From NCBI RefSeq assembly GCF_014161445.1, contig NZ_JABBXA010000001.1, forward strand, positions 558,001 through 622,000: 64,000 nt of DNA. Direction: 5' to 3'. Shown here piece by piece: positions 1 through 64,000 of the stretch (positions are counted from its first letter, which is position 1; each line of letters opens with the position of its first letter). Position numbers and translations under genes: made by a program. This DNA comes from Microbispora sp. H13382 (GTDB taxonomy: Bacteria; Actinomycetota; Actinomycetes; Streptosporangiales; Streptosporangiaceae). The notes beneath the pieces were generated by a model. The model saw nothing but the letters and a program-made list of their open reading frames with translations, made no database searches and was not told the DNA's origin.

Positions 1-2
1 AG

Positions 3-95
3 GTCCCGATGATCGGCATGATCAAGCGCAAGGCCGAGAAGGTCATCGTCGACACGGCGCTGAAGGGGCTCAAGCGGCGCGTCGAGGGCCGATGA
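3..95 (+). CDS. SRPBCC-type cyclase/dehydrase, C-terminal end only
   Basis: Only the last 30 codons lie in the window, so the function cannot be read directly. The basic C-terminal helix, with IKRKAEKVIVDTALKGLKRR, resembles the end of SRPBCC (polyketide cyclase/dehydrase-like) proteins that sit before ArsA-like ATPases in actinomycetes; that match is from memory of the family. The TGA stop overlaps the ATG of the next gene (ATGA at 92-95), which implies translational coupling in one operon. Confidence 0.5.
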   Translation, partial: VPMIGMIKRKAEKVIVDTALKGLKRRVEGR

Positions 96-1252
96 GGGTC
101 CTCCTCTTCACGGGGAAGGGCGGGGTCGGCAAGACCACGGCGGCCGCCGCGACGGCCACGCTCGCCGCCGGGCGCGGCAACAAGACGCTGGTCGTGTCCA
201 CCGACACCGCGCACTCGCTCGCCGACGCGCTCGGCGTGCCGCCCTCGGCCGAGCCGGTCGAGGCCGCCCCCGGCCTGCACCTGCAGCAGGTGGACACCCA
301 GAAGTCGCTGGAGCGGCACTGGGGCGAGTTACGCGACTACGCCGGGAACGTGCTGGCGGAGCTCGGCCTCGACGAGGTCACCTCCGAGGAGATCACCGTC
401 CTGCCGGGCGCCGAGGAGATCCTCGCCCTGCTCGAACTGCGCGAGCAGGCCCGCACCGGCCGCTGGGACGTGATCGTCGTCGACTGCGCCCCGACCGCGG
501 AGACCCTGCGCCTGCTCGCCCTGCCGGAGGCGCTCGACTGGCATGTCAACCGTCTGCTCCCCGTGGGCAGGCGGGTGCTGAGGGCGCTGTCGCCGGTCAT
601 CCGGCACGTCGCCAAGGTGAGCGTGCCCGAGGGCGAGGTCGTCTCGGCGGGGGAGCGGCTGCACCGGGGGCTGCTGGAGGTGCGCGCGCTGCTCACCGGC
701 GACGACGCGTCCGTGCGGCTCGTGCTGACCCCCGAGGCCGTGGTCGTCGCCGAGGCCCGCCGTACGCTCACCTCGCTCAGCCTGTACGGCTACCGCGTCG
801 ACGCGGTGATCGCCAACCGGGTCTTCCCCGCGGAGGGCGCCGACGAGTGGCGGCTGGGCTGGGTGGAGGCCCAGGCCAGGCAGCTCGCCACGGTGCACGA
901 GTCGTTCGCGCCGCTGCCCGTCCTCACCGCCCCCTATCTTCCGGCGGAGCCGGTCGGGACCACCGCCCTCGCGGACCTCGCCGCGCGGATGTACGGAGAC
1001 CGGGATCCCTTCGCCCGCCCGGACGCGGAACCGCCGCTGAGGTTCACCGCCGACGAGCTGACGCTGTCCCTGCCGCTCGCCGACCGCGACGACCTCGACC
1101 TCGCCCGCAAGGGGGACGACATCATCGTCACCGCTGGGCCCTACCGGCGGGTCATCGCCCTGCCCGCCGCCCTCGCCCGGCGCCAGATCTCCTCGGCCGC
1201 GCTCCGGGACGGCCGGCTCCGGGTACGGTTCGAGGCAGGAGGGGCGATATGA
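92..1252 (+). CDS. ArsA/GET3-family ATPase with C-terminal HSP20-like domain
   Basis: This is a cytosolic P-loop ATPase of the ArsA/GET3 (deviant Walker A) family, 386 aa. The P-loop GKGGVGKTT is at residues 8-16. A TDTAHS switch follows near residue 37, and the DCAPTAET motif (residues 131-138) fits the Walker B/switch II region. The last 70 residues (from about FTADELTLSLPLADRDDLDL) look like the small HSP20-like domain found at the end of bacterial ArsA-like proteins. The cysteine triad of true arsenite pumps is not evident and no arsB/arsR lies nearby, so arsenite export is unlikely. A chaperone or membrane-targeting role is inferred only from the family. The start overlaps the upstream stop, and its own stop overlaps the next gene. 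Confidence 0.85.
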   Translation: MRVLLFTGKGGVGKTTAAAATATLAAGRGNKTLVVSTDTAHSLADALGVPPSAEPVEAAPGLHLQQVDTQKSLERHWGELRDYAGNVLAELGLDEVTSEEITVLPGAEEILALLELREQARTGRWDVIVVDCAPTAETLRLLALPEALDWHVNRLLPVGRRVLRALSPVIRHVAKVSVPEGEVVSAGERLHRGLLEVRALLTGDDASVRLVLTPEAVVVAEARRTLTSLSLYGYRVDAVIANRVFPAEGADEWRLGWVEAQARQLATVHESFAPLPVLTAPYLPAEPVGTTALADLAARMYGDRDPFARPDAEPPLRFTADELTLSLPLADRDDLDLARKGDDIIVTAGPYRRVIALPAALARRQISSAALRDGRLRVRFEAGGAI

Positions 1253-1683
1253 CGGATTCCAACGACACCAACCCCCGCAGCCAGGACCCGCTCGGGTCGG
1301 CGGCGGAAGAGGCGATGAAGCTGCTGGACGCCGTCCAGCGGCGGATGGGCCGCGAGTTCGGCAAGGGGCTGGTGAAGGGCGGAGTGAGCGGCTTCGGGGG
1401 CGCCTTCGGCGGCGCCGGCACGGGTGGCCGGGGCGACGACGTGTGGAGCGAGGCCGTCTCCGACGACCACGACGAGTACGTCTGCCGGGCCTGCCCGGTG
1501 TGCCGGGTCATCGCCGCGCGCCGCGAGGCCGGCGGTGACGTCACCGGCCATCTGGTCGCGGCGGGCGGAGAGCTCTTCGCGGCCTTCCGGCAGGCGGTCG
1601 ACGCCCTGCAGCGCCCCTCGTCACGCCCGGCGGGGGAGCGGCGGCCCGGCGACTCCACGGTGGAGCACATCGACCTGGGATGA
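1249..1683 (+). CDS. DUF5304-like protein with CxxC pair
   Basis: This small acidic protein (144 aa) has no known function. It contains a helical segment (EEAMKLLDAVQRRMGREF, about residues 19-36), a glycine-rich stretch, and a CRACPVC cysteine pair near residue 81 that could bind metal. The segment HLVAAGGELFAAFRQAVDAL and the ending IDLG resemble DUF5304 proteins that Streptomyces encodes between an ArsA-like ATPase and glucokinase. The ATG at 1249 overlaps the end of the ATPase gene (ATGA) and is preceded by AGGAGGGG, so this start is well supported. Conserved neighbourhood suggests a link to the ATPase, but no role can be stated. Confidence 0.7.
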   Translation: MTDSNDTNPRSQDPLGSAAEEAMKLLDAVQRRMGREFGKGLVKGGVSGFGGAFGGAGTGGRGDDVWSEAVSDDHDEYVCRACPVCRVIAARREAGGDVTGHLVAAGGELFAAFRQAVDALQRPSSRPAGERRPGDSTVEHIDLG

Positions 1684-1792
1684 CGAGCCGGTTGCGCGCG
1701 AGTGTCGGTGGGATTGCCACAACCCGGCTTGATCGGCTTCAATCGGCGCGGCGTTGCTCGTGTGTGAGCGGTTCGGGCGGAAGGAAGACAGC

Positions 1793-2734
1793 ATGGCGCT
1801 GACCATCGGCGTGGACGTGGGCGGTACCAAGATCGCGTATGGGGTCGTCGGGGACGACGGCGCCATCATCGAGCGCGGCCTGCGGCACAGCCCGGCGGGC
1901 AGCCCCGAGAAGATGGCGCTCACGATCGCCGACGCGGTGACCGAGCTCGCCGCGCGGCACGAGGTCGAGGCGGTCGGCATCGGCGCGGCGGGCTTCGTCG
2001 ACGAGACCCGATCGGTCATCCGCTTCGCGCCCAACCTCGCCTGGCGCGAGGAGCCGCTGCGCGAGAAGGTGGGCGAGCTGGTCGGTCTGCCGGTCGTCGT
2101 CGAGAACGACGCCAACGCCATGGCCTGGGGCGAGTACCGCTTCGGCGCGGGCCGGGGCGAGAGCCACGTGGTGTGCGTCACCGTGGGCACGGGCATCGGC
2201 GGCGGCATCGTGCTGGGCGGCGAGCTCTACCGCGGGCGGTGGGGGATGGGCGCCGAGCTCGGCCACATGCAGGCGGTGCCCGGCGGCCGGGCCTGCGGCT
2301 GCGGCAACAGCGGCTGCTGGGAGCGGTACGCCAGCGGCAGCTCGCTGCTGATGGAGGCCAAGGACAACGCGCAGGCCGACCCCGAGGGGGCTGAGCACCT
2401 GCTGCGGCTCGGCGGCTCGGTCGAGGGCATCCAGGGCGAGCACGTGACCGAGGCGGCGCGCCTGGGCGACCGGGCGGCGCTGGCCGCCTTCGAATCGCTC
2501 GCCGGGTGGCTCGCCCAGGGCCTGGCCGACATGGCCGCGGTCCTCGACCCCGGATGCTTCATCATCGGCGGCGGCGTCTCCGGCGCGGCGGACCTGTTCG
2601 CCGACCGGGTGCGCGAGGAGTTCGCCGCGCGGCTGACCGGCCGCGGCCACCGCCCGCTCGCCGAGATCAGGGTGGCAGAGATGGGCCCGTCGGCCGGGCT
2701 GGTCGGAGCCGGCGACCTCGCCCGGCTCCGCTGA
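1793..2734 (+). CDS. glkA: ROK-family glucokinase
   Basis: This enzyme phosphorylates glucose to glucose 6-phosphate with ATP in the cytosol. It is a 313-aa ROK protein with the phosphate-binding DVGGTK at residues 8-13, the catalytic aspartate in ENDANA (D106) and the ROK zinc site CGCGNSGC (residues 168-175, followed by WE). An open frame extends upstream to 1754, but ATG 1793 has a good ribosome-binding site (GGAAGGA) and gives the family N-terminus. In Streptomyces the corresponding glucokinase also mediates carbon catabolite repression; the same role here is inferred from synteny. A short gap of about 110 bp separates it from the DUF5304-like gene, and the next gene starts 4 bp after its stop. 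Confidence 0.92.
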   Translation: MALTIGVDVGGTKIAYGVVGDDGAIIERGLRHSPAGSPEKMALTIADAVTELAARHEVEAVGIGAAGFVDETRSVIRFAPNLAWREEPLREKVGELVGLPVVVENDANAMAWGEYRFGAGRGESHVVCVTVGTGIGGGIVLGGELYRGRWGMGAELGHMQAVPGGRACGCGNSGCWERYASGSSLLMEAKDNAQADPEGAEHLLRLGGSVEGIQGEHVTEAARLGDRAALAAFESLAGWLAQGLADMAAVLDPGCFIIGGGVSGAADLFADRVREEFAARLTGRGHRPLAEIRVAEMGPSAGLVGAGDLARLR

Positions 2735-2738
2735 CGGC

Positions 2739-3479
2739 GTGCTGCGGGTCGCGACCTACAACGTCCGGGGGCTCAGGGACGACCGCGGGGCGCTGGTCCG
2801 GGTGATCCGCGCTCTGCGGCCCGACGTGCTGTGCCTGCAGGAGGCGCCGCGCCTGCCGGGCTGGCGGCGGCAGCGGCGGGCGCTGGCCCGCGCCGCCGGC
2901 CTGTCCGTGGCCGCCGGAGGCCGGGTGGGCGGGACCGCCGTCCTCACCGCCCCGGCCGTACGGCTCCTGCGTGGGCGCGGGCACCGCCTGCGCTGGTTCG
3001 CCGGGCTCGAATGGCGCTCCGTCGCGCTCGCCGTGGTGGAGAAGGACCGTGAGAGGTATGCCGTGTGCTCGGCCCACCTCGACCTCGCGGCGGGGGCGCG
3101 CCTGAGCCACGCGGCCCAGATCGTGCCGCTCCTGGAGCGCGCCGCCCGGGAGTTCGGGGCCGCGCCGGTGCTCGCCGGCGACCTCAACGAAACTCCCGAG
3201 GCCCCCGTCTGGCGCCTTCTCGGCGGCCGCTACACCGACTGCTTCACCGCCGCGCGGGGCCCCGCGCCCCTCAGCGCGGCGGGCGGAGACGACGGCCGGG
3301 CCGGTGCCACATTTCCGGCCCGTGATCCCCGCGTGCGGATCGACGCGATCTTCGCGGGCCCGGGCCTGACCGTCGTGTCGTACGGCGGCGCGGACGCCCC
3401 GCCCGGCGACCTGGCCGCCGCGAGCGACCACCGGCCGGTCGTCGCCGAGCTCGTGCCCACGCCGCGCGCAGGGGCCTGA
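2739..3479 (+). CDS. Endonuclease/exonuclease/phosphatase (EEP) family protein
   Basis: This 246-aa protein has the EEP fold of DNase I-like metal-dependent phosphodiesterases. Visible motifs in order are ATYNVRGL (first metal/fold motif), LCLQEAP (catalytic Glu), GDLNETPEAP (D/N pair) and the C-terminal SDHRPVVAEL (catalytic Asp-His). There is no signal peptide, so it should be cytosolic. The substrate could be nucleic acid, a phospholipid head group or an inositol phosphate; sequence alone does not decide. The GTG start lies 4 bp after the glucokinase stop, so the two are probably cotranscribed. Confidence 0.82.
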   Translation: MLRVATYNVRGLRDDRGALVRVIRALRPDVLCLQEAPRLPGWRRQRRALARAAGLSVAAGGRVGGTAVLTAPAVRLLRGRGHRLRWFAGLEWRSVALAVVEKDRERYAVCSAHLDLAAGARLSHAAQIVPLLERAAREFGAAPVLAGDLNETPEAPVWRLLGGRYTDCFTAARGPAPLSAAGGDDGRAGATFPARDPRVRIDAIFAGPGLTVVSYGGADAPPGDLAAASDHRPVVAELVPTPRAGA

Positions 3480-3562
3480 CGCCGGGGGCGTGTCCCTGCC
3501 GGCGGTGATCGGATTCGCCGCCTGTGTGACGGGGAGTGCCCGGTCACCCGTACGATCGTTTC

Positions 3563-4762
3563 ATGACCCGCCGCCTCATACGGCGTGCGGTGCCGTTGTG
3601 TGTGCTGTCCGCCGGCCTGGTGGCCGGGCTCCTCCCGCGCGCCACACCGGTCGCGCACGCGTACACAGGGATCGTCCGCGCAGAGGCGGAGCGTGGCCTG
3701 TCGGGGGACGAGCTCGCCCGGGACGCCGGCTCCTCCACCGGACGGCTCCAGGCCGACGGTTCCCTCTCCGACGTCGCCGGCCTGTCGGCCAAGGACATCT
3801 GGGCCGTGGGCCAGCAGAACGCCTGGGACTTCTGGCGCAACCAGGGCGTCATCACCCACTGGGACGGCTCATCCTGGAGCGAGGTGCCGATCCGGGGCGA
3901 CGCCACCGGCGCCGGGCACCTGCGATCGGTCGCCGCCGCCTCCGCGACCGAGATCTGGACCGTCGGCGACGGCCACGACGGCCTGCCGTACGTGGCGAAG
4001 GGCACACGCGACGGGTTCGACCGCGTCGGCGTGCCGCAACTGCGCACGGGGGACTGGCTCGGCGGGGTCGCCGCCTCCTCCGGCCGGGTGGTCGCGGTCG
4101 GCAGCCGGGACGGCAAGGCGCTCCTGCTGAGCAGCGGCGGCGCCGCCAAGGGCGCGACCTGGAAGACCGTCCAGGGCCCCGAGGGCGCGATGTACGGCGT
4201 GGCGCTCGCGGGGCGGTCGGACGGCTGGGCGGTGGGCGACTCCGGCTCAGGGCCCCTGGCCATGCACCTGACCGGCGCCGGGTGGAAACAGGCCGGCCTG
4301 CCGAAGATCAGGGGCGGCTTCCTGCGGGACGTGTACGCGGACGGCCGCAAGCACGCCGTCGCGGTCGGGGGCGTCTACCAGAGCGACGGCGACATCTCCC
4401 CGCTGGTCCTCGTATGGGACGGCAGGCACTGGAAGCGGGTGACGCCGCCGGTGCGGCGCGCCGAGTTGTACGGCGTCACCGGCGACGGCGACGGCGTGTT
4501 CTGGATCTCCGGATACGACCCGGGGCATGAGGCGGAGGGCTTCCTGCTGCGGTACGACGGATCGCGCTGGACCACGCTGCGCGGCCAGGAGCCGGCCGAG
4601 GACCGCAGGGTGCGGCTGCAGGCGGTCGCGCACGTCGACGACCTCACCATGGCGGTCGGCCACACGCTGGACGGCAAGGGCCGCTACACCGACCTCGTGG
4701 AGCGGTTCGGCCCGTCTCCCGCCGAGGACGCCGCGGTGAAGGCGGCTCCGGCGGCCGATTGA
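3563..4762 (+). CDS. Secreted beta-propeller-like protein of unknown function
   Basis: The product is 399 aa with a clear Sec signal peptide (RRLIRRAV, hydrophobic core, cleavage after AHA near residue 33). The mature part repeats segments of the type xxDIWAVG, TEIWTVG, DGWAVG and VFWISG every 45-60 residues. This looks like a degenerate Trp-rich beta-propeller, and I do not recognise a named family. No catalytic motif is visible. The start ATG is 6 nt after a TACGAT -10-like box (3551-3556), so the mRNA is probably leaderless; a longer open frame begins at 3536 but would spoil the signal peptide. It is an extracellular protein by inference. Confidence 0.7.
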   Translation: MTRRLIRRAVPLCVLSAGLVAGLLPRATPVAHAYTGIVRAEAERGLSGDELARDAGSSTGRLQADGSLSDVAGLSAKDIWAVGQQNAWDFWRNQGVITHWDGSSWSEVPIRGDATGAGHLRSVAAASATEIWTVGDGHDGLPYVAKGTRDGFDRVGVPQLRTGDWLGGVAASSGRVVAVGSRDGKALLLSSGGAAKGATWKTVQGPEGAMYGVALAGRSDGWAVGDSGSGPLAMHLTGAGWKQAGLPKIRGGFLRDVYADGRKHAVAVGGVYQSDGDISPLVLVWDGRHWKRVTPPVRRAELYGVTGDGDGVFWISGYDPGHEAEGFLLRYDGSRWTTLRGQEPAEDRRVRLQAVAHVDDLTMAVGHTLDGKGRYTDLVERFGPSPAEDAAVKAAPAAD

Positions 4763-4775
4763 GGACGCGCCGGCG

Positions 4776-5285
4776 TCAGACGACCGCGCCGTCGTCCCAC
4801 CCGGAGTCGGCGGGCGGGCCGTCGCCCATGCGTACGACGAGGATCACGAACCCCGCGATGAACGCCGACACCGCGGCGAACACGATCCACCCGTCCATGG
4901 GCCAGTGCAGCAGCGCGGCCAGGAGCAGGTAGGCGGGGCCGCCGAACAGCGCCAGCCAGGAGAGCCGGCTCAGCGCGTCCCCCGGAGGAAGAGGCGGAGG
5001 GGGCGGCGGGACGTAGTGGTCGTCGTCGCCGGCGGGAGCGGGAGCCTGGTCCTCGCCCTCGCCCGGCTCGTCGCCGGCGCCCGTGTCGTCGGGACCTGTG
5101 TCGTGGGGACCTGGGCCGCCGGGGAACCTGTCGCCGGGGGTGCCGTCGGCGGTGCCCGCGCCGGTCTCCTCGGTGACGTTCTCTCGGTCAGGCCATGGCT
5201 GTTCGGCCGAGGAGTCCTCGGCTGTCTCGTTGAACGAGGCGACGATCTGGCGCCAGACCTCGTCCTCGTCACTTTGCGGCGTCAC
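4776..5285 (-). CDS. Membrane protein with acidic/proline-rich N-terminus
   Basis: The protein is 169 aa of unknown function. The first 110 residues are acidic and low-complexity (GPDDTGAGDEPGEGEDQ, then PPPPPPLPP). Two hydrophobic segments follow at about residues 112-128 (LSWLALFGGPAYLLLAALL) and 133-152 (WIVFAAVSAFIAGFVILVV), so it should be an integral membrane protein with the acidic tail on one side. Similar small proteins sit beside the acyltransferase/hydrolase pair in Streptomyces. Its stop is 14 bp from the end of the convergent secreted-protein gene, and the hydrolase gene upstream ends 12 bp before its start, so both are probably one operon. Confidence 0.7.
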   Translation of the reverse strand: MTPQSDEDEVWRQIVASFNETAEDSSAEQPWPDRENVTEETGAGTADGTPGDRFPGGPGPHDTGPDDTGAGDEPGEGEDQAPAPAGDDDHYVPPPPPPLPPGDALSRLSWLALFGGPAYLLLAALLHWPMDGWIVFAAVSAFIAGFVILVVRMGDGPPADSGWDDGAVV

Positions 5286-5297
5286 GTCGATCCCGGG

Positions 5298-6062
5298 TCA
5301 CAAGTCCTTGGTCAAGGGTACCGAGGCGTGGGAGCGGATGAACTCCAGACTCCCTTCGAAGATCACAGGCGCGTCGTTGTCGAGGGTGGCGACGTGGTAG
5401 CTGTCCGCCAGCTCTCTGACCTCCAGATTGTTTCCCATCCTCGCCTGCAGGAACGCGACGCTCCCCGGCTTTACCACATGGTCGTCCCTGCTGTGGAACA
5501 CCAGCACCGGCTGGGTCACCTTGGCGATGTCGGACTGGACGAGCCTCCACAGCCGGGGCAGCGAGGCGGCGGCCCGGACGGGCGTGCGCGCGTAGCCGAG
5601 CTCGCTCGCGCCCTCCTTCTTGATGTCGCCCGCCACCCCCGGGATCGAGGGTACGACGTGCTTGATCACCGGGGCCAGCCGCAGCAGCGGCACGTCGTTG
5701 ACCACGGACGGGTTGACCACGACGGCGCCCGTGACGGCGTCCCCGTGGACCTCGGCCAGGCGAAGCGCCATGCAGCCGCCGAGGGACAGGCCCATCACGA
5801 ACGCCTGCGCGCACCGGCCGCGCAGGTCGGCGAACGCCTTGTCCAGCTCGGCGTACCAGTCCTCCCAGCGGGTGCGGCTCATCTCCTGCCACGTCGTGCC
5901 GTGGCCGGGCAGCCGCGGCAGGGACACCGTCAGCCCCGCCCGGGCCAGATGCTCACCCCACGGCCGTAGGGACTGCGGCGAGCCGGTGAACCCGTGGCAG
6001 AGCAGGACGCCGATCTCACCGCCCTCGTGGTGGTACGGCTCCGCACCCGGCAGCACTGGCAT
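5298..6062 (-). CDS. Alpha/beta hydrolase, carboxylesterase/monoacylglycerol-lipase type
   Basis: This serine hydrolase (254 aa) belongs to the EstB/monoacylglycerol lipase-like group. The oxyanion region is LCHGFTGSP (residues 21-29). The nucleophile is S93 in GLSLGG, the acid is D193 or D194 in SRDDHVV and the histidine is H223 in DSYHVAT, so the triad is complete. No signal peptide is present. A good ribosome-binding site (GGAGGT) precedes ATG 6062. It is divergent from a PlsC-type acyltransferase, which hints at lipid or acylglycerol turnover; the natural substrate is not known. Confidence 0.85.
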   Translation of the reverse strand: MPVLPGAEPYHHEGGEIGVLLCHGFTGSPQSLRPWGEHLARAGLTVSLPRLPGHGTTWQEMSRTRWEDWYAELDKAFADLRGRCAQAFVMGLSLGGCMALRLAEVHGDAVTGAVVVNPSVVNDVPLLRLAPVIKHVVPSIPGVAGDIKKEGASELGYARTPVRAAASLPRLWRLVQSDIAKVTQPVLVFHSRDDHVVKPGSVAFLQARMGNNLEVRELADSYHVATLDNDAPVIFEGSLEFIRSHASVPLTKDL

Positions 6063-6181
6063 GGGAGACCTCCGCGAAACGGTGGCGTGTTCCGCCCGAT
6101 ACTCGCACGTTGGTCAGCGTTAGTGCGAGAGGGCTGGGCGTGCGAAGATGACTGCACATCTGAGCCGAGGGGGGTGCCCGA
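6063..6181. promoter_or_regulatory. Divergent promoter region with CTCGCAC/GTGCGAG inverted repeat
   Basis: This gap separates the divergent hydrolase and acyltransferase genes and must hold both promoters. It contains an inverted repeat CTCGCAC (about 6103-6109) and GTGCGAG (about 6124-6130) with a spacer of roughly 14 bp, which could be an operator shared by both directions. A GAAGAT box at about 6145 could be the -10 of the acyltransferase. These assignments are by eye only. Confidence 0.35.
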
Positions 6182-6880
6182 GTGTTCTACTGGGTGGTCA
6201 AGGCCATCATCTGGCCGATCCTCCGCTTCGTGTTCCGCCCCTGGGCAGAAGGGGTGGAGAACGTGCCGAAGGAGGGTCCGGTCATTCTGGCCGGCAACCA
6301 CCTGTCGTTCGCCGACCACTTCTTCGGGGCCGGATTCCTGCCGCGCAAAGTCATTTCTCTGGGCAAAGCCGAATACTTCACCGGCCGCGGTGTCAAAGGG
6401 CTGGTGAGCCGCGCCTTCTTCTCCGGCGTCGGCACCGTGCCCATCGACCGCTCCGGCGGGAAGGCGAGCGAGGCGGCGCTCCGGACCGGCCTGCGCATCC
6501 TCAAGGAGCACCAGGTGCTCGGCATCTACCCGGAGGGCACCCGCTCGCCCGACGGGCGTCTCTACAAGGGCAAGACCGGTGTGGCACGGCTCGCCCTGGA
6601 GTCCCGCGCACCGGTGATCCCGTGGGCGATGGTCAACACGTTCGAGATGATGCCCCCCGGCCGGCCGATTCCCAGGTTCGGCATCCGCCCCGGCGTCCGG
6701 TACGGCAAGCCGCTCGACTTCTCCCGCTACTACGGCATGGAAAACGACCGCCTGGTGCTGCGCGCGGTCACCGACGAGATCATGTACGCGCTGATGGAGC
6801 TGTCGGGCCAGGAGTACGTCGACAAGTACGCCGCGGCGGCCAAGACGGAAATGACCAGGGCGGCTCGCGAGAATTCCTAA
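6182..6880 (+). CDS. 1-acyl-sn-glycerol-3-phosphate acyltransferase (PlsC family)
   Basis: This enzyme transfers an acyl group to lysophosphatidic acid or a related acceptor at the inner membrane face. The 232-aa protein starts with a hydrophobic segment (residues 1-20), then carries the catalytic HX4D motif in NHLSFAD (H40, D45) and the acceptor-binding EGTR (residues 118-121, within YPEGTRSPDG). Length and motif spacing are normal for PlsC-like enzymes. The GTG start has a GAGGGGGG ribosome-binding site. The conserved pairing with the divergent hydrolase suggests a shared lipid function, which is inference. Confidence 0.88.
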   Translation: MFYWVVKAIIWPILRFVFRPWAEGVENVPKEGPVILAGNHLSFADHFFGAGFLPRKVISLGKAEYFTGRGVKGLVSRAFFSGVGTVPIDRSGGKASEAALRTGLRILKEHQVLGIYPEGTRSPDGRLYKGKTGVARLALESRAPVIPWAMVNTFEMMPPGRPIPRFGIRPGVRYGKPLDFSRYYGMENDRLVLRAVTDEIMYALMELSGQEYVDKYAAAAKTEMTRAARENS

Positions 6881-7165
6881 TACTTCCGGACCGGGCGGGT
6901 AACGTGGCGGTGTCCGCCGCGCACGTAAAGACACGTCGTTCGGATCGGAAGGCGTACAGCATGCCAGCAGCACGCAGGAACCGCACGTGGGCCCCGCCCG
7001 GCGCCGCAGCGCGCCCGCCCATTGAAAGACGCCGGATCCCCGCCACCGGCGAGTGCGCCGCATGAGCGAGCGGAGCGAGCGAATCGGTAGGCGCAGTGCG
7101 TTTCGGCTGGGTCATCTGCGCGCCTCCGGCACGACGCGACCCGAGCCGTCAGGCGAGGGAGTGGC
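6881..7165 (+). other. Intergenic region with GCGAGCG direct repeat
   Basis: This 285-bp gap precedes the exporter gene. I find no convincing gene; a 34-codon frame at 6961-7065 lacks a ribosome-binding site and any recognisable feature. It contains the repeat described separately at 7066-7081. A GAGGGAG ribosome-binding site sits at 7157-7163 ahead of the exporter start. Confidence 0.5.
7066..7081 (+). repeat. GCGAGCGGAGCGAGCG dispersed intergenic repeat, copy 1
   Basis: The 16-bp sequence GCGAGCG-GA-GCGAGCG is repeated exactly at 61402-61417, 54 kb away in another gap. Here it lies 84 bp upstream of the exporter start, inside ATGAGCGAG...CGAATCGG. Similar elements are common near start codons in Streptosporangiales genomes, which I state from general familiarity and not from a search. 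Confidence 0.6.
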
Positions 7166-8704
7166 ATGAGCGTGAGAGAGGAGCGGCAGGCCGCTCCGGG
7201 ATACCTGCCGCATCGCCAGATCCTGGTCGTGCTCTCCGGAGTGGCCGCCGGGATGCTGCTGGCCGCCCTCGACCAGAGCATCGTCGGCACGGCCCTGCCG
7301 CGCATCGTCAGCGAACTCGGCGGCCTCGACAAGCTGTCGTGGGTGGTCACCGCCTATCTGCTCACCTCGACCGCGGCGACCCCGCTGTGGGGCAAGATCT
7401 CCGACCTGTACGGCCGGCGGATCATCTTCCAGACCGCCATCGGCATCTTCCTGCTCGGCTCGGTGCTGGCCGGGCTGAGCCAGAACATCGGTCAGCTCAT
7501 CGGGTTCCGCGCGATCCAGGGCCTGGGCGGCGGCGGTCTGATGGCGCTGGCGTTCAGCATCATCGGCGACGTCATCCCGCCGCGCGAGCGCGGCCGCTAC
7601 CAGGGCTACTTCGGCGCCGTCTGGGGCACCTCCAGCGTCGCCGGGCCGCTGCTCGGCGGTTTCTTCACCGACGGGCCCGGATGGCGGTGGATCTTCTGGA
7701 TCAACCTGCCGATCGGGCTGATCTCGCTCGTCGTGACCTCCATGGCGCTGCGGATCCCCTTCACCCGCCGCAGCCACCGCATCGACTACCTGGGCGCGGC
7801 GCTGATCGTGGCCGGTGTGTCGTGCTTCCTGCTCTACCTCGACTGGGCGGGGGGCGAATTCGGCTGGACCGCGCCCGGCTCGCTGGCCATGCTCAGCGGG
7901 TTCGTGGCGTTCGCGGCGCTGTTCGTGTTCGTCGAACTCCGGGCGGCCGAGCCGATCCTGCCGATGCGGCTGTTCCGCAACAAGATCTTCAGCGTCGGCA
8001 ACAGCTTCGGCTTCCTGTCGGGCCTGGCGATGTTCGGCGGCATGATCTTCCTGCCGGTCTATCTCCAGGCGGTCCAGGGCATGTCGCCGACCGTGTCGGG
8101 CCTGGCGCTGCTGCCGGCGGTCTTCGGCATCTTCTCCACGTCGATCTTCTCCGGGCAGATGATGAGCCGCACGGGGCGATACAAGATCTTCCCGATCCTG
8201 GGCGGCGCGGTCCTCCTGGTGGCCATGTGGCTGCTGTCCACGATCAAGGTGGACACGCCGTACTGGCAGGTGGCGGTCTACGCCTACCTCTTCGGTGCCG
8301 GGCTCGGATTCACCATGCAGACGATCGTCACGGCGATCCAGAACGCCGTGGACCGCAGCGACATGGGCGTGGCGACGAGCTCGGCGACGTTCTTCCGCAT
8401 GATGGGCGCCGCGATCGGCACGGCGATCATGGGCGCGGTGCTCACCAACCGGCTCGCCCATCACCTGGCCGCGGAGTTCGGCGGCCGGATGCCGCCGGGG
8501 CGCGTGGACGCCAACAACGTGCAGGCGATCCAGCGGCTGCCGCAACCGGTCAAGGACCACGTGCTGGTCGCGTTCACCGGCGCGATCGACGACGTGTTCC
8601 TCGCCAGCCTGCCCTTCGTCGCCCTCGCGCTGGTCGTGGCACTCTTCCTCAAGGAGATCCCGCTCGCCGCGCGGAGCACCGAGGGCCCGGCCGCCATGGG
8701 CTGA
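7166..8704 (+). CDS. MFS drug transporter, DHA2/EmrB-QacA family (14 TMS)
   Basis: This is a 512-aa proton-coupled multidrug exporter of the inner membrane. The first helix carries [17 protein letters not shown] (motif D1-like), followed by motif [11 protein letters not shown] and a [14 protein letters not shown] loop. The many hydrophobic segments fit the 14-helix DHA2 plan, and the protein ends in a short polar tail. The ATG has a GAGGGAG ribosome-binding site. No regulator is adjacent, so the substrate and inducer are unknown. The downstream gap to the convergent methyltransferase (8705-8816) shows no strong hairpin. Confidence 0.9.
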
Positions 8705-8816
8705 CCACCGCCCGGCGGCGCGGCTTCCCTGATCCGGGCGGGCTCACGGCAGGTGCGCTCGGGCCTGGTGTTCTTCATGCGAGGTGTGTGCAGGCGGGGT
8801 GTTATGCGGGGTGCGC

Positions 8817-9671
8817 TCAGGAGAGGTGTGCGCGGATCTCGCGGATGTGGGCCGGGGTGGTGCGGCAGCAGCCGCCCACGTAGCGGGCGCCGAGCGAGGC
8901 CCACCCGGCCGCCGCCCTGCCGAACTCGACGGGATCGGCGAGACCCAGCCAGTGCCGGTTCGCGGCGTCCCAGGTCTCGCCGGAGTTCGGATAGACGATC
9001 GACGCTCCGTGCTTGATCAACTCGGGCATGAACCGCGGCGCGGTGCAGTTCACGCCCACGGCGACCACCTGGGGGAGGTCCGCGAAGACCGCCGCGCACT
9101 CCTCGAACGGCGTTCCGTCGCTGACGTGCTCTCCGTCGCGGCAGGAGAATGTGACCCACGCCCGCACGGACGGCGTCTCGCGCAGGAGCCTCGCGAGCGC
9201 CCGCGCCTCGGCGCGTGAGGGGATCGTCTCGCACGCCAGCAGGTCGGCCCCGGCCTCGGCGAGGATTTCGAACCGTTCCCGGTGCCAGCCGGCCAGGCCG
9301 TCCTCGTCCAGGTCGTAGTCACCGGTGTACTCCGCGCCGTTGGCCAGGTAGGCGCCGTACGGTCCCACGCTCGCGGCGACGAGCCCGTGCCCGGCCTCGT
9401 CCCTTGCCTGTACGGCGAGCCGCACCGACAGCCGGATGAGATCGTGGGCCTCCCGCGGCGTGAGGCCATGCCGGACGAACCCGGGAACGCTCGCCTGGTA
9501 GCTCGCCGTGGTGGCGACGTCGGCTCCGGCCCGGAAGTAGTCGAGGTGCGCCTGACGGATGACGCCGGGATCGTCGGCGAGCAGCCGTGCCGACCACAGG
9601 TCGTCGGTCAGGTCACAGCCGAGTGCCTCCAGATGGGTGGCGAGACCGCCGTCAAGGACGATTGGGTTCAT
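8817..9671 (-). CDS. mmuM: Homocysteine S-methyltransferase
   Basis: This zinc enzyme makes methionine from homocysteine using S-methylmethionine (or S-adenosylmethionine) as methyl donor. The protein (284 aa) begins IVLDGGLATHLEALG, typical of the family. The zinc cysteines are in GVNCTAP and the C-terminal GGCCRTTP, so the metal site is intact. The frame extends four codons upstream to a GTG at 9683, but ATG 9671 gives the normal family N-terminus. It is a monocistronic gene convergent with the exporter. A gene for the S-methylmethionine permease is not adjacent. Confidence 0.9.
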   Translation of the reverse strand: MNPIVLDGGLATHLEALGCDLTDDLWSARLLADDPGVIRQAHLDYFRAGADVATTASYQASVPGFVRHGLTPREAHDLIRLSVRLAVQARDEAGHGLVAASVGPYGAYLANGAEYTGDYDLDEDGLAGWHRERFEILAEAGADLLACETIPSRAEARALARLLRETPSVRAWVTFSCRDGEHVSDGTPFEECAAVFADLPQVVAVGVNCTAPRFMPELIKHGASIVYPNSGETWDAANRHWLGLADPVEFGRAAAGWASLGARYVGGCCRTTPAHIREIRAHLS

Positions 9672-9967
9672 ATCGGGCAACACTACGTGCTGGTGCAGGC
9701 CACCGCCTGCCCGAGCCAGGCCGACGACGCCGGTTCCTGGTGCTCGCGATCCGCTGCGCCGGCTCTCGACTCCGAACCGCCCCGTCCGCCAGAGGCGGGC
9801 GGCACTGTCCGAGGTGGCGGATCGGGGTGCGGAGCGGCGCCCCGTCTTCCGGCGAGCCGCCAGTCGCCGACGGCCCGCCGCCCGCCCGCCGTCTCGCCGC
9901 CCCCCGGTCGGCGGCGAGGCCGCGACGGGTGAGGAACCGATCGGCGACCCTCGTGCGTTGGTGGCAC

Positions 9968-10126
9968 ATGAGGCTGAAAGGGCTCATTAATCGGTTGCTG
10001 CGCCGCCGGTCTCCCGTCCCCGCAGGTGGACGCGACGATCGGCCCGACACGGGAGGGGTGAGGGAGCCGCGGCGTCCCGCGCCCACCCCGCCGTCCGACG
10101 TCATTCGCCTACCCGAACCTTCCTGA
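9968..10126 (+). CDS. Possible small basic protein (52 aa)
   Basis: The ORF begins MRLKGLINRLLRRR, an amphipathic basic helix, then runs into a Pro/Arg-rich tail ending VIRLPEPS. It starts with ATG in an otherwise unassigned gap and ends 32 bp before a terminator-like hairpin (10158-10195), which is the main argument for it. I see no strong ribosome-binding site and do not recognise a family. It may be a real small protein or chance; the call is weak. Confidence 0.25.
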   Translation: MRLKGLINRLLRRRSPVPAGGRDDRPDTGGVREPRRPAPTPPSDVIRLPEPS

Positions 10127-10157
10127 GGGCTTCGCCCACAGCGGAACCCGAACCGAT

Positions 10158-10195
10158 GCGGCCGGGGCCGGCTTCCCCGCCGGTGTCCCGGCCGC
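10158..10195. terminator. GC-rich hairpin in the gap after the VWA gene
   Basis: The arms GCGGCCGGG (10158-10166) and CCCGGCCGC (10187-10195) are perfect inverted repeats around a 20-nt loop that also contains GCCGG/CCGGC. It lies just downstream of the minus-strand VWA gene and could terminate either direction. No T-run follows, which is usual for actinomycetes. Confidence 0.5.
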
Positions 10196-10236
10196 GCTGG
10201 TTTCTACCCGCCAGGGTCACTCCGCCCGGCGCCGTC

Positions 10237-12912
10237 TCACGATCGCTTCCAGAAGGGACGCCTGCCTTCCTTCGCGCCGGAAGCGGAGCCGGGAGGCGCG
10301 GAGCCCAGAGGCGTGGAGCCCGGGGATGCGGAGCCCGGAGGCGTGGACCCGGTGCCGGCGGTCAGAGCGGTAAGCAGGTCGGCCGCCCGCCGCCAGAGGT
10401 CGCTGAGGGAGACCTCGGCCCACTCGGCCCTTTCCAGATCGTCGGCGAGCGCCGCGAGATCCGCGTGACCGCCCGCCATCTGGACGACGACGCGCAGCCG
10501 GCTGGCGAGATCCGCTAGATAGCGCCGCCGTTCCCGCTCGGGCAGCGACTCCGCCTGGCGCAGTTTCGCGAGCTCCTCCGACAGCAGGGGCCGGATCCCC
10601 TCGAAGTCCGTGACCGGTGCCGTTCCCTCGCCGGGATGCGGAAGGAACCCGCCGGGGGAGAACCCGCGCGAGCCGCCGACGGAGAACCCGCGCGGCGCCC
10701 GTCGCGGCGGTGCGGGTGCGGCGGCGTAAGGCGGGGCGGGAGGCGCGCCGGGCGGCGGGGCCGCTGCGACGGGCTGGTCCGCCGCCGAGCCGGGGGCGGT
10801 CTCCGGTCCGGCCGTGAAGGCGGCCATCCTCGCCATCATCGGCGCGCCCGCGACCATCATCGGCATCGCGGTCGGCATCTCCCAGCCGCTCGGCGGTTCG
10901 ACCGGCTGGATCACGCGATGCTCCGGGCCGCCCTCGCCGGTGACGCGGATGCCGACGGCCACGAAGGCGGTGAAGCGGCACAGCACGCCGAAACGCAGCG
11001 AGGTGTCGACGATCCGCTGTTCGAGGGAGTGGTCACCCGTGGCGTACCGGTCTTCCAGGTCTCGCAGATGCGCCCGCGCCCACACGGCCCGGGCAGCAGG
11101 GTCGTGGGCGGGGCGGCCCTCGATCCGCTCCTCCCAGGGGCGGCCGTCGGCAGTGCGGCCGTGCACGGTGAGGGCTCCGGTGGGCCGCCGTCCCCGGTAA
11201 CGCCCGCTCACCACCAGAGGGACGCCCGGGTAGAGGGAACCGGCATGCGTGACGGTGTCCGCCACGAGATCCATGCCTTCCGCCCGCACCGTGACGTCCG
11301 TCACCAGCGGCGAGCCGATGCGGCGGTGGATGTGCTCCATCGCCGCGTCGAGCCGGTCCTCCGACTCGACCAGTTCGCACCGGCCAGAACCGAGCAGGGC
11401 CAGCCGCCCGAGGAATCCCGCGTTCACCGCCCGGTCGATGCCCACGGTGTGCACCCGGATGCCGTGAAGCCTGGCGCCGACGCGTTCGAGGATCTCGTCC
11501 TCGTTGCCCACCTGGCCGTCGGTCACCAGGACGAGCACCCGATCGTGTGCCTGCCCGCCGGCCCGACCGGCTTCGCCGGGCCGCTCGTCCTCGTGGAACC
11601 GGCCGTGGTCGCCCGAGTCCGTGCCGGTGGCGTGCCCGGGAGCGGGCGCGTCGCGCCCGTCGAGCAGCCGCAGCGCCTCCTCCAGGGGCGCGAGCATCTC
11701 CGTGCCCCCACGGGCGTCGAGCCTGGACAGGTGCTCGACGGCGCGGTACCGGTTGCGGTCGCTCGCGTCCACCAGGCCGCCGGAGAAGGCGCGCTCCACC
11801 ACGGAGTCGAACGAGAGCACGGCGAACCGGTCGTGCCGGGTCAGCGTGTCGACGATCCGGGCCGCGGCGCGCCGCGCGGCCACCATCTTCCAGCCCGTCA
11901 TGCTGCCGGAGCGGTCGAGCAGCAGGACGACGTCCCGGGGCGCGCTCCGGGTGGCGTCCTGCGGCGGCAGCAGGGTCAGCACGAAGGTTCCCTCGGCGTC
12001 CACCGCGCCCGTCGCGGGTCCCCGTCCGCCGCCGGTCGTGCCGTCGCCGGCTGGACCGGCGTCCGTGGCGTTGCCCATGGCATCGTCCGTGGTGTTGCCC
12101 GAGGCGTTGTCCGGGACGAGCGCGAGCGACGAGGAGGCGTCGAACGCCAGGCGCAGGATGAAGTCGCGGTCGAGCCGCTCGCCGGGCCGCAGCCTGATCG
12201 TGTCGCCCTCCCGGTCGACCTCGTGGAGGCTGGAGCGGACCTCCCGCAGGCCGAGACCGGCGGGGTCGATCGTCGTCGTGAGCGAGAGCCGTACCGGATG
12301 GGGGAAGCCGGGAAGCAGGACGGGCGGCGTGATCCTGGAGGCGTCGGGCACGGCGCCGGTGTCGGGAGACACGCCGTCGCCGGCCGCGGACCCGGGCAGT
12401 GGAGCTCCGGGAATGTAGCGGGGCGCCACGACCAGCGGGAAGCGGAACTCGGCGGCGCCGTCCTCGAACGGGAGGGGCTGGCTCAACGTCAGACGGACGA
12501 CCACCCGCTCCCCGGGAACGATGTTGCCGACCCTGATCGTGAACACGTCGGGCCGGTCCTCCTCGGCGATCGCCGCACGCCTGCCCTCGGTGAGCGCGCG
12601 GTCGTAATCGGCCCGTGCCTGCCCGCGCTCCTTGAGCACGCCGTCGATCACCCGGTCGTCCGCCTCCATCCGGAAGGCGGTGACCGCGGCCCGCGGCGGC
12701 AGCGGAAAGACGTACGTCGCCTCCAGCGACACGTCGAAGGGGTTGCGGAAGGTCTGGACGACCTCGACGCCCGCCACCAGCCCGGTGACGTGGGCGGCGA
12801 CGTCCACGCTCTCCAGCGGAAGGTTGCCCTTCTCGGTCTCCAGCGCGCCGAACCCGGCGTCCGGCACGGGCCGGCATTCCTCCGGCAGCAGAGGTGTGAT
12901 GGGAACGGTCAT
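10237..12912 (-). CDS. VIT and von Willebrand factor A domain protein
   Basis: This large cytosolic protein (891 aa) has no signal peptide. A VIT (vault/inter-alpha-trypsin) domain covers about residues 10-145 (TFRNPFDVSLEATYVFPLPP, then ADYDRALTEGRRAAIAEE). After a low-complexity Gly/Thr/Ala linker at about 265-300 comes a VWA domain at about 325-510, whose MIDAS metal site is DRSGS (D333, S335, S337). The C-terminal third is Pro/Ala-rich, contains repeated MVAGAPMMARMAA-like sequence, and ends with pentapeptide repeats (PPGSA type). The family is known, but its bacterial function is not established; metal-dependent adhesion or scaffold roles are inferred. Its start is 4 bp after the MerR gene stop, so the two form an operon. 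Confidence 0.85.
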   Translation of the reverse strand: MTVPITPLLPEECRPVPDAGFGALETEKGNLPLESVDVAAHVTGLVAGVEVVQTFRNPFDVSLEATYVFPLPPRAAVTAFRMEADDRVIDGVLKERGQARADYDRALTEGRRAAIAEEDRPDVFTIRVGNIVPGERVVVRLTLSQPLPFEDGAAEFRFPLVVAPRYIPGAPLPGSAAGDGVSPDTGAVPDASRITPPVLLPGFPHPVRLSLTTTIDPAGLGLREVRSSLHEVDREGDTIRLRPGERLDRDFILRLAFDASSSLALVPDNASGNTTDDAMGNATDAGPAGDGTTGGGRGPATGAVDAEGTFVLTLLPPQDATRSAPRDVVLLLDRSGSMTGWKMVAARRAAARIVDTLTRHDRFAVLSFDSVVERAFSGGLVDASDRNRYRAVEHLSRLDARGGTEMLAPLEEALRLLDGRDAPAPGHATGTDSGDHGRFHEDERPGEAGRAGGQAHDRVLVLVTDGQVGNEDEILERVGARLHGIRVHTVGIDRAVNAGFLGRLALLGSGRCELVESEDRLDAAMEHIHRRIGSPLVTDVTVRAEGMDLVADTVTHAGSLYPGVPLVVSGRYRGRRPTGALTVHGRTADGRPWEERIEGRPAHDPAARAVWARAHLRDLEDRYATGDHSLEQRIVDTSLRFGVLCRFTAFVAVGIRVTGEGGPEHRVIQPVEPPSGWEMPTAMPMMVAGAPMMARMAAFTAGPETAPGSAADQPVAAAPPPGAPPAPPYAAAPAPPRRAPRGFSVGGSRGFSPGGFLPHPGEGTAPVTDFEGIRPLLSEELAKLRQAESLPERERRRYLADLASRLRVVVQMAGGHADLAALADDLERAEWAEVSLSDLWRRAADLLTALTAGTGSTPPGSASPGSTPLGSAPPGSASGAKEGRRPFWKRS
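10283..10357 (-). repeat. 15-bp minisatellite encoding xPGSx pentapeptides (5 units)
   Basis: Five consecutive 15-bp units of the type GCGGAGCCCGGAGGC run from 10283 to 10357 in the 3' end of the VWA gene. On the coding strand they give GTGST-PPGSA-SPGST-PLGSA-PPGSA. The units differ by one to four bases, so the array is moderately aged. Confidence 0.8.
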
Positions 12913-12916
12913 GACG

Positions 12917-13927
12917 TCATCCCTCCAGCGTGTCGGAAGCGTGTGGATCGAAGGCCGTGGTGTCGTCGGGGCCCTGGAACGGCCCGGCCAGGCCGAGCGT
13001 GGCGAGCGCCGTGAGCAGCGGCGCGGCGGCCCGGCGCAGCGCGGCCACCTCGTGTCCGTCCGGCGCCCGGTGAGCCGGGTCGAGCAGGACCGTCACCCCG
13101 GGTGCGAGCCTTACGCCGTGCACGACGTCCGGGACCACGATGTCCGGGACCACGATGTCCGGGACCACGATGTCCGGGACCACGGTGTCCGGGAGCGCGG
13201 TGTCCGGGAGCGCGGTGCCAAGGTGTGCGGTGCCGGGGTCCACGGTGTTAAGGCGCGGGGTGCCGGGGTCCACGGTGCCAAGGTGCGCGGCACCGGGGCT
13301 CATGGCGCCGGTGTGGGCAGTGCCGGTGTGGGCAGTGTCGGTGTGCGCGGTGCCGGAGTGATCGGAGGCCGCCGTGAAGGCGGACGAGTCCGGGCGTGCC
13401 CAGAAGCGGTCGCGCGCCGGGAGTCGTGCGACGTCCGGTGTCGCGGGGACGGTGCCAGGCTCCGGCCGCGTCCCGCACCAGCCGGGCGGTGGTGCCGGCG
13501 GTGGCGGAGAGGGCGGGACCAGCGGCCGGGGCGCCGGCCCGGACGGCGGCTCGGAAGACGGCTCGGAAGACGGCCCGGCGAGCCCGGCGACACGCTGGAG
13601 CATGGCGTCGGTCGCACCTGTCAGCTCCGCCTGGATGGCGGCGATGGACAGGCCGTCCGCCTGACGGCGCTTCACGGCCACGAGCTGGAGCAGGTGGCGG
13701 CGGCCGTAGAGAGCCACCCGGCCGCGTCTGCCCAGCGGAGGGTCGAGGAGCCCGATCGTCGTGTACCAGCGGATGAGCCGTTCGTTGGGCACCTCGCGGA
13801 CCCTGCCGTTGCCGCGCGGCTGCTCCGGACCGTCCGCGCGCGGCTCCTGGCCGTTGACGCGCGGCACGGCGCCGAGCATGGCCGCCGCCCGCTCCGCCAG
13901 CTCGCCGATCGTCCAGGTGTCGCTCAT
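12917..13927 (-). CDS. MerR-family regulator with long pentapeptide-repeat linker
   Basis: The N-terminus (TWTIGELAERAA, then RLIRWYTTIGLLDPP and RVALYGRRHLLQLVAVKRRQ) is a MerR winged-helix domain. It is unusual in that about 28 Gly/Pro/Arg-rich residues are inserted between the first helix and the recognition helix. A Pro-rich linker and a run of 16 pentapeptides (about residues 190-270; VVPDI, AHLGT, ALPDT types) follow, then a short helical domain (VRLAPGVTVLLDPAHR onward) that may be the effector or dimer part. No cysteine cluster for metals or thiols is obvious. It is cotranscribed with the VIT-VWA gene and probably regulates its own operon through the palindromes at 13938-13962. The start is 6 nt after a CATGGT -10-like box, so the mRNA is likely leaderless. 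Confidence 0.8.
   Translation of the reverse strand: MSDTWTIGELAERAAAMLGAVPRVNGQEPRADGPEQPRGNGRVREVPNERLIRWYTTIGLLDPPLGRRGRVALYGRRHLLQLVAVKRRQADGLSIAAIQAELTGATDAMLQRVAGLAGPSSEPSSEPPSGPAPRPLVPPSPPPPAPPPGWCGTRPEPGTVPATPDVARLPARDRFWARPDSSAFTAASDHSGTAHTDTAHTGTAHTGAMSPGAAHLGTVDPGTPRLNTVDPGTAHLGTALPDTALPDTVVPDIVVPDIVVPDIVVPDVVHGVRLAPGVTVLLDPAHRAPDGHEVAALRRAAAPLLTALATLGLAGPFQGPDDTTAFDPHASDTLEG
13121..13360 (-). repeat. 15-bp minisatellite of 16 units inside the MerR gene
   Basis: Sixteen consecutive 15-bp units fill 13121-13360 without interruption. Three of them (13136-13180, CACGATGTCCGGGAC) are identical and the outer ones have diverged. Because the unit is 5 codons long, the reading frame is kept and the array encodes pentapeptides in the MerR linker. 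The identical core implies recent duplication, and copy number may vary between strains. Confidence 0.9.
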
Positions 13928-13963
13928 GCCACCACCATGACACTGTCACAATGACACTGTCAA
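13928..13963 (-). promoter_or_regulatory. MerR-operon promoter with two TGACACTGTCA operators
   Basis: Two identical 11-bp palindromes TGACACTGTCA lie at 13938-13948 and 13952-13962, 14 bp apart. Read on the minus strand, a TTGACA -35 (13963-13958) and a CATGGT -10 (13939-13934) are separated by 18 bp, and the ATG follows the -10 by 6 nt. The palindromes fill the spacer. This matches the way MerR regulators bind promoters with over-long spacers, so autoregulation is likely. Confidence 0.65.
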
Positions 13964-14332
13964 CATCGACTCCGTCATCGCGGCGTCACGATTTCCGAAG
14001 TGTTCGCCCCGGTGAGGCATGCCGCTTCTCGCGCCGTTCACACGAGACGGGTCGACTGGGCGCCGAGACGTGGAGCCGCGCAACAAGACGCGGAACAACA
14101 AGACGCGGAACAACAGACGCGGCACAAGAAGACGCGGCACAAGAAGACGCGGCACAAGAAGACGCGGGACAAGAGGACACGGGACGGAAAGACCCGGTCG
14201 GACGCCGCCGGGTGGGTAAGGGGAGCGGAGCGGCCCCGTCCCCGGACCGGGCGACGGCCGCGCGGGAACCAACGAACGGCCCGCCGGGGGCGGACCGGCA
14301 CGACCAGGGGCAGGTCGAGGAGGCGGTCAGCG
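13964..14332 (+). other. Gap holding a non-coding minisatellite ahead of the PhoX-like gene
   Basis: The divergent gap between the MerR gene and the PhoX-like gene holds the 15-bp repeat array at 14087-14197. An open frame runs from 14000 into the PhoX-like gene, but its Lys/Arg/Thr content looks unlike protein and it is better read as non-coding. A ribosome-binding site GAGGAGG (about 14317-14323) precedes GTG 14333. No clear promoter was found. Confidence 0.5.
14087..14197 (+). repeat. 15-bp minisatellite, intergenic (about 7-8 units)
   Basis: Units of the type GACGCGGCACAAGAA repeat from 14087 to about 14197. Three identical units sit in the middle, one 14-bp unit lies near the left end, and diverged units flank them. 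The 14-bp unit breaks the triplet phase, which argues against selection for coding. The array lies between the MerR promoter and the PhoX-like gene and is A-rich compared with its surroundings. Confidence 0.85.
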
Positions 14333-15463
14333 GTGCAGGGGATTTCCGTCCGGTCGGCGGAGCTCTCGGTGCTTCCGGGAGCGGTGTGGCGCGCGGCGTT
14401 CGCCCGTGACGACGGGCGTGAGCCGCCCGGCCGATGCGAGCCGTACGCCCAGGGTGATCCGGGCGGCCCTTTTCCACCGGAGGTGCTTCGGGCCCTGCCG
14501 GCGGGCTTCACCGGCCGGATCGTGGCACGGTCGGGGGAGCGGACCGGGGGAGTCGTCTGGCACGCCGCCCCCGACGGCGGCGGATGCTTCCCGGACGGAG
14601 ACGGCTGGATATATGTGTCCAACTGCGCGCTGCCGCTGCTCGGCGGCGTGACGGCGCTGCGCTTCGCCCCGGACGGGACCCTGCGCGACGGCTACCGCGT
14701 CCTGTCCGGCGCCGACCGCAGCGGGGCCGGCGCCGCGACACCGTGGAACACGTGGGTGTCGGGCGAGCGGACGCCGTACGGACGGATCTTCGAATGCGAC
14801 CCGTACGGCTTGCGCGCTCCCATGCCCCGGCTCGCGATGGGCCTGTTCCTCCACGGCGGCGTGGCCTGCGACTCCGATCGGGGCGTCGTCTACCTCACGG
14901 AAGGCGAGCCGGACGGATGTCTGTACCGGTTCCGCCCGGACGACTGGGGCGACCTCACCACGGGGGTGCTCGAGGTGATGATCGGCGCGCCCGGCGAGGA
15001 GGCGGTGGCCTGGGAGCGGGTGCCGACCCCGGCCACGGCCCAGGTGCCTTTCGGCGAACATGTGCTCCTCGCTGGGCACACGCCAATACGCGAACAGGTG
15101 AAAGGAGTCAGGAGGTTCGCACGCGGCGGTGACTGCCACTACCGCGACGGCCTGCTGCGGTTCGTCACCGAGGGGGACGGCCGGGTGTGGGCGTACGACG
15201 CGGCTCGCGAGCGCCTGACGGTGGCGCACGACACCGCCGCCCGGCCGGGCGGCGGGAAAGACGGCGAGATCACCCTCGTCGCCGCGGATCGGGTGGTGCC
15301 GTTCCTGCGCGTCACGGGCGGCTGGACCGTCGCCGGCCCCGCCATGTCGCCGGCCGGCGACAGGCTCTACTTCTCCTGCCGTCCACCACACGATGCTCGG
15401 TCCGCCCCGGACTCCGTGACCGTCGAGGTCCGCGGGCCCTTCCAGGACCTCGTCCGCGCCTGA
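14333..15463 (+). CDS. PhoX-like (DUF839) phosphatase/propeller protein
   Basis: This 376-aa protein resembles the DUF839/PhoX family of calcium- and iron-dependent alkaline phosphatase-like proteins. Recognisable pieces are DGGGCFPDGDGWIYVSNCA, NTWVSGERTPYGRIFECDP, GGVACDSDRGVVYLTEGEPDG, then LYRFRPDDWGDL and the C-terminal GPAMSPAGDRLYFSCRP. There is no Tat or Sec signal at the chosen GTG start, unlike true PhoX enzymes, so a cytosolic location is implied. The start was chosen for its GAGGAGG site and because upstream codons are repeat-derived. It is divergent from the MerR/VIT-VWA operon, and I cannot say whether they work together. Confidence 0.72.
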   Translation: MQGISVRSAELSVLPGAVWRAAFARDDGREPPGRCEPYAQGDPGGPFPPEVLRALPAGFTGRIVARSGERTGGVVWHAAPDGGGCFPDGDGWIYVSNCALPLLGGVTALRFAPDGTLRDGYRVLSGADRSGAGAATPWNTWVSGERTPYGRIFECDPYGLRAPMPRLAMGLFLHGGVACDSDRGVVYLTEGEPDGCLYRFRPDDWGDLTTGVLEVMIGAPGEEAVAWERVPTPATAQVPFGEHVLLAGHTPIREQVKGVRRFARGGDCHYRDGLLRFVTEGDGRVWAYDAARERLTVAHDTAARPGGGKDGEITLVAADRVVPFLRVTGGWTVAGPAMSPAGDRLYFSCRPPHDARSAPDSVTVEVRGPFQDLVRA

Positions 15464-15480
15464 GCCGGCCACGGCCGGCT
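15462..15480. terminator. Short hairpin between convergent genes
   Basis: AGCCGGCC and GGCCGGCT pair immediately after the PhoX-like stop codon, with a very short loop, between convergent genes. It could act as a bidirectional terminator, but it is short. Confidence 0.3.
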
Positions 15481-15555
15481 AGGGGAGGCCGGTGTCGCGC
15501 CGAGGGCGGCGCCGCGCGGCGGTGCGATCTCCCGGTTGCCGGCGTTCGAGGGCTG

Positions 15556-16353
15556 TCAGTCGCAGGGGTCGTGCGGCACGGTGGCGGTGGCCCTCCTGCC
15601 GGCCGCGGCGACCGCCCTGAGCTGCGCCGCGGTGAGCGCGTAGCCGACGTCGGCCTTGTCCACGTCCACCGCGAAGACCATCCCCGCCACCCGATTTTCG
15701 CCGGCGATGAGCGGGGCGCCCGACATGCCGGGCGTGATGGCCGCACCATGGAAGCGGTGGACCTGCCGCGGCACTCGGACGCGGTTGTATATGTCGTACG
15801 ACTCGGCGGGCTGGTCCGGGCGCACCGTGGCGGGGAGCGCGGCCGGGACGGTCGCGCCCTTGCGGTAGCCGACGACCACGGCGGTGGTGATCGCGGCTTC
15901 CGTGAGCCGCAGCGGCCGGGTGGCCAGCCCGGATACCCGCAGGACGGCGGCGTCGACCTCCGGGTCGAAGGCCACCACCCGTGCGGCCAACCGCCGTCCG
16001 TCGTCGAGGACGACTTCCAGGTCGCGGTCCACCCCTGCCACGGTGTGCGCGTTGAGCAGGACCCTCTCGGGCGCGTAGACGAATCCGGTCGCTTCGAGCC
16101 GTTTCCTGCAGGAGGAGGCGTAACCCCGGACCCGCACCACGCTGTGCGCGGCCTCGGACACGGCCCCGGCCTCGGCGGTAGGGGCGGCGGGCAGTGCGAT
16201 CTCACGCGCGACCGCGCACCCCGCCGCGCTCCCTGCCACGAACACCGCCACGCACACCGCGAGGGCGACCGCTCCCGCGCTCTTCCGCGCCGCTCCCACG
16301 CTCTTCCGCGCCGCTCCCACGCTCCGCCGCACCGATCCCACCACGAAGATCAC
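15556..16353 (-). CDS. Secreted or lipid-anchored trypsin-like serine protease (MarP-like)
   Basis: This 265-aa protein has a basic N-terminus carrying three heptad repeats (GAARKSV), a hydrophobic core and a possible lipobox ending SAAGC (near residue 45), so it may be a lipoprotein. The protease part has the chymotrypsin-type triad: His in LNAHTVAG, Asp in DPEVDAAVLRV and Ser in TPGMSGAPLI. Two cysteines (SSCRKR and the C-terminal PCD) could form a disulfide as in the MarP periplasmic protease, whose catalytic domain it resembles. Unlike MarP it lacks the multi-span membrane region. A role in envelope stress is only inferred. The stop is 30 bp after the next upstream gene's end region. Confidence 0.8.
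   Translation of the reverse strand: MIFVVGSVRRSVGAARKSVGAARKSAGAVALAVCVAVFVAGSAAGCAVAREIALPAAPTAEAGAVSEAAHSVVRVRGYASSCRKRLEATGFVYAPERVLLNAHTVAGVDRDLEVVLDDGRRLAARVVAFDPEVDAAVLRVSGLATRPLRLTEAAITTAVVVGYRKGATVPAALPATVRPDQPAESYDIYNRVRVPRQVHRFHGAAITPGMSGAPLIAGENRVAGMVFAVDVDKADVGYALTAAQLRAVAAAGRRATATVPHDPCD
16270..16332 (-). repeat. 21-bp tandem repeat (3 units) in the protease signal region
   Basis: Three 21-bp units of the type CGCTCCCACGCTCTTCCGCGC run from 16270 to 16332. They encode seven-residue repeats (GAARKSV) in the basic part of the signal sequence, so they lengthen the positively charged n-region. Confidence 0.75.
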
Positions 16354-16383
16354 GGTAGGGGCCGCCCCGGACGGGCCCGGAAG

Positions 16384-17292
16384 TCACAGGTCCCTGGCCC
16401 ATACCTGCTCGTTGACGGGGATCCCCGACTCCTCGCCCGGGGACTCCTCCAGCAGTTCGAACCCCGCGGCCTGGTAGATCCGGCGTGCGCTCGCGAGGAC
16501 GTCGCGGGTCCAGAGCATGATCCGGAGATAGCCGGCCGCGGCGGCGAAACGCAGGCACTCCTCGACCAGCCGCCCGCCGATGCCCATGCCGCGCGCGGAC
16601 GGCTCGACCAGCAGCAGGCGGAGCTGGGCCGTCGTGTCGTCCTTGCGCACGCAGAAGACGGATCCCACCGGCTCGCCGCGCACCTCCGCGATCCAGCAGC
16701 CCTCCCGCCGGGGGTCGTGGTCCTCGACGTAGTCGGCGACGATCCGCGCGACCAGGGCCTCGAACGCCACGCCCCAGCCGTACTCCTGCCCGTAGAGGGC
16801 GCCGTGCCGGTGCACCACCCAGCCGAGGTCGCCCGCCCGCGGCGGCCTGATCACGTACGGCTCGCGCCGCTCGGCGGGCTCGAGCAGGCTCCGTACGGTG
16901 GCCATGGCGGACACGAGCCGCCGGCGTTCCGGGTCGGTCAGCTTCGCGAGCAGGGTCTCGATCTCGGTGGCCGAGCGCCGGTCGAGCACGGCGAAGGTCT
17001 CGTGGCCCTTGGGGGTGAGCCGTACGACCTGGCGGCGGGCGTCCTCGGCCGACCGTTCGCGGGACACGAGCCCGTCGGTCTCGAACCTGGTCAGGATCCG
17101 GCTCAGGTAGCCGGCGTCGAGACCGAGCATGCTCCTGATGCCGGCGGCGTCCGCCGCCTCCCGGCTGCCGAGTTCGAAGAGCACCCGCGCCTCGGTCAGG
17201 GAGTAGGGAGTGTCGTGCATTCCCGCCCCGAGCACCCCGATGACGGAGGTGTAGAAGCGGTTGAACGCGCGCACTTCCGGCACGATGTCCAT
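16384..17292 (-). CDS. MarR-GNAT fusion: regulator with N-acetyltransferase domain
   Basis: The 302-aa protein joins a MarR winged-helix domain (residues 1-145; YSLTEARVLFELG, LDAGYLSRILTRFETDGLVSR, wing RQVVRLTPKG) to a GNAT acetyltransferase (about 150-300). The acetyl-CoA loop is visible in ARGMGIGGRLVEEC. Such fusions are known in bacteria, where the acetyltransferase may modify a ligand or protein sensed by the regulator; the actual substrate is unknown. The start was placed at ATG 17292 because MarR domains begin a few residues later. An open frame far upstream is only the shadow of the pfk gene. Palindromes just upstream (17310-17334) suggest autoregulation. Confidence 0.85.
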   Translation of the reverse strand: MDIVPEVRAFNRFYTSVIGVLGAGMHDTPYSLTEARVLFELGSREAADAAGIRSMLGLDAGYLSRILTRFETDGLVSRERSAEDARRQVVRLTPKGHETFAVLDRRSATEIETLLAKLTDPERRRLVSAMATVRSLLEPAERREPYVIRPPRAGDLGWVVHRHGALYGQEYGWGVAFEALVARIVADYVEDHDPRREGCWIAEVRGEPVGSVFCVRKDDTTAQLRLLLVEPSARGMGIGGRLVEECLRFAAAAGYLRIMLWTRDVLASARRIYQAAGFELLEESPGEESGIPVNEQVWARDL

Positions 17293-17309
17293 ATGTTCCC
17301 TTGCCTGTC

Positions 17310-17334
17310 TCAAGGAAATGCTTGACGGAGTCAA
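17310..17334 (-). promoter_or_regulatory. Overlapping palindromes upstream of the MarR-GNAT gene
   Basis: TCAAG-6-CTTGA (17310-17325) and TTGAC-3-GTCAA (17322-17334) overlap, starting 18 bp from the MarR-GNAT start codon. MarR proteins bind short palindromes at their own promoters, so this is the best operator candidate. On the minus strand a TTGACT could serve as the -35. Confidence 0.5.
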
Positions 17335-17556
17335 AGATAGGACCGCGGCGGCCCGTTGGGAAGACGCCCTCGCACGACGCGCGCGGTCTCGCCGTGCGAG
17401 ACTGAGTTGGTCTGGTCGGCCAGGTGGCGTAGCCTCTTCTTTTGGTCTAGACCATTGTGCGGGGCTGGGGCAGAATGCGGTGCCGTGGAGTGCCGGGGTC
17501 TGCGTCGGGCCGGCCACGCCATTCCACGCGTAATCCCAGATGGAGGAAAACCCGTC

Positions 17557-18582
17557 ATGCGTATTGGAGTCCTCACCGGAGGCGGCGACTGCCCCGGGCT
17601 GAACGCGGTCATTCGCGGCGTCGTCCGCAAGGGCGTCGGCGTGTACGGGCACGAGTTCGTCGGATTCCGGGACGGCTGGCGTGGCCCTCTGGAGGGCGAC
17701 ACCATGCCGCTCGACATCCAGGCCGTGCGGGGCATCCTGCCGCGCGGCGGCACGATCCTCGGCTCCTCCCGCACGAACCCGATCAAGATCGAGGGCGGCG
17801 TCGAGCGCATCAAGGAGAACCTCGCCGCCACCGGCGTGGACGCCCTGATCGCCATCGGCGGCGAGGACACGCTGGGCGTGGCCAAGCAGCTGCACGACCG
17901 CGGCGTGAACGTCGTCGGCGTGCCCAAGACGATCGACAACGACCTCAACGCCACCGACTACACCTTCGGCTTCGACACCGCGGTCAACATCGCGATGGAG
18001 GCCATCGACCGGCTGCACACCACGGCGGAGTCGCACCACCGCGCGCTGATCTGCGAGGTCATGGGCCGTCACGCCGGCTGGATCGCGCTGCACGCCGGCA
18101 TGGCCGCGGGCGCCAACGTCATCCTCATCCCGGAGAAGCCGTTCGACATCGAGAAGGTCTGCGCCTACGTCGAGTCGCGCTTCAAGACCCGGTACGCGCC
18201 GATCATCGTCGTCGCCGAGGGCGCCCACCCGCTCGAGGGCCAGATGGCGCTGCAGACCGGCGAGCTGGACGCGTTCGGCCACGTGCGTCTCGGCGGCATC
18301 GGCGAGATGCTCGCCAAGGAGATCGAGAAGCGCACCGGCAAGGAGGCCCGCACCACGGTCCTCGGCCACATCCAGCGCGGTGGCACGCCGACCGCCTACG
18401 ACCGCGTGCTCGCGACCCGCTTCGGCCTCGGCGCGATCGACGCGGTGAACGAGGGCGACTACGGCAAGATGATCGCGCTGCGCGGCACCGACATCGTGCG
18501 CGTCGCCCTCGCCGAGGCGACCGCCGAGCTCAAGACCGTGCCGGCCTCCCGCTACGAAGAGGCCGAGGTCTTCTTCGGCTGA
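17557..18582 (+). CDS. pfkA: 6-phosphofructokinase, pyrophosphate-type active site
   Basis: This 341-aa glycolytic enzyme phosphorylates fructose 6-phosphate. It starts MRIGVLTGGGDCPGLNAVI and carries the catalytic TIDND (D127). Two residues that decide the phosphoryl donor are of the pyrophosphate type: D104 in GGEDT (Gly in ATP enzymes) and K124 in VPKTIDND (Gly in ATP enzymes); the numbering matches E. coli PfkA. The Amycolatopsis methanolica PPi-PFK has this pattern, whereas the Streptomyces coelicolor enzyme is ATP-dependent. PPi use is therefore inferred and the reaction would be reversible. ATG 17557 was chosen for the TGGAGG site and the family N-terminus. A strong terminator follows at 18621-18656. 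Confidence 0.9.
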   Translation: MRIGVLTGGGDCPGLNAVIRGVVRKGVGVYGHEFVGFRDGWRGPLEGDTMPLDIQAVRGILPRGGTILGSSRTNPIKIEGGVERIKENLAATGVDALIAIGGEDTLGVAKQLHDRGVNVVGVPKTIDNDLNATDYTFGFDTAVNIAMEAIDRLHTTAESHHRALICEVMGRHAGWIALHAGMAAGANVILIPEKPFDIEKVCAYVESRFKTRYAPIIVVAEGAHPLEGQMALQTGELDAFGHVRLGGIGEMLAKEIEKRTGKEARTTVLGHIQRGGTPTAYDRVLATRFGLGAIDAVNEGDYGKMIALRGTDIVRVALAEATAELKTVPASRYEEAEVFFG

Positions 18583-18620
18583 TCGGACGCGGGCCCGTCA
18601 CCACGGCCCGCGCACGATCC

Positions 18621-18656
18621 CGTACGGCTCCCGCGACGCCCCGCGGGAGCCGTACG
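18621..18656 (+). terminator. Rho-independent-like terminator after pfkA
   Basis: CGTACGGCTCCCGCG (18621-18635) pairs perfectly with CGCGGGAGCCGTACG (18642-18656) around a 6-nt loop. It lies 38 bp after the pfkA stop. There is no T-run, as is common in actinomycetes. Confidence 0.7.
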
Positions 18657-18787
18657 CATGCGAGGCCCCCGACGAGACCCGCGGACGCCGGAGACCGCGG
18701 GCGCTCTCCGGCGACCCGCCTGGGCCCTCGCCGCCGCGATCCGGCGGAAGATCGAGGCGGAGACGCGGCGGTTGCCCGAATATGTGA

Positions 18788-18808
18788 GCGGAGGGCGCGG
18801 CACGCCCT
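18788..18808 (+). other. Hairpin in the 5' region of the histidine kinase gene
   Basis: GGAGGGCG and CGCCCTCC form an 8-bp stem with a CGGCA loop about 30 bp before the kinase start. It may be part of the 5' untranslated region or a second terminator. Confidence 0.3.
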
Positions 18809-18838
18809 CCCGGCTCGATCAGGAGAGGGCGCCGCGCG

Positions 18839-20095
18839 ATGGGCATCGAGGGACCGTTCTGGCGGGCGATCGCGGTCTTCCGCCTGGCGTCGCTCGCGTA
18901 CGCGGCGCTGCTCGTGCTCAGGGCCGGCGGCTACGCCCGTCCGGCCGTGGCCTGGGCCGTCGTCGGCGTGATGGCCGCCTGGACGGCCGTCACGCTCGTC
19001 CTCTATCCCGCCGCGCGGCGCGGGCCGCTGCTGGCGGCCGACCTCCTCGTCACGGTGGGCTGCCTGCTGGCCACGCCGTTCGCGCAGAGCCGCGGCGACG
19101 TGCTGGCCGGGGCGATGCCGATCACCGCGACTTGGGTGGCCGGGCCCGTCCTCGCGTACGGGGTGGCCCGGGGACGCCGTGCGGGCGCGGTCGCCGCCGC
19201 GGCGGTGTCGGCGGCCGACCTGTGGCTGCGCAGCGCCGGCGGGATCGACCTCGCCTCGTTCCCGGTGAACGGCGCCGTGCTCATCTTCATGGCCGGGGTC
19301 GTCGTCGGGCACGTCGCCCGGCTCGCGCGGGAGGCCGAGGAGCGCATGCGGCGCGCCGAGCGGATCGAGGCCGCGGGCCGCGAGCGGGAGCGGCTGGCCC
19401 GGGGCATCCACGATTCGGTGCTGCAGGTGCTGGCGCTCGTGCAGCGCAGGGGCGCGGAGATCGGCGGCGAGGCGGCCGAGCTGGGCAGGCTCGCGGGGGA
19501 GCAGGAGTCGGCGCTGCGGGCGCTGGTGCAGGCGCCGCCCGTCGCGCAGCCGCCGCACCCCGTCCCGCCGCCCGGACTTCGCGGCCGGCTCCGATCACCG
19601 GCGCGCCCTCGCCGTGCCCTCGCCCGCGAAGGGACGTCCCGCCGTGTGACGAACACCACGACGGCGGAGCCCGAGGTCGACCTGCGCGACCTGCTGCGGC
19701 CGTACGGCACGGCGCGCGTGACCGTGTCCGCGCCCGCGACACCGCTGCCGCTGCCGGCCGAGAGCGCGCGGGAGGTGGCGGCGGCCGTCGGCGCGGCCCT
19801 CGACAACGTCGTACGGCACTGCCCCGGCGACACCCGCGCGTGGATACTCGCGGAGGAGGACGGCGGCGCGGTCGTCGTCACCGTCCGCGACGACGGGCCG
19901 GGCATCCCGGAGGGGCGGCTCGATCAGGCGGCACGCGAGGGGCGCATGGGCGTGGCCCAGTCGATCCGGGGCCGCGTGGCCGACCTCGGCGGCACGGTGA
20001 CGGTCACCTCGTCGCGGTCGGGAACGGAGATCGAGCTGTCGGTCCCGGCACGGACGCCGCCGCGACCGGGCGAAGGAGGCGAGAGGCGCTCGTGA
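18839..20095 (+). CDS. MacS-like sensor histidine kinase (DUF5931 N-terminus)
   Basis: This 418-aa membrane sensor begins GIEGPFWRAIAVFRLASLAYAA, the hallmark of the DUF5931 N-terminus of MacS-type kinases. Five to six hydrophobic segments cover residues 10-155. The HisKA_3-type phosphoacceptor is H191 in ARGIHDSVLQVL. The ATPase domain has a DNVVRH-type N box and DDGPGIPEG G box near residues 320-355. The linker between them (about 235-275) is Pro/Arg-rich and longer than usual. It should phosphorylate the response regulator encoded by the overlapping next gene (GTGA overlap at 20092-20095). In Streptomyces, MacRS controls membrane and lipoprotein genes and morphology; an equal role here is inference. 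Confidence 0.85.
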   Translation: MGIEGPFWRAIAVFRLASLAYAALLVLRAGGYARPAVAWAVVGVMAAWTAVTLVLYPAARRGPLLAADLLVTVGCLLATPFAQSRGDVLAGAMPITATWVAGPVLAYGVARGRRAGAVAAAAVSAADLWLRSAGGIDLASFPVNGAVLIFMAGVVVGHVARLAREAEERMRRAERIEAAGRERERLARGIHDSVLQVLALVQRRGAEIGGEAAELGRLAGEQESALRALVQAPPVAQPPHPVPPPGLRGRLRSPARPRRALAREGTSRRVTNTTTAEPEVDLRDLLRPYGTARVTVSAPATPLPLPAESAREVAAAVGAALDNVVRHCPGDTRAWILAEEDGGAVVVTVRDDGPGIPEGRLDQAAREGRMGVAQSIRGRVADLGGTVTVTSSRSGTEIELSVPARTPPRPGEGGERRS

Positions 20096-20781
20096 ACGAA
20101 GACGGACGGCCGCCGGTGCGGGTCATGGTGGTGGACGACCATCCGATGTGGCGGGAGGCGGTCGCCCGCGACCTGACCGAGGCCGGGTACGACGTGGTCG
20201 CCGCCACCGGCGAGGGCCGCCAGGCGCTGCGCGTCGCGGCGGCCGTGCGGCCGGACGTGGTGGTCCTCGACCTGCGGCTGCCCGACCTGGCCGGCGTGGA
20301 GGTGGCCCGGGGCCTGGGCGCGTCGGCGGCCCCGCCGCGTGTGCTCGTCCTGTCGGCCAGCGCCGAGGAGGAGGACGTGCTGGAAGCGGTCAAGGCCGGC
20401 GCCTCGGGATATCTGGTGAAGTCGGCGAGCCGGGAGGAGTTCCTGGACGCGGTCCGGCGGACCGCCCAGGGCGACGCCGTCTTCACTCCCGGCATGGCCG
20501 GGCTGGTGCTGGGGGAGTACCGCAGGCTGGCCCACCTGGCACCGGACCGGGGCGGGGACGCCGGACGGGACGGCCCCCGGCTGACCGACCGGGAGACCGA
20601 GGTGCTGCGCATGGTCGCCAAGGGCCTGACGTACCGGCAGATCGCCGAACGGCTGGTGCTGTCGCATCGCACGGTGCAGAACCACGTGCAGAACACCCTG
20701 AGCAAGCTCCAGCTCCACAACCGGGTCGAGCTAGTCCGCTACGCGATCGAGAAGGGCCTGGTCGAACTCGACGGAGGATAA
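20092..20781 (+). CDS. NarL/FixJ-type response regulator (MacR-like)
   Basis: The product (229 aa from GTG 20092) has a receiver domain with the acidic pair D15/D16 in VVDDHP, phosphoacceptor D60 in VVLDLRLP and a conserved lysine in LVKSAS near residue 108. A LuxR-type DNA-binding helix-turn-helix follows at about 160-220 (LTDRETEVLRMVAKGL, then LSHRTVQNHVQN). The start overlaps the kinase stop, so the pair is translationally coupled; a longer open frame upstream is the kinase shadow. It should bind promoters after phosphorylation by the adjacent sensor. Confidence 0.88.
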   Translation: MNEDGRPPVRVMVVDDHPMWREAVARDLTEAGYDVVAATGEGRQALRVAAAVRPDVVVLDLRLPDLAGVEVARGLGASAAPPRVLVLSASAEEEDVLEAVKAGASGYLVKSASREEFLDAVRRTAQGDAVFTPGMAGLVLGEYRRLAHLAPDRGGDAGRDGPRLTDRETEVLRMVAKGLTYRQIAERLVLSHRTVQNHVQNTLSKLQLHNRVELVRYAIEKGLVELDGG

Positions 20782-20916
20782 TCGGCGTTGTCGCGGCGGC
20801 GGCATTAAAGTGGGGAAGCCCGCATCGCGGTGACGCGTTGTCCTTGGCGTATGTTCCCCCGGCCGTGCCCTCCCCGGTGTGACGGCCGTCCCTGTCCGTC
20901 CGGAGGTTTTCCACCA

Positions 20917-22113
20917 ATGACCATGACCGCCCTCGGAGAGCCCTCGGTGCTGCTCAAGTTAGGCGAGGTGGTCCTGAAGGGCCGGAACCGCGAGATCTTC
21001 GAGATGCGCCTGCGGGCGAACATCAAGCACGCCCTCAAGGGCCACCGGGTCGACATCCGCCAGCGGCACGGGGTGATCGCCCTGTTCCTGCCCTCGGGAA
21101 CCGAGGTGGAGGAGGCCGAGGCGGTGGCGGCCCGCGTGGCCGACGTGCCCGGAATCGTGCTGGTCCACCTCGCGTGGCGGGTGCCGAAGGACCCGGACAC
21201 GATCACCAAGGCCGCCATCGACCTGATCAGGGACAGCGACGAGGTGGCCCGCAAGGCGCGCTTCGCCGTACGGTCGCGGCGTCGCGACAAGCGCTTCCCG
21301 CTGCGCTCCAACGAGCTGGACCGCGTGGTCGGCGGGGCGATCAACGACACCTACGGGCTGCCGGTCGACCTGAGCAACCCGGAGCTCACCGTGCACATCG
21401 AGGTGGACAAGGACGAGGCGTTCCTGTTCACCGGGGGCCGGCCGGGCCAGGGCGGCCTGCCCGTCGGCTCCAGCGGCCGGGCGCTGGCGCTGCTGTCCGG
21501 CGGGATCGACTCCCCGGTCGCCGCCTACCGCATGATGCGGCGTGGCCTGCGGGTGGACTTCCTGCATTTCTCCGGCATCCCGTTCACCACCTCGGAGTCG
21601 ATCTACAAGGCGTACGCGCTGGTGCGCAACCTGGACAAGTTCCAGGGCAAGTCGCGGCTGTGGGTGGTGCCGTTCGGCAAGGCGCAGCAGTCGATCAGGA
21701 ACTCCGGCCAGGACCGGCTCGCGGTGATCGCGCAGCGGCGGCTGATGCTCAAGACGGCCGAGGAGGTCGCCCACCGCATCCACGCCGAGGCGCTGGTCAC
21801 CGGAGACAGCCTCGGCCAGGTCTCCTCGCAGACCCTGACCAACATCACGGCCCAGGACCACGCCGTGGACCTGCCGATCCTGCGCCCCCTGATCGGCCTG
21901 GACAAGACCGAGATCATGGCCGAGGCCCGCCGGATCGGGACGCTGGAGATCTCCGAGCTGCCCGACGAGGACTGCTGCACGCTGCTCGCGCCCAGGCAGG
22001 CCGAGACCCGCGCGAAGATCGAGGACCTCAAGCAGATCGAGAGGCGTCTCGACGCCGAGGACCTCGCCGCCCAGCTGGCCGACTCGATCCAGCCGTACAA
22101 GCTCGACGTCTGA
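20917..22113 (+). CDS. thiI: tRNA 4-thiouridine sulfurtransferase ThiI
   Basis: ThiI adenylates tRNA uridine-8 and moves sulfur to it, and in many bacteria also feeds the thiazole of thiamine. The 398-aa protein has an N-terminal ferredoxin-like region, a THUMP domain (about 60-165) and a PP-loop ATPase with SGGIDSPVA. It has no C-terminal rhodanese domain, so it is the short form, in which another protein supplies the persulfide. A CC pair (DEDCCTLLAP) lies near the end. ATG 20917 is preceded by CGGAGG. A TATGTT -10-like box is at 20850-20855, giving a leader of about 55 nt. Terminator 22119-22151 follows. Confidence 0.9.
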   Translation: MTMTALGEPSVLLKLGEVVLKGRNREIFEMRLRANIKHALKGHRVDIRQRHGVIALFLPSGTEVEEAEAVAARVADVPGIVLVHLAWRVPKDPDTITKAAIDLIRDSDEVARKARFAVRSRRRDKRFPLRSNELDRVVGGAINDTYGLPVDLSNPELTVHIEVDKDEAFLFTGGRPGQGGLPVGSSGRALALLSGGIDSPVAAYRMMRRGLRVDFLHFSGIPFTTSESIYKAYALVRNLDKFQGKSRLWVVPFGKAQQSIRNSGQDRLAVIAQRRLMLKTAEEVAHRIHAEALVTGDSLGQVSSQTLTNITAQDHAVDLPILRPLIGLDKTEIMAEARRIGTLEISELPDEDCCTLLAPRQAETRAKIEDLKQIERRLDAEDLAAQLADSIQPYKLDV

Positions 22114-22118
22114 GCGAA

Positions 22119-22151
22119 TGCATCGGGACCGCGTCCCGCGGTCCCGATGCA
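22119..22151. terminator. Bidirectional terminator between thiI and aroF
   Basis: TGCATCGGGACCGCG (22119-22133) and CGCGGTCCCGATGCA (22137-22151) form a perfect 15-bp stem with a 3-nt loop. It lies between the convergent thiI and DAHP synthase genes and probably terminates both. Confidence 0.75.
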
Positions 22152-22170
22152 CCCGGCCCGGTGTCACCGG

Positions 22171-23211
22171 TCAGGCGGGGACGGGGGACGCGAACGTGGC
22201 CGCGGTACGGCCCAGCAGCGGGGGGAAGTCGCGCAGCACGGCCGCGAGGTCGTCCAGGTCGCCGTCGACCAGGGCCTGCGGCCCGTCGCAGAGGGCCTGC
22301 TCGGGGTGCGGGTGCATGTCGACGATCAGGCCGTCGGCCCCGGCCGCGACCGCGGCCCGGGACAGCGGCAGCACGAGGTCGCGCCGGCCGCCGGAGTGCG
22401 ACGGGTCGACGATCACCGGCAGGTGCGACAGCCGCTGGACGACCGGGACCGCCGAGACGTCGAGCGTGTTGCGGGTGGCGGGCTCGTAGGTGCGGATACC
22501 GCGCTCGCACAGCACGATGTCGAGGTTGCCGCGCTGGGCGATGTACTCGGCCGCCATCAGCCACTCCTCGATGGTCGCCGTCATGCCCCGCTTCAGCATG
22601 ACCGGCTTGCCCGCCGCGCCCACGGCCTGCAGCAGCGCGAAGTTCTGCGCGTTGCGGGTGCCGACCTGCAGCATGTCGGCGTACGACGCCACCAGCGCCA
22701 CGTCGTGGGCGTCCACGACCTCGGTGACGATCGGCAGCCCGGTCTGCTCGCGCACGTCGGCCAGGATGCGCAGGCCCTCCTCGCCCAGGCCCTGGAAGGC
22801 GTACGGCGAGGTGCGCGGCTTGAAGGCGCCGCCGCGCAGCAGCGTCGCGCCCGCCGCCTTGGCCATCAGCGCGGCCTCCAGCGTCTGCTGCGGCGTCTCG
22901 ACCGCGCACGGGCCCGCGATCAGGGTGACGGTGTCCGGGCCGATCGGCACGCCGCGCACGGTCACCGTGGAGCGCTGCGGGTGGTTCTCCCTGCTCACGA
23001 GCTTGTACGGCGTGGAGACGCGCACGACGTCCGCGACGCCCCGCATGCCGCGCAGGTTCAGTGCGGCGAACTGCTCCACGTCGCCGACGAGGCCGACGAT
23101 CGTACGGTTCACGCCGCGGCTCGTGAACGCCTCCCCTCCGGCCGCGGCGACGAGGCCGATGATCGCCTCGATGTCGTCCTGGGTGGCTTCCGGGGTCATG
23201 ACGATGACCAT
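22171..23211 (-). CDS. aroF: 3-deoxy-7-phosphoheptulonate (DAHP) synthase, type I beta
   Basis: DAHP synthase condenses phosphoenolpyruvate and erythrose 4-phosphate, the first step of aromatic amino acid synthesis. The 346-aa protein has an N-terminal ferredoxin-like regulatory domain (residues 1-70), the kind that gives tyrosine or phenylalanine feedback in Thermotoga-type enzymes. The catalytic barrel follows: IAGPCAVET, RGGAFKPRTSPYAFQG, KRGMTATIEEW, and the metal/substrate residues in CERGIRT and DPSHSGGRR. ATG 23211 gives the family N-terminus. Upstream lies what looks like a full attenuator (leader peptide 23309-23380, terminator 23251-23294), so expression should respond to aromatic aminoacyl-tRNA levels. 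Confidence 0.93.
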   Translation of the reverse strand: MVIVMTPEATQDDIEAIIGLVAAAGGEAFTSRGVNRTIVGLVGDVEQFAALNLRGMRGVADVVRVSTPYKLVSRENHPQRSTVTVRGVPIGPDTVTLIAGPCAVETPQQTLEAALMAKAAGATLLRGGAFKPRTSPYAFQGLGEEGLRILADVREQTGLPIVTEVVDAHDVALVASYADMLQVGTRNAQNFALLQAVGAAGKPVMLKRGMTATIEEWLMAAEYIAQRGNLDIVLCERGIRTYEPATRNTLDVSAVPVVQRLSHLPVIVDPSHSGGRRDLVLPLSRAAVAAGADGLIVDMHPHPEQALCDGPQALVDGDLDDLAAVLRDFPPLLGRTAATFASPVPA

Positions 23212-23250
23212 GGTGACTCCTGTCGCGTGAGCGGTGAACGGTGCGGGTCC

Positions 23251-23294
23251 GGAAAACGACGAAGGCCCCGGGTCCGTGTGGACCCGGGGCCTTC
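23251..23294 (-). terminator. Attenuator terminator of the aroF leader
   Basis: On the minus strand a perfect 15-bp stem (plus-strand arms 23261-23275 and 23280-23294, GAAGGCCCCGGGTCC and its complement) with a 4-nt loop is followed by GTCGTTTTCC. It lies 15 nt after the leader peptide stop and 40 nt before aroF. A leader segment at 23341-23349 repeats part of one arm (CGGGTCCGT), so it can pair with the opposite arm and compete with the terminator. Confidence 0.8.
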
Positions 23295-23308
23295 GTTCGC
23301 CGTGGCTG

Positions 23309-23380
23309 TCAGCGCAGCGCATGGAGGCGATCGGTCCTCACGGGTCCGTCGCCATACCAAAACGACCAAGCGGTGCGCAT
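23309..23380 (-). CDS. Leader peptide of the aroF attenuator (23 aa)
   Basis: The 23-codon ORF reads MRTAWSFWYGDGPVRTDRLH plus ALR. It packs two Trp, one Phe and one Tyr codon into five positions (W-S-F-W-Y, residues 5-9), far above chance in this proteome. It ends 15 nt before the terminator hairpin and about 100 nt before a DAHP synthase gene. The ATG follows a TATATT -10 box (23393-23388) by 7 nt, so it should be translated from a leaderless mRNA. Ribosome stalling at these codons when charged aromatic tRNAs are scarce is the expected regulatory signal. Attenuation of aromatic genes is established in actinobacteria; this instance is inferred. Confidence 0.78.
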   Translation of the reverse strand: MRTAWSFWYGDGPVRTDRLHALR

Positions 23381-23387
23381 GCGACGC

Positions 23388-23393
23388 AATATA
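23388..23393 (-). promoter_or_regulatory. -10 box of the aroF leader promoter
   Basis: TATATT on the minus strand is a strong -10 match in this GC-rich sequence. It is placed 7 nt before the leader-peptide ATG at 23380. A good -35 is not visible at 16-18 bp upstream. Confidence 0.6.
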
Positions 23394-23475
23394 GCGCATG
23401 GTTTCATGATCGTGCCCCACTGTGCGTCAGGGGGCCGGTGCGGTCGTGTCAGCGGCGGATGGCAGGATGGCCTGC

Positions 23476-24087
23476 GTGCCGGAGAAACCTGAGGAGGAGA
23501 CGCGCCTGCCACCGGGCCAGTACGTCCCACGCGGACAGCCGGTCGTCCACTACGGAAGGGTCCCGGGGTTCCGCCCGGAGACGTGGCGTTTCCAGGTGTT
23601 CGGCGCCACGGCCTCGGGCCGGGTCCATGAGTTCTCGTGGGAGGAGTTCTCCTCCCTGCCCACGGCGACGGTCGTGGCGGACTTCCACTGCGTCACCAAG
23701 TTCTCCATCATGGGCAACGAGTGGAGCGGCGTTCCCACGTCGGCGCTGCTCGAACGCGTCCCCCCGGCGCACGGTGTGCGCCACGTCATGGTCTGGGCCG
23801 AGTACGGCTACAGCGCCAACCTGCGACTGTCCGACTTCGACCGCCCGACCACGCTGTTCGCCACGCACCTCGACGAGAACCGGCTGTCCCCCGAGCGCGG
23901 CCACCCCGTACGGATCGTGGTGCCCCACCTGTACGCCTGGAAGAGCGTGAAGTGGGTGCGCGCGGTCGAGTACCTGACCGAGGACCGGCGCGGGTTCTGG
24001 GAGGATCGCGGCTACCACAACGTGGCCGACCCCTGGAAAGAGCAGCGCTACTCATACCAGGAGGACCCGGGCGACGGCCCGCCGTGA
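23476..24087 (+). CDS. Sulfite oxidase-like molybdopterin oxidoreductase
   Basis: This cytosolic molybdenum-cofactor protein (203 aa) belongs to the short sulfite oxidase-like/YedY-type family. The Mo-ligand cysteine is in ADFHCVTKFS. Cofactor-contacting stretches are SIMGNEWSGVP, MVWAEYGYSANL and PHLYAWKSVKWV, and the protein ends with a WEDRGYHNVADPWKEQRY motif common to the group. It lacks a Tat signal, so it should be cytoplasmic. The natural substrate is unknown. GTG 23476 is 7 nt after a CAGGAT box, which favours it; ATG 23467 in the same frame is the alternative. The LytS kinase gene starts 27 bp downstream. Confidence 0.85.
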   Translation: MPEKPEEETRLPPGQYVPRGQPVVHYGRVPGFRPETWRFQVFGATASGRVHEFSWEEFSSLPTATVVADFHCVTKFSIMGNEWSGVPTSALLERVPPAHGVRHVMVWAEYGYSANLRLSDFDRPTTLFATHLDENRLSPERGHPVRIVVPHLYAWKSVKWVRAVEYLTEDRRGFWEDRGYHNVADPWKEQRYSYQEDPGDGPP

Positions 24088-24114
24088 GGCCGCCGAGCGG
24101 CTACGGTGTCCGGC

Positions 24115-25257
24115 GTGTCTTCAGCCGTATGGGTCACGCTGTGCGCGCTCTGCGGGGTCTGCGGCGGCGCGCTGGGCCGCGCCCTCGCCCGCCGCGGGCC
24201 GTCTTCCGCTGAGCCGCCGGGTGAGGCGACGTTCCTCGCCCTGCGCGTGGCCGGGCTGGCCGCGGGCTCGCTGCGCGCCGGGCTCACCAGAGGCGCCGCC
24301 CGCCGTTCCGTACGGCACCTGCGGGCGTTGCTCGGCGCCGCCGGCCTCGCCGTCGCCACGGACGACCGGGTCCTGGCCAGGGACGGCACGGGGGTGCCGG
24401 CGGACGAGGCGGTGCTCGCCGAGGTGCGCGCGGCCATGGCGACCGGCAGGCCGCGCGCCGCCCCCGCCCGGGGGGACGCCCGGCACGGCGTGGTGGTCCC
24501 GTTGACCGTGGAGGACCGGGTGGTCGGCGCGCTCGCGGCCTACGACGCGGAGGCCGGCGCCGCCCTGCTGCGCACGGCGGCCGAGGTGGGCCGCTGGATG
24601 TCCGGCCAGCTCGAACTCGCCGAGCTCGACGCCTCCCGGAGGCGGACGCTGGAGGCGGAGGCGCGGGCCCTGCGGGCGCAGATCTCCCCCCACTTCGTGT
24701 ACAACTCGCTGACCACGATCGCGTCGTTCGTCCGGACCGAGCCCGAACGCGCCCGCGAGCTGCTGCTCGACTTCGCCGACTTCATCCGGTACGCGCTGCG
24801 CCGGGCGGCCGACTTCACCTCGCTCGCCGACGAACTGGGCTGTGTGGACCGCTACCTGCTGCTGGAGCAGGCGAGGTTCGGCGACCGGCTGCGCTTCACC
24901 GTGCAGGTCGCGCCCGAGGTGCTGAAGGTCGACGTGCCGTTCCTGTGCCTGCAGCCCCTGGTGGAGAACGCCATCAAGCACGGCATGCCGGGGGAGGTCC
25001 GGGTCGTGATCAGGGACGCGGGGCCGGAGGCGCACATCTGGGTCGAGGACGACGGCGTCGGCATGGACCCCGAGCATCTGCGGGCCGCGCTCGCGGAGGA
25101 GGGCAGCGGTATCGGGCTGAGCAACGTGGACCTGCGCATGCGCCACCTCTACGGCCAGGACTACGGGCTCATGGTCGAGACGGCGCCCGGCGAGGGAACC
25201 CGCATCCGGCTGCGCATCCCCAAGAACCGTCCCCGCGCAGTCCCGGCCCGGGCCTGA
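24115..25257 (+). CDS. LytS-type sensor histidine kinase
   Basis: This 380-aa sensor of the LytS/YehU (HisKA_7TM-less) type has one N-terminal hydrophobic segment. A GAF-like region follows at about 60-165 (VATDDRVLARDGTGVPADE). The His_kinase domain shows the signature LRAQISPHFVYNSLTTIASF, with the phosphoaccepting His, and the ATPase part has PLVENAIKHG and EDDGVGMD. GTG 24115 lies 7 nt after TACGGT (24102-24107), so it is preferred over the in-frame GTG at 24106. Its natural partner should be the LytTR regulator at 26852-27580, but another kinase gene in the opposite direction separates them. Confidence 0.87.
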   Translation: MSSAVWVTLCALCGVCGGALGRALARRGPSSAEPPGEATFLALRVAGLAAGSLRAGLTRGAARRSVRHLRALLGAAGLAVATDDRVLARDGTGVPADEAVLAEVRAAMATGRPRAAPARGDARHGVVVPLTVEDRVVGALAAYDAEAGAALLRTAAEVGRWMSGQLELAELDASRRRTLEAEARALRAQISPHFVYNSLTTIASFVRTEPERARELLLDFADFIRYALRRAADFTSLADELGCVDRYLLLEQARFGDRLRFTVQVAPEVLKVDVPFLCLQPLVENAIKHGMPGEVRVVIRDAGPEAHIWVEDDGVGMDPEHLRAALAEEGSGIGLSNVDLRMRHLYGQDYGLMVETAPGEGTRIRLRIPKNRPRAVPARA

Positions 25258-25269
25258 CCGGGCGGACGA

Positions 25270-26637
25270 TCAGCCGGTCAGGAGCGGGAGCCGGAGCACG
25301 AAGCGGGCGCCCCGCGGGGAGTCCTCGACGCACAGGCTGCCGTTGTGCGCCGCGGCGATCGCCCGGCACAGGGCCAGGCCGAGCCCGCTGCCGTCAGGAT
25401 CCAGACGGCGTCCCGCTTCCAGCCGCATGAAGGGTTCGAAGATGCGCTCCCTGTCCTCCTCGGCGACGCCGTCGCCGTCGTCCAGCACGACCACCAGCGC
25501 GTGGGCGCCGTCGCGTCCGGCGGTCACGTCCACCTGGCCGATGGCATGGCGCTGGGCGTTCACCAGCAGGTTCGTCACGATGCTGGCCAACTGCACGCGG
25601 TTGCCGAAGACCCGCACGCCGGGCTCGGCCCTGGCGCACACCGGCACGCCTGTCGTACGCGCCGCCGCCTCGGCGCGTACGAGCGCCCCGAGATCGACCG
25701 GTTCGGACGAGCACGGCGTGTTCCGGAGCCGGGCGAAGGCGAGCATCTCGTCGATGATCTGCTGCATGCGGTCGGCGGCCGGCAGCGACCTGGCGATCGC
25801 CTGCCGTGCGTCCGTCTCCGGGTAGAGCAGCGCCTCCTCCAGCCCCGTGCGCAGGCCGGTGAGCGGAGACTTGAGCTCGTGGGACACGATGGCGGCGAAC
25901 TCCCGCTGCCGCGTGACCGCCGACTCCAGCCGGCCGAGCGTCTGGTTGGCGGCACGGGCCAGCTGTGCGATCTCGTCCCGGCCGGACGGCTGCGGCACCC
26001 GCAGGGACAGGTCGTTGGCGTTGATCTCCGACATCCGCTGCCGGATCGCGTTGATGGGGCGCAGGATGCGGCCTGCCGCCCGCCAGGTCGTCCAGGTCCA
26101 CAGGGCCGCGAGCAGCGCCCCGCCGGCCCCGATGAGGAACTCCAGTCGCTGTCCGCGCAGGACGGGCGGCTGGTCCGTGCCGGCGTAGACGAAGTGGGGC
26201 TCGCCATGCCAGAGCTCCCAGGACTGCAGGGACGGGACCCGGGCGGCGGTGAGCAGGACGCACGGCTCGCTCTCGGGGCACTCGGTCACGTCGCGGAAAC
26301 GGTTCTCCTCGGTCGGCCGGACCGTGCTCAGCGGCCGGTCGCCGGCCATGGGCCCGGCCGCCGTCACCCGGCCCCGCGAGTCGACGAGCTGGACGAGCGG
26401 GACCCGCGCCGTCGGCGTCGGCGGCGGAACCTGCCCGCGTTGCATCAGGCCGATCCACTCGGTGGCGACGCGGCGCGTCTCGATGAATATCTCGCTCTCG
26501 ACCCGGTTCCGGATCAGCAGGCACAGGCCGGCGCCGATCACAGCGGCGACGAGCACGGACACCGCCGCCACGGCCAGCGTCACCCGTGCCTGGATGGAGT
26601 TGGAGAGGGGAAGGAACGTGCCCGGCCTTATGCTCAT
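25270..26637 (-). CDS. HAMP-domain sensor histidine kinase (orphan, antisense to neighbours)
   Basis: The 455-aa kinase has TM1 at residues 20-43, an extracytoplasmic sensor (44-165) and TM2 at 166-186. A HAMP linker (187-240) follows. The HisKA box has H253 in VSHELKSPLTG, and a HATPase domain has NLLVNAQRHA and DDGDGVAEED. It ends 13 bp from the convergent LytS kinase stop. No OmpR-type regulator lies next to it, so it is an orphan here and its partner must be encoded elsewhere. The extracytoplasmic domain has two cysteines (TECPESEPCV, residues 120 and 126) that could form a redox-sensitive disulfide. Confidence 0.87.
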   Translation of the reverse strand: MSIRPGTFLPLSNSIQARVTLAVAAVSVLVAAVIGAGLCLLIRNRVESEIFIETRRVATEWIGLMQRGQVPPPTPTARVPLVQLVDSRGRVTAAGPMAGDRPLSTVRPTEENRFRDVTECPESEPCVLLTAARVPSLQSWELWHGEPHFVYAGTDQPPVLRGQRLEFLIGAGGALLAALWTWTTWRAAGRILRPINAIRQRMSEINANDLSLRVPQPSGRDEIAQLARAANQTLGRLESAVTRQREFAAIVSHELKSPLTGLRTGLEEALLYPETDARQAIARSLPAADRMQQIIDEMLAFARLRNTPCSSEPVDLGALVRAEAAARTTGVPVCARAEPGVRVFGNRVQLASIVTNLLVNAQRHAIGQVDVTAGRDGAHALVVVLDDGDGVAEEDRERIFEPFMRLEAGRRLDPDGSGLGLALCRAIAAAHNGSLCVEDSPRGARFVLRLPLLTG

Positions 26638-26779
26638 CCAAGTTCCTCGTTCGGCCTGGTCTCCTCCTCACGGTAGACAGTCCTGGCGGACAAAAGCCCA
26701 TTTAGGGGCAAAACAGCGAATAGCTCTACCCAGTTTTGGCCTGGCGCTTGGCTCGGCACCTGACGCGATGGTCACGCAG

Positions 26780-26808
26780 GGTATCGGGAAAGATACCTAC
26801 CGATCGGT
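26780..26808. promoter_or_regulatory. Two palindromes upstream of the LytTR regulator
   Basis: GGTATC-6-GATACC (26780-26797) and ACCGATCGGT (26799-26808) are perfect palindromes 44-72 bp before the LytTR start, in the gap between two divergent signalling genes. They are operator candidates for either gene. LytTR proteins usually bind direct repeats, so another factor may act here. Confidence 0.45.
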
Positions 26809-26851
26809 CACCCCTTGCGCGGGGGGCGGGACAGGCGGCACGGTGTACGCC

Positions 26852-27580
26852 ATGCTGCGTGTCCTCGCGGTGGACGACGAGGTCCCCGCCCTGTCCGAGC
26901 TCGCCTTCCTGCTCCGCCAGGACGCCCGGGTCGAGCACGTGAGGACGGCGACCGACGGCGGGGCCGCCCTGCACGACATGGTCCAGATGATCGCCGACGG
27001 GGAGCGCCTGGACGGCGTCTTCCTCGACGTGCGCATGCCCGGCCTCGACGGCCTGGACCTGGCCCGGCTCATCGGCGGGTTCCCCACGCCGCCCCGTCTG
27101 GTCTTCGTCAGCGCCCACGACTGCGCCGTCCAGGCGTTCGAGCTGGAGGCCGTCGACTACCTGCTCAAGCCCGTACGGCCGGAACGCCTGGCGGAGGCCG
27201 TACGCCGCCTCTCGGCCGCGGTGGCGCCTCCCGGCGCCGAGGAGGACCTGGAGACGATCCCGGTCGAGCTCGGGGGCCGCACGAAGTTCGTGGCGCGGCA
27301 GGACGTCTGCTACGCCGAGGCCCACGGCGACTACGTCCGCCTGCACACGGCCGACGCCGCCTACCTCGTACGGATGTCCCTCGCGGCGCTGGAACGCCGC
27401 TGGGCGGGCGCGGGGTTCGTCCGGGCGCACCGCAGCACCCTGGTCAACGCCCGGCACGTGAGCGAGCTGCGCTTCGACGCCGGCCGGGTGGTCCTGCAGG
27501 TGGGTAGCGAGGCGCTGCCGGTGAGCAGGCGGCACACCCGCCAGGTGCGCGAGCAGCTCGTCCGCCAGTTCCGTCCCTGA
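26852..27580 (+). CDS. LytTR-family response regulator
   Basis: This 242-aa protein has a receiver domain (acidic pair in AVDDE, phosphoacceptor D59 in VFLDVRMPGLDG, lysine in YLLKPVRPE). The C-terminal LytTR DNA-binding domain covers about 140-240 (KFVARQDVCYAEAHGDYVRLHT, then FVRAHRSTLVNARHV). ATG 26852 lies 7 nt after a CACGGT -10-like box, so a leaderless mRNA is likely. It should be the partner of the LytS kinase at 24115-25257. The usual actinomycete target of such pairs is a carbon-source transporter, but none is adjacent here; a TetR gene follows on the other strand. Confidence 0.88.
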   Translation: MLRVLAVDDEVPALSELAFLLRQDARVEHVRTATDGGAALHDMVQMIADGERLDGVFLDVRMPGLDGLDLARLIGGFPTPPRLVFVSAHDCAVQAFELEAVDYLLKPVRPERLAEAVRRLSAAVAPPGAEEDLETIPVELGGRTKFVARQDVCYAEAHGDYVRLHTADAAYLVRMSLAALERRWAGAGFVRAHRSTLVNARHVSELRFDAGRVVLQVGSEALPVSRRHTRQVREQLVRQFRP

Positions 27581-27613
27581 GCCTGCGCGCGATCACGTCA
27601 CAGCTGCGGCGTC

Positions 27614-28195
27614 TCAGGAGTGGGCCGGGGACACGACCATGCCGCTCTCGAAGGCGCGGGTCACGGCGGCGGCGACACCGTGCCGGGGGAGCAGTCCCTT
27701 CTCGGCCGCCTCCCAGCCGGTGTAGGTGAGGGCCCACAGCACCTGCTGGATCCACTCGGCGCTGACGCCCGGGTCGAACACGCCCTCGGCCTGGCCGCGC
27801 TCGATGAGGCCGACGGTGGTCGGCACCGACAGATCCGGTTCGAAGCAGTCCGTGAACTCCTCCAGCACCCGGGGGTCGCCGAACAGGAACGCCAGGCGGT
27901 CCCCGGCGTCCACCAGGGCGGCGATCAGTCTGCGCATCGCCTCGAGCGGCGGGCCCTGGTCGATGGCCGCCTCGGCCGTCGATTGCTCCACCACGCGGAA
28001 GGAGTCGACGACCGCCGCGTTCACGAGGTCCTGCCGGTCGGAGAAGTAGCGGTGCAGCGTGCTGCGGCCGATCTGCGCGGCTGAGGCGATGGCCGCGAGC
28101 GTCGCGCCGCGGTCGCGGGCGAGGACCGAGGCCGCCGCGGCGAGGATGGCACGGCGCGTACGGCTGCGCGTGCCCGATTCCCTGGTGTCGGTCAC
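27614..28195 (-). CDS. TetR-family regulator of the DrrAB-type exporter
   Basis: The 193-aa protein has an N-terminal helix-turn-helix (residues 14-60; RAILAAAASVLA, AIASAAQIGRSTLHRYFSDRQDL). The ligand-binding C-terminal domain is Trp-containing (WIQQVLWALTYTGWEAAEKGL). It is divergent from an ABC exporter with a 76-bp shared promoter region, the standard layout for a repressor that responds to the exported compound. The GTG start follows TAGCCT by 6 nt, so it is probably leaderless. The ligand is unknown. Confidence 0.87.
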   Translation of the reverse strand: MTDTRESGTRSRTRRAILAAAASVLARDRGATLAAIASAAQIGRSTLHRYFSDRQDLVNAAVVDSFRVVEQSTAEAAIDQGPPLEAMRRLIAALVDAGDRLAFLFGDPRVLEEFTDCFEPDLSVPTTVGLIERGQAEGVFDPGVSAEWIQQVLWALTYTGWEAAEKGLLPRHGVAAAVTRAFESGMVVSPAHS

Positions 28196-28236
28196 GCCGG
28201 AAGGCTAGCAGCGCTTCCATTACGAGACGATCGCGG

Positions 28237-28265
28237 TTGAAAATGAGACACCTAAGTCCCATTAT
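28237..28265 (+). promoter_or_regulatory. Promoter of the DrrAB-type operon
   Basis: TTGAAA (28237-28242), a 17-bp spacer and CATTAT (28260-28265) form a near-consensus promoter. The ATG of the ATPase gene follows the -10 by 6 nt, so the mRNA should be leaderless. The TetR repressor encoded divergently probably binds this area, but I see no perfect palindrome. Confidence 0.7.
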
Positions 28266-28271
28266 GGAATT

Positions 28272-29216
28272 ATGAACTCCTATTCCATCGTCGCTGAGGG
28301 GCTGGGCAAGCGCTACAGCGACGCCAGAGCCCTGGACGGGTTCGACCTGAGGGTCGCCGGCGGGAGCGTGTGCGCGCTTCTCGGCCCGAATGGCGCGGGC
28401 AAGACCACCGCCGTCCGCGTGCTGACCACGCTGGCGCGGCCGGACTCCGGCCGCGCGCTCGTGGCCGGGTTCGACGTCGCGCGGCAGCCGGCCGAGGTGC
28501 GCCGCCGCATCGGCCTGGCCGGGCAGGAGGCGGCCGTGGACGAGATCCTCACCGGACGGGAGAACCTCGAGATGTGGGGGCGGCTCCACCACCTCGGCGC
28601 GGCGGCGGCGCGCCGTCGCGCCGGCGAGCTCCTGGAGCGGTTCGGGCTGTCCGAGGCGGCGGGCCGGCGGGTCAAGAACTACTCCGGTGGCATGCGGCGC
28701 CGTCTCGACCTGGCCGCCGCGTTCATCCAGGCTCCGCGCGTGCTGTTCCTCGACGAGCCGACCACCGGTCTCGACCCCCGCAGCCGCACGGAGGTCTGGC
28801 GCGCCGTGCGCGGCCTCGCCGATGCCGGCAGCACCGTGCTCATGACGACGCAGTACCTGTTCGAGGCCGACCAGCTCGCCCGGCAGATCGCGGTGATCGA
28901 CGGAGGGAAGGTCATCGCGGACGACACCCCCGAGCGCCTGAAGTCGCTGATCGGCGGCGACCACCTCGATCTCGTCGTGCGCGATCCCGCCCGCCTCGGC
29001 GACGCCGCCGCGGTCCTCGCGGGCGTCGCGCAGGCCGAGCCCGTCGCCGACGCGGACACGCGCCGCCTGACCGCCCCCGTACGCGACCGCGTCGGGGCGC
29101 TCACCACGGTCGTACGCGAGCTGGAGTGGCGCGGCATCGAGGTCGAGGACGTCTCCCTGCGGCGTCCGACGCTGGACGAGGTGTTCCTGAGCCTCACGGC
29201 GGAGGCGGCCGCGTGA
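28272..29216 (+). CDS. ABC transporter ATP-binding protein, DrrA family
   Basis: This 314-aa nucleotide-binding subunit has Walker A GPNGAGKTT (residues 38-46), the ABC signature YSGGMRRR, and Walker B FLDEPTTGLDP. The C-terminal extension (from about residue 225) with the final RRPTLDEVFLSLT is the hallmark of DrrA-type drug/antibiotic or lipid exporters. It powers the membrane subunit encoded by the overlapping next gene (GTGA at 29213-29216). The operon is divergent from a TetR regulator, so it is likely induced by a toxic compound or natural product; no biosynthetic genes are nearby. Confidence 0.92.
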   Translation: MNSYSIVAEGLGKRYSDARALDGFDLRVAGGSVCALLGPNGAGKTTAVRVLTTLARPDSGRALVAGFDVARQPAEVRRRIGLAGQEAAVDEILTGRENLEMWGRLHHLGAAAARRRAGELLERFGLSEAAGRRVKNYSGGMRRRLDLAAAFIQAPRVLFLDEPTTGLDPRSRTEVWRAVRGLADAGSTVLMTTQYLFEADQLARQIAVIDGGKVIADDTPERLKSLIGGDHLDLVVRDPARLGDAAAVLAGVAQAEPVADADTRRLTAPVRDRVGALTTVVRELEWRGIEVEDVSLRRPTLDEVFLSLTAEAAA

Positions 29217-30040
29217 GCGCCCTCACCGCCCCGGACGCGCCGCCCCGGTGGGGCGAGCGGCTGCGCTGGACGCTGTCGGATGCGTCGGTCATCGCCCGCA
29301 CCAATCTCAAGCACTGGGTCCGCAACCCGGCCGCGGTCCTCAACCTGACGCTGTATCCGATCGTCATGGTCGTCCTGTTCGGCTACGTCCTCGGCAGCGC
29401 GATGAACGTCGCGGGCGGCGGCGCCTACCGGGAGTTCCTGATGCCGGGCATGTTCTCCCAGACGATGGCGATGGGCGTGATGACCACGATGACGGTGGTC
29501 GGCCTGCAGACCGCCCGCGGAGTGACCGACCGCTACCGCTCGATGCCGATCTCGCGGCCCGGCGTGGTGCTGGGGCGCACCTTCGCCGACATCGTCAACT
29601 CGGTGCTCGAACTGCTGGTCCTGCTCGCGTGCGGCCTGGTCGCCGGATGGAGCTGGCACCGGGGGATCGGCGGCGCCCTGGCCGCCGTGGGCCTGCTCCT
29701 CCTGCTGCGCTTCGCACTCATCTGGGTGGGGATCTACCTCGGGCTGGTGCTCACCCCGGAGGCGGCGGGCGCGGCCTGGCTGCCACTGCTGCCACTCACG
29801 ATGCTGGCCAACACCTTCGTCTCCCCGGCGCTCCTGCCGGGCCCGCTCGGGGCGATCGCGGAGTGGAACCCGCTGTCGGCGACGGTCGCCGCGTGCCGGA
29901 TGCTGTTCGGCAATCCCGGCTGGCAGGGCGACTCCTGGGCCGCCGAGCACGCCCTCGCGCTGGCGATCGGCTGGCCGCTGCTGATCACGCTCGTCTTCCT
30001 GCCCCTGTCCGTCCGCCGCTACCGCCGCCTCGGCGGCTGA
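29213..30040 (+). CDS. ABC-2 type transporter permease, DrrB family
   Basis: The 275-aa membrane subunit has six hydrophobic segments: LNLTLYPIVMVVLFGYVLG, TMAMGVMTTMTVVGL, ELLVLLACGLVAGW, AAVGLLLLLRFALIWVGIY, a fifth around PLLPLTMLANTFVSPALL, and the C-terminal ALAIGWPLLITLVFLPL. It also has the ABC-2 motif RYRSMPISRPGVVLGR in the cytoplasmic loop. With the preceding ATPase it forms a DrrAB-like exporter. The start GTG overlaps the ATPase stop. Hairpins at 30070-30092 and 30116-30142 follow. Confidence 0.9.
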   Translation: MSALTAPDAPPRWGERLRWTLSDASVIARTNLKHWVRNPAAVLNLTLYPIVMVVLFGYVLGSAMNVAGGGAYREFLMPGMFSQTMAMGVMTTMTVVGLQTARGVTDRYRSMPISRPGVVLGRTFADIVNSVLELLVLLACGLVAGWSWHRGIGGALAAVGLLLLLRFALIWVGIYLGLVLTPEAAGAAWLPLLPLTMLANTFVSPALLPGPLGAIAEWNPLSATVAACRMLFGNPGWQGDSWAAEHALALAIGWPLLITLVFLPLSVRRYRRLGG

Positions 30041-30424
30041 GCTCCGCGCATTCGGCGGCCCGGCCGGGCCCGGGGCGTCTTCACGCGCCCCGATCAACCA
30101 CTCGTCGCCTCCTGAGGCCCGCTCGTCGTGCGGGAGCGGGCCGCATGGCGCTAACTAGAGACCGCTCGTCCGAACGGCCATCCCCCCGCCCGACTACACC
30201 TCGTAGTCTTTCGCACGTCGCAAGACACGCGGGGTAATCACAAAGTGAGCAGGTTGTCACCGAATGGTTACCAAGCGGGGCCCTACTCGGGGGGGAAGGG
30301 CCCCGCCGACGCGTATCGGGGGGGTGCGCGGCGATCCGGCCATACGGGGGCCCGGATCGCCGCGAACGCCCGGCTCCTTCGCAGAGACCAGCGGCGCGGT
30401 ACGGCCCCACCGGAGTGACGCTGA
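30041..30424. other. 384-bp convergent gap with several structured elements
   Basis: This gap lies between the convergent permease and endonuclease IV genes, where only terminators would be expected. It holds hairpins at 30070-30092 and 30116-30142, then GACTAC-5-GTAGTC near 30193-30209, then TCAC-AAA-GTGA near 30238-30248, then GTCACC-GAAT-GGTTAC near 30257-30272, and finally CGGGGCCCT/AGGGCCCCG (30276-30305). No convincing ORF was found. An independent small RNA or a remnant regulatory region is possible. Confidence 0.4.
30070..30142 (+). terminator. Two hairpins after the DrrAB-type operon
   Basis: CGGGGCG/CGCCCCG (about 30070-30092) and GGCCCGCTC/GAGCGGGCC (30116-30124 and 30134-30142) are GC-rich hairpins 30 and 76 bp after the permease stop. 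They probably end the operon transcript. No T-run is present. Confidence 0.5.
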
Positions 30425-31264
30425 TCAGTCGCCGCGCAGCTGCTTGAGCAGCTCGATGTCCTCGCGGTGCTTGTCCACCTTGCCCGGGGTCTCGATGCAG
30501 AACGGCACCCCGGCCGCCGTGGGATGGCGCATCAGCTCGCCGAACGCCTGGGCGCCGATGTGCCCCGCCCCGATGTTCTCGTGCCGGTCCCGCTTCGAAC
30601 CGCAGGGGTCCTTCGAGTCGTTGGCGTGGATCAGCCTGAGCCGGCCCGGGGCCACCTCGTTCAGCGCGTCCATCATCTCCTTCACCCCGCCCGGCGCGGC
30701 CAGGTCGTGCCCCGCGGCGTAGGCGTGGCAGGTGTCGAGGCACACGCCGACCTTGGGGTGGTGGTCGAGGGCCTCCAGATAGGGCCCGAGGTCCTGCACG
30801 GTCGCGCACAGCATCTGGCCCTGGCCCGCCATCGGTTCGAGCAGCAGGTCGGGGCCGTCCGCGGGCAGCTCGTCCAGCACCGGCAGCAGGCGCTCGTGGA
30901 TCTGGCGCATCGCGTCCTCGCGCGACTGGCTCACGGCCGAGCCGGTGTGGACGACCACGCCGAGCGCGCCGGTCTCGACGCCCCTCCGCAGCGTGTGGCG
31001 GATGACCGCGATCGAGTTCTCCAGGGTCTCCGGGGTCGGCGACCCGCAGTTCACGAGATACGCGGCGTGCAGGAAGACCGGCACGCCCGACTCGCGCAGC
31101 TTGGCGTCCTCGGCGGGGTTCCCCTCGCTGAGCGCCCAGCCGCGCGGATTGGTGACGAAGACCTGGACCATCTCGGCGCCGATGTCGGCCGCGTACTTCA
31201 GCCCGCCCTTGGCCAGGCCGCCGGCGACGAAGACGTGTCCGCCGATGAGATTCGAAGGAGTCAT
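30425..31264 (-). CDS. nfo: Endonuclease IV (AP endonuclease)
   Basis: This enzyme cuts DNA at abasic sites during base-excision repair. The 279-aa TIM-barrel protein starts NLIGGHVFVAGGLAKG and contains the trinuclear zinc motifs seen in the family: FLHAAYLVNCGSP, VVHTGS, LLEPMAGQG, VCLDTCHAYAAG, LIHANDSKDPCGSKRDRH and FCIETPGK. ATG 31264 has a TGGAGG site 5 nt upstream and matches the family N-terminus; a longer frame to 31774 is only antisense to the urate gene. It is transcribed divergently from the purine-degradation operon, with a palindrome between them. Confidence 0.93.
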   Translation of the reverse strand: MTPSNLIGGHVFVAGGLAKGGLKYAADIGAEMVQVFVTNPRGWALSEGNPAEDAKLRESGVPVFLHAAYLVNCGSPTPETLENSIAVIRHTLRRGVETGALGVVVHTGSAVSQSREDAMRQIHERLLPVLDELPADGPDLLLEPMAGQGQMLCATVQDLGPYLEALDHHPKVGVCLDTCHAYAAGHDLAAPGGVKEMMDALNEVAPGRLRLIHANDSKDPCGSKRDRHENIGAGHIGAQAFGELMRHPTAAGVPFCIETPGKVDKHREDIELLKQLRGD

Positions 31265-31290
31265 GATGACCTCCAGGCTAGTGCCGCCCC

Positions 31291-31310
31291 CTTTGTCACA
31301 ACGTACAAAG
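31291..31310. promoter_or_regulatory. Palindrome in the nfo/uraD divergent gap
   Basis: CTTTGT-8-ACAAAG spans 31291-31310 in the 123-bp divergent gap. The GT..AC core fits GntR-type operators, and purine catabolic operons are often controlled by such regulators, but no regulator gene is adjacent. This is an operator candidate only. Confidence 0.4.
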
Positions 31311-31387
31311 CGGCCCCCGGAGCAGGGCGCGGGGTTCGGACTTCGCGCCGCTGGATCCCGCCGCGGCGCGGCGGTTGACTGACGGGC

Positions 31388-31861
31388 ATGCGCGAACTCA
31401 GCCGCGAGGACCTGCGGTCCTGCTGCTCCTCCACCACCTGGGTGGAGGAGGTCGCCGCGCGCGGGCCGTACGAGGATCTCGACGGGCTCTGCCGCGCGAG
31501 CGAGTCGGCCCTCGCGGTGCTGAACCGGGACGACGTGCTGGAGGCGCTGGCGGCGCATCCGCGCATCGGCGAGCGGCCCGGTGGCGCGGGACGCGAGGCC
31601 GAGTGGTCGCGCGCCGAGCAGGCCGGGACCGCGGACGCCGGAGGGGACGTGCTCGGCGCGCTCCGCGAGGGCAACGCCGCCTACGAGAGCCGCTTCGGCC
31701 ACGTCTACCTGGTCTGCGCGGCCGGACGGACCGCCGGCGAGCTGCTGGCACTGCTGCACGAGCGGCTCGGCCACGACGAGGAGACCGAGCGGAAGGTCGT
31801 CCGCGAGGAACTGGCGAAGATCGTCGATCTGCGGCTGGCCAAGCTCTGGGAGGGCCGGTGA
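31388..31861 (+). CDS. uraD: OHCU decarboxylase
   Basis: This enzyme decarboxylates 2-oxo-4-hydroxy-4-carboxy-5-ureidoimidazoline to (S)-allantoin, the last step of urate oxidation. The 157-aa helical protein has the catalytic histidine in HPRIGER (H57) and the substrate-binding YESRFGHVYLVCAAGR segment near residue 97. It is first in a nine-gene purine-degradation cluster and its stop overlaps the next gene (GTGA at 31858-31861). Confidence 0.92.
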   Translation: MRELSREDLRSCCSSTTWVEEVAARGPYEDLDGLCRASESALAVLNRDDVLEALAAHPRIGERPGGAGREAEWSRAEQAGTADAGGDVLGALREGNAAYESRFGHVYLVCAAGRTAGELLALLHERLGHDEETERKVVREELAKIVDLRLAKLWEGR

Positions 31862-32205
31862 GCCTTTCGACCCACGTGCTCGACACCGCCGCCGGGCGGC
31901 CGGCCAAGGACGTGTTCGTACGGCTGTCGCGGCGCGCCGCGCACGGGTTCGTGCCGGTGGCGGAGGGCCGCACCGACGGCGACGGCCGCATCCGGGAGTG
32001 GACCCCGCTGGGCCGGGAGTGGGACCCGGCAGGGGACCCCCGCCCGGGGACCTACCGGCTCGTGTTCGACACCGGCGCCTACCTGGGGGACGAGGCGTTC
32101 TTCCCCGAGGTGAGCGTCGTGTTCGCCATCAGGGAGGCCGGCGAGCATTACCACGTGCCGCTGCTGCTGAGCCCGTTCGCCTACTCGACCTACCGGGGGA
32201 GCTAG
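31858..32205 (+). CDS. uraH: 5-hydroxyisourate hydrolase
   Basis: This 115-aa transthyretin-like enzyme hydrolyses 5-hydroxyisourate. It starts LSTHVLDTAAGRPA with the active-site His (H6) and ends with the diagnostic tetrapeptide YRGS; the catalytic histidine near the end is in HYHVPLLLSPF. Length and motifs are normal. The GTG start overlaps the uraD stop, and the uricase GTG begins 1 bp after its own stop, so the three urate enzymes are translationally linked. Confidence 0.94.
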   Translation: MSLSTHVLDTAAGRPAKDVFVRLSRRAAHGFVPVAEGRTDGDGRIREWTPLGREWDPAGDPRPGTYRLVFDTGAYLGDEAFFPEVSVVFAIREAGEHYHVPLLLSPFAYSTYRGS

Positions 32206-32206
32206 C

Positions 32207-33079
32207 GTGGCCGTTCTGGGGCCCAACAGGTACGGCAAGGCCGAGACGAGGGTCGTGCGGGTGACCCGGCACGGCGACGCCCACCGGATCAAGGACCTCA
32301 CCGTCAGCACGGCGCTGTCGGGCGACATGACCGAGGTCCACCTGACCGGGGACAACTCCGCCGTCCTGCCCACCGACACGCAGAAGAACACGGTCTTCGC
32401 GTTCGCCAAGAAGCAAGGCGTCGGGGCGAGTGAGGACTTCGCGCTGCTGCTGGCGCGCCACTTCGTGGACTCCCAGCCCGCGATCCACCACGCGAGGGTC
32501 GCGATCGAGGAGCACGCCTGGGAGCGTAACGGCGCGTTCGGGCACTCGTTCGTCCGCTGCGGCCGTGAGGTCCGCACCTGCGTGGCCCACCACGACGGGA
32601 CGAGTTCGTGGGTGGTCTCCGGGCTGCGCGACCTCGTCGTGCTGAACACGACCAACTCGGAGTTCTGGGGCTTCGCGAAGGACGAGTACACGACGCTGCC
32701 GGAGACCCGCGACCGCGTCCTCGCCACCGCTGTGGACGCCGCGTGGCGGCACGCGGACGTCTCCCAGGACTGCTCCCATGATTGGGACAAGACGTATGAG
32801 AACGCCCGGGGCGCCCTGCTCGCGGCATTCGCCGACACCTACAGCCTGTCGCTGCAGCAGACGCTGTACGCGATGGGCACCCGCGTGCTGGCCGAGTGCC
32901 CGGGGGTCTGCGAGGTGCGGCTGTCGCTGCCGAACAAGCACCATTTCCTGGTGGACCTCGCGCCCTTCGGCCTGGACAACGACGGCGAGGTCTTCTTCGC
33001 CGCCGACCGGCCGTACGGGCTGATCGAGGGCGCGGTGCTGCGCGAGGACGCGCCCGGCGCCGGCCCGGCCTGGGAGTAG
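32207..33079 (+). CDS. Urate oxidase (uricase)
   Basis: Uricase oxidises urate with oxygen to 5-hydroxyisourate without a cofactor. The 290-aa protein has the catalytic lysine in RYGKAETRV, the threonine in LPTDTQKNTVFAFAK and the conserved histidine in LPNKHHFLVDL, together with two T-fold halves. The length is normal for the bacterial enzyme. There is no peroxisomal signal, as expected. It is cotranscribed with the downstream enzymes uraD/uraH and with the xanthine dehydrogenase subunits that supply its substrate. Confidence 0.94.
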   Translation: MAVLGPNRYGKAETRVVRVTRHGDAHRIKDLTVSTALSGDMTEVHLTGDNSAVLPTDTQKNTVFAFAKKQGVGASEDFALLLARHFVDSQPAIHHARVAIEEHAWERNGAFGHSFVRCGREVRTCVAHHDGTSSWVVSGLRDLVVLNTTNSEFWGFAKDEYTTLPETRDRVLATAVDAAWRHADVSQDCSHDWDKTYENARGALLAAFADTYSLSLQQTLYAMGTRVLAECPGVCEVRLSLPNKHHFLVDLAPFGLDNDGEVFFAADRPYGLIEGAVLREDAPGAGPAWE

Positions 33080-33082
33080 CCG

Positions 33083-33940
33083 ATGGACTTCCTGCGACCG
33101 CGGACCTGGGCGGAGGCCCTGGCGCTGAAGGCCGAGCGGCCCGAGGCCACGCCGATCCAGGGCGGCACCGACGTCATGGTGGAGATCAACCTCGACAAGG
33201 GCCGCCCGGCCGCCCTGCTCGACCTCACGCCGATCCCCGAGCTCCGGGAGTGGTCGCGGGAGGGCGTCGAGATCCGCGTGGGCGCGGGCGTGACCTACTC
33301 CCGGCTGATCGCCGAGCTCGGGGCCGATCTGCCCGGTCTGGCCCAGGCGTCCCGTACGGTCGGGTCGCCGCAGATCCGCAACCGGGGCACGGTCGCGGGC
33401 AACCTCGGGGCGGCCTCGCCCGCGGGCGACAGCCACCCGCCGCTGCTGGCCTGCGGCGCGGTCGTGGAGGCCGAGTCGGTGCGCGGCGCCCGGCTTATCC
33501 CGATCCGGCAGTTCTACACCGGCGTGAAACGCAACGCGCTCGCGCCCGACGAGCTGATCCACGCCGTGCGCGTCCCGGCCGCCACCGGCCCGCAGTACTT
33601 CTCCAAGGTCGGCACCAGGAACGCCATGGTGATCGCGGTGTGCTCGTTCGCGACCGCGCTGGAGCCCGCAGAGCGGCGGGTGGGCACCGGTATCGGCTCG
33701 GCCGCGCCGACCCCGCGCCGCGCCCCGGACGCCGAGGACTTCGCGTCCGGCGCGCTGGACTGGGACGGCCGCGGCCCGCTCGATCCCGCCGTGGCCCGCC
33801 GGTTCGGCGAACTCGTGGCGGCCGCCGCCGCGCCGATCGACGACGTGCGGGGCCGCGCCGCCTACCGCACGCACGCGCTGGCCGTCATGGCGCGCCGCGC
33901 GCTGGGCTGGGCGTGGGACGACCTCAGGGGGAGCGCGTGA
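33083..33940 (+). CDS. Xanthine dehydrogenase FAD-binding subunit
   Basis: This 285-aa medium subunit passes electrons from the Fe-S clusters to NAD. It has the FAD motifs PIQGGTDVMVEI near residue 25 and TVGSPQIRNRGTVAGNLG (about 90-107), and the C-terminal CO dehydrogenase flavoprotein domain ends in RTHALAVMARRAL. It is followed directly by the iron-sulfur subunit (overlap at 33940), so both are made together. The molybdopterin subunit that oxidises xanthine is not in the cluster. Confidence 0.92.
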   Translation: MDFLRPRTWAEALALKAERPEATPIQGGTDVMVEINLDKGRPAALLDLTPIPELREWSREGVEIRVGAGVTYSRLIAELGADLPGLAQASRTVGSPQIRNRGTVAGNLGAASPAGDSHPPLLACGAVVEAESVRGARLIPIRQFYTGVKRNALAPDELIHAVRVPAATGPQYFSKVGTRNAMVIAVCSFATALEPAERRVGTGIGSAAPTPRRAPDAEDFASGALDWDGRGPLDPAVARRFGELVAAAAAPIDDVRGRAAYRTHALAVMARRALGWAWDDLRGSA

Positions 33941-34440
33941 TGAGGGTGAACGTGACCGTGAACGGCCGCCCGATGACGGCCGACGACGTGTGGGAGGGCG
34001 AGAGCCTGCTGTACGTCCTGCGTGAGCGGCTCGGCCTGCCGGGCGCCAAGAACGCCTGCGAGCAGGGCGAATGCGGCTCCTGCACCGTCTATCTCGACCG
34101 AACGCCGGTCTGCGCCTGCCTGGTCGCCGCCGGTCAGGCGGAGGGGCGCGAGGTGGTGACGGTCGAGGGCCTGGCCGCCGGCGGCGGGCCGGACGGTGAA
34201 GCCGACGGCGGGTTGCACGAGGTGCAGCGCGCGTTCGTGGACGCGGGGGCCGTGCAGTGCGGGTTCTGCACCCCCGGTCTCGTCGTCCAGGCCCACGCGC
34301 TGCTCGCGGGCGCCGACGGGGTGCCGCCGGACGCCGACATCCGGGAGGCCCTGGCGGGCAACCTGTGCCGCTGCACCGGATACGAGAAGATCCTCGACGC
34401 CGTCCGCCTCGCCGCAGCCCGCCGCCACCCCACGCCGTGA
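33940..34440 (+). CDS. Xanthine dehydrogenase [2Fe-2S] subunit
   Basis: This 166-aa small subunit binds two [2Fe-2S] clusters. The plant-type cluster ligands are in CEQGECGSC (C40, C45, C48) with a fourth in VCAC (C60). The second cluster uses CGFCTPG and CRCTGYEKI in the helical domain. It should form a heterotrimer with the FAD subunit and a molybdopterin subunit encoded elsewhere. ATG 33940 overlaps the previous stop (TGATG); GTG 33937 is an alternative. Confidence 0.93.
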   Translation: MRVNVTVNGRPMTADDVWEGESLLYVLRERLGLPGAKNACEQGECGSCTVYLDRTPVCACLVAAGQAEGREVVTVEGLAAGGGPDGEADGGLHEVQRAFVDAGAVQCGFCTPGLVVQAHALLAGADGVPPDADIREALAGNLCRCTGYEKILDAVRLAAARRHPTP

Positions 34441-34529
34441 TCTTGTAGTTCGTCGCACGCACTCGCCGTGACCTGCGCCGGAGCATTCCGTGATCACGGC
34501 GCTCGCACCATCTGACCTGGGAGTATCCA

Positions 34530-35897
34530 TTGCGTGATCTCGCACCACGACGAGTGGTCATCGAGAACGCCCACGTCGTCCCGGTCGTGGGAGAGGAGAT
34601 CCCGTCCGGTCACGTCGTCGTGGAGGACGGTTTGATCACGGCGGTCGGCCCCGGCCCGGCGGCGACCGTTCCCGAGGGGGCCGAACGCGTCGACGGCACC
34701 GGCTGCCTCGCCACCCCCGGCCTGGTCAACACCCACCACCACCTCTACCAGTGGGCGTCCCAGGGGGTGACACCGGACGGGACGCTGTTCGAGTGGCTGG
34801 TGGCGAGCTACCGGCTGTGGGCCCGCATGGACGCCGAGGTGGTGGCGGGCGCCGCGACGGCGGGCCTGGCCTGGCTGGCCCTGTCGGGCTGCACGACCTC
34901 CACCGACCACCACTACGTCTTCCCGAAGGGCAGGGGAGACCTGTTCGAGGCGGAAATCGAGGCCGCGCGCCGGGTCGGGCTGCGCTTCCACCCCTGCCGG
35001 GGGTCGATGGACCGGGGCGCCTCGCGCGGTGGCCTGCCGCCGGACGAGGTCGTGGAGGACATCGACGAGATCCTCCGGGCCACCGACGACGCGATCCGGA
35101 AATATCATGATCCGTCGTTCGGGTCGATGCTGCGCGTCGCGGTCGCCCCCTGCTCGCCGTTCTCGGTCAGCGGCGAGCTCATGACCCGCTCGGCCGACCT
35201 CGCGCGCTCCCACGGCGTACGGCTGCACACGCACGTGGCCGAGACGGCCGACGAGGACGAGCACTGCAGGGAACAGTTCGGCGTGCTGCCCGTCGAGTAC
35301 CTCGACGACCTCGGCTGGCTGGGCCCGGACGTGTGGCTCGCCCACTGCGTCCACCTGACCGACAAGGACGTGCGGCGCTTCGCCGAGACCGGCACGGGCA
35401 CGGCCCACTGCCCGTCGTCGAACGGCCGTCTCGGTGCGGGCATCGCCCGGATCACCGATCTGCTGGCGGCGGGCGCGCCGGTCGGGCTGGGCGTCGACGG
35501 CGCGGCCTCCAGTGAGATGACCCCGCTTGCCGGGGAGATCCGCATGGCCGTCCTCACGCAGCGGGCCCGGTACGGCCCGCGCGCGCTGACCGCCCGCCAG
35601 GCTCTGGAGATGGCCACACTCGGCGGCGCCCGCTGCCTCGGCCGGGAGGCCGAGATCGGCTCGCTGGAGCCCGGCAAGCTCGCCGACGTCGCGCTGTGGC
35701 GGCTCGGCGGCTTCCACGCCGCGATCGACGATCCCGTCGTGGCGTTCGCGTACGGCGCCACGCCGCCGCTGGAACGGCTGCTGGTGGGCGGCCGGACCGT
35801 CGTGGCGGGCGGCGAGCTGCGCACGGTCTCCGGCGAGGAGGCCGCGCGGGCCGGGGCCGCCGCCCATCGCCGCCTGACCATCGGAGATCATGTCTGA
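34530..35897 (+). CDS. 8-oxoguanine deaminase-like amidohydrolase
   Basis: This amidohydrolase-superfamily enzyme (455 aa) converts 8-oxoguanine or a related purine to the 2-oxo form (urate precursor). Metal ligands are in NTHHHLYQW, THVAET and AHCVHL, and the catalytic aspartate is in GVDGAASSE. Actinomycete purine clusters often carry this gene next to xanthine dehydrogenase. The first codon is TTG 34530; GTG 34554 is an in-frame alternative closer to the family start. The 89-bp gap before it is where the molybdenum subunit gene normally lies. Confidence 0.82.
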   Translation: MRDLAPRRVVIENAHVVPVVGEEIPSGHVVVEDGLITAVGPGPAATVPEGAERVDGTGCLATPGLVNTHHHLYQWASQGVTPDGTLFEWLVASYRLWARMDAEVVAGAATAGLAWLALSGCTTSTDHHYVFPKGRGDLFEAEIEAARRVGLRFHPCRGSMDRGASRGGLPPDEVVEDIDEILRATDDAIRKYHDPSFGSMLRVAVAPCSPFSVSGELMTRSADLARSHGVRLHTHVAETADEDEHCREQFGVLPVEYLDDLGWLGPDVWLAHCVHLTDKDVRRFAETGTGTAHCPSSNGRLGAGIARITDLLAAGAPVGLGVDGAASSEMTPLAGEIRMAVLTQRARYGPRALTARQALEMATLGGARCLGREAEIGSLEPGKLADVALWRLGGFHAAIDDPVVAFAYGATPPLERLLVGGRTVVAGGELRTVSGEEAARAGAAAHRRLTIGDHV

Positions 35898-35927
35898 GAC
35901 ATCCCGGACGGACCGAGGGAGCAGGGC

Positions 35928-37082
35928 ATGACAGGGCACGTCGTCATCGCGGTGGACAAGTTTCGCGGGTCGCTCACGGCGCCCGAGGTCGCCGCGCACG
36001 TGGCCGCCGGTCTGGGTGACGTGCCCGTCGTCGAGCTCCCGGTGGCGGACGGGGGCGACGGCACCGTCGACGCGGTCGTGGCGAGCGGCTTCACCCGGGT
36101 CGCGACGGAGGTGACCGGGCCCGCCGGGAACCCGGTCACGGCGAGCTACGCCGTACGCGACGAGCCCGGCGCACGGGTCGCCGTGATCGAACTGGCCGAG
36201 GCGTCGGGCCTGCGCAGGCTACCGGCGGATCCGGCGCCGCTGACCGCCACCAGCCGCGGCACCGGTGAGCTCGTCGCCCACGCCGTACGGCACGGCGCGA
36301 CCCGCGTCGTGCTCGGCCTCGGCGGCAGCGCCTGCACCGACGGCGGCGCGGGGATGGCCCAGGCCCTCGGCGTACGGCTGCTCGACGCGGCCGGGAACGA
36401 CCTGCCGCCTGGCGGGGCCGCGCTGCGCGACCTGCACACCGTCGACGTCTCCGGACGCCTGCGCGGGTTCGAGGTGATCGTGGCGAGCGACGTGGACAAC
36501 CCGCTGCTCGGGCCGTACGGCGCGGCGGCGGTGTACGGCCCGCAGAAGGGGGCGAGCCCGCAGGACGTGGCCGTGCTGGAGGCCGGGCTGGCCCGGCTGG
36601 CGGCCGTGGCCGCGCACACCCACGGCCTCGCGGGCGCCGCCGAGCACGACGGCGTGGTCCGTGCGATGGGCGTGGCCGGGCGGCCGGGGGCCGGGGCCGC
36701 GGGCGGGGTGGGCTTCGGCGCGCTGACGTTCCTGAACGCCGAGATCCGGCCGGGCATCGGCTATCTGCTGGACCTCGAGGAGTTCGACCGGCACGTCGAG
36801 GGCGCCCGGCTGGTCGTCACCGGTGAGGGTTCGATCGACGAGCAGACCCTGCGCGGCAAGGCCCCGGTGGGCGTCGCGGCGGCGGCGGCCAAGCACGGCG
36901 TGCCGGTCGTCGCGGTCTGCGGCCGGCGGTCGGTGGGCGACGACGAGTTGCGGGCGGCCGGCATCGAGGCGGCGTACGCGCTGACCGACGTCGAGCCCGA
37001 CGTGAGCCGCTGCATGGCCGAGGCCGGGCCGCTGCTGGAGAAGCTCGCGGCGCGGGTCGCCGCCTGGCATCTCACGACATGA
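35928..37082 (+). CDS. glxK: Glycerate kinase
   Basis: This 384-aa type I glycerate kinase phosphorylates glycerate, the product of glyoxylate recycling, to phosphoglycerate. Family motifs are [10 protein letters not shown] near the start, VADGGDGT, the [14 protein letters not shown] loop at about 124-137 and [13 protein letters not shown]. Its place between purine genes fits glyoxylate released from ureidoglycolate after allantoin breakdown; glyoxylate carboligase and the reductase are not in the window. The ATG follows a GGAGCAGGG site. Confidence 0.9.
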
Positions 37083-37092
37083 GGAGTGGCGC

Positions 37093-38406
37093 GTGGGGGA
37101 ACCGTACGACCTGGTGGTGAGGTCCCGGCGGACCGTGACCCCGGAGGGGGAGCGTCCGCTCGCGGTCGCCGTACGCGGGGGTGTGATCGCCGCCCTGTGT
37201 CCCTACGACGATCCACCGGCGGCGGAGGAGTCCGCCGACCTCGGCGAACTGCCGCTGCTGCCCGGGCTGGTCGATTCCCACGTGCACGTCAACGAGCCCG
37301 GCCGTACTCACTGGGAGGGCTTCGCGACCGCCACCAGAGCGGCGGCGGCCGGGGGCGTGACCACCATCGTGGACATGCCGCTCAACTCGCTGCCCCCGAC
37401 CGTGGACGTGGCGGCGCTGAAGGTCAAGCGGAAGGCCGCCGAGGGGCGGTGCCACGTGGACGTCGCCTTCTGGGGTGGTGCGATCCCCGGCAACCTCGCC
37501 GACCTGCGGCCCCTGCACGAGGCCGGTGTGGCGGGCGTCAAGTGCTTCCTTTCGCCGTCCGGGGTGGACGAGTTCCCGGCGCTCGACCGCGAGGGGCTGC
37601 GGGCCGCGCTGGCGGAGGTGGCGGCCTTCGGCGGCCTGCTGATCGCGCACGCCGAGGACCCCGGCCTGCTGTCCGACCCCCGCGGCCCGGCGTACGGCGA
37701 CTTCCTCAGGTCGCGCCCCCAGGAGGCCGAGCGCAGGGCCGTCGAGCAGGTGATCGCCCTCGCGGCGGAGACGGGCGCGCGGGCGCACATCGTGCACGTG
37801 TCGGCCGCCGCCTGCGTCGAACCGCTGCGCGCGGCGCAGGCGGCGGGGGTGCGCGTCACCGCCGAGACCTGCCCCCACTATCTGACCCTGGCGGCGGAGC
37901 AGGTCACCGGGCCCGCGTACAAGTGCTGCCCGCCGATCCGGGAGGCCGCCAACCGCGACGCGCTGTGGCGGGCGCTCGCCGACGGGGTGCTCATGGGGAT
38001 CGTCTCCGACCACTCCCCGTCGACGCCCGACCTCAAGGTGCCCGACTTCGCCGCGGCCTGGGGCGGGATCTCCTCGCTCCAGGTCGGCCTGCCCGCCGTG
38101 TGGACGGCGGCTCGCGCCCGGGGCCACGGCCTGACCGACGTGGCGCGCTGGATGGCCGGGGGACCGGCCCGCCTGGCCGGCCTGCCGCACAAGGGGGCGA
38201 TCCGGGTGGGCGACGACGCGGACCTGGTCGCCTTCGACCCCGACGCGGAGTTCACCGTCGACGTGGCGGCGCTCCACCACCGCAACCCGGTGTCCCCTTA
38301 CCACGGCGCGCGGCTCGCGGGCGTCGTACGCACCACCTGGCTGCGCGGCGTGCCCGTCGACTTCGCCGCCCCGCGCGGACGACTGCTGATCCGAGGAGCG
38401 CGATGA
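37093..38406 (+). CDS. allB: Allantoinase
   Basis: Allantoinase opens the hydantoin ring of allantoin to allantoate. The 437-aa dihydroorotase-like protein has metal histidines in [17 protein letters not shown], the carboxylated lysine in [13 protein letters not shown], and further ligands in IVHVSAA, ETCPHY and [11 protein letters not shown]. The [11 protein letters not shown] motif distinguishes allantoinase from dihydroorotase. It overlaps allantoicase (ATGA at 38403-38406), so the two act in sequence and are cotranslated. GTG start. Confidence 0.93.
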
Positions 38407-39368
38407 CCGGCTTCACCCGCCTGCCCGACCTCGCCCTGCGCACGTACGGCGGGTCGGTCGTGGCCGCAAACGACGAGTCGTTCGCCGAACGGGAGGCCCT
38501 GATCAGGCCGGGGCCGGCCGAGTTCCGGCCGCACACCTTCGGCGCCAAGGGCCAGGTCTACGACGGCTGGGAGACCCGGCGGCGGCGTGCGCCCGGCCAC
38601 GACTGGGCGATCGTCCGGCTCGGCCTGCCGGGCATCATCCGGGGCGTGGTGGTGGACACCGCGTGGTTCCGCGGCAACTACCCGCCGTACGCGTCGGTCG
38701 AGGCGTGCGCGGCCGAGGGCCACCCCTCGCCGGACGAGCTGGACGGCTGGGTGGAGATCGTGCCGAAGAGCCCGCTGAAGGGTGACGCGGTCCACGAGTT
38801 CGCCGTGACCGACCCCCGCCGTTTCACGCACGTGCGGCTGAACATCCTCCCCGACGGCGGCGTCGCGCGGCTGCGGGTCCACGGGCGGGTCGTACCCGAC
38901 CGCGCTTTCCTGGAGGGCCTCACCGTCGACCTCGCCGCGCTGGAGAACGGCGGCCTGGTCACGGCCTGCTCCGACGAGTTCTACTCCGCGCCGAACAACG
39001 TCCTCGCGCCCGGCCTGGCCCGCGACCAGTCCGAGGGCTGGGAGACCGCGCGCCGCCGCGACGGCGGCAACGACTGGCTCGTGGTCGCCCTGGCCGGGCC
39101 GGGCCGGGTGGCCGTCGCCGAGATCGACACGGCCAACCTGATCTTCAACGCCCCCGGCTGGGCGTCGCTGAAGGGCGCGGATGCGGACCGGGCGCCGCTG
39201 GAGGACGAGGACGCCTGGTTCCCGCTGCTGCCCAGGACCCGCCTGCAGCCCGACACCCGTCACCGCTTCCGCCTCGACGACGACCACAGGGTCACCCACG
39301 CCCGGCTCGACATCTACCCCGACGGCGGCCTCGCCCGCCTCCGCCTCCTCGGCACCCTCACCCCCTGA
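38403..39368 (+). CDS. alc: Allantoicase
   Basis: Allantoicase hydrolyses allantoate to ureidoglycolate and urea. The 321-aa protein consists of two repeats of the allantoicase fold, recognisable by [19 protein letters not shown] and [20 protein letters not shown], each followed by DTAxF/DTANLIF and IYPDGG/ILPDGG motifs. It is the last gene of the cluster. Convergent with the PASTA kinase gene; a short hairpin at 39444-39464 lies between them. Confidence 0.93.
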
Positions 39369-39443
39369 GCCATCTCGGCGACGACCTCTACATCCTCAGG
39401 GGAGCCGATCCCGACGCCGCCTGACGCCGGTCGGGGCGCGACG

Positions 39444-39464
39444 ACGGCCACGAGTGGTGGCCGT
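39444..39464. terminator. Hairpin between allantoicase and kinase genes
   Basis: ACGGCCAC (39444-39451) and GTGGCCGT (39457-39464) form an 8-bp stem with a 5-nt loop in the 122-bp convergent gap, a plausible bidirectional terminator. Confidence 0.45.
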
Positions 39465-39490
39465 ACGCGACCGGATGACCGGCGGGGGCG

Positions 39491-41500
39491 TCAGTGCCAG
39501 ATCGTGATGGTGGTGCCCGGCGGCTGCTGACCGAGCGGCTTCTCACCGACCACGCGGTCGGTGCCCACCACCTTGCGGACGTTGACCTTGAAACCGGCCG
39601 CCTTCAGCTCGTTCACCGCGTCGTGGACGGACTTGAACATCACGTTGGGCACGTTGACGACGGTGGGCGGGGTCTGGCCGGGGTCGGCGGGGTCGGTCTC
39701 CCACGGCCAGCGGAAGCCCTGGTCCGGGCCGCGCGAGGCCGTCAGGTGGACGGTCGCCCCGGCCACCACCTCGGCGCCGCCGGACGGGTCCTGGGCGATC
39801 ACCGTGCCCGGCGGGGCGTCGTCGGTGGTCTCGTCGATCTGGACGTTGAAGCCCTTGTCGCGCAGGATCTTCTCCGCCTGGTCGCGCATCATCTGCGTGA
39901 CGTCCGGCATCAGAAGTCCCGCGCTGACGACGAAGTTGACCACGCCGCGCTTCTTGACGCGCTTGCCCACCGGCGGGTTGGTACGGATGACCTGGTCGCG
40001 GGGGATGGTGTCGCTCGCGCTCTTGCTGACCCGGCCGGGGGTCAGCCCGACCTCGGCGACCTTCGCCCGGGCGTCCGCCAGGCTCAGGCCCTCGACCTTC
40101 GGCACGGGGATCGTCTCCGGGCCGGCCGACGGGATCAGGGTGAGGACGGCGCCCTTGACCACCTCGGCGCCCGCGCCGGGCTCGGTGTCGAGGACGATGT
40201 CCTTCGGCACCTTGTCGTCGAACCTCGCCTTGCCGATCCGTACCTCGAAGCCGGCCTTCTGCGCCTCCTGCCTGGCGACCGTGATGTTCTGGTTCACCAG
40301 ATCGGGCACGGTCGTGTAGCGCCCCTGGGAGAACCACCAACCGGTGAAGGCGATGCCCGCCACCATGACGAGGGCCAGCGAGGCGAGGAACCACACGGGC
40401 CTGACCCTGGCCCGTCGCCGCCGGCCCGCTCCACCGGCGCCGGTCAGCAGTTCCGAGCGCGGCTGGATCATCGTCTGGCCGACCGGCGGCTCGGCCTCCG
40501 GGCGCGCGTGCTGCGACGTGCCGAACGGCGAGGCCCCGCCGGGCGGCGGGAGGGTCCGGTGCGCACCCGTCCGTACGCCGCTGTGGGCGCTGGTGTGGGT
40601 GCCGGTGTCGTGGGCTCCGTAAGGGGCGGCGTGCGCGCCGGTGTGCCCGGTCCGCGGCAGCGTGCGGTGGATCTCGACGGCCGCGACGAGCATGGCGGTC
40701 GCGTCCGCCGGGCGCGCGGCGGGGTCCTTGTCGGTGGCCGCCGCGACGAGCGCGTCGATCGGCGGCGGCACGTCGTGCGCGATCGAGGACGGCGCGGGGA
40801 CGGTCTCGTGCACGTGCCGGTAGGCGATCGACATCGGCGTCTCGCCCGCGTACGGCTGCCGCCCGGTCAGCAGCTCGAACAGCATGATCCCGGCGGCGTA
40901 CACGTCGCTGCGGGCGTCGGCGGTGCCGGTCGTGACCTGCTCGGGCGACATGTAGCCGATCGTGCCGATCATCATGCCGGTCTTGGTCTGGTTGGTCGCC
41001 TCGATCGCGCGGGCCAGGCCGAAGTCCACGACCTTCACCCGGCCGTCGTCGGCGAGCAGCACGTTCTCCGGCTTGACGTCCCGGTGGATGAGCCCCGCCT
41101 GGTGGGCCGCGCCGAGGGCGGCGAGCACCGGGATGACCATCTCCAGCGCCTCGCGCGCCGGGAGACGGCCGCGCCCGCGCAGCACGTCGCGCAGCGTCCG
41201 CCCGGGCACGTACTCCATCGACAGGTAGACGTGCGCCCCGTCCGTGCCCTGGTCGAAGACCTGCACGATGTTCGGGTGCGAGAGGCTCGCCACCGACTTG
41301 GCCTCGCCGATGAACCGCCGCACGAACTGCGGGTCCTCGGCCAGCGAGCGGTGCATCACCTTGACGGCCACCGTGCGGTCGAGCCGGACGTCCAGAGCAA
41401 GATATACGGAGGCCATGCCACCCCGGGCGATCCGGGACTCGACGCGGTAGCGCCCGTCGAGCAACTGCCCCACGAGCGGGTCGGTCAGCGTCGTGTCCAC
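39491..41500 (-). CDS. Ser/Thr protein kinase with four PASTA domains
   Basis: This is a 669-aa membrane receptor kinase of the PknB family. The cytoplasmic kinase (about 18-275) has the Gly loop ARGGMASVY, Lys47 in VAVKVMH, catalytic HRDVKPEN and DFGLA. A Pro/Thr/His-rich juxtamembrane segment (about 280-365, HTGAHAAPYGAHDTG) is followed by one TM helix (LASLALVMVAGIAFTGWWF). Four extracellular PASTA repeats with xxVPDxxGxxxxxA-type cores complete it. PASTA domains sense peptidoglycan fragments in known family members. GTG 41500 lies 7 nt after TAAACT, so the mRNA is probably leaderless. The Rv2175c-like gene nearby encodes a likely relative of a known mycobacterial kinase substrate. Confidence 0.93.
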   Translation of the reverse strand: MDTTLTDPLVGQLLDGRYRVESRIARGGMASVYLALDVRLDRTVAVKVMHRSLAEDPQFVRRFIGEAKSVASLSHPNIVQVFDQGTDGAHVYLSMEYVPGRTLRDVLRGRGRLPAREALEMVIPVLAALGAAHQAGLIHRDVKPENVLLADDGRVKVVDFGLARAIEATNQTKTGMMIGTIGYMSPEQVTTGTADARSDVYAAGIMLFELLTGRQPYAGETPMSIAYRHVHETVPAPSSIAHDVPPPIDALVAAATDKDPAARPADATAMLVAAVEIHRTLPRTGHTGAHAAPYGAHDTGTHTSAHSGVRTGAHRTLPPPGGASPFGTSQHARPEAEPPVGQTMIQPRSELLTGAGGAGRRRRARVRPVWFLASLALVMVAGIAFTGWWFSQGRYTTVPDLVNQNITVARQEAQKAGFEVRIGKARFDDKVPKDIVLDTEPGAGAEVVKGAVLTLIPSAGPETIPVPKVEGLSLADARAKVAEVGLTPGRVSKSASDTIPRDQVIRTNPPVGKRVKKRGVVNFVVSAGLLMPDVTQMMRDQAEKILRDKGFNVQIDETTDDAPPGTVIAQDPSGGAEVVAGATVHLTASRGPDQGFRWPWETDPADPGQTPPTVVNVPNVMFKSVHDAVNELKAAGFKVNVRKVVGTDRVVGEKPLGQQPPGTTITIWH

Positions 41501-41705
41501 TCGCCAGAGTTTACGGGTGATTTGCCGCCGGGCGTGTTCCCGAATCCCAAACCGAGACCTATTCGGCAGCCCTCCGCGCCGCCCGAAAAGCCGTGTCTAA
41601 TCCGAAAACCGGGCTTACCAGACGCGGATTCCCGCACCTCTCCGCCCGCCGGCGCGAACACGCCGGACGGGCGGGGGACGCCTTTGTGTGGTGGACGCGG
41701 CGGGC
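41501..41705 (-). terminator. Gap after thiG with terminator hairpin
   Basis: Downstream of the thiG stop on the minus strand, CCGCCCG...CGGGCGG with an inner CCGGCG/CGCCGG pair (about 41644-41678) forms a GC-rich hairpin that probably ends the thiamine operon. The rest of the gap holds the TAAACT -10 box (41508-41513) of the kinase gene. Confidence 0.45.
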
Positions 41706-43782
<2,077 letters not shown>

Positions 43783-43785
43783 ACC

Positions 43786-43882
43786 GCGCTCCCTTCGCCG
43801 GCATTACCCGGATCAGGTCGGGGCGGTCGAGAGCCTCCCGCTCTCCTCTCAGCCCGGTCCGCCGGGCTCCCGCGCGTCTTAC
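43786..43882 (-). ncRNA. TPP riboswitch (thi box) of the thiOSG operon
   Basis: The minus-strand sequence has the conserved thi-box cores GGGCTGAGAGG (about 43850), ACCTGATCCGGGTAAT (about 43803-43820) and CCGGCGAAGGGAG at the 3' end. These fit the pyrimidine- and pyrophosphate-binding arms of the TPP aptamer. The 3' stem includes the thiO ribosome-binding site, pointing to translational control. No terminator stem follows before the thiO start. Confidence 0.93.
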
Positions 43883-44100
43883 GCCCACCAGCGTAGTACG
43901 CCGCCCGTCATGGCCGATCGCCGGCGGCCGTCCGCCGCCACCTGGCAGGCGGACGCCGCGTGCCGCGCGCGACGAAGATCCGCACGCGCGTCGTCCGGTG
44001 GAGTAAGGGCCTCCTTCACAACGTGGGCCCCCGGGGAAGTGCGCGCTACTTGCCCAACTCGTTATGAGGGGCCCGTTGGCCAGGGCCCCCGCTGACAATC

Positions 44101-44112
44101 TATGGTCAAGCT
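44101..44112 (+). promoter_or_regulatory. -10 box of the ferredoxin-reductase-like gene
   Basis: TATGGT (44101-44106) is followed after CAAGCT by the GTG start at 44113, giving a leaderless mRNA. The -35 is not clear. Confidence 0.5.
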
Positions 44113-45291
44113 GTGGATCACGTCGTGGTGGTGGGTGCCGGCCTGGCCGGCGTGCGAAGCATCGAGGCGTTGAGGGCCCGTGGATTCACCGGCCGCATCA
44201 CGCTCATCGGCGAGGAACACCATCGCCCCTATGACCGGCCGCCGCTGTCGAAGGCGGTGCTGCTCGGAGAGACCGACTCCACGGTGGTCGACTCCGACCT
44301 CGACGCCCTCGACGTACGGCTGTGCCTCGGCACGGCGGCCAAGGGCCTGCGCGACGGCGTGCTGGAGACGACCGAGGGCGAGCTGGAGTACGACGGCCTG
44401 GTCATCGCCACCGGCGCCGCCCCGATCCGCCTGCGCGGCGAGGGCCGCCAGCACGTGCTGCGCACCATAGAGGACGCGCTGGCGCTGCGCGAGCGGCTGG
44501 TCCCCGGCGCCCGCGTGGCCGTGGTCGGAGCCGGCTGGATCGGCGCGGAGGTCGCCACCGCCGCGGCCAGGGCCGGGTGCGCGGTGACCGTCGTGGAGGC
44601 GGGGGAGAGCCCGCTCGCCGTGGCGCTCGGCCCCGCCGTCGGCAGCCACACCATCGGCTGGTACGCGCGGGCGGGCGTCGAACTACGCCTCGGCGCGATG
44701 GTCGGCACCGTGGACGCCGACGGCCTCACGCTCATGTCCGGCGCCCGGGTGCCGGCGGACGTGGTCGTCACCGGCGTCGGGGTGCGCCCCGCGGTCGACT
44801 GGCTGAAGGGCTCGGCCGTCCGGCTCGACGACGGGGTGGTGGTCGACGAGCACCTGCGCACGTCGCTGCCCAACGTCGTCGCGGTGGGGGACTGCGCCAA
44901 CTGGTGGTCGCGCAGGTTCCGCACCCGCCTGCGGGTCGAGCACTGGGACACCGCGCTCCAGGCTCCCGACACGGCCGTCGCCACCCTCCTGGGCGAGGAG
45001 GCGGTCTACGACCCCGTGCCGTACTTCTGGTCGGAGCAGTTCGGCCACATGGTGCAGTTCGCCGGGCACCGGGAGGCCGGTGACCGGGTGCTGCTGCGCG
45101 GCGACCCGCGTACGGACGAGAAGTGGGCGGTGTGCTGGCTGACGGCCGAGGACACGCTCGCCGCGGTGCTCACCGTGGACCGGCCGCGCGACGTGGTGCA
45201 GGGTCGCAGGCTCGTCGAGGGCGGCCAGCGGCTCGACCCTCGGCGGGTGGCCGACCCGGCCGTCCCGCTCCGCGACTGCATTATGACGTAA
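44113..45291 (+). CDS. NAD(P)H-dependent ferredoxin reductase-type flavoprotein
   Basis: This 392-aa protein belongs to the FAD-dependent pyridine nucleotide-disulfide family, ferredoxin/rubredoxin reductase branch. It has the FAD motif VVVGAGLAGVRSIEALR, NAD motif VAVVGAGWIGAEVA, the second FAD site NVVAVGDCANWW and a C-terminal reductase domain with VPYFWSEQFG. Such enzymes feed electrons to ferredoxins of cytochromes P450 or dioxygenases; no ferredoxin or P450 gene is in the window, so the partner is unknown. It is divergent from the thiamine operon. Confidence 0.88.
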   Translation: MDHVVVVGAGLAGVRSIEALRARGFTGRITLIGEEHHRPYDRPPLSKAVLLGETDSTVVDSDLDALDVRLCLGTAAKGLRDGVLETTEGELEYDGLVIATGAAPIRLRGEGRQHVLRTIEDALALRERLVPGARVAVVGAGWIGAEVATAAARAGCAVTVVEAGESPLAVALGPAVGSHTIGWYARAGVELRLGAMVGTVDADGLTLMSGARVPADVVVTGVGVRPAVDWLKGSAVRLDDGVVVDEHLRTSLPNVVAVGDCANWWSRRFRTRLRVEHWDTALQAPDTAVATLLGEEAVYDPVPYFWSEQFGHMVQFAGHREAGDRVLLRGDPRTDEKWAVCWLTAEDTLAAVLTVDRPRDVVQGRRLVEGGQRLDPRRVADPAVPLRDCIMT

Positions 45292-45334
45292 TCGAGGTGT
45301 TTCCTGGCGGCCCGCCTGTGGTAATGGTGGTTCC

Positions 45335-45709
45335 GTGACGCTTACTGTTGCGCAGATCGACCGGGAGACCGACCAGCTCGTAGGGGAGTGGCTCCCCCTC
45401 TCGGAGGCCGCCAAGAGGCTGGGGCTCAGCATGGGCCGCGCCAAGCAACTCCTCAAGGACAAGAAACTCGCCGGCGCCCGCAGGGGCGGGGGCGAGCCGC
45501 AGATCCCCGCGGTGTTCATCGCCGGCGGCGACGTGCTCAAGGGCCTGCCCGGCACGCTGACGCTCCTGGCCGACGCGGGGTACGACGAGGTGGAGTCGAT
45601 CCGGTGGCTGTTCACCCCGGACGACTCGCTGCCGGGGTCCCCAATCGACGCGATCGTGAAGGGCCGGCACACCGAGGTCAAGCGCAGGGCCCAGGCCCTG
45701 GGTTTCTGA
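45335..45709 (+). CDS. Rv2175c-like DNA-binding protein
   Basis: This 124-aa protein resembles Mycobacterium tuberculosis Rv2175c, a winged-helix DNA-binding protein that the kinase PknL phosphorylates. A helix-turn-helix is at about residues 22-45 ([22 protein letters not shown]). The C-terminal part ([23 protein letters not shown], then [23 protein letters not shown]) matches the family end. The basic N-terminal Thr that is phosphorylated in mycobacteria is not certain here; T2, T4 and T12 are candidates. The start is 7 nt after TAATGG, so the mRNA is likely leaderless. A PASTA kinase lies 4 kb away. Confidence 0.85.
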
Positions 45710-45737
45710 CCGTACGGCCCCATGGCATTGTGGTCGG

Positions 45738-46391
45738 GTGATTGACACCCGGCGACAGCGGCTCACGCAGGCCAGGCTCTACCTCTGCACCGACGGCAGG
45801 AGGGACCGCGGCGACCTGGAGGAATTCCTCGACGCGGTCCTGTCCGGCGGAGTGGACATCGTCCAGCTCAGGGAGAAGGGCCTGGAGGCGCGCGAGGAGC
45901 TGGACCTGCTCGAGGTCTTCCGCGCGGCGTGCGACAGGCACGGTGCGCTGCTGGCCGTCAACGACCGGGCGGACGTCGCCTTCGCCGCCCGGCCCGACAT
46001 CCTGCACCTCGGGCAGGACGACCTCCCGGTCCCGGTGGCCCGGGAGATCCTCGGCTCCGGCGTGCTCATCGGCAGGTCCACGCACTCGGCGGCGGAGGCG
46101 TCGGCCGCCGCCGTGGAGCCGGGGGTGGACTACTTCTGCTGCGGGCCGATCTGGCCCACGCCCACCAAACCCGGCCGCCCGGCGCCCGGCCCCGCGCTGC
46201 TGGAACACGCGGCGCGCCTGGGCACCGACCGGCCGTGGTTCGGCATCGGCGGCATCGACCTGGGCAACCTCGACGAGGTGATGGCGCACGGCGTGCGCCG
46301 GGCGGTGGTCGTCCGGGCCGTCACCGAGGCCGACGACCCGGGCGCCGCCGCCGCCGCGCTCAAGGCCCGGCTGTCCGCCGTCCCGCTCTGA
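45738..46391 (+). CDS. thiE: Thiamine-phosphate synthase ThiE
   Basis: ThiE joins hydroxymethylpyrimidine diphosphate and thiazole phosphate to thiamine phosphate. The 217-aa barrel has [52 protein letters not shown] and the [14 protein letters not shown] loop, all typical. Unlike thiOSG it has no riboswitch directly upstream; it is transcribed with or just after the Rv2175c-like gene (28 bp gap). Confidence 0.94.
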
Positions 46392-46401
46392 GCCGCCTCT
46401 G

Positions 46402-46450
46402 AGCCCCCCGTGCGCCGCGTCCCGTCACGCGGGACGCGGCGCACGGGGGG
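46402..46450. terminator. Long bidirectional terminator between thiE and idsA
   Basis: A 22-bp perfect stem (46402-46423 and 46429-46450; arms begin GCCCCCCGTGCGCC) with a 5-nt loop lies between the convergent thiE and polyprenyl synthase genes. Confidence 0.8.
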
Positions 46451-46475
46451 CCGCCACCGGTCCTGCCCCGCGCCG

Positions 46476-47543
46476 TCAGGTGCGGCGGGACGTGGCGGCG
46501 ACGGCGAGGCCGGCCAGCGCCGCGCGGGCCTCCTCCTCGATCGGCGCGTGGTCGAGGGCGTGCAGCGCGTCGTCGAGATAACGCTTGATCATGTCCTCGC
46601 ACGCGGCCAGCGCGCCGGTCTCCTCGATCACCGCGCGCAGCCGCCCGACGCCCTCGGCGTCCAGCCCGGGGTCGCCGAGAAGGGACCGTACGACCGCCGC
46701 CTGGGCGGGGGTGGCCGAGGCGAGCGCGCGCGCGATCAGGACGGTCCGCTTGCCCTCGCGAAGGTCGTCCCCGGCGGGCTTGCCGGTCTCCGCAGGGTCG
46801 CCGAACACGCCGAGGATGTCGTCGCGGAGCTGGAAGGCGATGCCCACCTGCTGGCCGTACTGCACGCAGAGCCGGTCGATCCACGCGTGCGGGGCCCGGG
46901 CGGCGAGGACGAGTCCGAGCCGGAGCGGCTGCTCGACCGAGTACTTGCCGCTCTTGTAGAGGGCCACCCGCAGCGCGCTGTCGTAGGTGCTCTCGCCCTG
47001 AGCCTGTTCGAGCAGATCGAGATACTGCCCGCACATCAGCTCGGTGAGCATGTGGTCGTGCATCGGCTGCGCGGCGGCGAGCGCCTCGGGCGCCAGGCCG
47101 CAGGTGCGCCACATCTCCCCGGACCACACCAGCAGCAGGTTCCCCAGCAGCACGGCCGAGCCCTCGCCGAACTGCCGCGCGGAGCCGTGCCAGCCCGCCT
47201 CGGTGTGCATCCGCTCGAATCGGCGGTGCGCGGACGGCATGCCCCGGCGCACGTCGCTCGCGTCCATGACGTCGTCGTGGACGAGCGCGCTCGCCTGCAG
47301 CAGCTCCAGCGAGGCGGCGGCGGCGTGCAGCCCCGGGTCGTCGCCGCCGCCGGCGGCCCGCCACCCCCAGTGGCAGAAGGCGGGGCGCAGCCGTTTGCCG
47401 CCGGCCAGGAAGTCCTCCGCGGCGGTCAGCAGGGCGGCCAGATGAGGGTCACCGAAGTGTGGTCGCTGCCGGTCGAGGAACTCCCGGAGTGCGCGGTCCA
47501 CCTCCGTACGGATGGAATCGAGCGAGACGGCGGAAGCGGTCAT
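46476..47543 (-). CDS. idsA: Polyprenyl (geranylgeranyl) diphosphate synthase
   Basis: This trans-prenyltransferase (355 aa) extends isoprenoid diphosphates with isopentenyl diphosphate. The first aspartate-rich motif is DDVMD (residues 90-94) and the second DDILGVFGD (about 228-236). Other family parts are GGKRLRP and LMCGQYLDL. Chain length cannot be set from sequence alone; IdsA-type enzymes make geranylgeranyl diphosphate. ATG 47543 lies 6 nt after a TACTCT box, which supports this start over the upstream in-frame ATG at 47579. It is divergent from metF. Confidence 0.9.
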   Translation of the reverse strand: MTASAVSLDSIRTEVDRALREFLDRQRPHFGDPHLAALLTAAEDFLAGGKRLRPAFCHWGWRAAGGGDDPGLHAAAASLELLQASALVHDDVMDASDVRRGMPSAHRRFERMHTEAGWHGSARQFGEGSAVLLGNLLLVWSGEMWRTCGLAPEALAAAQPMHDHMLTELMCGQYLDLLEQAQGESTYDSALRVALYKSGKYSVEQPLRLGLVLAARAPHAWIDRLCVQYGQQVGIAFQLRDDILGVFGDPAETGKPAGDDLREGKRTVLIARALASATPAQAAVVRSLLGDPGLDAEGVGRLRAVIEETGALAACEDMIKRYLDDALHALDHAPIEEEARAALAGLAVAATSRRT

Positions 47544-47670
47544 GCTCTGAGAGTAACCGGGGTTGATCCGGACACACATCACCAGATCCCCCTTCAAGTG
47601 GGTTAACTCACCCAGTAAGGGAAAACGTCCACATAGCAAGACTGCGACCATCGGGAAAAGTGCGGCGCTG

Positions 47671-47683
47671 TAACCTCTCCTGT
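47671..47683 (+). promoter_or_regulatory. -10 box of metF
   Basis: TAACCT (47671-47676) is followed by 7 nt and then the metF ATG, so metF should be leaderless. The idsA promoter (TACTCT, about 47552-47557 on the minus strand) shares this gap. Confidence 0.5.
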
Positions 47684-48613
47684 ATGGCTCTCGGTCTGCC
47701 CTCGCGGCTTCCTGATCGCGTCCCGACGGTCCGCGAACTGCTGGCCGCGGGCGAGCGCTCGTTCTCGTTCGAGTTCTCCCCGCCGAAGACCGACGAGGGG
47801 GAGCGCCAGCTGTGGCGGGCCATCCGCGAGCTCGAGGCGCTGCGGCCGACGTTCGTCTCCGTGACCTACGGCGCCGGCGGCTCGACCCGCGACCGCACCG
47901 TGAACATCGTCGAGCGGCTGGCGCACGAGACGACGCTGACCCCCGTCGCCCACTTCACCGCGGTCGACCACTCGATCCGCGAGCTGCGCCACCTCGTCGG
48001 CCGGTTCGCCGACGCGGGCGTGCGCAACATCCTCGCCGTACGCGGCGACCCGCGCGGGGGCAACCCCCTGGACGAGTGGGTCAAGCACCCGGAGGGCGTG
48101 CTGTACGCCGAGGAGCTGGTGCGCCTGATCCGCCAGGCGGGCGACTTCTGCGTGGGGGTGGCCGCATTCCCGTACAAGCACCCCAGGTCGGCGAGCATCG
48201 AGTCGGACACCGAGTATTTCGTGCAGAAGTGCCGGGCCGGCGCGGACTACGCGATCACCCAGATGTTCTTCCGGGCGGAGGACTACCTGCGGCTGCGTGA
48301 CCGCGTGGCGGCCCGTGGGTGTGACACCCCCATCATCCCCGGCATCATGCCCGTCACGCAGATGAGCACGATCGCCCGGTCGGAGCAGCTGTCCGGCGCG
48401 CCGTTCCCGCCCGAGGTGGCCGAGCGGTTCGAGGCCGTCGCCGACGACCCGGCCGCGGTTCGCCGCCTCGGGATCGAGCACGCCGTCGAGCTGTGCCAGA
48501 AGCTGCTCGACGAGGGCGCGCCCGGCATCCACTTCATCACCTTCAACCGGTCGAGCGCGACCCGCGAGGTGTTCCAGGCGCTGCACAGCGTGCCCGCGGC
48601 CGTCGCCGGCTGA
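47684..48613 (+). CDS. metF: Methylenetetrahydrofolate reductase
   Basis: MetF reduces 5,10-methylene-THF to 5-methyl-THF for methionine synthesis. The 309-aa flavoprotein barrel starts with [13 protein letters not shown] and shows [37 protein letters not shown] and [11 protein letters not shown], all family signatures. ATG 47684 sits 7 nt after a TAACCT -10 box; a longer frame starts at 47660 but has no support. With idsA divergent and an acetyltransferase convergent, it is a single-gene unit. Confidence 0.94.
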
Positions 48614-48627
48614 GCCGGCCGGTCCGT

Positions 48628-49200
48628 TCAGCTCTCGCGGGCCCCGAGCTCGGGCAGCGGCAGCCGCACCCCGGCGATGACGTACTCCTCGTATCCGCCG
48701 GGGAAGACGAACCGGGTCATCAGGTCGGCGAACCCGACGTCCCGGTAGAGATGCCGGGCCACCGTGGGGGCGTCGTGCGTCGAGAGCACGGCCGTACGCT
48801 CCGGGCGGCCCTCGCACAGCGTGTGGATCAGGCGCCGCCCGATCCCCTGGCCCTGGTACTCGGGGCGCACGTGGATCTCGGCGATCTCCAGGGCGTCGCC
48901 GAACCAGTCCTCCGCCACCACCGGCCCGGCCCGGTCCTGCAGCGCCCCGCGTACGACGTCGTGCCACCACTGCCCATGGCCGCCGTGGAAGCCGTACGCG
49001 AAGCCGGCGACGCCGCCAGGAGCCTGCGCGTCCTCGGCGAGCATGCAGTCGAAGTCGGGATAGGTGGAGTGGTTACGCATGATCGCCATGCGCCCCGCGA
49101 GCTGGTCCGACGGCGGGCGCATGGCGACCGTGTAAATCTCCAGAACGGTGTCCAGCACCGCCCTGAACCGGTCGGGCCCCACCCGTCGCAGTTGGATCAC
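48628..49200 (-). CDS. GNAT-family N-acetyltransferase
   Basis: The 190-aa protein has a GNAT domain with the acetyl-CoA-binding VRPEYQGQGIGRRLIHTL loop at about residues 118-135 and the IAEIHV beta strand before it. The substrate is unknown. GTG 49200 is chosen because a TAATGT box lies 7 nt upstream on the minus strand (a leaderless start); a GTG three codons earlier and longer frames are possible. It ends 14 bp from metF (convergent). Confidence 0.8.
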   Translation of the reverse strand: MIQLRRVGPDRFRAVLDTVLEIYTVAMRPPSDQLAGRMAIMRNHSTYPDFDCMLAEDAQAPGGVAGFAYGFHGGHGQWWHDVVRGALQDRAGPVVAEDWFGDALEIAEIHVRPEYQGQGIGRRLIHTLCEGRPERTAVLSTHDAPTVARHLYRDVGFADLMTRFVFPGGYEEYVIAGVRLPLPELGARES

Positions 49201-49244
49201 TCGTCGCACATTAGCAAAACGTCGCCGGGCCGGTCCGGCAGGCG

Positions 49245-49721
49245 TCACTCCACCTCGGCGGCCGTGCCCCCGGTAATGCGCAGCAACTCCTCGTAGGACG
49301 TGGGGAAGACCGTGTGGGGGTGCCCCGCGGCGGCCCACACCACGCTGTGCTTGCCCAGCCAGGTGTCCACGAGCGTCCGTACGGGCGCGGGGTGCCCGAC
49401 CGGGGCGACGCCGCCGATGGGCTGCCCGGTGTGCTCGCGGACGAACTCCGGCGTGGCCCGCCGCACCTTCGCCGCGCCGACGAGCCGCGCGATCAGGTCG
49501 GTGTTCACGCGGTGGGCGCCGCTGGTGAGCACCAGCAGCGGCGCGCCGTCCGCGTCGAAGATCAGGCTGTTCGCGATCGCGCCCACCTCGCAGCCGAGCC
49601 GGGCCGCCGCAGTGGCGGCGGTCGGGGCGGCCTCGTCCAGCACGACGACCTCGCCCGCCACCTCGTGGGCCCGCAGGGCCTCCTGGACTCGGACGACGTT
49701 CGGATGCAACTTTTCTGCCAC
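49245..49721 (-). CDS. YbaK/ProX-type aminoacyl-tRNA deacylase
   Basis: This 158-aa protein has the YbaK/EbsC fold, which clears mischarged tRNA (for example Cys- or Ala-tRNA-Pro) in trans. The conserved lysine region is LVGAAKVRRA and the GQPIGGVAPVGH loop is diagnostic. The protein starts with GTG 49721. Substrate preference cannot be told from sequence. It precedes the GNAT gene by 44 bp on the same strand. Confidence 0.88.
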   Translation of the reverse strand: MAEKLHPNVVRVQEALRAHEVAGEVVVLDEAAPTAATAAARLGCEVGAIANSLIFDADGAPLLVLTSGAHRVNTDLIARLVGAAKVRRATPEFVREHTGQPIGGVAPVGHPAPVRTLVDTWLGKHSVVWAAAGHPHTVFPTSYEELLRITGGTAAEVE

Positions 49722-49846
49722 GCGGTCACTCTAAACGGATTGCCAGGACATACGCCGCCGATTATGGCCACTTAAGATCAAGCGGCTCACAATCGGACCG
49801 TAAGGTGGGTCCTTTGATCGGGAATCGGGCTTATGAGGGGTTGGTC

Positions 49847-50689
49847 ATGATGAGGGGTCGACGGCGACTGGCCGCGGCCACGCTCGTCGCGGTGGGGGCC
49901 GTGACGTTCGCGGTGGCCGGCGTCACCGGCACGGCGCAGGCGCGCACCGCCGCGCCCGCGGGAGCGGTGACCACGGCGACCGTGCCGCCAGCGTTACCGG
50001 CGCTCGCGGCGCTCCCGGCGCGCGCCGCCGCCTATCCGCCGTTCACCGCGCCGGGCAAGACGCTCAGGCTCGGCGCCAAGGGCTCGGCCGTGAAGGCGCT
50101 GCAGTCCCGGCTCCAGGAGCTCGGATACATGCCCGGCGCGGCCGACGGCCGGTACGGCGGGGCCACGCTGACGGCGGTCTGGGCGTTCCAGAAGGTGCAG
50201 GGGATCAAGCCGACCAGCACGATCGCCGCCCGCACCTGGAGGGCGCTGGAGAACCCCCGCGCGCCCAGGGTCCTGGTGCCCCGGGGCAAGCCGACGCGCG
50301 TCGAGGTGGACCTGACCAGACAGGTGATGGTTCTGTACCGGGGCGGCGCGCCGGTGATGATCAGCCACATCTCCAGCGGCAGCGGCATCCCCTACACCGA
50401 GTACGCCACCTGGAACGGCAAGCGGCAGCGGTTCTCCGGCAGCGCCCGCACGCCGACCGGCGACTACACGACCACCTGGCGGGTCAAGGGCTGGCACCGG
50501 TCCTACCTCGGGCAGCTCTACAACCCGATCTTCTTCAACGGCGGCATCGCGCTCCACGGCGCCCTGTCGGTGCCGCTCTACCCGGCGTCGCACGGCTGCG
50601 TGCGGCTGCCCATGAACGTGGCCGAGGTCCTGCCGGGCATGCTCGGCAGGGGCGTCCCGGTGCACGTCAGGGGTGCCTTCAGGCGCTAG
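49847..50689 (+). CDS. Secreted L,D-transpeptidase with peptidoglycan-binding domain
   Basis: The enzyme makes 3-3 crosslinks in peptidoglycan or attaches proteins to it. The 280-aa precursor has a Sec signal peptide (residues 1-32, cleavage after AQA), an Ala/Pro-rich linker, a PG_binding_1 domain (about 70-130; LGAKGSAVKALQSRLQELGY) and a YkuD catalytic domain (150-275). The active site is intact: H237 and SHGCVRLP with C251. ATG 49847 is preceded by GAGGGG. No partner gene is adjacent. Confidence 0.9.
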   Translation: MMRGRRRLAAATLVAVGAVTFAVAGVTGTAQARTAAPAGAVTTATVPPALPALAALPARAAAYPPFTAPGKTLRLGAKGSAVKALQSRLQELGYMPGAADGRYGGATLTAVWAFQKVQGIKPTSTIAARTWRALENPRAPRVLVPRGKPTRVEVDLTRQVMVLYRGGAPVMISHISSGSGIPYTEYATWNGKRQRFSGSARTPTGDYTTTWRVKGWHRSYLGQLYNPIFFNGGIALHGALSVPLYPASHGCVRLPMNVAEVLPGMLGRGVPVHVRGAFRR

Positions 50690-50697
50690 TGCCCCTC

Positions 50698-50838
50698 CCG
50701 CCAACCTTTGCCCCGTCGCGTCGCCCAGAGCGGCACCTCGCTGCGTTGTCGTCGTCGCTCGTAGCTCCGCTACGAGCTCCTCCTCCGCCTTGCGATGCAC
50801 CACTCTGGCCACCGCTCCGTCCGGGCAAACTTTGGCGG
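50698..50838. repeat. MITE-like imperfect inverted repeat (141 bp)
   Basis: Two arms of about 68 bp around TCC at 50766-50768 are imperfectly inverted. The ends read CCGCCAA (50698-50704) and TTGGCGG (50832-50838), and the centre is a perfect CTCGTAGC/GCTACGAG. Between the ends about two thirds of positions pair. It has no coding capacity. The size and terminal inversions are like a MITE or a REP-type element; a target duplication is not evident. Confidence 0.6.
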
Positions 50839-50860
50839 TCGCGGCACCAGTTCCACCCCC

Positions 50861-50899
50861 GGAGGGGCCCCGCGCGAGGTGCTCGCGCGGGGCCCCTCC
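50861..50899. terminator. Strong 18-bp terminator hairpin
   Basis: GGAGGGGCCCCGCGCGAG (50861-50878) and its exact complement (50882-50899) form a perfect 18-bp stem with loop GTG. It follows the L,D-transpeptidase gene and the MITE-like repeat and should end transcription before the SOS-type promoter. Confidence 0.75.
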
Positions 50900-50931
50900 G
50901 CCGTCTCGTGCCCACGTTTGCGCCACACTCC

Positions 50932-50987
50932 TCGAACACGTATTCGTTGACAGCCTTGACAGTGGACATGATCGAATCTATGTTCGA
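50932..50987 (+). promoter_or_regulatory. SOS-type promoter: TTGACA-17-TATGTT with LexA boxes
   Basis: A promoter TTGACA (50956-50961), 17-bp spacer, TATGTT (50979-50984) is overlapped by TCGAATCTATGTTCGA (50972-50987), which matches the actinobacterial LexA box TCGAAC-4-GTTCGA at all but one position. A second weaker box TCGAACACGTATTCGT lies at 50932-50947 (two mismatches). LexA bound here would block the -10 box. Confidence 0.8.
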
Positions 50988-51255
50988 TGGAGTGGGCGTG
51001 GGACTCGCGGCTCGCGCCCACCCCGTTGGAATCGTGCCTTCGTCGTCGGCGGAGACGGATGCGGCACGGCCCGCGGCGTGGGCCGGACGGGGAGAGGGGA
51101 AGCTCCTCGTCCGGCCGCCCACGGGAGCCTGAGAAAGCGTCGGGCGATCTCGAGCGGTTCACGGGATCTCCCGGCCGGCGAAATTGTCGGTGCGATCTGC
51201 GACTGTGAGATCACCGGCGACCTTCGCCGGAGTGCCACGACTCAAGGAGGCGGGC
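50988..51255 (+). other. 264-nt 5' leader of the HEPN gene
   Basis: From the predicted start point near 50991 to the HEPN ATG the leader is about 264 nt, unusually long. It contains overlapping short frames but no convincing gene; a 73-codon frame starting at 50987 begins too close to the -10 box and has no family features. It ends with AAGGAGG (51244-51250), an excellent ribosome-binding site. The leader could carry RNA-level control or a second promoter. Confidence 0.35.
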
Positions 51256-51693
51256 ATGACTGAGGAGAACGACGATCAGAAGAGCGGGCCCCGGCTCTCG
51301 CAGGCGGTTCTGGCACACCTCGCGGACGCCAGAGCATGCCTCGCGGACGCCACCGTCGGGCCCACCCCCGCGGACCGCTACGTGTCGGCCCACCTGGCGG
51401 CCCTCCGTGCGGCCGCCGGGATCCTCGCGGCGCGTCCGCGGCCGATGGACGGCCGCAGGCGGCGCCTGCGCAGCGCCTGGGAGCTGCTGCCGGAGGCCGA
51501 GCCCAAGCTCGCGGACTGGGCGGCCTACTTCGCGGTGAGCGCGACCAAGCGTGCGGCGGCCGAGGCCGGCATGGTCCGCGCCGTCACGCAGAACGACGCG
51601 GAAGAGATCATAGCGGAGGCGGACAGGTTCGTCGGCGAGGTCGAGTCGATCCTCGGTCTGCCGGGCCGCCCCACCCTGCCCATGGCCGGCTGA
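51256..51693 (+). CDS. SAV_6107-like HEPN domain protein
   Basis: This 145-aa helical protein resembles the SAV_6107-type HEPN family of actinomycetes. Typical segments are LSQAVLAHLADARACLADA, TPADRYVSAHLAALRAAAGILAARPRP, and LRSAWELLPEAEPKLADWA. HEPN domains often act as RNases or nucleotide-binding modules, but the usual RX4-6H motif is not clearly seen. In Streptomyces such genes lie beside mutagenic polymerase genes; here no polymerase is adjacent, yet a LexA-type promoter precedes it. A DNA-damage-related role is inferred. ATG 51256 has AAGGAGG 5 nt upstream. Confidence 0.78.
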   Translation: MTEENDDQKSGPRLSQAVLAHLADARACLADATVGPTPADRYVSAHLAALRAAAGILAARPRPMDGRRRRLRSAWELLPEAEPKLADWAAYFAVSATKRAAAEAGMVRAVTQNDAEEIIAEADRFVGEVESILGLPGRPTLPMAG

Positions 51694-51876
51694 CCACCGA
51701 TCCCGGCACGGCGCGGATCGGCAGGGTCGCCACCATGCCGAGCGCCGTCGCCAGACCCGGCCGGCTCGCTGCGGCCAGGCGTGCCGCAGGGGAGGACGAG
51801 CGGCGCGGCCGCGTCCGATGACCGGCCGCCGCGCGGTGTCTCGGGTCCGCTCCTGCCGTGGGCGGGCCGCGGGTGC

Positions 51877-53121
51877 TCAGACGGGGTCGCGCTCCAGGGG
51901 GCAGCTCATGCACCGGGGCCCGCCGCGTCCGCGGCCGAGCTCGCTGCCGCGGATCGGGATGACCTCGATGCCGTGCCTGCGCAGGTGGTTGTTGGTCGTG
52001 GTGTTGCGTTCGTAGGCGACGACCACACCCGGCTCCAGCGCCAGCACGTTGCAGCCGTCGTCCCACTGCTCGCGCTCGGCCGCGTGCACGTCCTGCGTCG
52101 GCGTGAGGACCTTGATGTCGTCCAGGCCGAGGGCCCGCGCGATCGCCTTGTGCATGTCCTCCGGCGGGTGGTCGGTGACCTTCAGCTCCTTGTCGGTGTC
52201 GCCCGGCTCCACCGTGTACGAGGGAAGCATGCCGAGCCCGGCGTACTTGGTGAACACGCCCACGTCGACGTTGGTCATCACGGTGTCGAGGTGCATGAAC
52301 GCACGGGTCTTGGGCAGGTCGAGCGCCACGATGCGGGTCGCCGACCCCGCCCGGAACAGGTTGGTGGCCAGCATCTCGACCGCCTGCGGCTGGGTGCGCT
52401 CGCTCACCCCGACGAGCACGACGCCGCCGCCGAGCACCAGGACGTCGCCGCCCTCGATGGTGGCCGGGGCCATGCGCACGCCCTCGTACCAGACGTTGAA
52501 CCCCCCGTCGTCCGGGTTGCCGTAGCCCGCGGCGAACAGCGGATGCCAGCGATAGACGGCCTCGTAGTTGACGGTCTCCCGCCTGCGCGCCTTCTTGCGC
52601 ATCGCGTTGATCGACACCCCGTCGTACACCCAGCAGGAGGTGTCGCGGGCGAACAGGTGGTTGGGCAGCGGCGGGAGGACGAAGTCGTCCATCGCCAGGG
52701 TGTGGAAGGTGATGGAGCCCGGGTCGCAGCCCAGCTCCATGATCTCGCGCTTGGTGATCCCGCCGGTCAGCAGCGGTGCGAGCGCGTCGGCGTCGAGTGA
52801 GTCGAGCGTGTTGCGGATCGCGTCGGCGGTCAGCGGGCCGAACCAGTGCTCGTCGACGCTGCCGTCGAGGATGTGCTTGCGCGCGTCGGGGATCTCGATC
52901 ACCTCGCGCAGGAGGTCGCCGAGGTGGTGCACCGTGACGCCGCGCCCGGCGAGCACGTCGCACCACTCGCGGTGCTCCTCCAGCGCGCGGTGCACCCAGA
53001 GCACGTCGTCGAACAGCAGGCCGTCCTTGTTGCCCGGGGTGAGCCGCTTGAGCGCGAGTTCGGGTATGTCGACCAGGACGCGGCGAAGCCTGCCCACCTC
53101 GGAGCCCACGTAAAACGTCAT
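51877..53121 (-). CDS. arcA: Arginine deiminase
   Basis: ArcA converts arginine to citrulline and ammonia. The 414-aa protein has the five-bladed fold motifs of the family: LFARDTSCW (the FxRD part), [15 protein letters not shown] and the catalytic cysteine in [10 protein letters not shown] (C404). ArcB/ArcC are not adjacent, so a full arginine deiminase pathway is not shown here. ATG 53121 matches the family start ([10 protein letters not shown]); the frame reaches 53196 upstream. A GATAGT box lies 7 nt before the ATG, so a leaderless mRNA is likely. Confidence 0.93.
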
Positions 53122-53152
53122 GTCCTGCACTATCCCCGCGTGGCGGGAATCA

Positions 53153-53244
53153 CTCGTACCGGCGGCTCCCCGGTGCGGTGGCGCCGTCTGAGCCACACGC
53201 GGCAGGGCGTGATTCGTGCACCGTGACGGGGAGCCGCGTACGAG
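53153..53244. repeat. Long inverted repeat between bldD and arcA
   Basis: CTCGTAC plus GCGGCTCCCCG on the left (from 53153) and CGGGGAGCCGCGTACGAG on the right (to 53244) are inverted repeats separated by about 50 bp. On the minus strand it lies between the bldD stop and the arcA promoter, so it may be a large terminator hairpin or an RNA structure in a bldD-arcA transcript. Confidence 0.45.
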
Positions 53245-53256
53245 CCGGGCAGGAGG

Positions 53257-53751
53257 TCAGAAGGACTCGACGGCGCGGCGGGCCTCCGCGTCGAGCACAC
53301 CCCAGTGGATGAACTCCTCGGTCAGCTCGACCGGCGACTTGTCGTAGATGACCGCGAGCGAGCGCAGGTCCTCCTGCCGGATGGACAGCACCTTGCCGTT
53401 GTAGTCGCCACGCTGGCTCTGGATCGTCGCGGCGTAACGCGCCAGCGGGCCGGCCTTGTCCTTCGGCAGCTGCGACAGGCGCTCCAGGTCGATGACCAGC
53501 TTGGGCGCGGGCGCGAGCGGACTGGGGGCGGCTCCGCCGGGAAGAAGCTCCGACACCGGCACTCCGTAGAAATCCGCGAGCTCGGCGAGCTTCTGCACGG
53601 TTACCGCGCGGTCGCCCCGCTCATAGGAGCCCACGACGACGGCCTTCCACCGTCCGCGGGACTTCTCTTCCACACCGTGCAGGGACAACCCCTGCTGGGT
53701 CCGGATGGCGCGCAGGCGCGCGCCCAGCGACTTGGCGTAGTCAGACGGCAT
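53257..53751 (-). CDS. bldD: BldD developmental regulator, c-di-GMP binding
   Basis: BldD is the master repressor of sporulation genes in actinomycetes and dimerises with cyclic di-GMP. The 164-aa protein has an N-terminal HTH_3 domain (ARLRAIRTQQGLSLHGVEEKS, residues 11-31; VGSYERGDRAVTV) and a C-terminal domain with the c-di-GMP signature R114-G-D116 and R125-Q-E-D128. In Streptomyces this is RGD-8-RQDD with the same numbering; here residue 127 is Glu. The contact residues R114, D116, R125 and D128 are kept, so binding should work. A candidate BldD box lies 145 bp upstream (53896-53910). Confidence 0.95.
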   Translation of the reverse strand: MPSDYAKSLGARLRAIRTQQGLSLHGVEEKSRGRWKAVVVGSYERGDRAVTVQKLAELADFYGVPVSELLPGGAAPSPLAPAPKLVIDLERLSQLPKDKAGPLARYAATIQSQRGDYNGKVLSIRQEDLRSLAVIYDKSPVELTEEFIHWGVLDAEARRAVESF

Positions 53752-53895
53752 CGTGTGGCCCCCGGCTTTCTATGTCTCTTCTCACTTGATTGTGCGCCCT
53801 TGTCCTAAGCGTTCCGAACACCGGGGCTGGTGCCTGTGACCGGCACCTTCGGTGACCGCTGCGTCGGGTTTTACCCAGGAAGGTCGCGTGTTGTG

Positions 53896-53910
53896 GTTAC
53901 GGACAGTGAC
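53896..53910. promoter_or_regulatory. Candidate BldD binding site upstream of bldD
   Basis: GTTACGGACAGTGAC fits the BldD consensus NTNAC-5-GTNAN at every fixed position. It lies in the divergent bldD/pyrR gap, 145 bp from the bldD start and 277 bp from pyrR. Streptomyces bldD is known to repress itself. The same site might affect pyrR, which would be new. Confidence 0.55.
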
Positions 53911-54120
53911 GGTAAAGCCGACACTCCCAAAGGTCAAGCTGATTGGAAAAAAGAGCGTCAAACAGTGCTCTCCCCGAAATCCCCGACACCCGGCGCGATG
54001 CGGCTTCCGATCCCCGATACGTAACCGGCACGTCTCCCGTCGCGTCCTCCCCACGCCGCCGGCGAGCGGCCCCGGGGGTGTATCACCCCTGGCGGGAGGG
54101 GGGTTCGCAGACGGCCCTGA

Positions 54121-54126
54121 TACTCT
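54121..54126 (+). promoter_or_regulatory. -10 box of the pyr operon
   Basis: TACTCT at 54121-54126 is the best -10 candidate before pyrR, placing the start near 54133 and the PyrR loop about 20 nt into the transcript. No clear -35 is visible. Confidence 0.45.
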
Positions 54127-54150
54127 AAGCAGACCGAACACCCTTTAAGA

Positions 54151-54168
54151 CCCGTCCCGTGAGGCGGG
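54151..54168 (+). promoter_or_regulatory. PyrR-binding RNA hairpin before pyrR
   Basis: CCCG-TCCCGTGAGG-CGGG forms a short stem whose loop TCCCGTGAGG matches the PyrR recognition pattern UCCNGNGAGG exactly. It lies 18 nt before the pyrR ATG, with the ribosome-binding site (GGTGGTGA) just after it. In mycobacteria PyrR is known to repress translation through such a loop; the same is inferred here. Confidence 0.8.
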
Positions 54169-54186
54169 AAAGGTGGTGACTTTTTC

Positions 54187-54744
54187 ATGTCTGATGCCCG
54201 AAATCCGGCCCGCGCCGTCCTGGAGGGGCCCGACATCCACCGGGCGCTCACCCGGATCGCACACGAGATCCTCGAACGGACCAGGGGCGCGGAGAGCGTC
54301 GTCCTGATCGGCATCCCCACCCGCGGCGCCACCCTCGCGCAGCGCATCGCCGGGCGCATCGCGCAGTTCGAGGGGATCAAGGTTCCCGTCGGCGCCATCG
54401 ACGTCACGATGTACCGCGACGACCTGCGCCTGCGGCCCGCGCGCCCGCTCGGCCGCACCGAACTGCCCCCGGACGGCGTGGACGGCAGGACCGTCGTCCT
54501 GGTGGACGACGTCCTCTACTCCGGCCGCACCGTGCGCGCCGCGCTCGACGCGCTGAACGACGTGGGCAGGCCCAGGGCAGTCCAGCTCGCCACGCTCGTC
54601 GACCGCGGCCACCGGGAGCTGCCGATCCGCGCCGACTACGTCGGCAAGAACCTGCCGACCTCCAAGAGCGAGAAGGTCAAGGTCTTCCTGGAGGAGACGG
54701 ACGGGCGCGACGCGGTCGTGCTCATCAAGGAGGACGACCGATGA
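54187..54744 (+). CDS. pyrR: PyrR: pyr operon regulator / uracil phosphoribosyltransferase
   Basis: PyrR binds pyr mRNA when UMP or UTP is high and also has weak uracil phosphoribosyltransferase activity. The 185-aa protein has the PRPP loop [18 protein letters not shown], the substrate loop in [16 protein letters not shown] and [18 protein letters not shown]. It leads the pyrimidine operon and overlaps pyrB by four bases. Its own 5' RNA loop (54151-54168) is the target. Confidence 0.94.
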
Positions 54745-55676
54745 AGCGGCACCTGATCTCGACCGGCGACCTCACCCGCGACGACGCCCTCCTCATCCTC
54801 GACACGGCCGAGGAACTGGCCCAGGTCTCGCAGCGGTCCATCAAGAAGCTGCCGACGCTGCGCGGCCGCACGGTGGTGAACCTCTTCTTCGAGGACTCCA
54901 CCCGGACCCGCATCTCGTTCGAGGCCGCGGCCAAGCGCCTGTCGGCCGATGTGATCAATTTCTCGGCCAAGGGATCGAGCGTGTCCAAGGGCGAGTCGCT
55001 GAAGGACACCGCGCTCACCCTGGAGGCCATGGGCGCCGACGCCGTGGTCATCCGGCACAGCGCCTCCGGCGCGCCGCACCGCCTGGCCAACTGGGTGCGC
55101 GGCAGCGTGGTCAACGCCGGCGACGGCACCCACGAGCACCCCACCCAGGCGCTGCTCGACGCCTTCAGCATCCGCCGCCGGCTGGGCCGGCTGGAGGGCC
55201 TGAAGATCGCCATCGTGGGCGACGTGCTGCACAGCCGGGTCGCCCGGTCCAACGTGCTGCTGCTGCACACGCTCGGCGCGGAGGTGACGCTGGTCGCGCC
55301 CCCGACCCTGCTGCCGGTCGCGGTCGGGACGTGGCCCTGCCAGGTCTCCTACGACCTCGACGCCGTGCTGCCCAAGTCGGACGTCGTGATGATGCTGCGG
55401 GTCCAGCTCGAACGCATGAACGCGGCCTACTTCCCCTCGGCGCGGGAGTACAGCCGCCGCTACGGCCTCGACCGCGACCGCTTCGCCCGCCTGCACGACG
55501 ACGCCGTCGTCATGCACCCCGGCCCGATGAACCGCGGAATGGAGATCTCCGCGGAGGTCGCCGACTCGCCGCGCTCGACGATCGTCGAGCAGGTCACCAA
55601 CGGCGTGACCGTCCGGATGGCCGTTCTCTACCTGCTGCTCGGCGGATCCGAGCCCGCGATCGGAGGCGCCGAATGA
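54741..55676 (+). CDS. pyrB: Aspartate carbamoyltransferase catalytic subunit
   Basis: PyrB makes carbamoyl aspartate from carbamoyl phosphate and aspartate. The 311-aa enzyme has the phosphate-binding STRTRISFE (about residues 53-61), the [10 protein letters not shown] motif and [12 protein letters not shown] near the end. No PyrI regulatory subunit gene follows, as usual in actinomycetes. It overlaps pyrR and pyrC at its two ends (ATGA junctions). Confidence 0.95.
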
Positions 55677-55705
55677 GCACCCACGACCTTCACGAGGGGA
55701 CGGCT

Positions 55706-57007
55706 GTGAGCACCATCCTCATCAGGGGCGCCCGGATCCTGGGCGGCGCCCCGAGCGACATCCTGCTGCGCGACGGCGTCGTGGCGGAGACCGGCGACCT
55801 CGCGGGCGCGAGGGCCGACCAGACGGTCGACGCCGACGGGCTGGTCGCCCTGCCCGGCCTGGTGGACCTGCACACCCACCTGCGCGAGCCCGGCCGGGAG
55901 GACGCCGAGACGGTCGAGACCGGGACCCAGGCCGCGGCGCGCGGCGGGTACACCGCCGTCCACGCGATGGCCAACACCTCCCCCGTGGCCGACACCGCCG
56001 GCGTGGTGGAGCAGGTCTGGCGGCTCGGCCAGGAGCACGGCCACTGCGACGTGCAGCCCGTGGGCGCGGTGACCTCCGGCCTCCAGGGCCGCCAGCTCGC
56101 CGAGCTCGGCGCGATGGCCGACTCCGCGGCCCGCGTGCGGGTCTTCTCCGACGACGGCAAGTGCGTGTCCGACGCCGTGCTGATGCGCCGGGCGCTGGAG
56201 TACGTCAAGGCGTTCGACGGCGTCGTCGCCCAGCACGCCCAGGAGCCGAGGCTGACCGAGGGCGCCCAGCTCAACGAGGGCGAGGTGTCGGCCAGGCTCG
56301 GCCTGACCGGCTGGCCGGCGGTCGCCGAGGAGGCGATCATCGCGCGTGACTGCCTGCTCGCCGCGCACGTCGGCTCCCGGCTGCACGTCTGCCACGTCTC
56401 CACCGCGGGCTCGGTCGAGATCATCCGCTGGGCCAAGTCGAAGGGCTGGGACGTGACCGCCGAGGTCACCCCGCACCACCTCCTGCTGACCGACTCCTGC
56501 GCGGAGCGCTCGCCGCTCGGCCCGTACAACCCGATCTACAAGGTGAACCCGCCGCTGCGCACCGCCGAGGACGTGCGGGCGCTGCGCGAGGCGCTGGCCG
56601 ACGGCACGATCGACTGCGTGGCCACCGACCACGCGCCCCACCCGGTCGAGGACAAGGAGACCGAGTGGGCCGCGGCGGCCATGGGCATGATCGGCCTGGA
56701 GACCGCCCTGTCCGTGGTCCAGGAGGCCATGGTCGAGACCGGCCTGCTCGACTGGGCCGGCGTCGCCGACCGCATGTCGGCGCGGCCCGCGAGGATCGGC
56801 CGCCTGACCGGGCACGGCCGCCCGATCGAGCCCGGCGCCCCCGGCAACGTCACCCTGTACGACCCGTCGGGCCGGCAGCCCGTGGACCCCGCCGCGATGG
56901 TGTCGAAAAGCCGCAACACCCCCTACGAGGGGCTGACCCTGCCCGGCCGCGTCGTCGCGACGTTCCTGCGCGGCCGCCCCACCGTTCTCGAAGGGAAGCT
57001 CGTATGA
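55706..57007 (+). CDS. pyrC: Dihydroorotase
   Basis: PyrC closes carbamoyl aspartate to dihydroorotate. The protein (433 aa from GTG 55706) begins [13 protein letters not shown] and has metal ligands in [24 protein letters not shown] and ATDHAPHP. Type I class with a binuclear zinc site. ATG 55673 overlaps pyrB and would add 11 residues; GTG 55706 gives the usual family start and has GAGGGG before it, so it is preferred but not certain. It overlaps carA (ATGA at 57004-57007). Confidence 0.93.
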
Positions 57008-58111
57008 CAGCCCTGCTCGTGCTCGAGGACGGACGCGTCTTCGAGGGAACGCCGTACGGCGCCGTGGGCGAGACGTTCGGCGAGATGGTCTTCAACACCG
57101 GCATGACCGGCTACCAGGAGACGCTCACCGACCCCTCCTACCACCGGCAGATCGTGGCGATGACCGCCCCGCACATCGGCAACACCGGCGTCAACGACGA
57201 GGACCCCGAGTCCCGCAGGGTCTGGGTCGCCGGCTACGTGGTGCGGGAGCCGTCGCGGATCCCCTCGAACTGGCGCTCCCGCAGGACGCTCGACGAATAT
57301 CTGCGCGACCAGGGCGTCGTCGGGATCGCGATGCCCGGCACCCGTGCCCTCACCCGCCACCTGCGCGAGCGCGGCGCGATGCGCGCGGGCGTCTTCAGCG
57401 AGGGCGGCGACGTCGCCGAGCTCGTCGAGCGGGTGCGGCGCGCGCCCGGCATGGAGGGCGCCGACCTGGCCCGCGAGGTCAGCACGCCCGAGCCGTACGT
57501 CGTGCCGGCCGTCGGCCGCAAGCGCTTCACCGTCGCCGCGGTCGACCTCGGCATCAAGGCCATGACGCCGCAGCGGATGTCCGAGCGGGGCTGCGAGGTG
57601 CACGTGCTGCCCGCGACCGCCAAGGCGGCCGACATCCTCGCCCTCGACCCCGACGGCGTCTTCTTCTCCAACGGCCCCGGCGACCCCGCCGCCGCCGGCT
57701 ACGCGGTCGACTCCCTGCGCGAGGTGCTGGGCGAGAGCGTGCCGTTCTTCGGCATCTGCTTCGGCAACCAGATCCTCGGACGGGCGCTCGGCCTCGGCAC
57801 CTACAAGCTGCGGTACGGCCACCGCGGGGTGAACCAGCCGGTGCAGGACCGCAGGACCGGCAAGGTCGAGATCTCCGCGCACAACCACGGCTTCGCCGTG
57901 CGCGCGCCGCTGGACGGGCCCTTCGAGACGCCGTACGGCGCGGCGGAGGTGAGCCACGTCAACCTCAACGACGACTGCGTGGAGGGGCTGCGCCTGCTGG
58001 ACCGCCCGGCGTTCAGCGTGCAGTACCACCCCGAGGCGGCCGCGGGGCCGCACGACGCCGCGTACCTGTTCGACGAGTTCTGCGAGCTGATGGACAAGAA
58101 GGGGGCCAAGG

Positions 58112-58119
<8 letters not shown>
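57004..58119 (+). CDS. carA: Carbamoyl-phosphate synthase small (glutaminase) subunit
   Basis: CarA releases ammonia from glutamine for CarB. The 371-aa protein has the N-terminal small-subunit domain ([14 protein letters not shown]) and a class I glutaminase with the catalytic cysteine in [10 protein letters not shown], and the His/Glu pair in [12 protein letters not shown]. In Streptomyces a small membrane protein gene often lies between pyrC and carA; here the two overlap directly. The stop overlaps carB by 8 nt. Confidence 0.94.
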
Positions 58120-61390
<3,271 letters not shown>

Positions 61391-61401
61391 CCCGGAGCCG
61401 C

Positions 61402-61417
61402 GCGAGCGGAGCGAGCG
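61402..61417 (+). repeat. GCGAGCGGAGCGAGCG dispersed repeat, copy 2
   Basis: This 16-bp copy is identical to 7066-7081 and lies in the 48-bp gap between carB and pyrK, just before CATGAGCAGG. It is the only non-coding part of the operon. Confidence 0.6.
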
Positions 61418-61438
61418 CCATGAGCAGGGAGGAAGGGA

Positions 61439-62296
61439 GTGGCCGGTAGTCCGGTTCAGGTCACGGGCACGGTGCTGACGACGCGCCGGGTGGACGCCTA
61501 CCATGCGCTCACCGTCGTCGCGCCGGGCATCGCCGACCGGTTCCGGCCCGGCCACTTCGTCACGGTCGCCGTCGGAGGCCGCGACTCCTCGATGCTCACC
61601 CGGCGGGCCTTCGCCGTCCACGACGTGAAGCCGGACTACGGTGGCACGGTGGAGCTCGTCTTCGGCGTGCGCGGCGCGGGGACGGCCTGGCTCGCCGACC
61701 GGAAAGCGCGCGACACGCTCGACCTGGTCGGACCGCTCGGCCGCCCCTTCCCCCTGCCGCGCGACCCCTGCACCTGCGTACTGGTCGGCGACGAGCACGG
61801 CTCGGCGTCGCTGTTCGCGCTGGGGGACGCGCTGCAGCAGCGGGGCTGCCGCGTCGACTTCGTGCTGGGCGCGCCGTCGGCCGACCGGGTCTTCGGGGCG
61901 CTGCGGGCGCGCCGGATGGGCGAGACGACCACGCTGACGACCGAGGACGGCTCGCTCGGCATGCGCGGCACGGTGACCGACGTGCTGCCCGGGGTGATCG
62001 CCGACGCGCGGGCCGACGCGGTCTACGCGTGCGGGCCCATGGCGACGCTGCGCGGCGTCACGGCGGTCGCCGCCCAGTTCGGCATCCCCGTGCAGGTGGC
62101 CGTGGAGGAGTCCATGGCCTGCGGCATCGGCGTCTGCATGACGTGCGTCGTGCCCGTCATCGGAGACGACGGCGTGACCCGCATGGTCCGCGCCTGCACC
62201 GAGGGGCCGGTGTTCCGGGGCGAGCGGGTGCGGTTCGACGACGTCGGGACGATCCCGTTCGACGCGCTGGGCGCGCCCGGCGGGCGGCATGCCTGA
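61439..62296 (+). CDS. pyrK: Dihydroorotate dehydrogenase electron-transfer subunit
   Basis: PyrK carries FAD and a [2Fe-2S] cluster and passes electrons from PyrD to NAD. The 285-aa protein has a ferredoxin-reductase-like barrel with an RRAFAVHD FAD motif, an NAD-binding CVLVGDEHGSASLFAL segment and four cluster cysteines in MACGIGVCMTCVVPV and VRACTEG. With PyrD it makes the class 1B heterotetramer. It is followed by pyrD after 21 bp. Confidence 0.92.
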   Translation: MAGSPVQVTGTVLTTRRVDAYHALTVVAPGIADRFRPGHFVTVAVGGRDSSMLTRRAFAVHDVKPDYGGTVELVFGVRGAGTAWLADRKARDTLDLVGPLGRPFPLPRDPCTCVLVGDEHGSASLFALGDALQQRGCRVDFVLGAPSADRVFGALRARRMGETTTLTTEDGSLGMRGTVTDVLPGVIADARADAVYACGPMATLRGVTAVAAQFGIPVQVAVEESMACGIGVCMTCVVPVIGDDGVTRMVRACTEGPVFRGERVRFDDVGTIPFDALGAPGGRHA

Positions 62297-62317
62297 GCCG
62301 GGACGGGGGGACCGGCG

Positions 62318-63292
62318 GTGACGGCCGACCTCCGGACCTACCTGGCGCACGTGGAGCTGCCCAACCCGGTCCTGACCGCCTCCGGCTGCGGCGGGACCGG
62401 CCGCGAGCTGGCCCACTTCTCCGACGTCCACCGGCTGGGCGCGTTCGTCACCCGGTCGATCACCATGGCCCCCCGCGCGGGACGGCCGACGCCGCGGATG
62501 GCCGAGACCCCCTCGGGGCTGCTGAACGCCGTGGGCCTGCAGGGCCCGGGCGTCGACGGTTTCCTGGAGCGCGAGCTGCCCTGGCTGGTCGAGCGCGGGG
62601 CCCGCACGGTGGTGTCGATCGGGGGCGGCACCGTGACCGAGTACACCGCGCTGGCGCGGCGCCTGGCCGGGGCCGACGGCATCACCGCCGTGGAGATCAA
62701 CCTGTCGTGCCCGAACGTCGAGGACCGCGGCAGGGTGTTCGCCCGCGACGGGTCCGCCGCGGCGGAGGTCGTGGCCTCGGTGCGCGCGGCCACGCCGTAC
62801 GAGGTGCCGGTCATCGCCAAGCTGTCCCCGGACGTGGCGGACATCGTCGCGGTCGCACGGGCGTGCGTGGACGGCGGCGCCGACGCCCTCGCGATGATCA
62901 ACAACCCGGTCGGGATGAGCATCGACGTGGACACGATGCGTCCCGCGCTCGCGGCCGGCACCGGAGGCCTTTCCGGCCCCGCAGTACGGCCCCTGGCCGT
63001 GCGCTGCGTCTGGCAGGTCCACGCGGCGCTGCCCGGGGTGCCGATCGTGGGCATGGGCGGCGTGACGACCGGCAGGGACGCCCTTGAGCTCGTCCTGGCG
63101 GGCGCCTGTGCCGTCGCGGTGGGCACGGCCCTGTTCCACGACCCCTACGCCTGCCCGCGCGTCCTGAGGGAGCTCGAGGAGCTTCTGCAGGAGCGCGGGT
63201 TCGACCGGCTCGCCGACGCGGTGGGCCTGGCCCACCGGCCGGCGGGCGCGCAACCACGACCACGCACAGACCTCGAGGAGAGTTCGCTTTGA
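62318..63292 (+). CDS. pyrD: Dihydroorotate dehydrogenase (class 1B catalytic subunit)
   Basis: PyrD oxidises dihydroorotate to orotate using FMN. The 324-aa barrel has LPNPVLTASGCGG near the start, LLNAVGLQGPG, the active-site cysteine in INLSCPNVEDRG and the FMN phosphate loop VGMGGVTTGRDALELVLAG. The presence of pyrK next door and the active-site Cys (not Ser) identify class 1B, so the electron acceptor is NAD and not quinone. It overlaps pyrF (TTGA). Confidence 0.93.
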   Translation: MTADLRTYLAHVELPNPVLTASGCGGTGRELAHFSDVHRLGAFVTRSITMAPRAGRPTPRMAETPSGLLNAVGLQGPGVDGFLERELPWLVERGARTVVSIGGGTVTEYTALARRLAGADGITAVEINLSCPNVEDRGRVFARDGSAAAEVVASVRAATPYEVPVIAKLSPDVADIVAVARACVDGGADALAMINNPVGMSIDVDTMRPALAAGTGGLSGPAVRPLAVRCVWQVHAALPGVPIVGMGGVTTGRDALELVLAGACAVAVGTALFHDPYACPRVLRELEELLQERGFDRLADAVGLAHRPAGAQPRPRTDLEESSL

Positions 63293-63987
63293 CCACGCCC
63301 GCTCCCATCGCCGTCGCCCTGGACGCGCCCGACCTGGAGACCGCGGCCCGCTGGGCCGGCCTGGTGACCCCGCACGTCTCCACGGTGAAGGTCGGCCTGG
63401 AGCTCTACCTGCGGTACGGGCCCGACGTGATCGCCTCGGTCCGCGGCGCCAGCGGCGTGCGGGTCTTCCTGGACCTCAAGCTGCACGACATCCCGAACAC
63501 GGTCGGCGCCGCCGCCCGGGCGGTCGCGCGGCTCAAGCCGACGTACCTCACCGTGCACGCCGCCGGGGGGGCGGCGATGGTCAGGGCGGCCGTCGAGGCG
63601 GCCCCCAGCACCCAGATCGCGGCCGTGACGCTCCTGACGTCGCTTTCCGAGGCCGATCTCCGCGAGATCGGCATCCAGGGACCCCCCGAGGACCTCGTGC
63701 GCCGTATGGCCGCCGTGGCCGTCGGGGCGGGCGCCCAGGCTCTCGTCTGCTCCCCCCGGGAGGTCGCCGCCGTACGCGCGGAGGTCGGCCCGGACGTGAC
63801 GCTCATCACCCCGGGCGTGCGGCTCGCCGGCGCCGACACCCAGGACCAGGCGCGGGTGGCCACCCCGGAGGAGGCGATCGCCCAGGGGGCCGACCTCCTC
63901 GTGATCGGACGGCCCATCACGGGGGCCCCCGACCCAGGCGCGGCGGCCGCCGGGATCGCCGCCGCGCTGCGCCGCGTGAGCCCCTGA
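63289..63987 (+). CDS. pyrF: Orotidine 5'-phosphate decarboxylase
   Basis: PyrF decarboxylates OMP to UMP, the last step of the pathway. The 232-aa barrel has the catalytic tetrad in FLDLKLHDIPNT (K-D-K region), the phosphate loop IGRPITGAPDPG and VTLLTSL. This is the E. coli-type class; mycobacteria carry the longer class 2. The TTG start overlaps the pyrD stop and has GAGGAG 8 nt upstream. PyrE is not in the window. Confidence 0.94.
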   Translation: MTTPAPIAVALDAPDLETAARWAGLVTPHVSTVKVGLELYLRYGPDVIASVRGASGVRVFLDLKLHDIPNTVGAAARAVARLKPTYLTVHAAGGAAMVRAAVEAAPSTQIAAVTLLTSLSEADLREIGIQGPPEDLVRRMAAVAVGAGAQALVCSPREVAAVRAEVGPDVTLITPGVRLAGADTQDQARVATPEEAIAQGADLLVIGRPITGAPDPGAAAAGIAAALRRVSP

Positions 63988-64000
63988 GCGCTCGCCCGAG

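Follow-up and report, generated by a model that had tools for sequence, protein, structure and literature searches.

Trp, Phe and Tyr codons in a conserved leader ORF and a covarying antiterminator point to a ribosome-mediated attenuator upstream of aroF in Microbispora and related actinomycetes

Upstream of a DAHP synthase gene in Microbispora sp. H13382, a short open reading frame (ORF) encodes Trp, Phe, Trp and Tyr within five codons and is followed by a hairpin, which raises the question of whether this region is an attenuator and, if so, which amino acids it would sense. We analysed the locus within a 64,000-nucleotide (nt) stretch of the 8.7-Mb genome, hereafter the window, and in related genomes, following up a first-pass annotation that had proposed such an attenuator. 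The features of the locus, numbered from the first letter of the window, are as follows.

22171 to 23211, minus strand: aroF, encoding a type I-beta DAHP synthase of 346 aa (PF00793, 8.7e-78; PF18152, 1.7e-18; NF006421 and TIGR01361 over cut-off)
23388 to 23393, minus strand: -10 hexamer TATATT of an extended -10 type promoter (TGCGCTATATT), from the sequence and a TANNNT hexamer in 90 of 90 distinct relatives
23309 to 23380, minus strand: leader ORF MRTAWSFWYGDGPVRTDRLHALR followed by a stop codon, probably leaderless, from the sequence and its recurrence in relatives
23354 to 23368, minus strand: putative control codons TGG TCG TTT TGG TAT (W S F W Y), from the sequence and the clusters of relatives
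23326 to 23353, minus strand: hairpin P2, directly after the aromatic codons, arms 23353-23343 and 23337-23326, from pairing and covariation
23341 to 23348, minus strand: leader side of antiterminator helix A, CGGACCCG, pairing with 23286-23280
23326 to 23330, minus strand: leader side of antiterminator helix B, TCGCC, pairing with 23301-23297
23297 to 23301, minus strand: post-stop side of antiterminator helix B, GGCGA, from the swap test and covariation of helix B
23259 to 23296, minus strand: putative 17-bp terminator hairpin, 5′ arm 23296-23280, loop 23279-23276 (ACAC), 3′ arm 23275-23259, from sequence, fold and conservation
23251 to 23258, minus strand: short U tail CGTTTTCC, from the sequence, weak by the canonical rule

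The aroF start was set at 23211 (MVIVMTPE...; PF00793 and PF18152), and the product carries a ferredoxin-like N-terminal domain; an ATG at 23322, given by a mechanical ORF call, was rejected. As a side observation, that call runs aroF through the terminator and would hide the leader (window 23211-23322, minus strand). The leader ORF agrees with its first description: it spans 23 codons from an ATG at 23380-23378 to a TGA at 23311-23309 and places Trp5 (23368-66), Phe7 (23362-60), Trp8 (23359-57) and Tyr9 (23356-54) within five codons. The 7-nt gap reported between TATATT (23393-23388) and the start codon was confirmed as well, and the short distance to the -10 box is conserved in relatives. 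Four or more W, F or Y residues occurred in none of the 14,954 five-residue stretches from 39 GC3-selected window ORFs. A consensus scan at the leader and hairpin returned no canonical sigma-70 promoter and no canonical terminator. On the opposite strand, a divergent ORF (window 23422-24087, plus strand) may start roughly 40 nt away from the leader ORF's first codon, in which case a very short region would serve both promoters.

Judged by aroF, the nearest named relatives of this genome belong to Microbispora. To describe the leader across relatives, we examined 110 aroF loci, in which some genomes are represented twice and the second aroF copy of genome G002 was left out; removal of repeats gave 90 distinct leaders, 50 of which were kept at 93% similarity, and 41 of those 50 make up alignment A1. 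Alignment of the leader from related genomes, a check that the first-pass annotation had suggested, revealed a conserved peptide, and an ORF with an aromatic cluster preceded aroF at 108 of the 110 loci, the two exceptions being L027, which retains only a few upstream bases, and L024, which has no leader. All 90 distinct leaders carry the TANNNT hexamer close upstream of the start, at 4-9 nt and mostly 6-8 nt (7 nt in 44, 8 in 35, 6 in 10, 4 in one and 9 in one, a single leader possibly counting at two spacings), and the background frequency of TANNNT at any of the spacings 6-8 is 1.2% of random positions in the same regions. Because the starts of six leaders (L047, L053, L054, L059, L105 and L074) were moved to the conserved start, their contribution to the spacing count is partly circular. 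The start codon is ATG in 83 leaders and GTG in 7.

A near full-length copy of the type I-beta DAHP synthase was present in 49 of 60 genomes drawn, and a leader preceded it in 43 of the 49: all 36 from the family of this genome (f1), 3 of 3 from f3 and one each from f4, f10, f16 and f22. In two others (f8 and f9) the aroF locus is cut by a contig end, and in four (f11, f13, f14 and f21) no recognised leader was found before aroF; loci without a recognised leader are L024, L225, L226 and L228. Leaders combining W, F and Y before aroF thus occur in five families besides f1 (f3, f4, f10, f16 and f22).

Next, we considered the aromatic cluster, defined as the six residues ending at the last aromatic residue. 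Among the 90 aroF leaders, the cluster contains Phe in 90, Tyr in 89 and Trp in 83, the Trp counts in this study ignoring the kinship of leaders. The earlier suggestion that all three aromatic residues are sampled is borne out by 82 of the 90 clusters. Outside f1 the order changes (RWYFLY, RWFFPY, GWFYFY, SWWFTY, RWFSYF, RWFAY) and W, F and Y are retained, which argues for selection on the set of residues and not on the shape of the peptide. The aroF leaders of f30 (L157 and L164) read FFSY and lack Trp. Codon choice in the cluster is nearly fixed: TTT encodes the Phe two positions before the cluster end in 44 of 50 leaders, and TAT closes the cluster in 48 of 50. Over the first 330 codons of 80 aroF genes these codons are almost absent (TTT 0/476, TAT 1/371), and the corresponding values in the 39 GC3-selected window ORFs, a biased set, are 9/395 and 26/257. 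Bacteria usually decode both codons of each pair, for Phe and for Tyr, with one tRNA, so the fixed TTT and TAT could be explained by slow wobble decoding or by avoidance of structure.

Between the leader ORF and aroF, the first-pass annotation had described a perfect 15-bp stem lying 15 nt after the ORF and 40 nt upstream of aroF. The GC-rich stem is in fact perfect over 17 bp, begins 12 nt past the leader stop codon and ends 47 nt before aroF. Its T-rich tail was described correctly in so far as a U run is present, but the run is short and poorer than had been claimed; the locus combines a conserved perfect hairpin with a weak U tail and has no canonical terminator call. In alignment A1, 7 of the 15 aligned pairs of the hairpin show changes on both sides that preserve the pair. 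Folding of 23240-23410 gave z = -4.25, mostly due to the hairpin.

RNAalifold applied to alignment A1 returned the terminator alone, and the alternative helices were therefore tested singly. Across the 41 aligned relatives, with shuffles that leave the relatedness of the sequences in place, covariation exceeded the shuffled level for P2 (92.0% of cells paired; 0.152 versus 0.067), helix A (97.1%; 0.233 versus 0.127) and helix B (80.4%; 0.123 versus 0.045). The leader side of helix A starts 5 nt past the last aromatic codon and its partner is the 5′ arm of the terminator. The repeat of part of the terminator arm in the leader, reported in the first pass, is real (23348-23341 on the minus strand), and the alternative fold considered possible there is conserved in relatives and covaries. 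When partners were exchanged among 50 relatives (L099 re-indexed by hand), own partners paired better than exchanged ones for both helix A (z -5.07) and helix B (z -5.18), and the 5′ half of the leader gave no signal (z -0.96 and 0.47). In f3, helix A is built from wholly different letters, GGGCTCCGAG with CTCGGAGCCC, 5-6 nt after the last aromatic codon, and its run length was matched by 0.3%, 1% and 4% of shuffles; in f22 the match extends over 9 nt (1.3% of shuffles). By the same run-length test against shuffles, helix A is weak in L227 (f16; 28% of shuffles reach the run length) and was not found in L223 (f4). Pairing between the two ends of the ORF (P1), examined as a further switch, was dropped because its covariation is weak. 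The first-pass annotation had named a lack of conservation of the peptide and of the competing fold as grounds for giving up its proposal; both proved to be conserved.

To locate the switch relative to the codons, we folded the RNA preceding the terminator 3′ arm with the sequence masked as far as 12 nt beyond the first base in the ribosomal A site; the footprint is assumed, and the folds describe equilibrium although the process is kinetic. Across 50 relatives, mean pairing of the terminator 5′ arm with the leader stood at 0.95-0.96 for an A site 2-4 codons ahead of the last aromatic codon, fell to 0.81 one codon ahead and 0.53 at it, and then ran 0.50, 0.48, 0.28 and 0.06 over the four codons that follow, with 0.12-0.16 further on. 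The Microbispora leader gave 0.99-1.00 from Trp5 to Phe7, 0.73 at Trp8, 0.72 from Tyr9 to Asp11, 0.30 at Gly12 and 0.01 at Pro13, which places its boundary 3-4 codons past Tyr9; from Trp8 on, the second GGACC of the leader substitutes for helix A. These values set the boundary between the cluster's end and a point about four codons further on. Folding with and without a ribosome, as had been suggested, thus gave the antiterminator with the ribosome at or before the cluster and its loss within about four codons beyond. Since stalls at codons 1-4 of the Microbispora leader likewise yield the antiterminator (0.86-0.99), the folds place the end of the switch and not which codons stall. When the ribosome is left out, the equilibrium fold of the RNA lacking the 3′ arm still contains the antiterminator (mean 0.80), so termination without translation is not explained by these folds. 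Synonymous recoding (40 versions per leader) lowered mean pairing from 0.95 to 0.76, and the natural codons exceeded the recoded mean in 49 of 50 leaders. Together, covariation, the swap test and the masking folds reveal an antiterminator that is mutually exclusive with the terminator and that can form while a ribosome occupies the control codons but not once it has moved well past them.

The ORF, its promoter spacing, the hairpin, the covarying helices, the rough switch boundary and the amino acid set are read directly from the genomes, and we consider it highly probable that they make up a leaderless, ribosome-mediated transcription attenuator that controls aroF by jointly sensing charged tRNAs for Phe, Trp and Tyr. 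In the mechanism that we infer, transcription would start on the A of the leader ATG or on an adjacent base, which would let a ribosome load at once. If any one of the three aminoacyl-tRNAs were short, the ribosome would wait within the W-S-F-W-Y cluster and block P2, leaving the helix A segment free to pair with the terminator 5′ arm; the second half of P2 would pair with the post-stop segment as helix B, and RNA polymerase would read through into aroF, the gene for the first enzyme of the common aromatic pathway. With all three plentiful, the ribosome would pass codons 12-13 and cover the leader side of helix A, whereupon the 17-bp hairpin would form and stop transcription.

A covariance model (R1) built from the aroF leaders was searched against the Microbispora genome, where it gave one strong full-length match, and against 394 genomes of the class. 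Among the genomes listed, strong full-length matches came from 40 of 41 in f1 and from many in f20, which is probably Streptomyces: the coding pattern of the S. lividans TrpL1 peptide occurred in 8 of 15 f20 genomes tested and in none of 5 others. At E <= 0.001, 248 of the 394 genomes had a match among the matches listed, most with a best E above 1e-9 and many of those listed comprising the hairpin part alone, and these were not counted as elements. Of the fetched full-length f20 matches, 33 of 34 precede a short chorismate mutase gene (assigned by sequence, and by PF01817 for L150), as do L162 and L193 (f39) and L158 (f50, PF01817). The exception, the weak full-length hit L192 (1.9e-7), has neither leader nor chorismate mutase. 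A Phe/Tyr leader with a terminator was seen before chorismate mutase at L148-L156, L168-L191, L162, L193 and L158.

The chorismate mutase leaders read like MLTHPTFLFTYGNRPTGCHGRAA, with a -10 box 6-7 nt ahead of the start; this distance was itself used in choosing the start. In masking folds they resembled the aroF leaders, with 0.94 two codons before the last aromatic codon and 0.14 three codons past it, then 0.35-0.40 at four and five codons past and 0.17 and below thereafter. Trp is present in 3 of 34 of these leaders (from Streptomyces-like genomes and f39) versus 83 of 90 aroF clusters; L148 and L158 also precede chorismate mutase, fall outside the 34 because of a text filter, and lack W.

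The Microbispora genome itself carries a second aromatic leader (L211:662-1761, C1 near 728,700), a leaderless-looking ORF, MGTYSSFRRPAPGGPVA, with a -10 box and a following hairpin with a good U tail, and it matters because leaders with and without Trp thereby occur within one genome. The gene after it encodes a C-terminal PF01817 domain and a partial DAHP-synthase-like region below cut-off, and a similar leader precedes this gene in 12 of 12 relatives fetched from the same genus and family (L238-L249). Among the 13 leaders the last aromatic codon is always TTT, Tyr occurs in 9 and Trp in none. In these leaders 11-14 bases pair with part of the stretch that separates the stop codon from the hairpin, a fold different from that of the aroF leader. 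Short aromatic ORFs with a -10 box were not found at five weaker model hits in the same genome (L215-L219). At another site (L210:1395-1457, C1 near 755,000), a short ORF without a -10 box, reading WSFIGYVWPVWPKVASDHR after its start codon, ends just before the start of another chorismate mutase gene and may be due to chance. The genome also holds other DAHP-synthase-like genes (a type I gene at 53% identity, a stretch 37% identical and two of class II), and no short aromatic ORF was found before the two class II genes or the prephenate dehydratase gene (L212-L214).

Because chorismate mutase serves Phe and Tyr only and DAHP synthase serves all three amino acids, the control codons seem to follow the end products of the enzyme served; the match concerns few clades, f30 breaks it, and 3 of the 34 chorismate mutase leaders keep Trp. 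A broader proposal, which we favour by a small margin over its denial, is that widespread actinobacterial aromatic attenuators have been retuned to the end products of their enzyme (Phe, Trp and Tyr for DAHP synthase; Phe and Tyr for chorismate mutase), with the near-absent TTT and TAT fixed as slow, sensitive control codons.

Part of the evidence could be read in other ways. The WxFWYGDGP peptide might itself arrest the ribosome in response to a small molecule and not to uncharged tRNA, much as TnaC arrests in response to tryptophan; hydrophobic aromatic peptides can interact with the exit tunnel, and what follows the cluster, YG and then often G/R-P, is seen again in the leaders of chorismate mutase genes. 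However, conservation of the GDGP codons can be put down to RNA pairing, since P2 and helix A are built from these very codons, and the order and number of W, F and Y vary by family (RWYFLY, RWFFPY, GWFYFY, SWWFTY, RWFAY), as would not be expected of an arrest peptide. We regard peptide arrest as very improbable. We give as little credence to a hairpin serving merely as an RNA stability or Rho-related element, with the ORF acting through translational coupling to aroF. The weak U tail would suit such an element, as would a survey whose available text reports the fewest predicted Rho-independent terminators in Actinobacteria and in some atypical species (PMC2965389). Against it, an alternative helix that covaries vies with the stem and disappears once the ribosome stands a few codons beyond the aromatic cluster, and aroF, with an AGGAG of its own, begins 97 nt downstream of the leader stop codon.

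Attenuation could also respond to Phe and Tyr in the manner of the Corynebacterium glutamicum aroR leader, the Trp codons being incidental. The aroR leader, with F-Y-F, answers Phe limitation and not Tyr limitation according to the available text of PMC11802643, 7 of the 90 aroF clusters do without W, and two f30 leaders read FFSY. Against this, W is present in the leaders seen in f3, f4, f10, f16 and f22 and in most f1 leaders, whereas leaders of chorismate mutase have it in just 3 of 34 cases and those of the chorismate-mutase-domain gene in 0 of 13, counts that again disregard kinship. We therefore regard incidental Trp codons as unlikely, though less so than the two preceding alternatives, and retain joint sensing of Phe, Trp and Tyr as the preferred reading.

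The C. glutamicum aroR leader peptide is the nearest known relative in kind and reportedly has a leaderless start, as attributed to Neshat et al. 2014. It too is an aromatic-codon leader peptide before a DAHP synthase gene, aroF, subject to ribosome-stalling attenuation, as far as the available text of PMC11802643 describes it. The Microbispora W-S-F-W-Y cluster departs from the F-Y-F, Trp-free arrangement of aroR, and its leader further differs in combining W, F and Y, in preceding a type I-beta enzyme, in forming a conserved nucleotide element and in having a similar element before chorismate mutase. From the accessible parts of PMC1262725 and PMC8079986, trpL/TrpL1 of Streptomyces and Corynebacterium share the actinobacterial leader peptide, the competing hairpins and the GC-rich terminator, with TrpL1 leaderless, but contain Trp codons only and precede trpE or trp operons. 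Leaderless attenuators are usual in Actinobacteria, according to the S. lividans work, whose list of 8 leaders, in the text available, includes none before DAHP synthase or chorismate mutase (PMC8079986), and for the Phe and Tyr operons of Actinobacteria a 2005 survey, in its accessible part, records no upstream RNA structures that are conserved (PMC1262725). A short ORF and a terminator also precede aroF in Acholeplasma (uORFC-13-1); this ORF, however, has at least one Phe codon, with no Trp or Tyr mentioned in the portion of the text available, possesses a ribosome binding site and belongs to unrelated organisms (PMC8632094). The ilvB leaders, as presented in the available text, likewise sample all end products of a shared pathway with one leader, but for branched-chain and not aromatic amino acids (LVVI in M. 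tuberculosis, PMC13236596; the Corynebacterium ilvB uORF, PMC11109978). In the full-text literature searched, with subscription papers mostly outside its scope, we found neither a W-F-Y leader before DAHP synthase nor, in Streptomyces, an aromatic leader before chorismate mutase. The attenuation mechanism would thus be one already known from aroR and trpL, and the candidate novelty would lie in the three-amino-acid family, which that literature did not yield.

If correct, the aroF leader would be a natural sensor in which five codons sum three amino acids, placed at the entry enzyme of a pathway feeding aromatic metabolism in actinomycetes. The leaders with Trp before the common enzyme and the mostly Trp-free ones before chorismate mutase would offer a test bed for control-codon choice, and the fixed rare TTT and TAT would make the codon choice of an attenuator directly testable. 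The leader also points to short genes hidden by mechanical ORF calling. At one further locus, in a Streptomyces-like genome (L205, G057:C1 near 2517511), a Trp leader reading WWWTAHP with a hairpin adjoins a class II DAHP synthase gene in divergent orientation. In database searches, the leader and hairpin element reached no Rfam family's gathering threshold and the two leader peptides queried had no NCBIfam match; the sole gathering-level Rfam match in the window is a TPP riboswitch at 43773-43883 on the minus strand.
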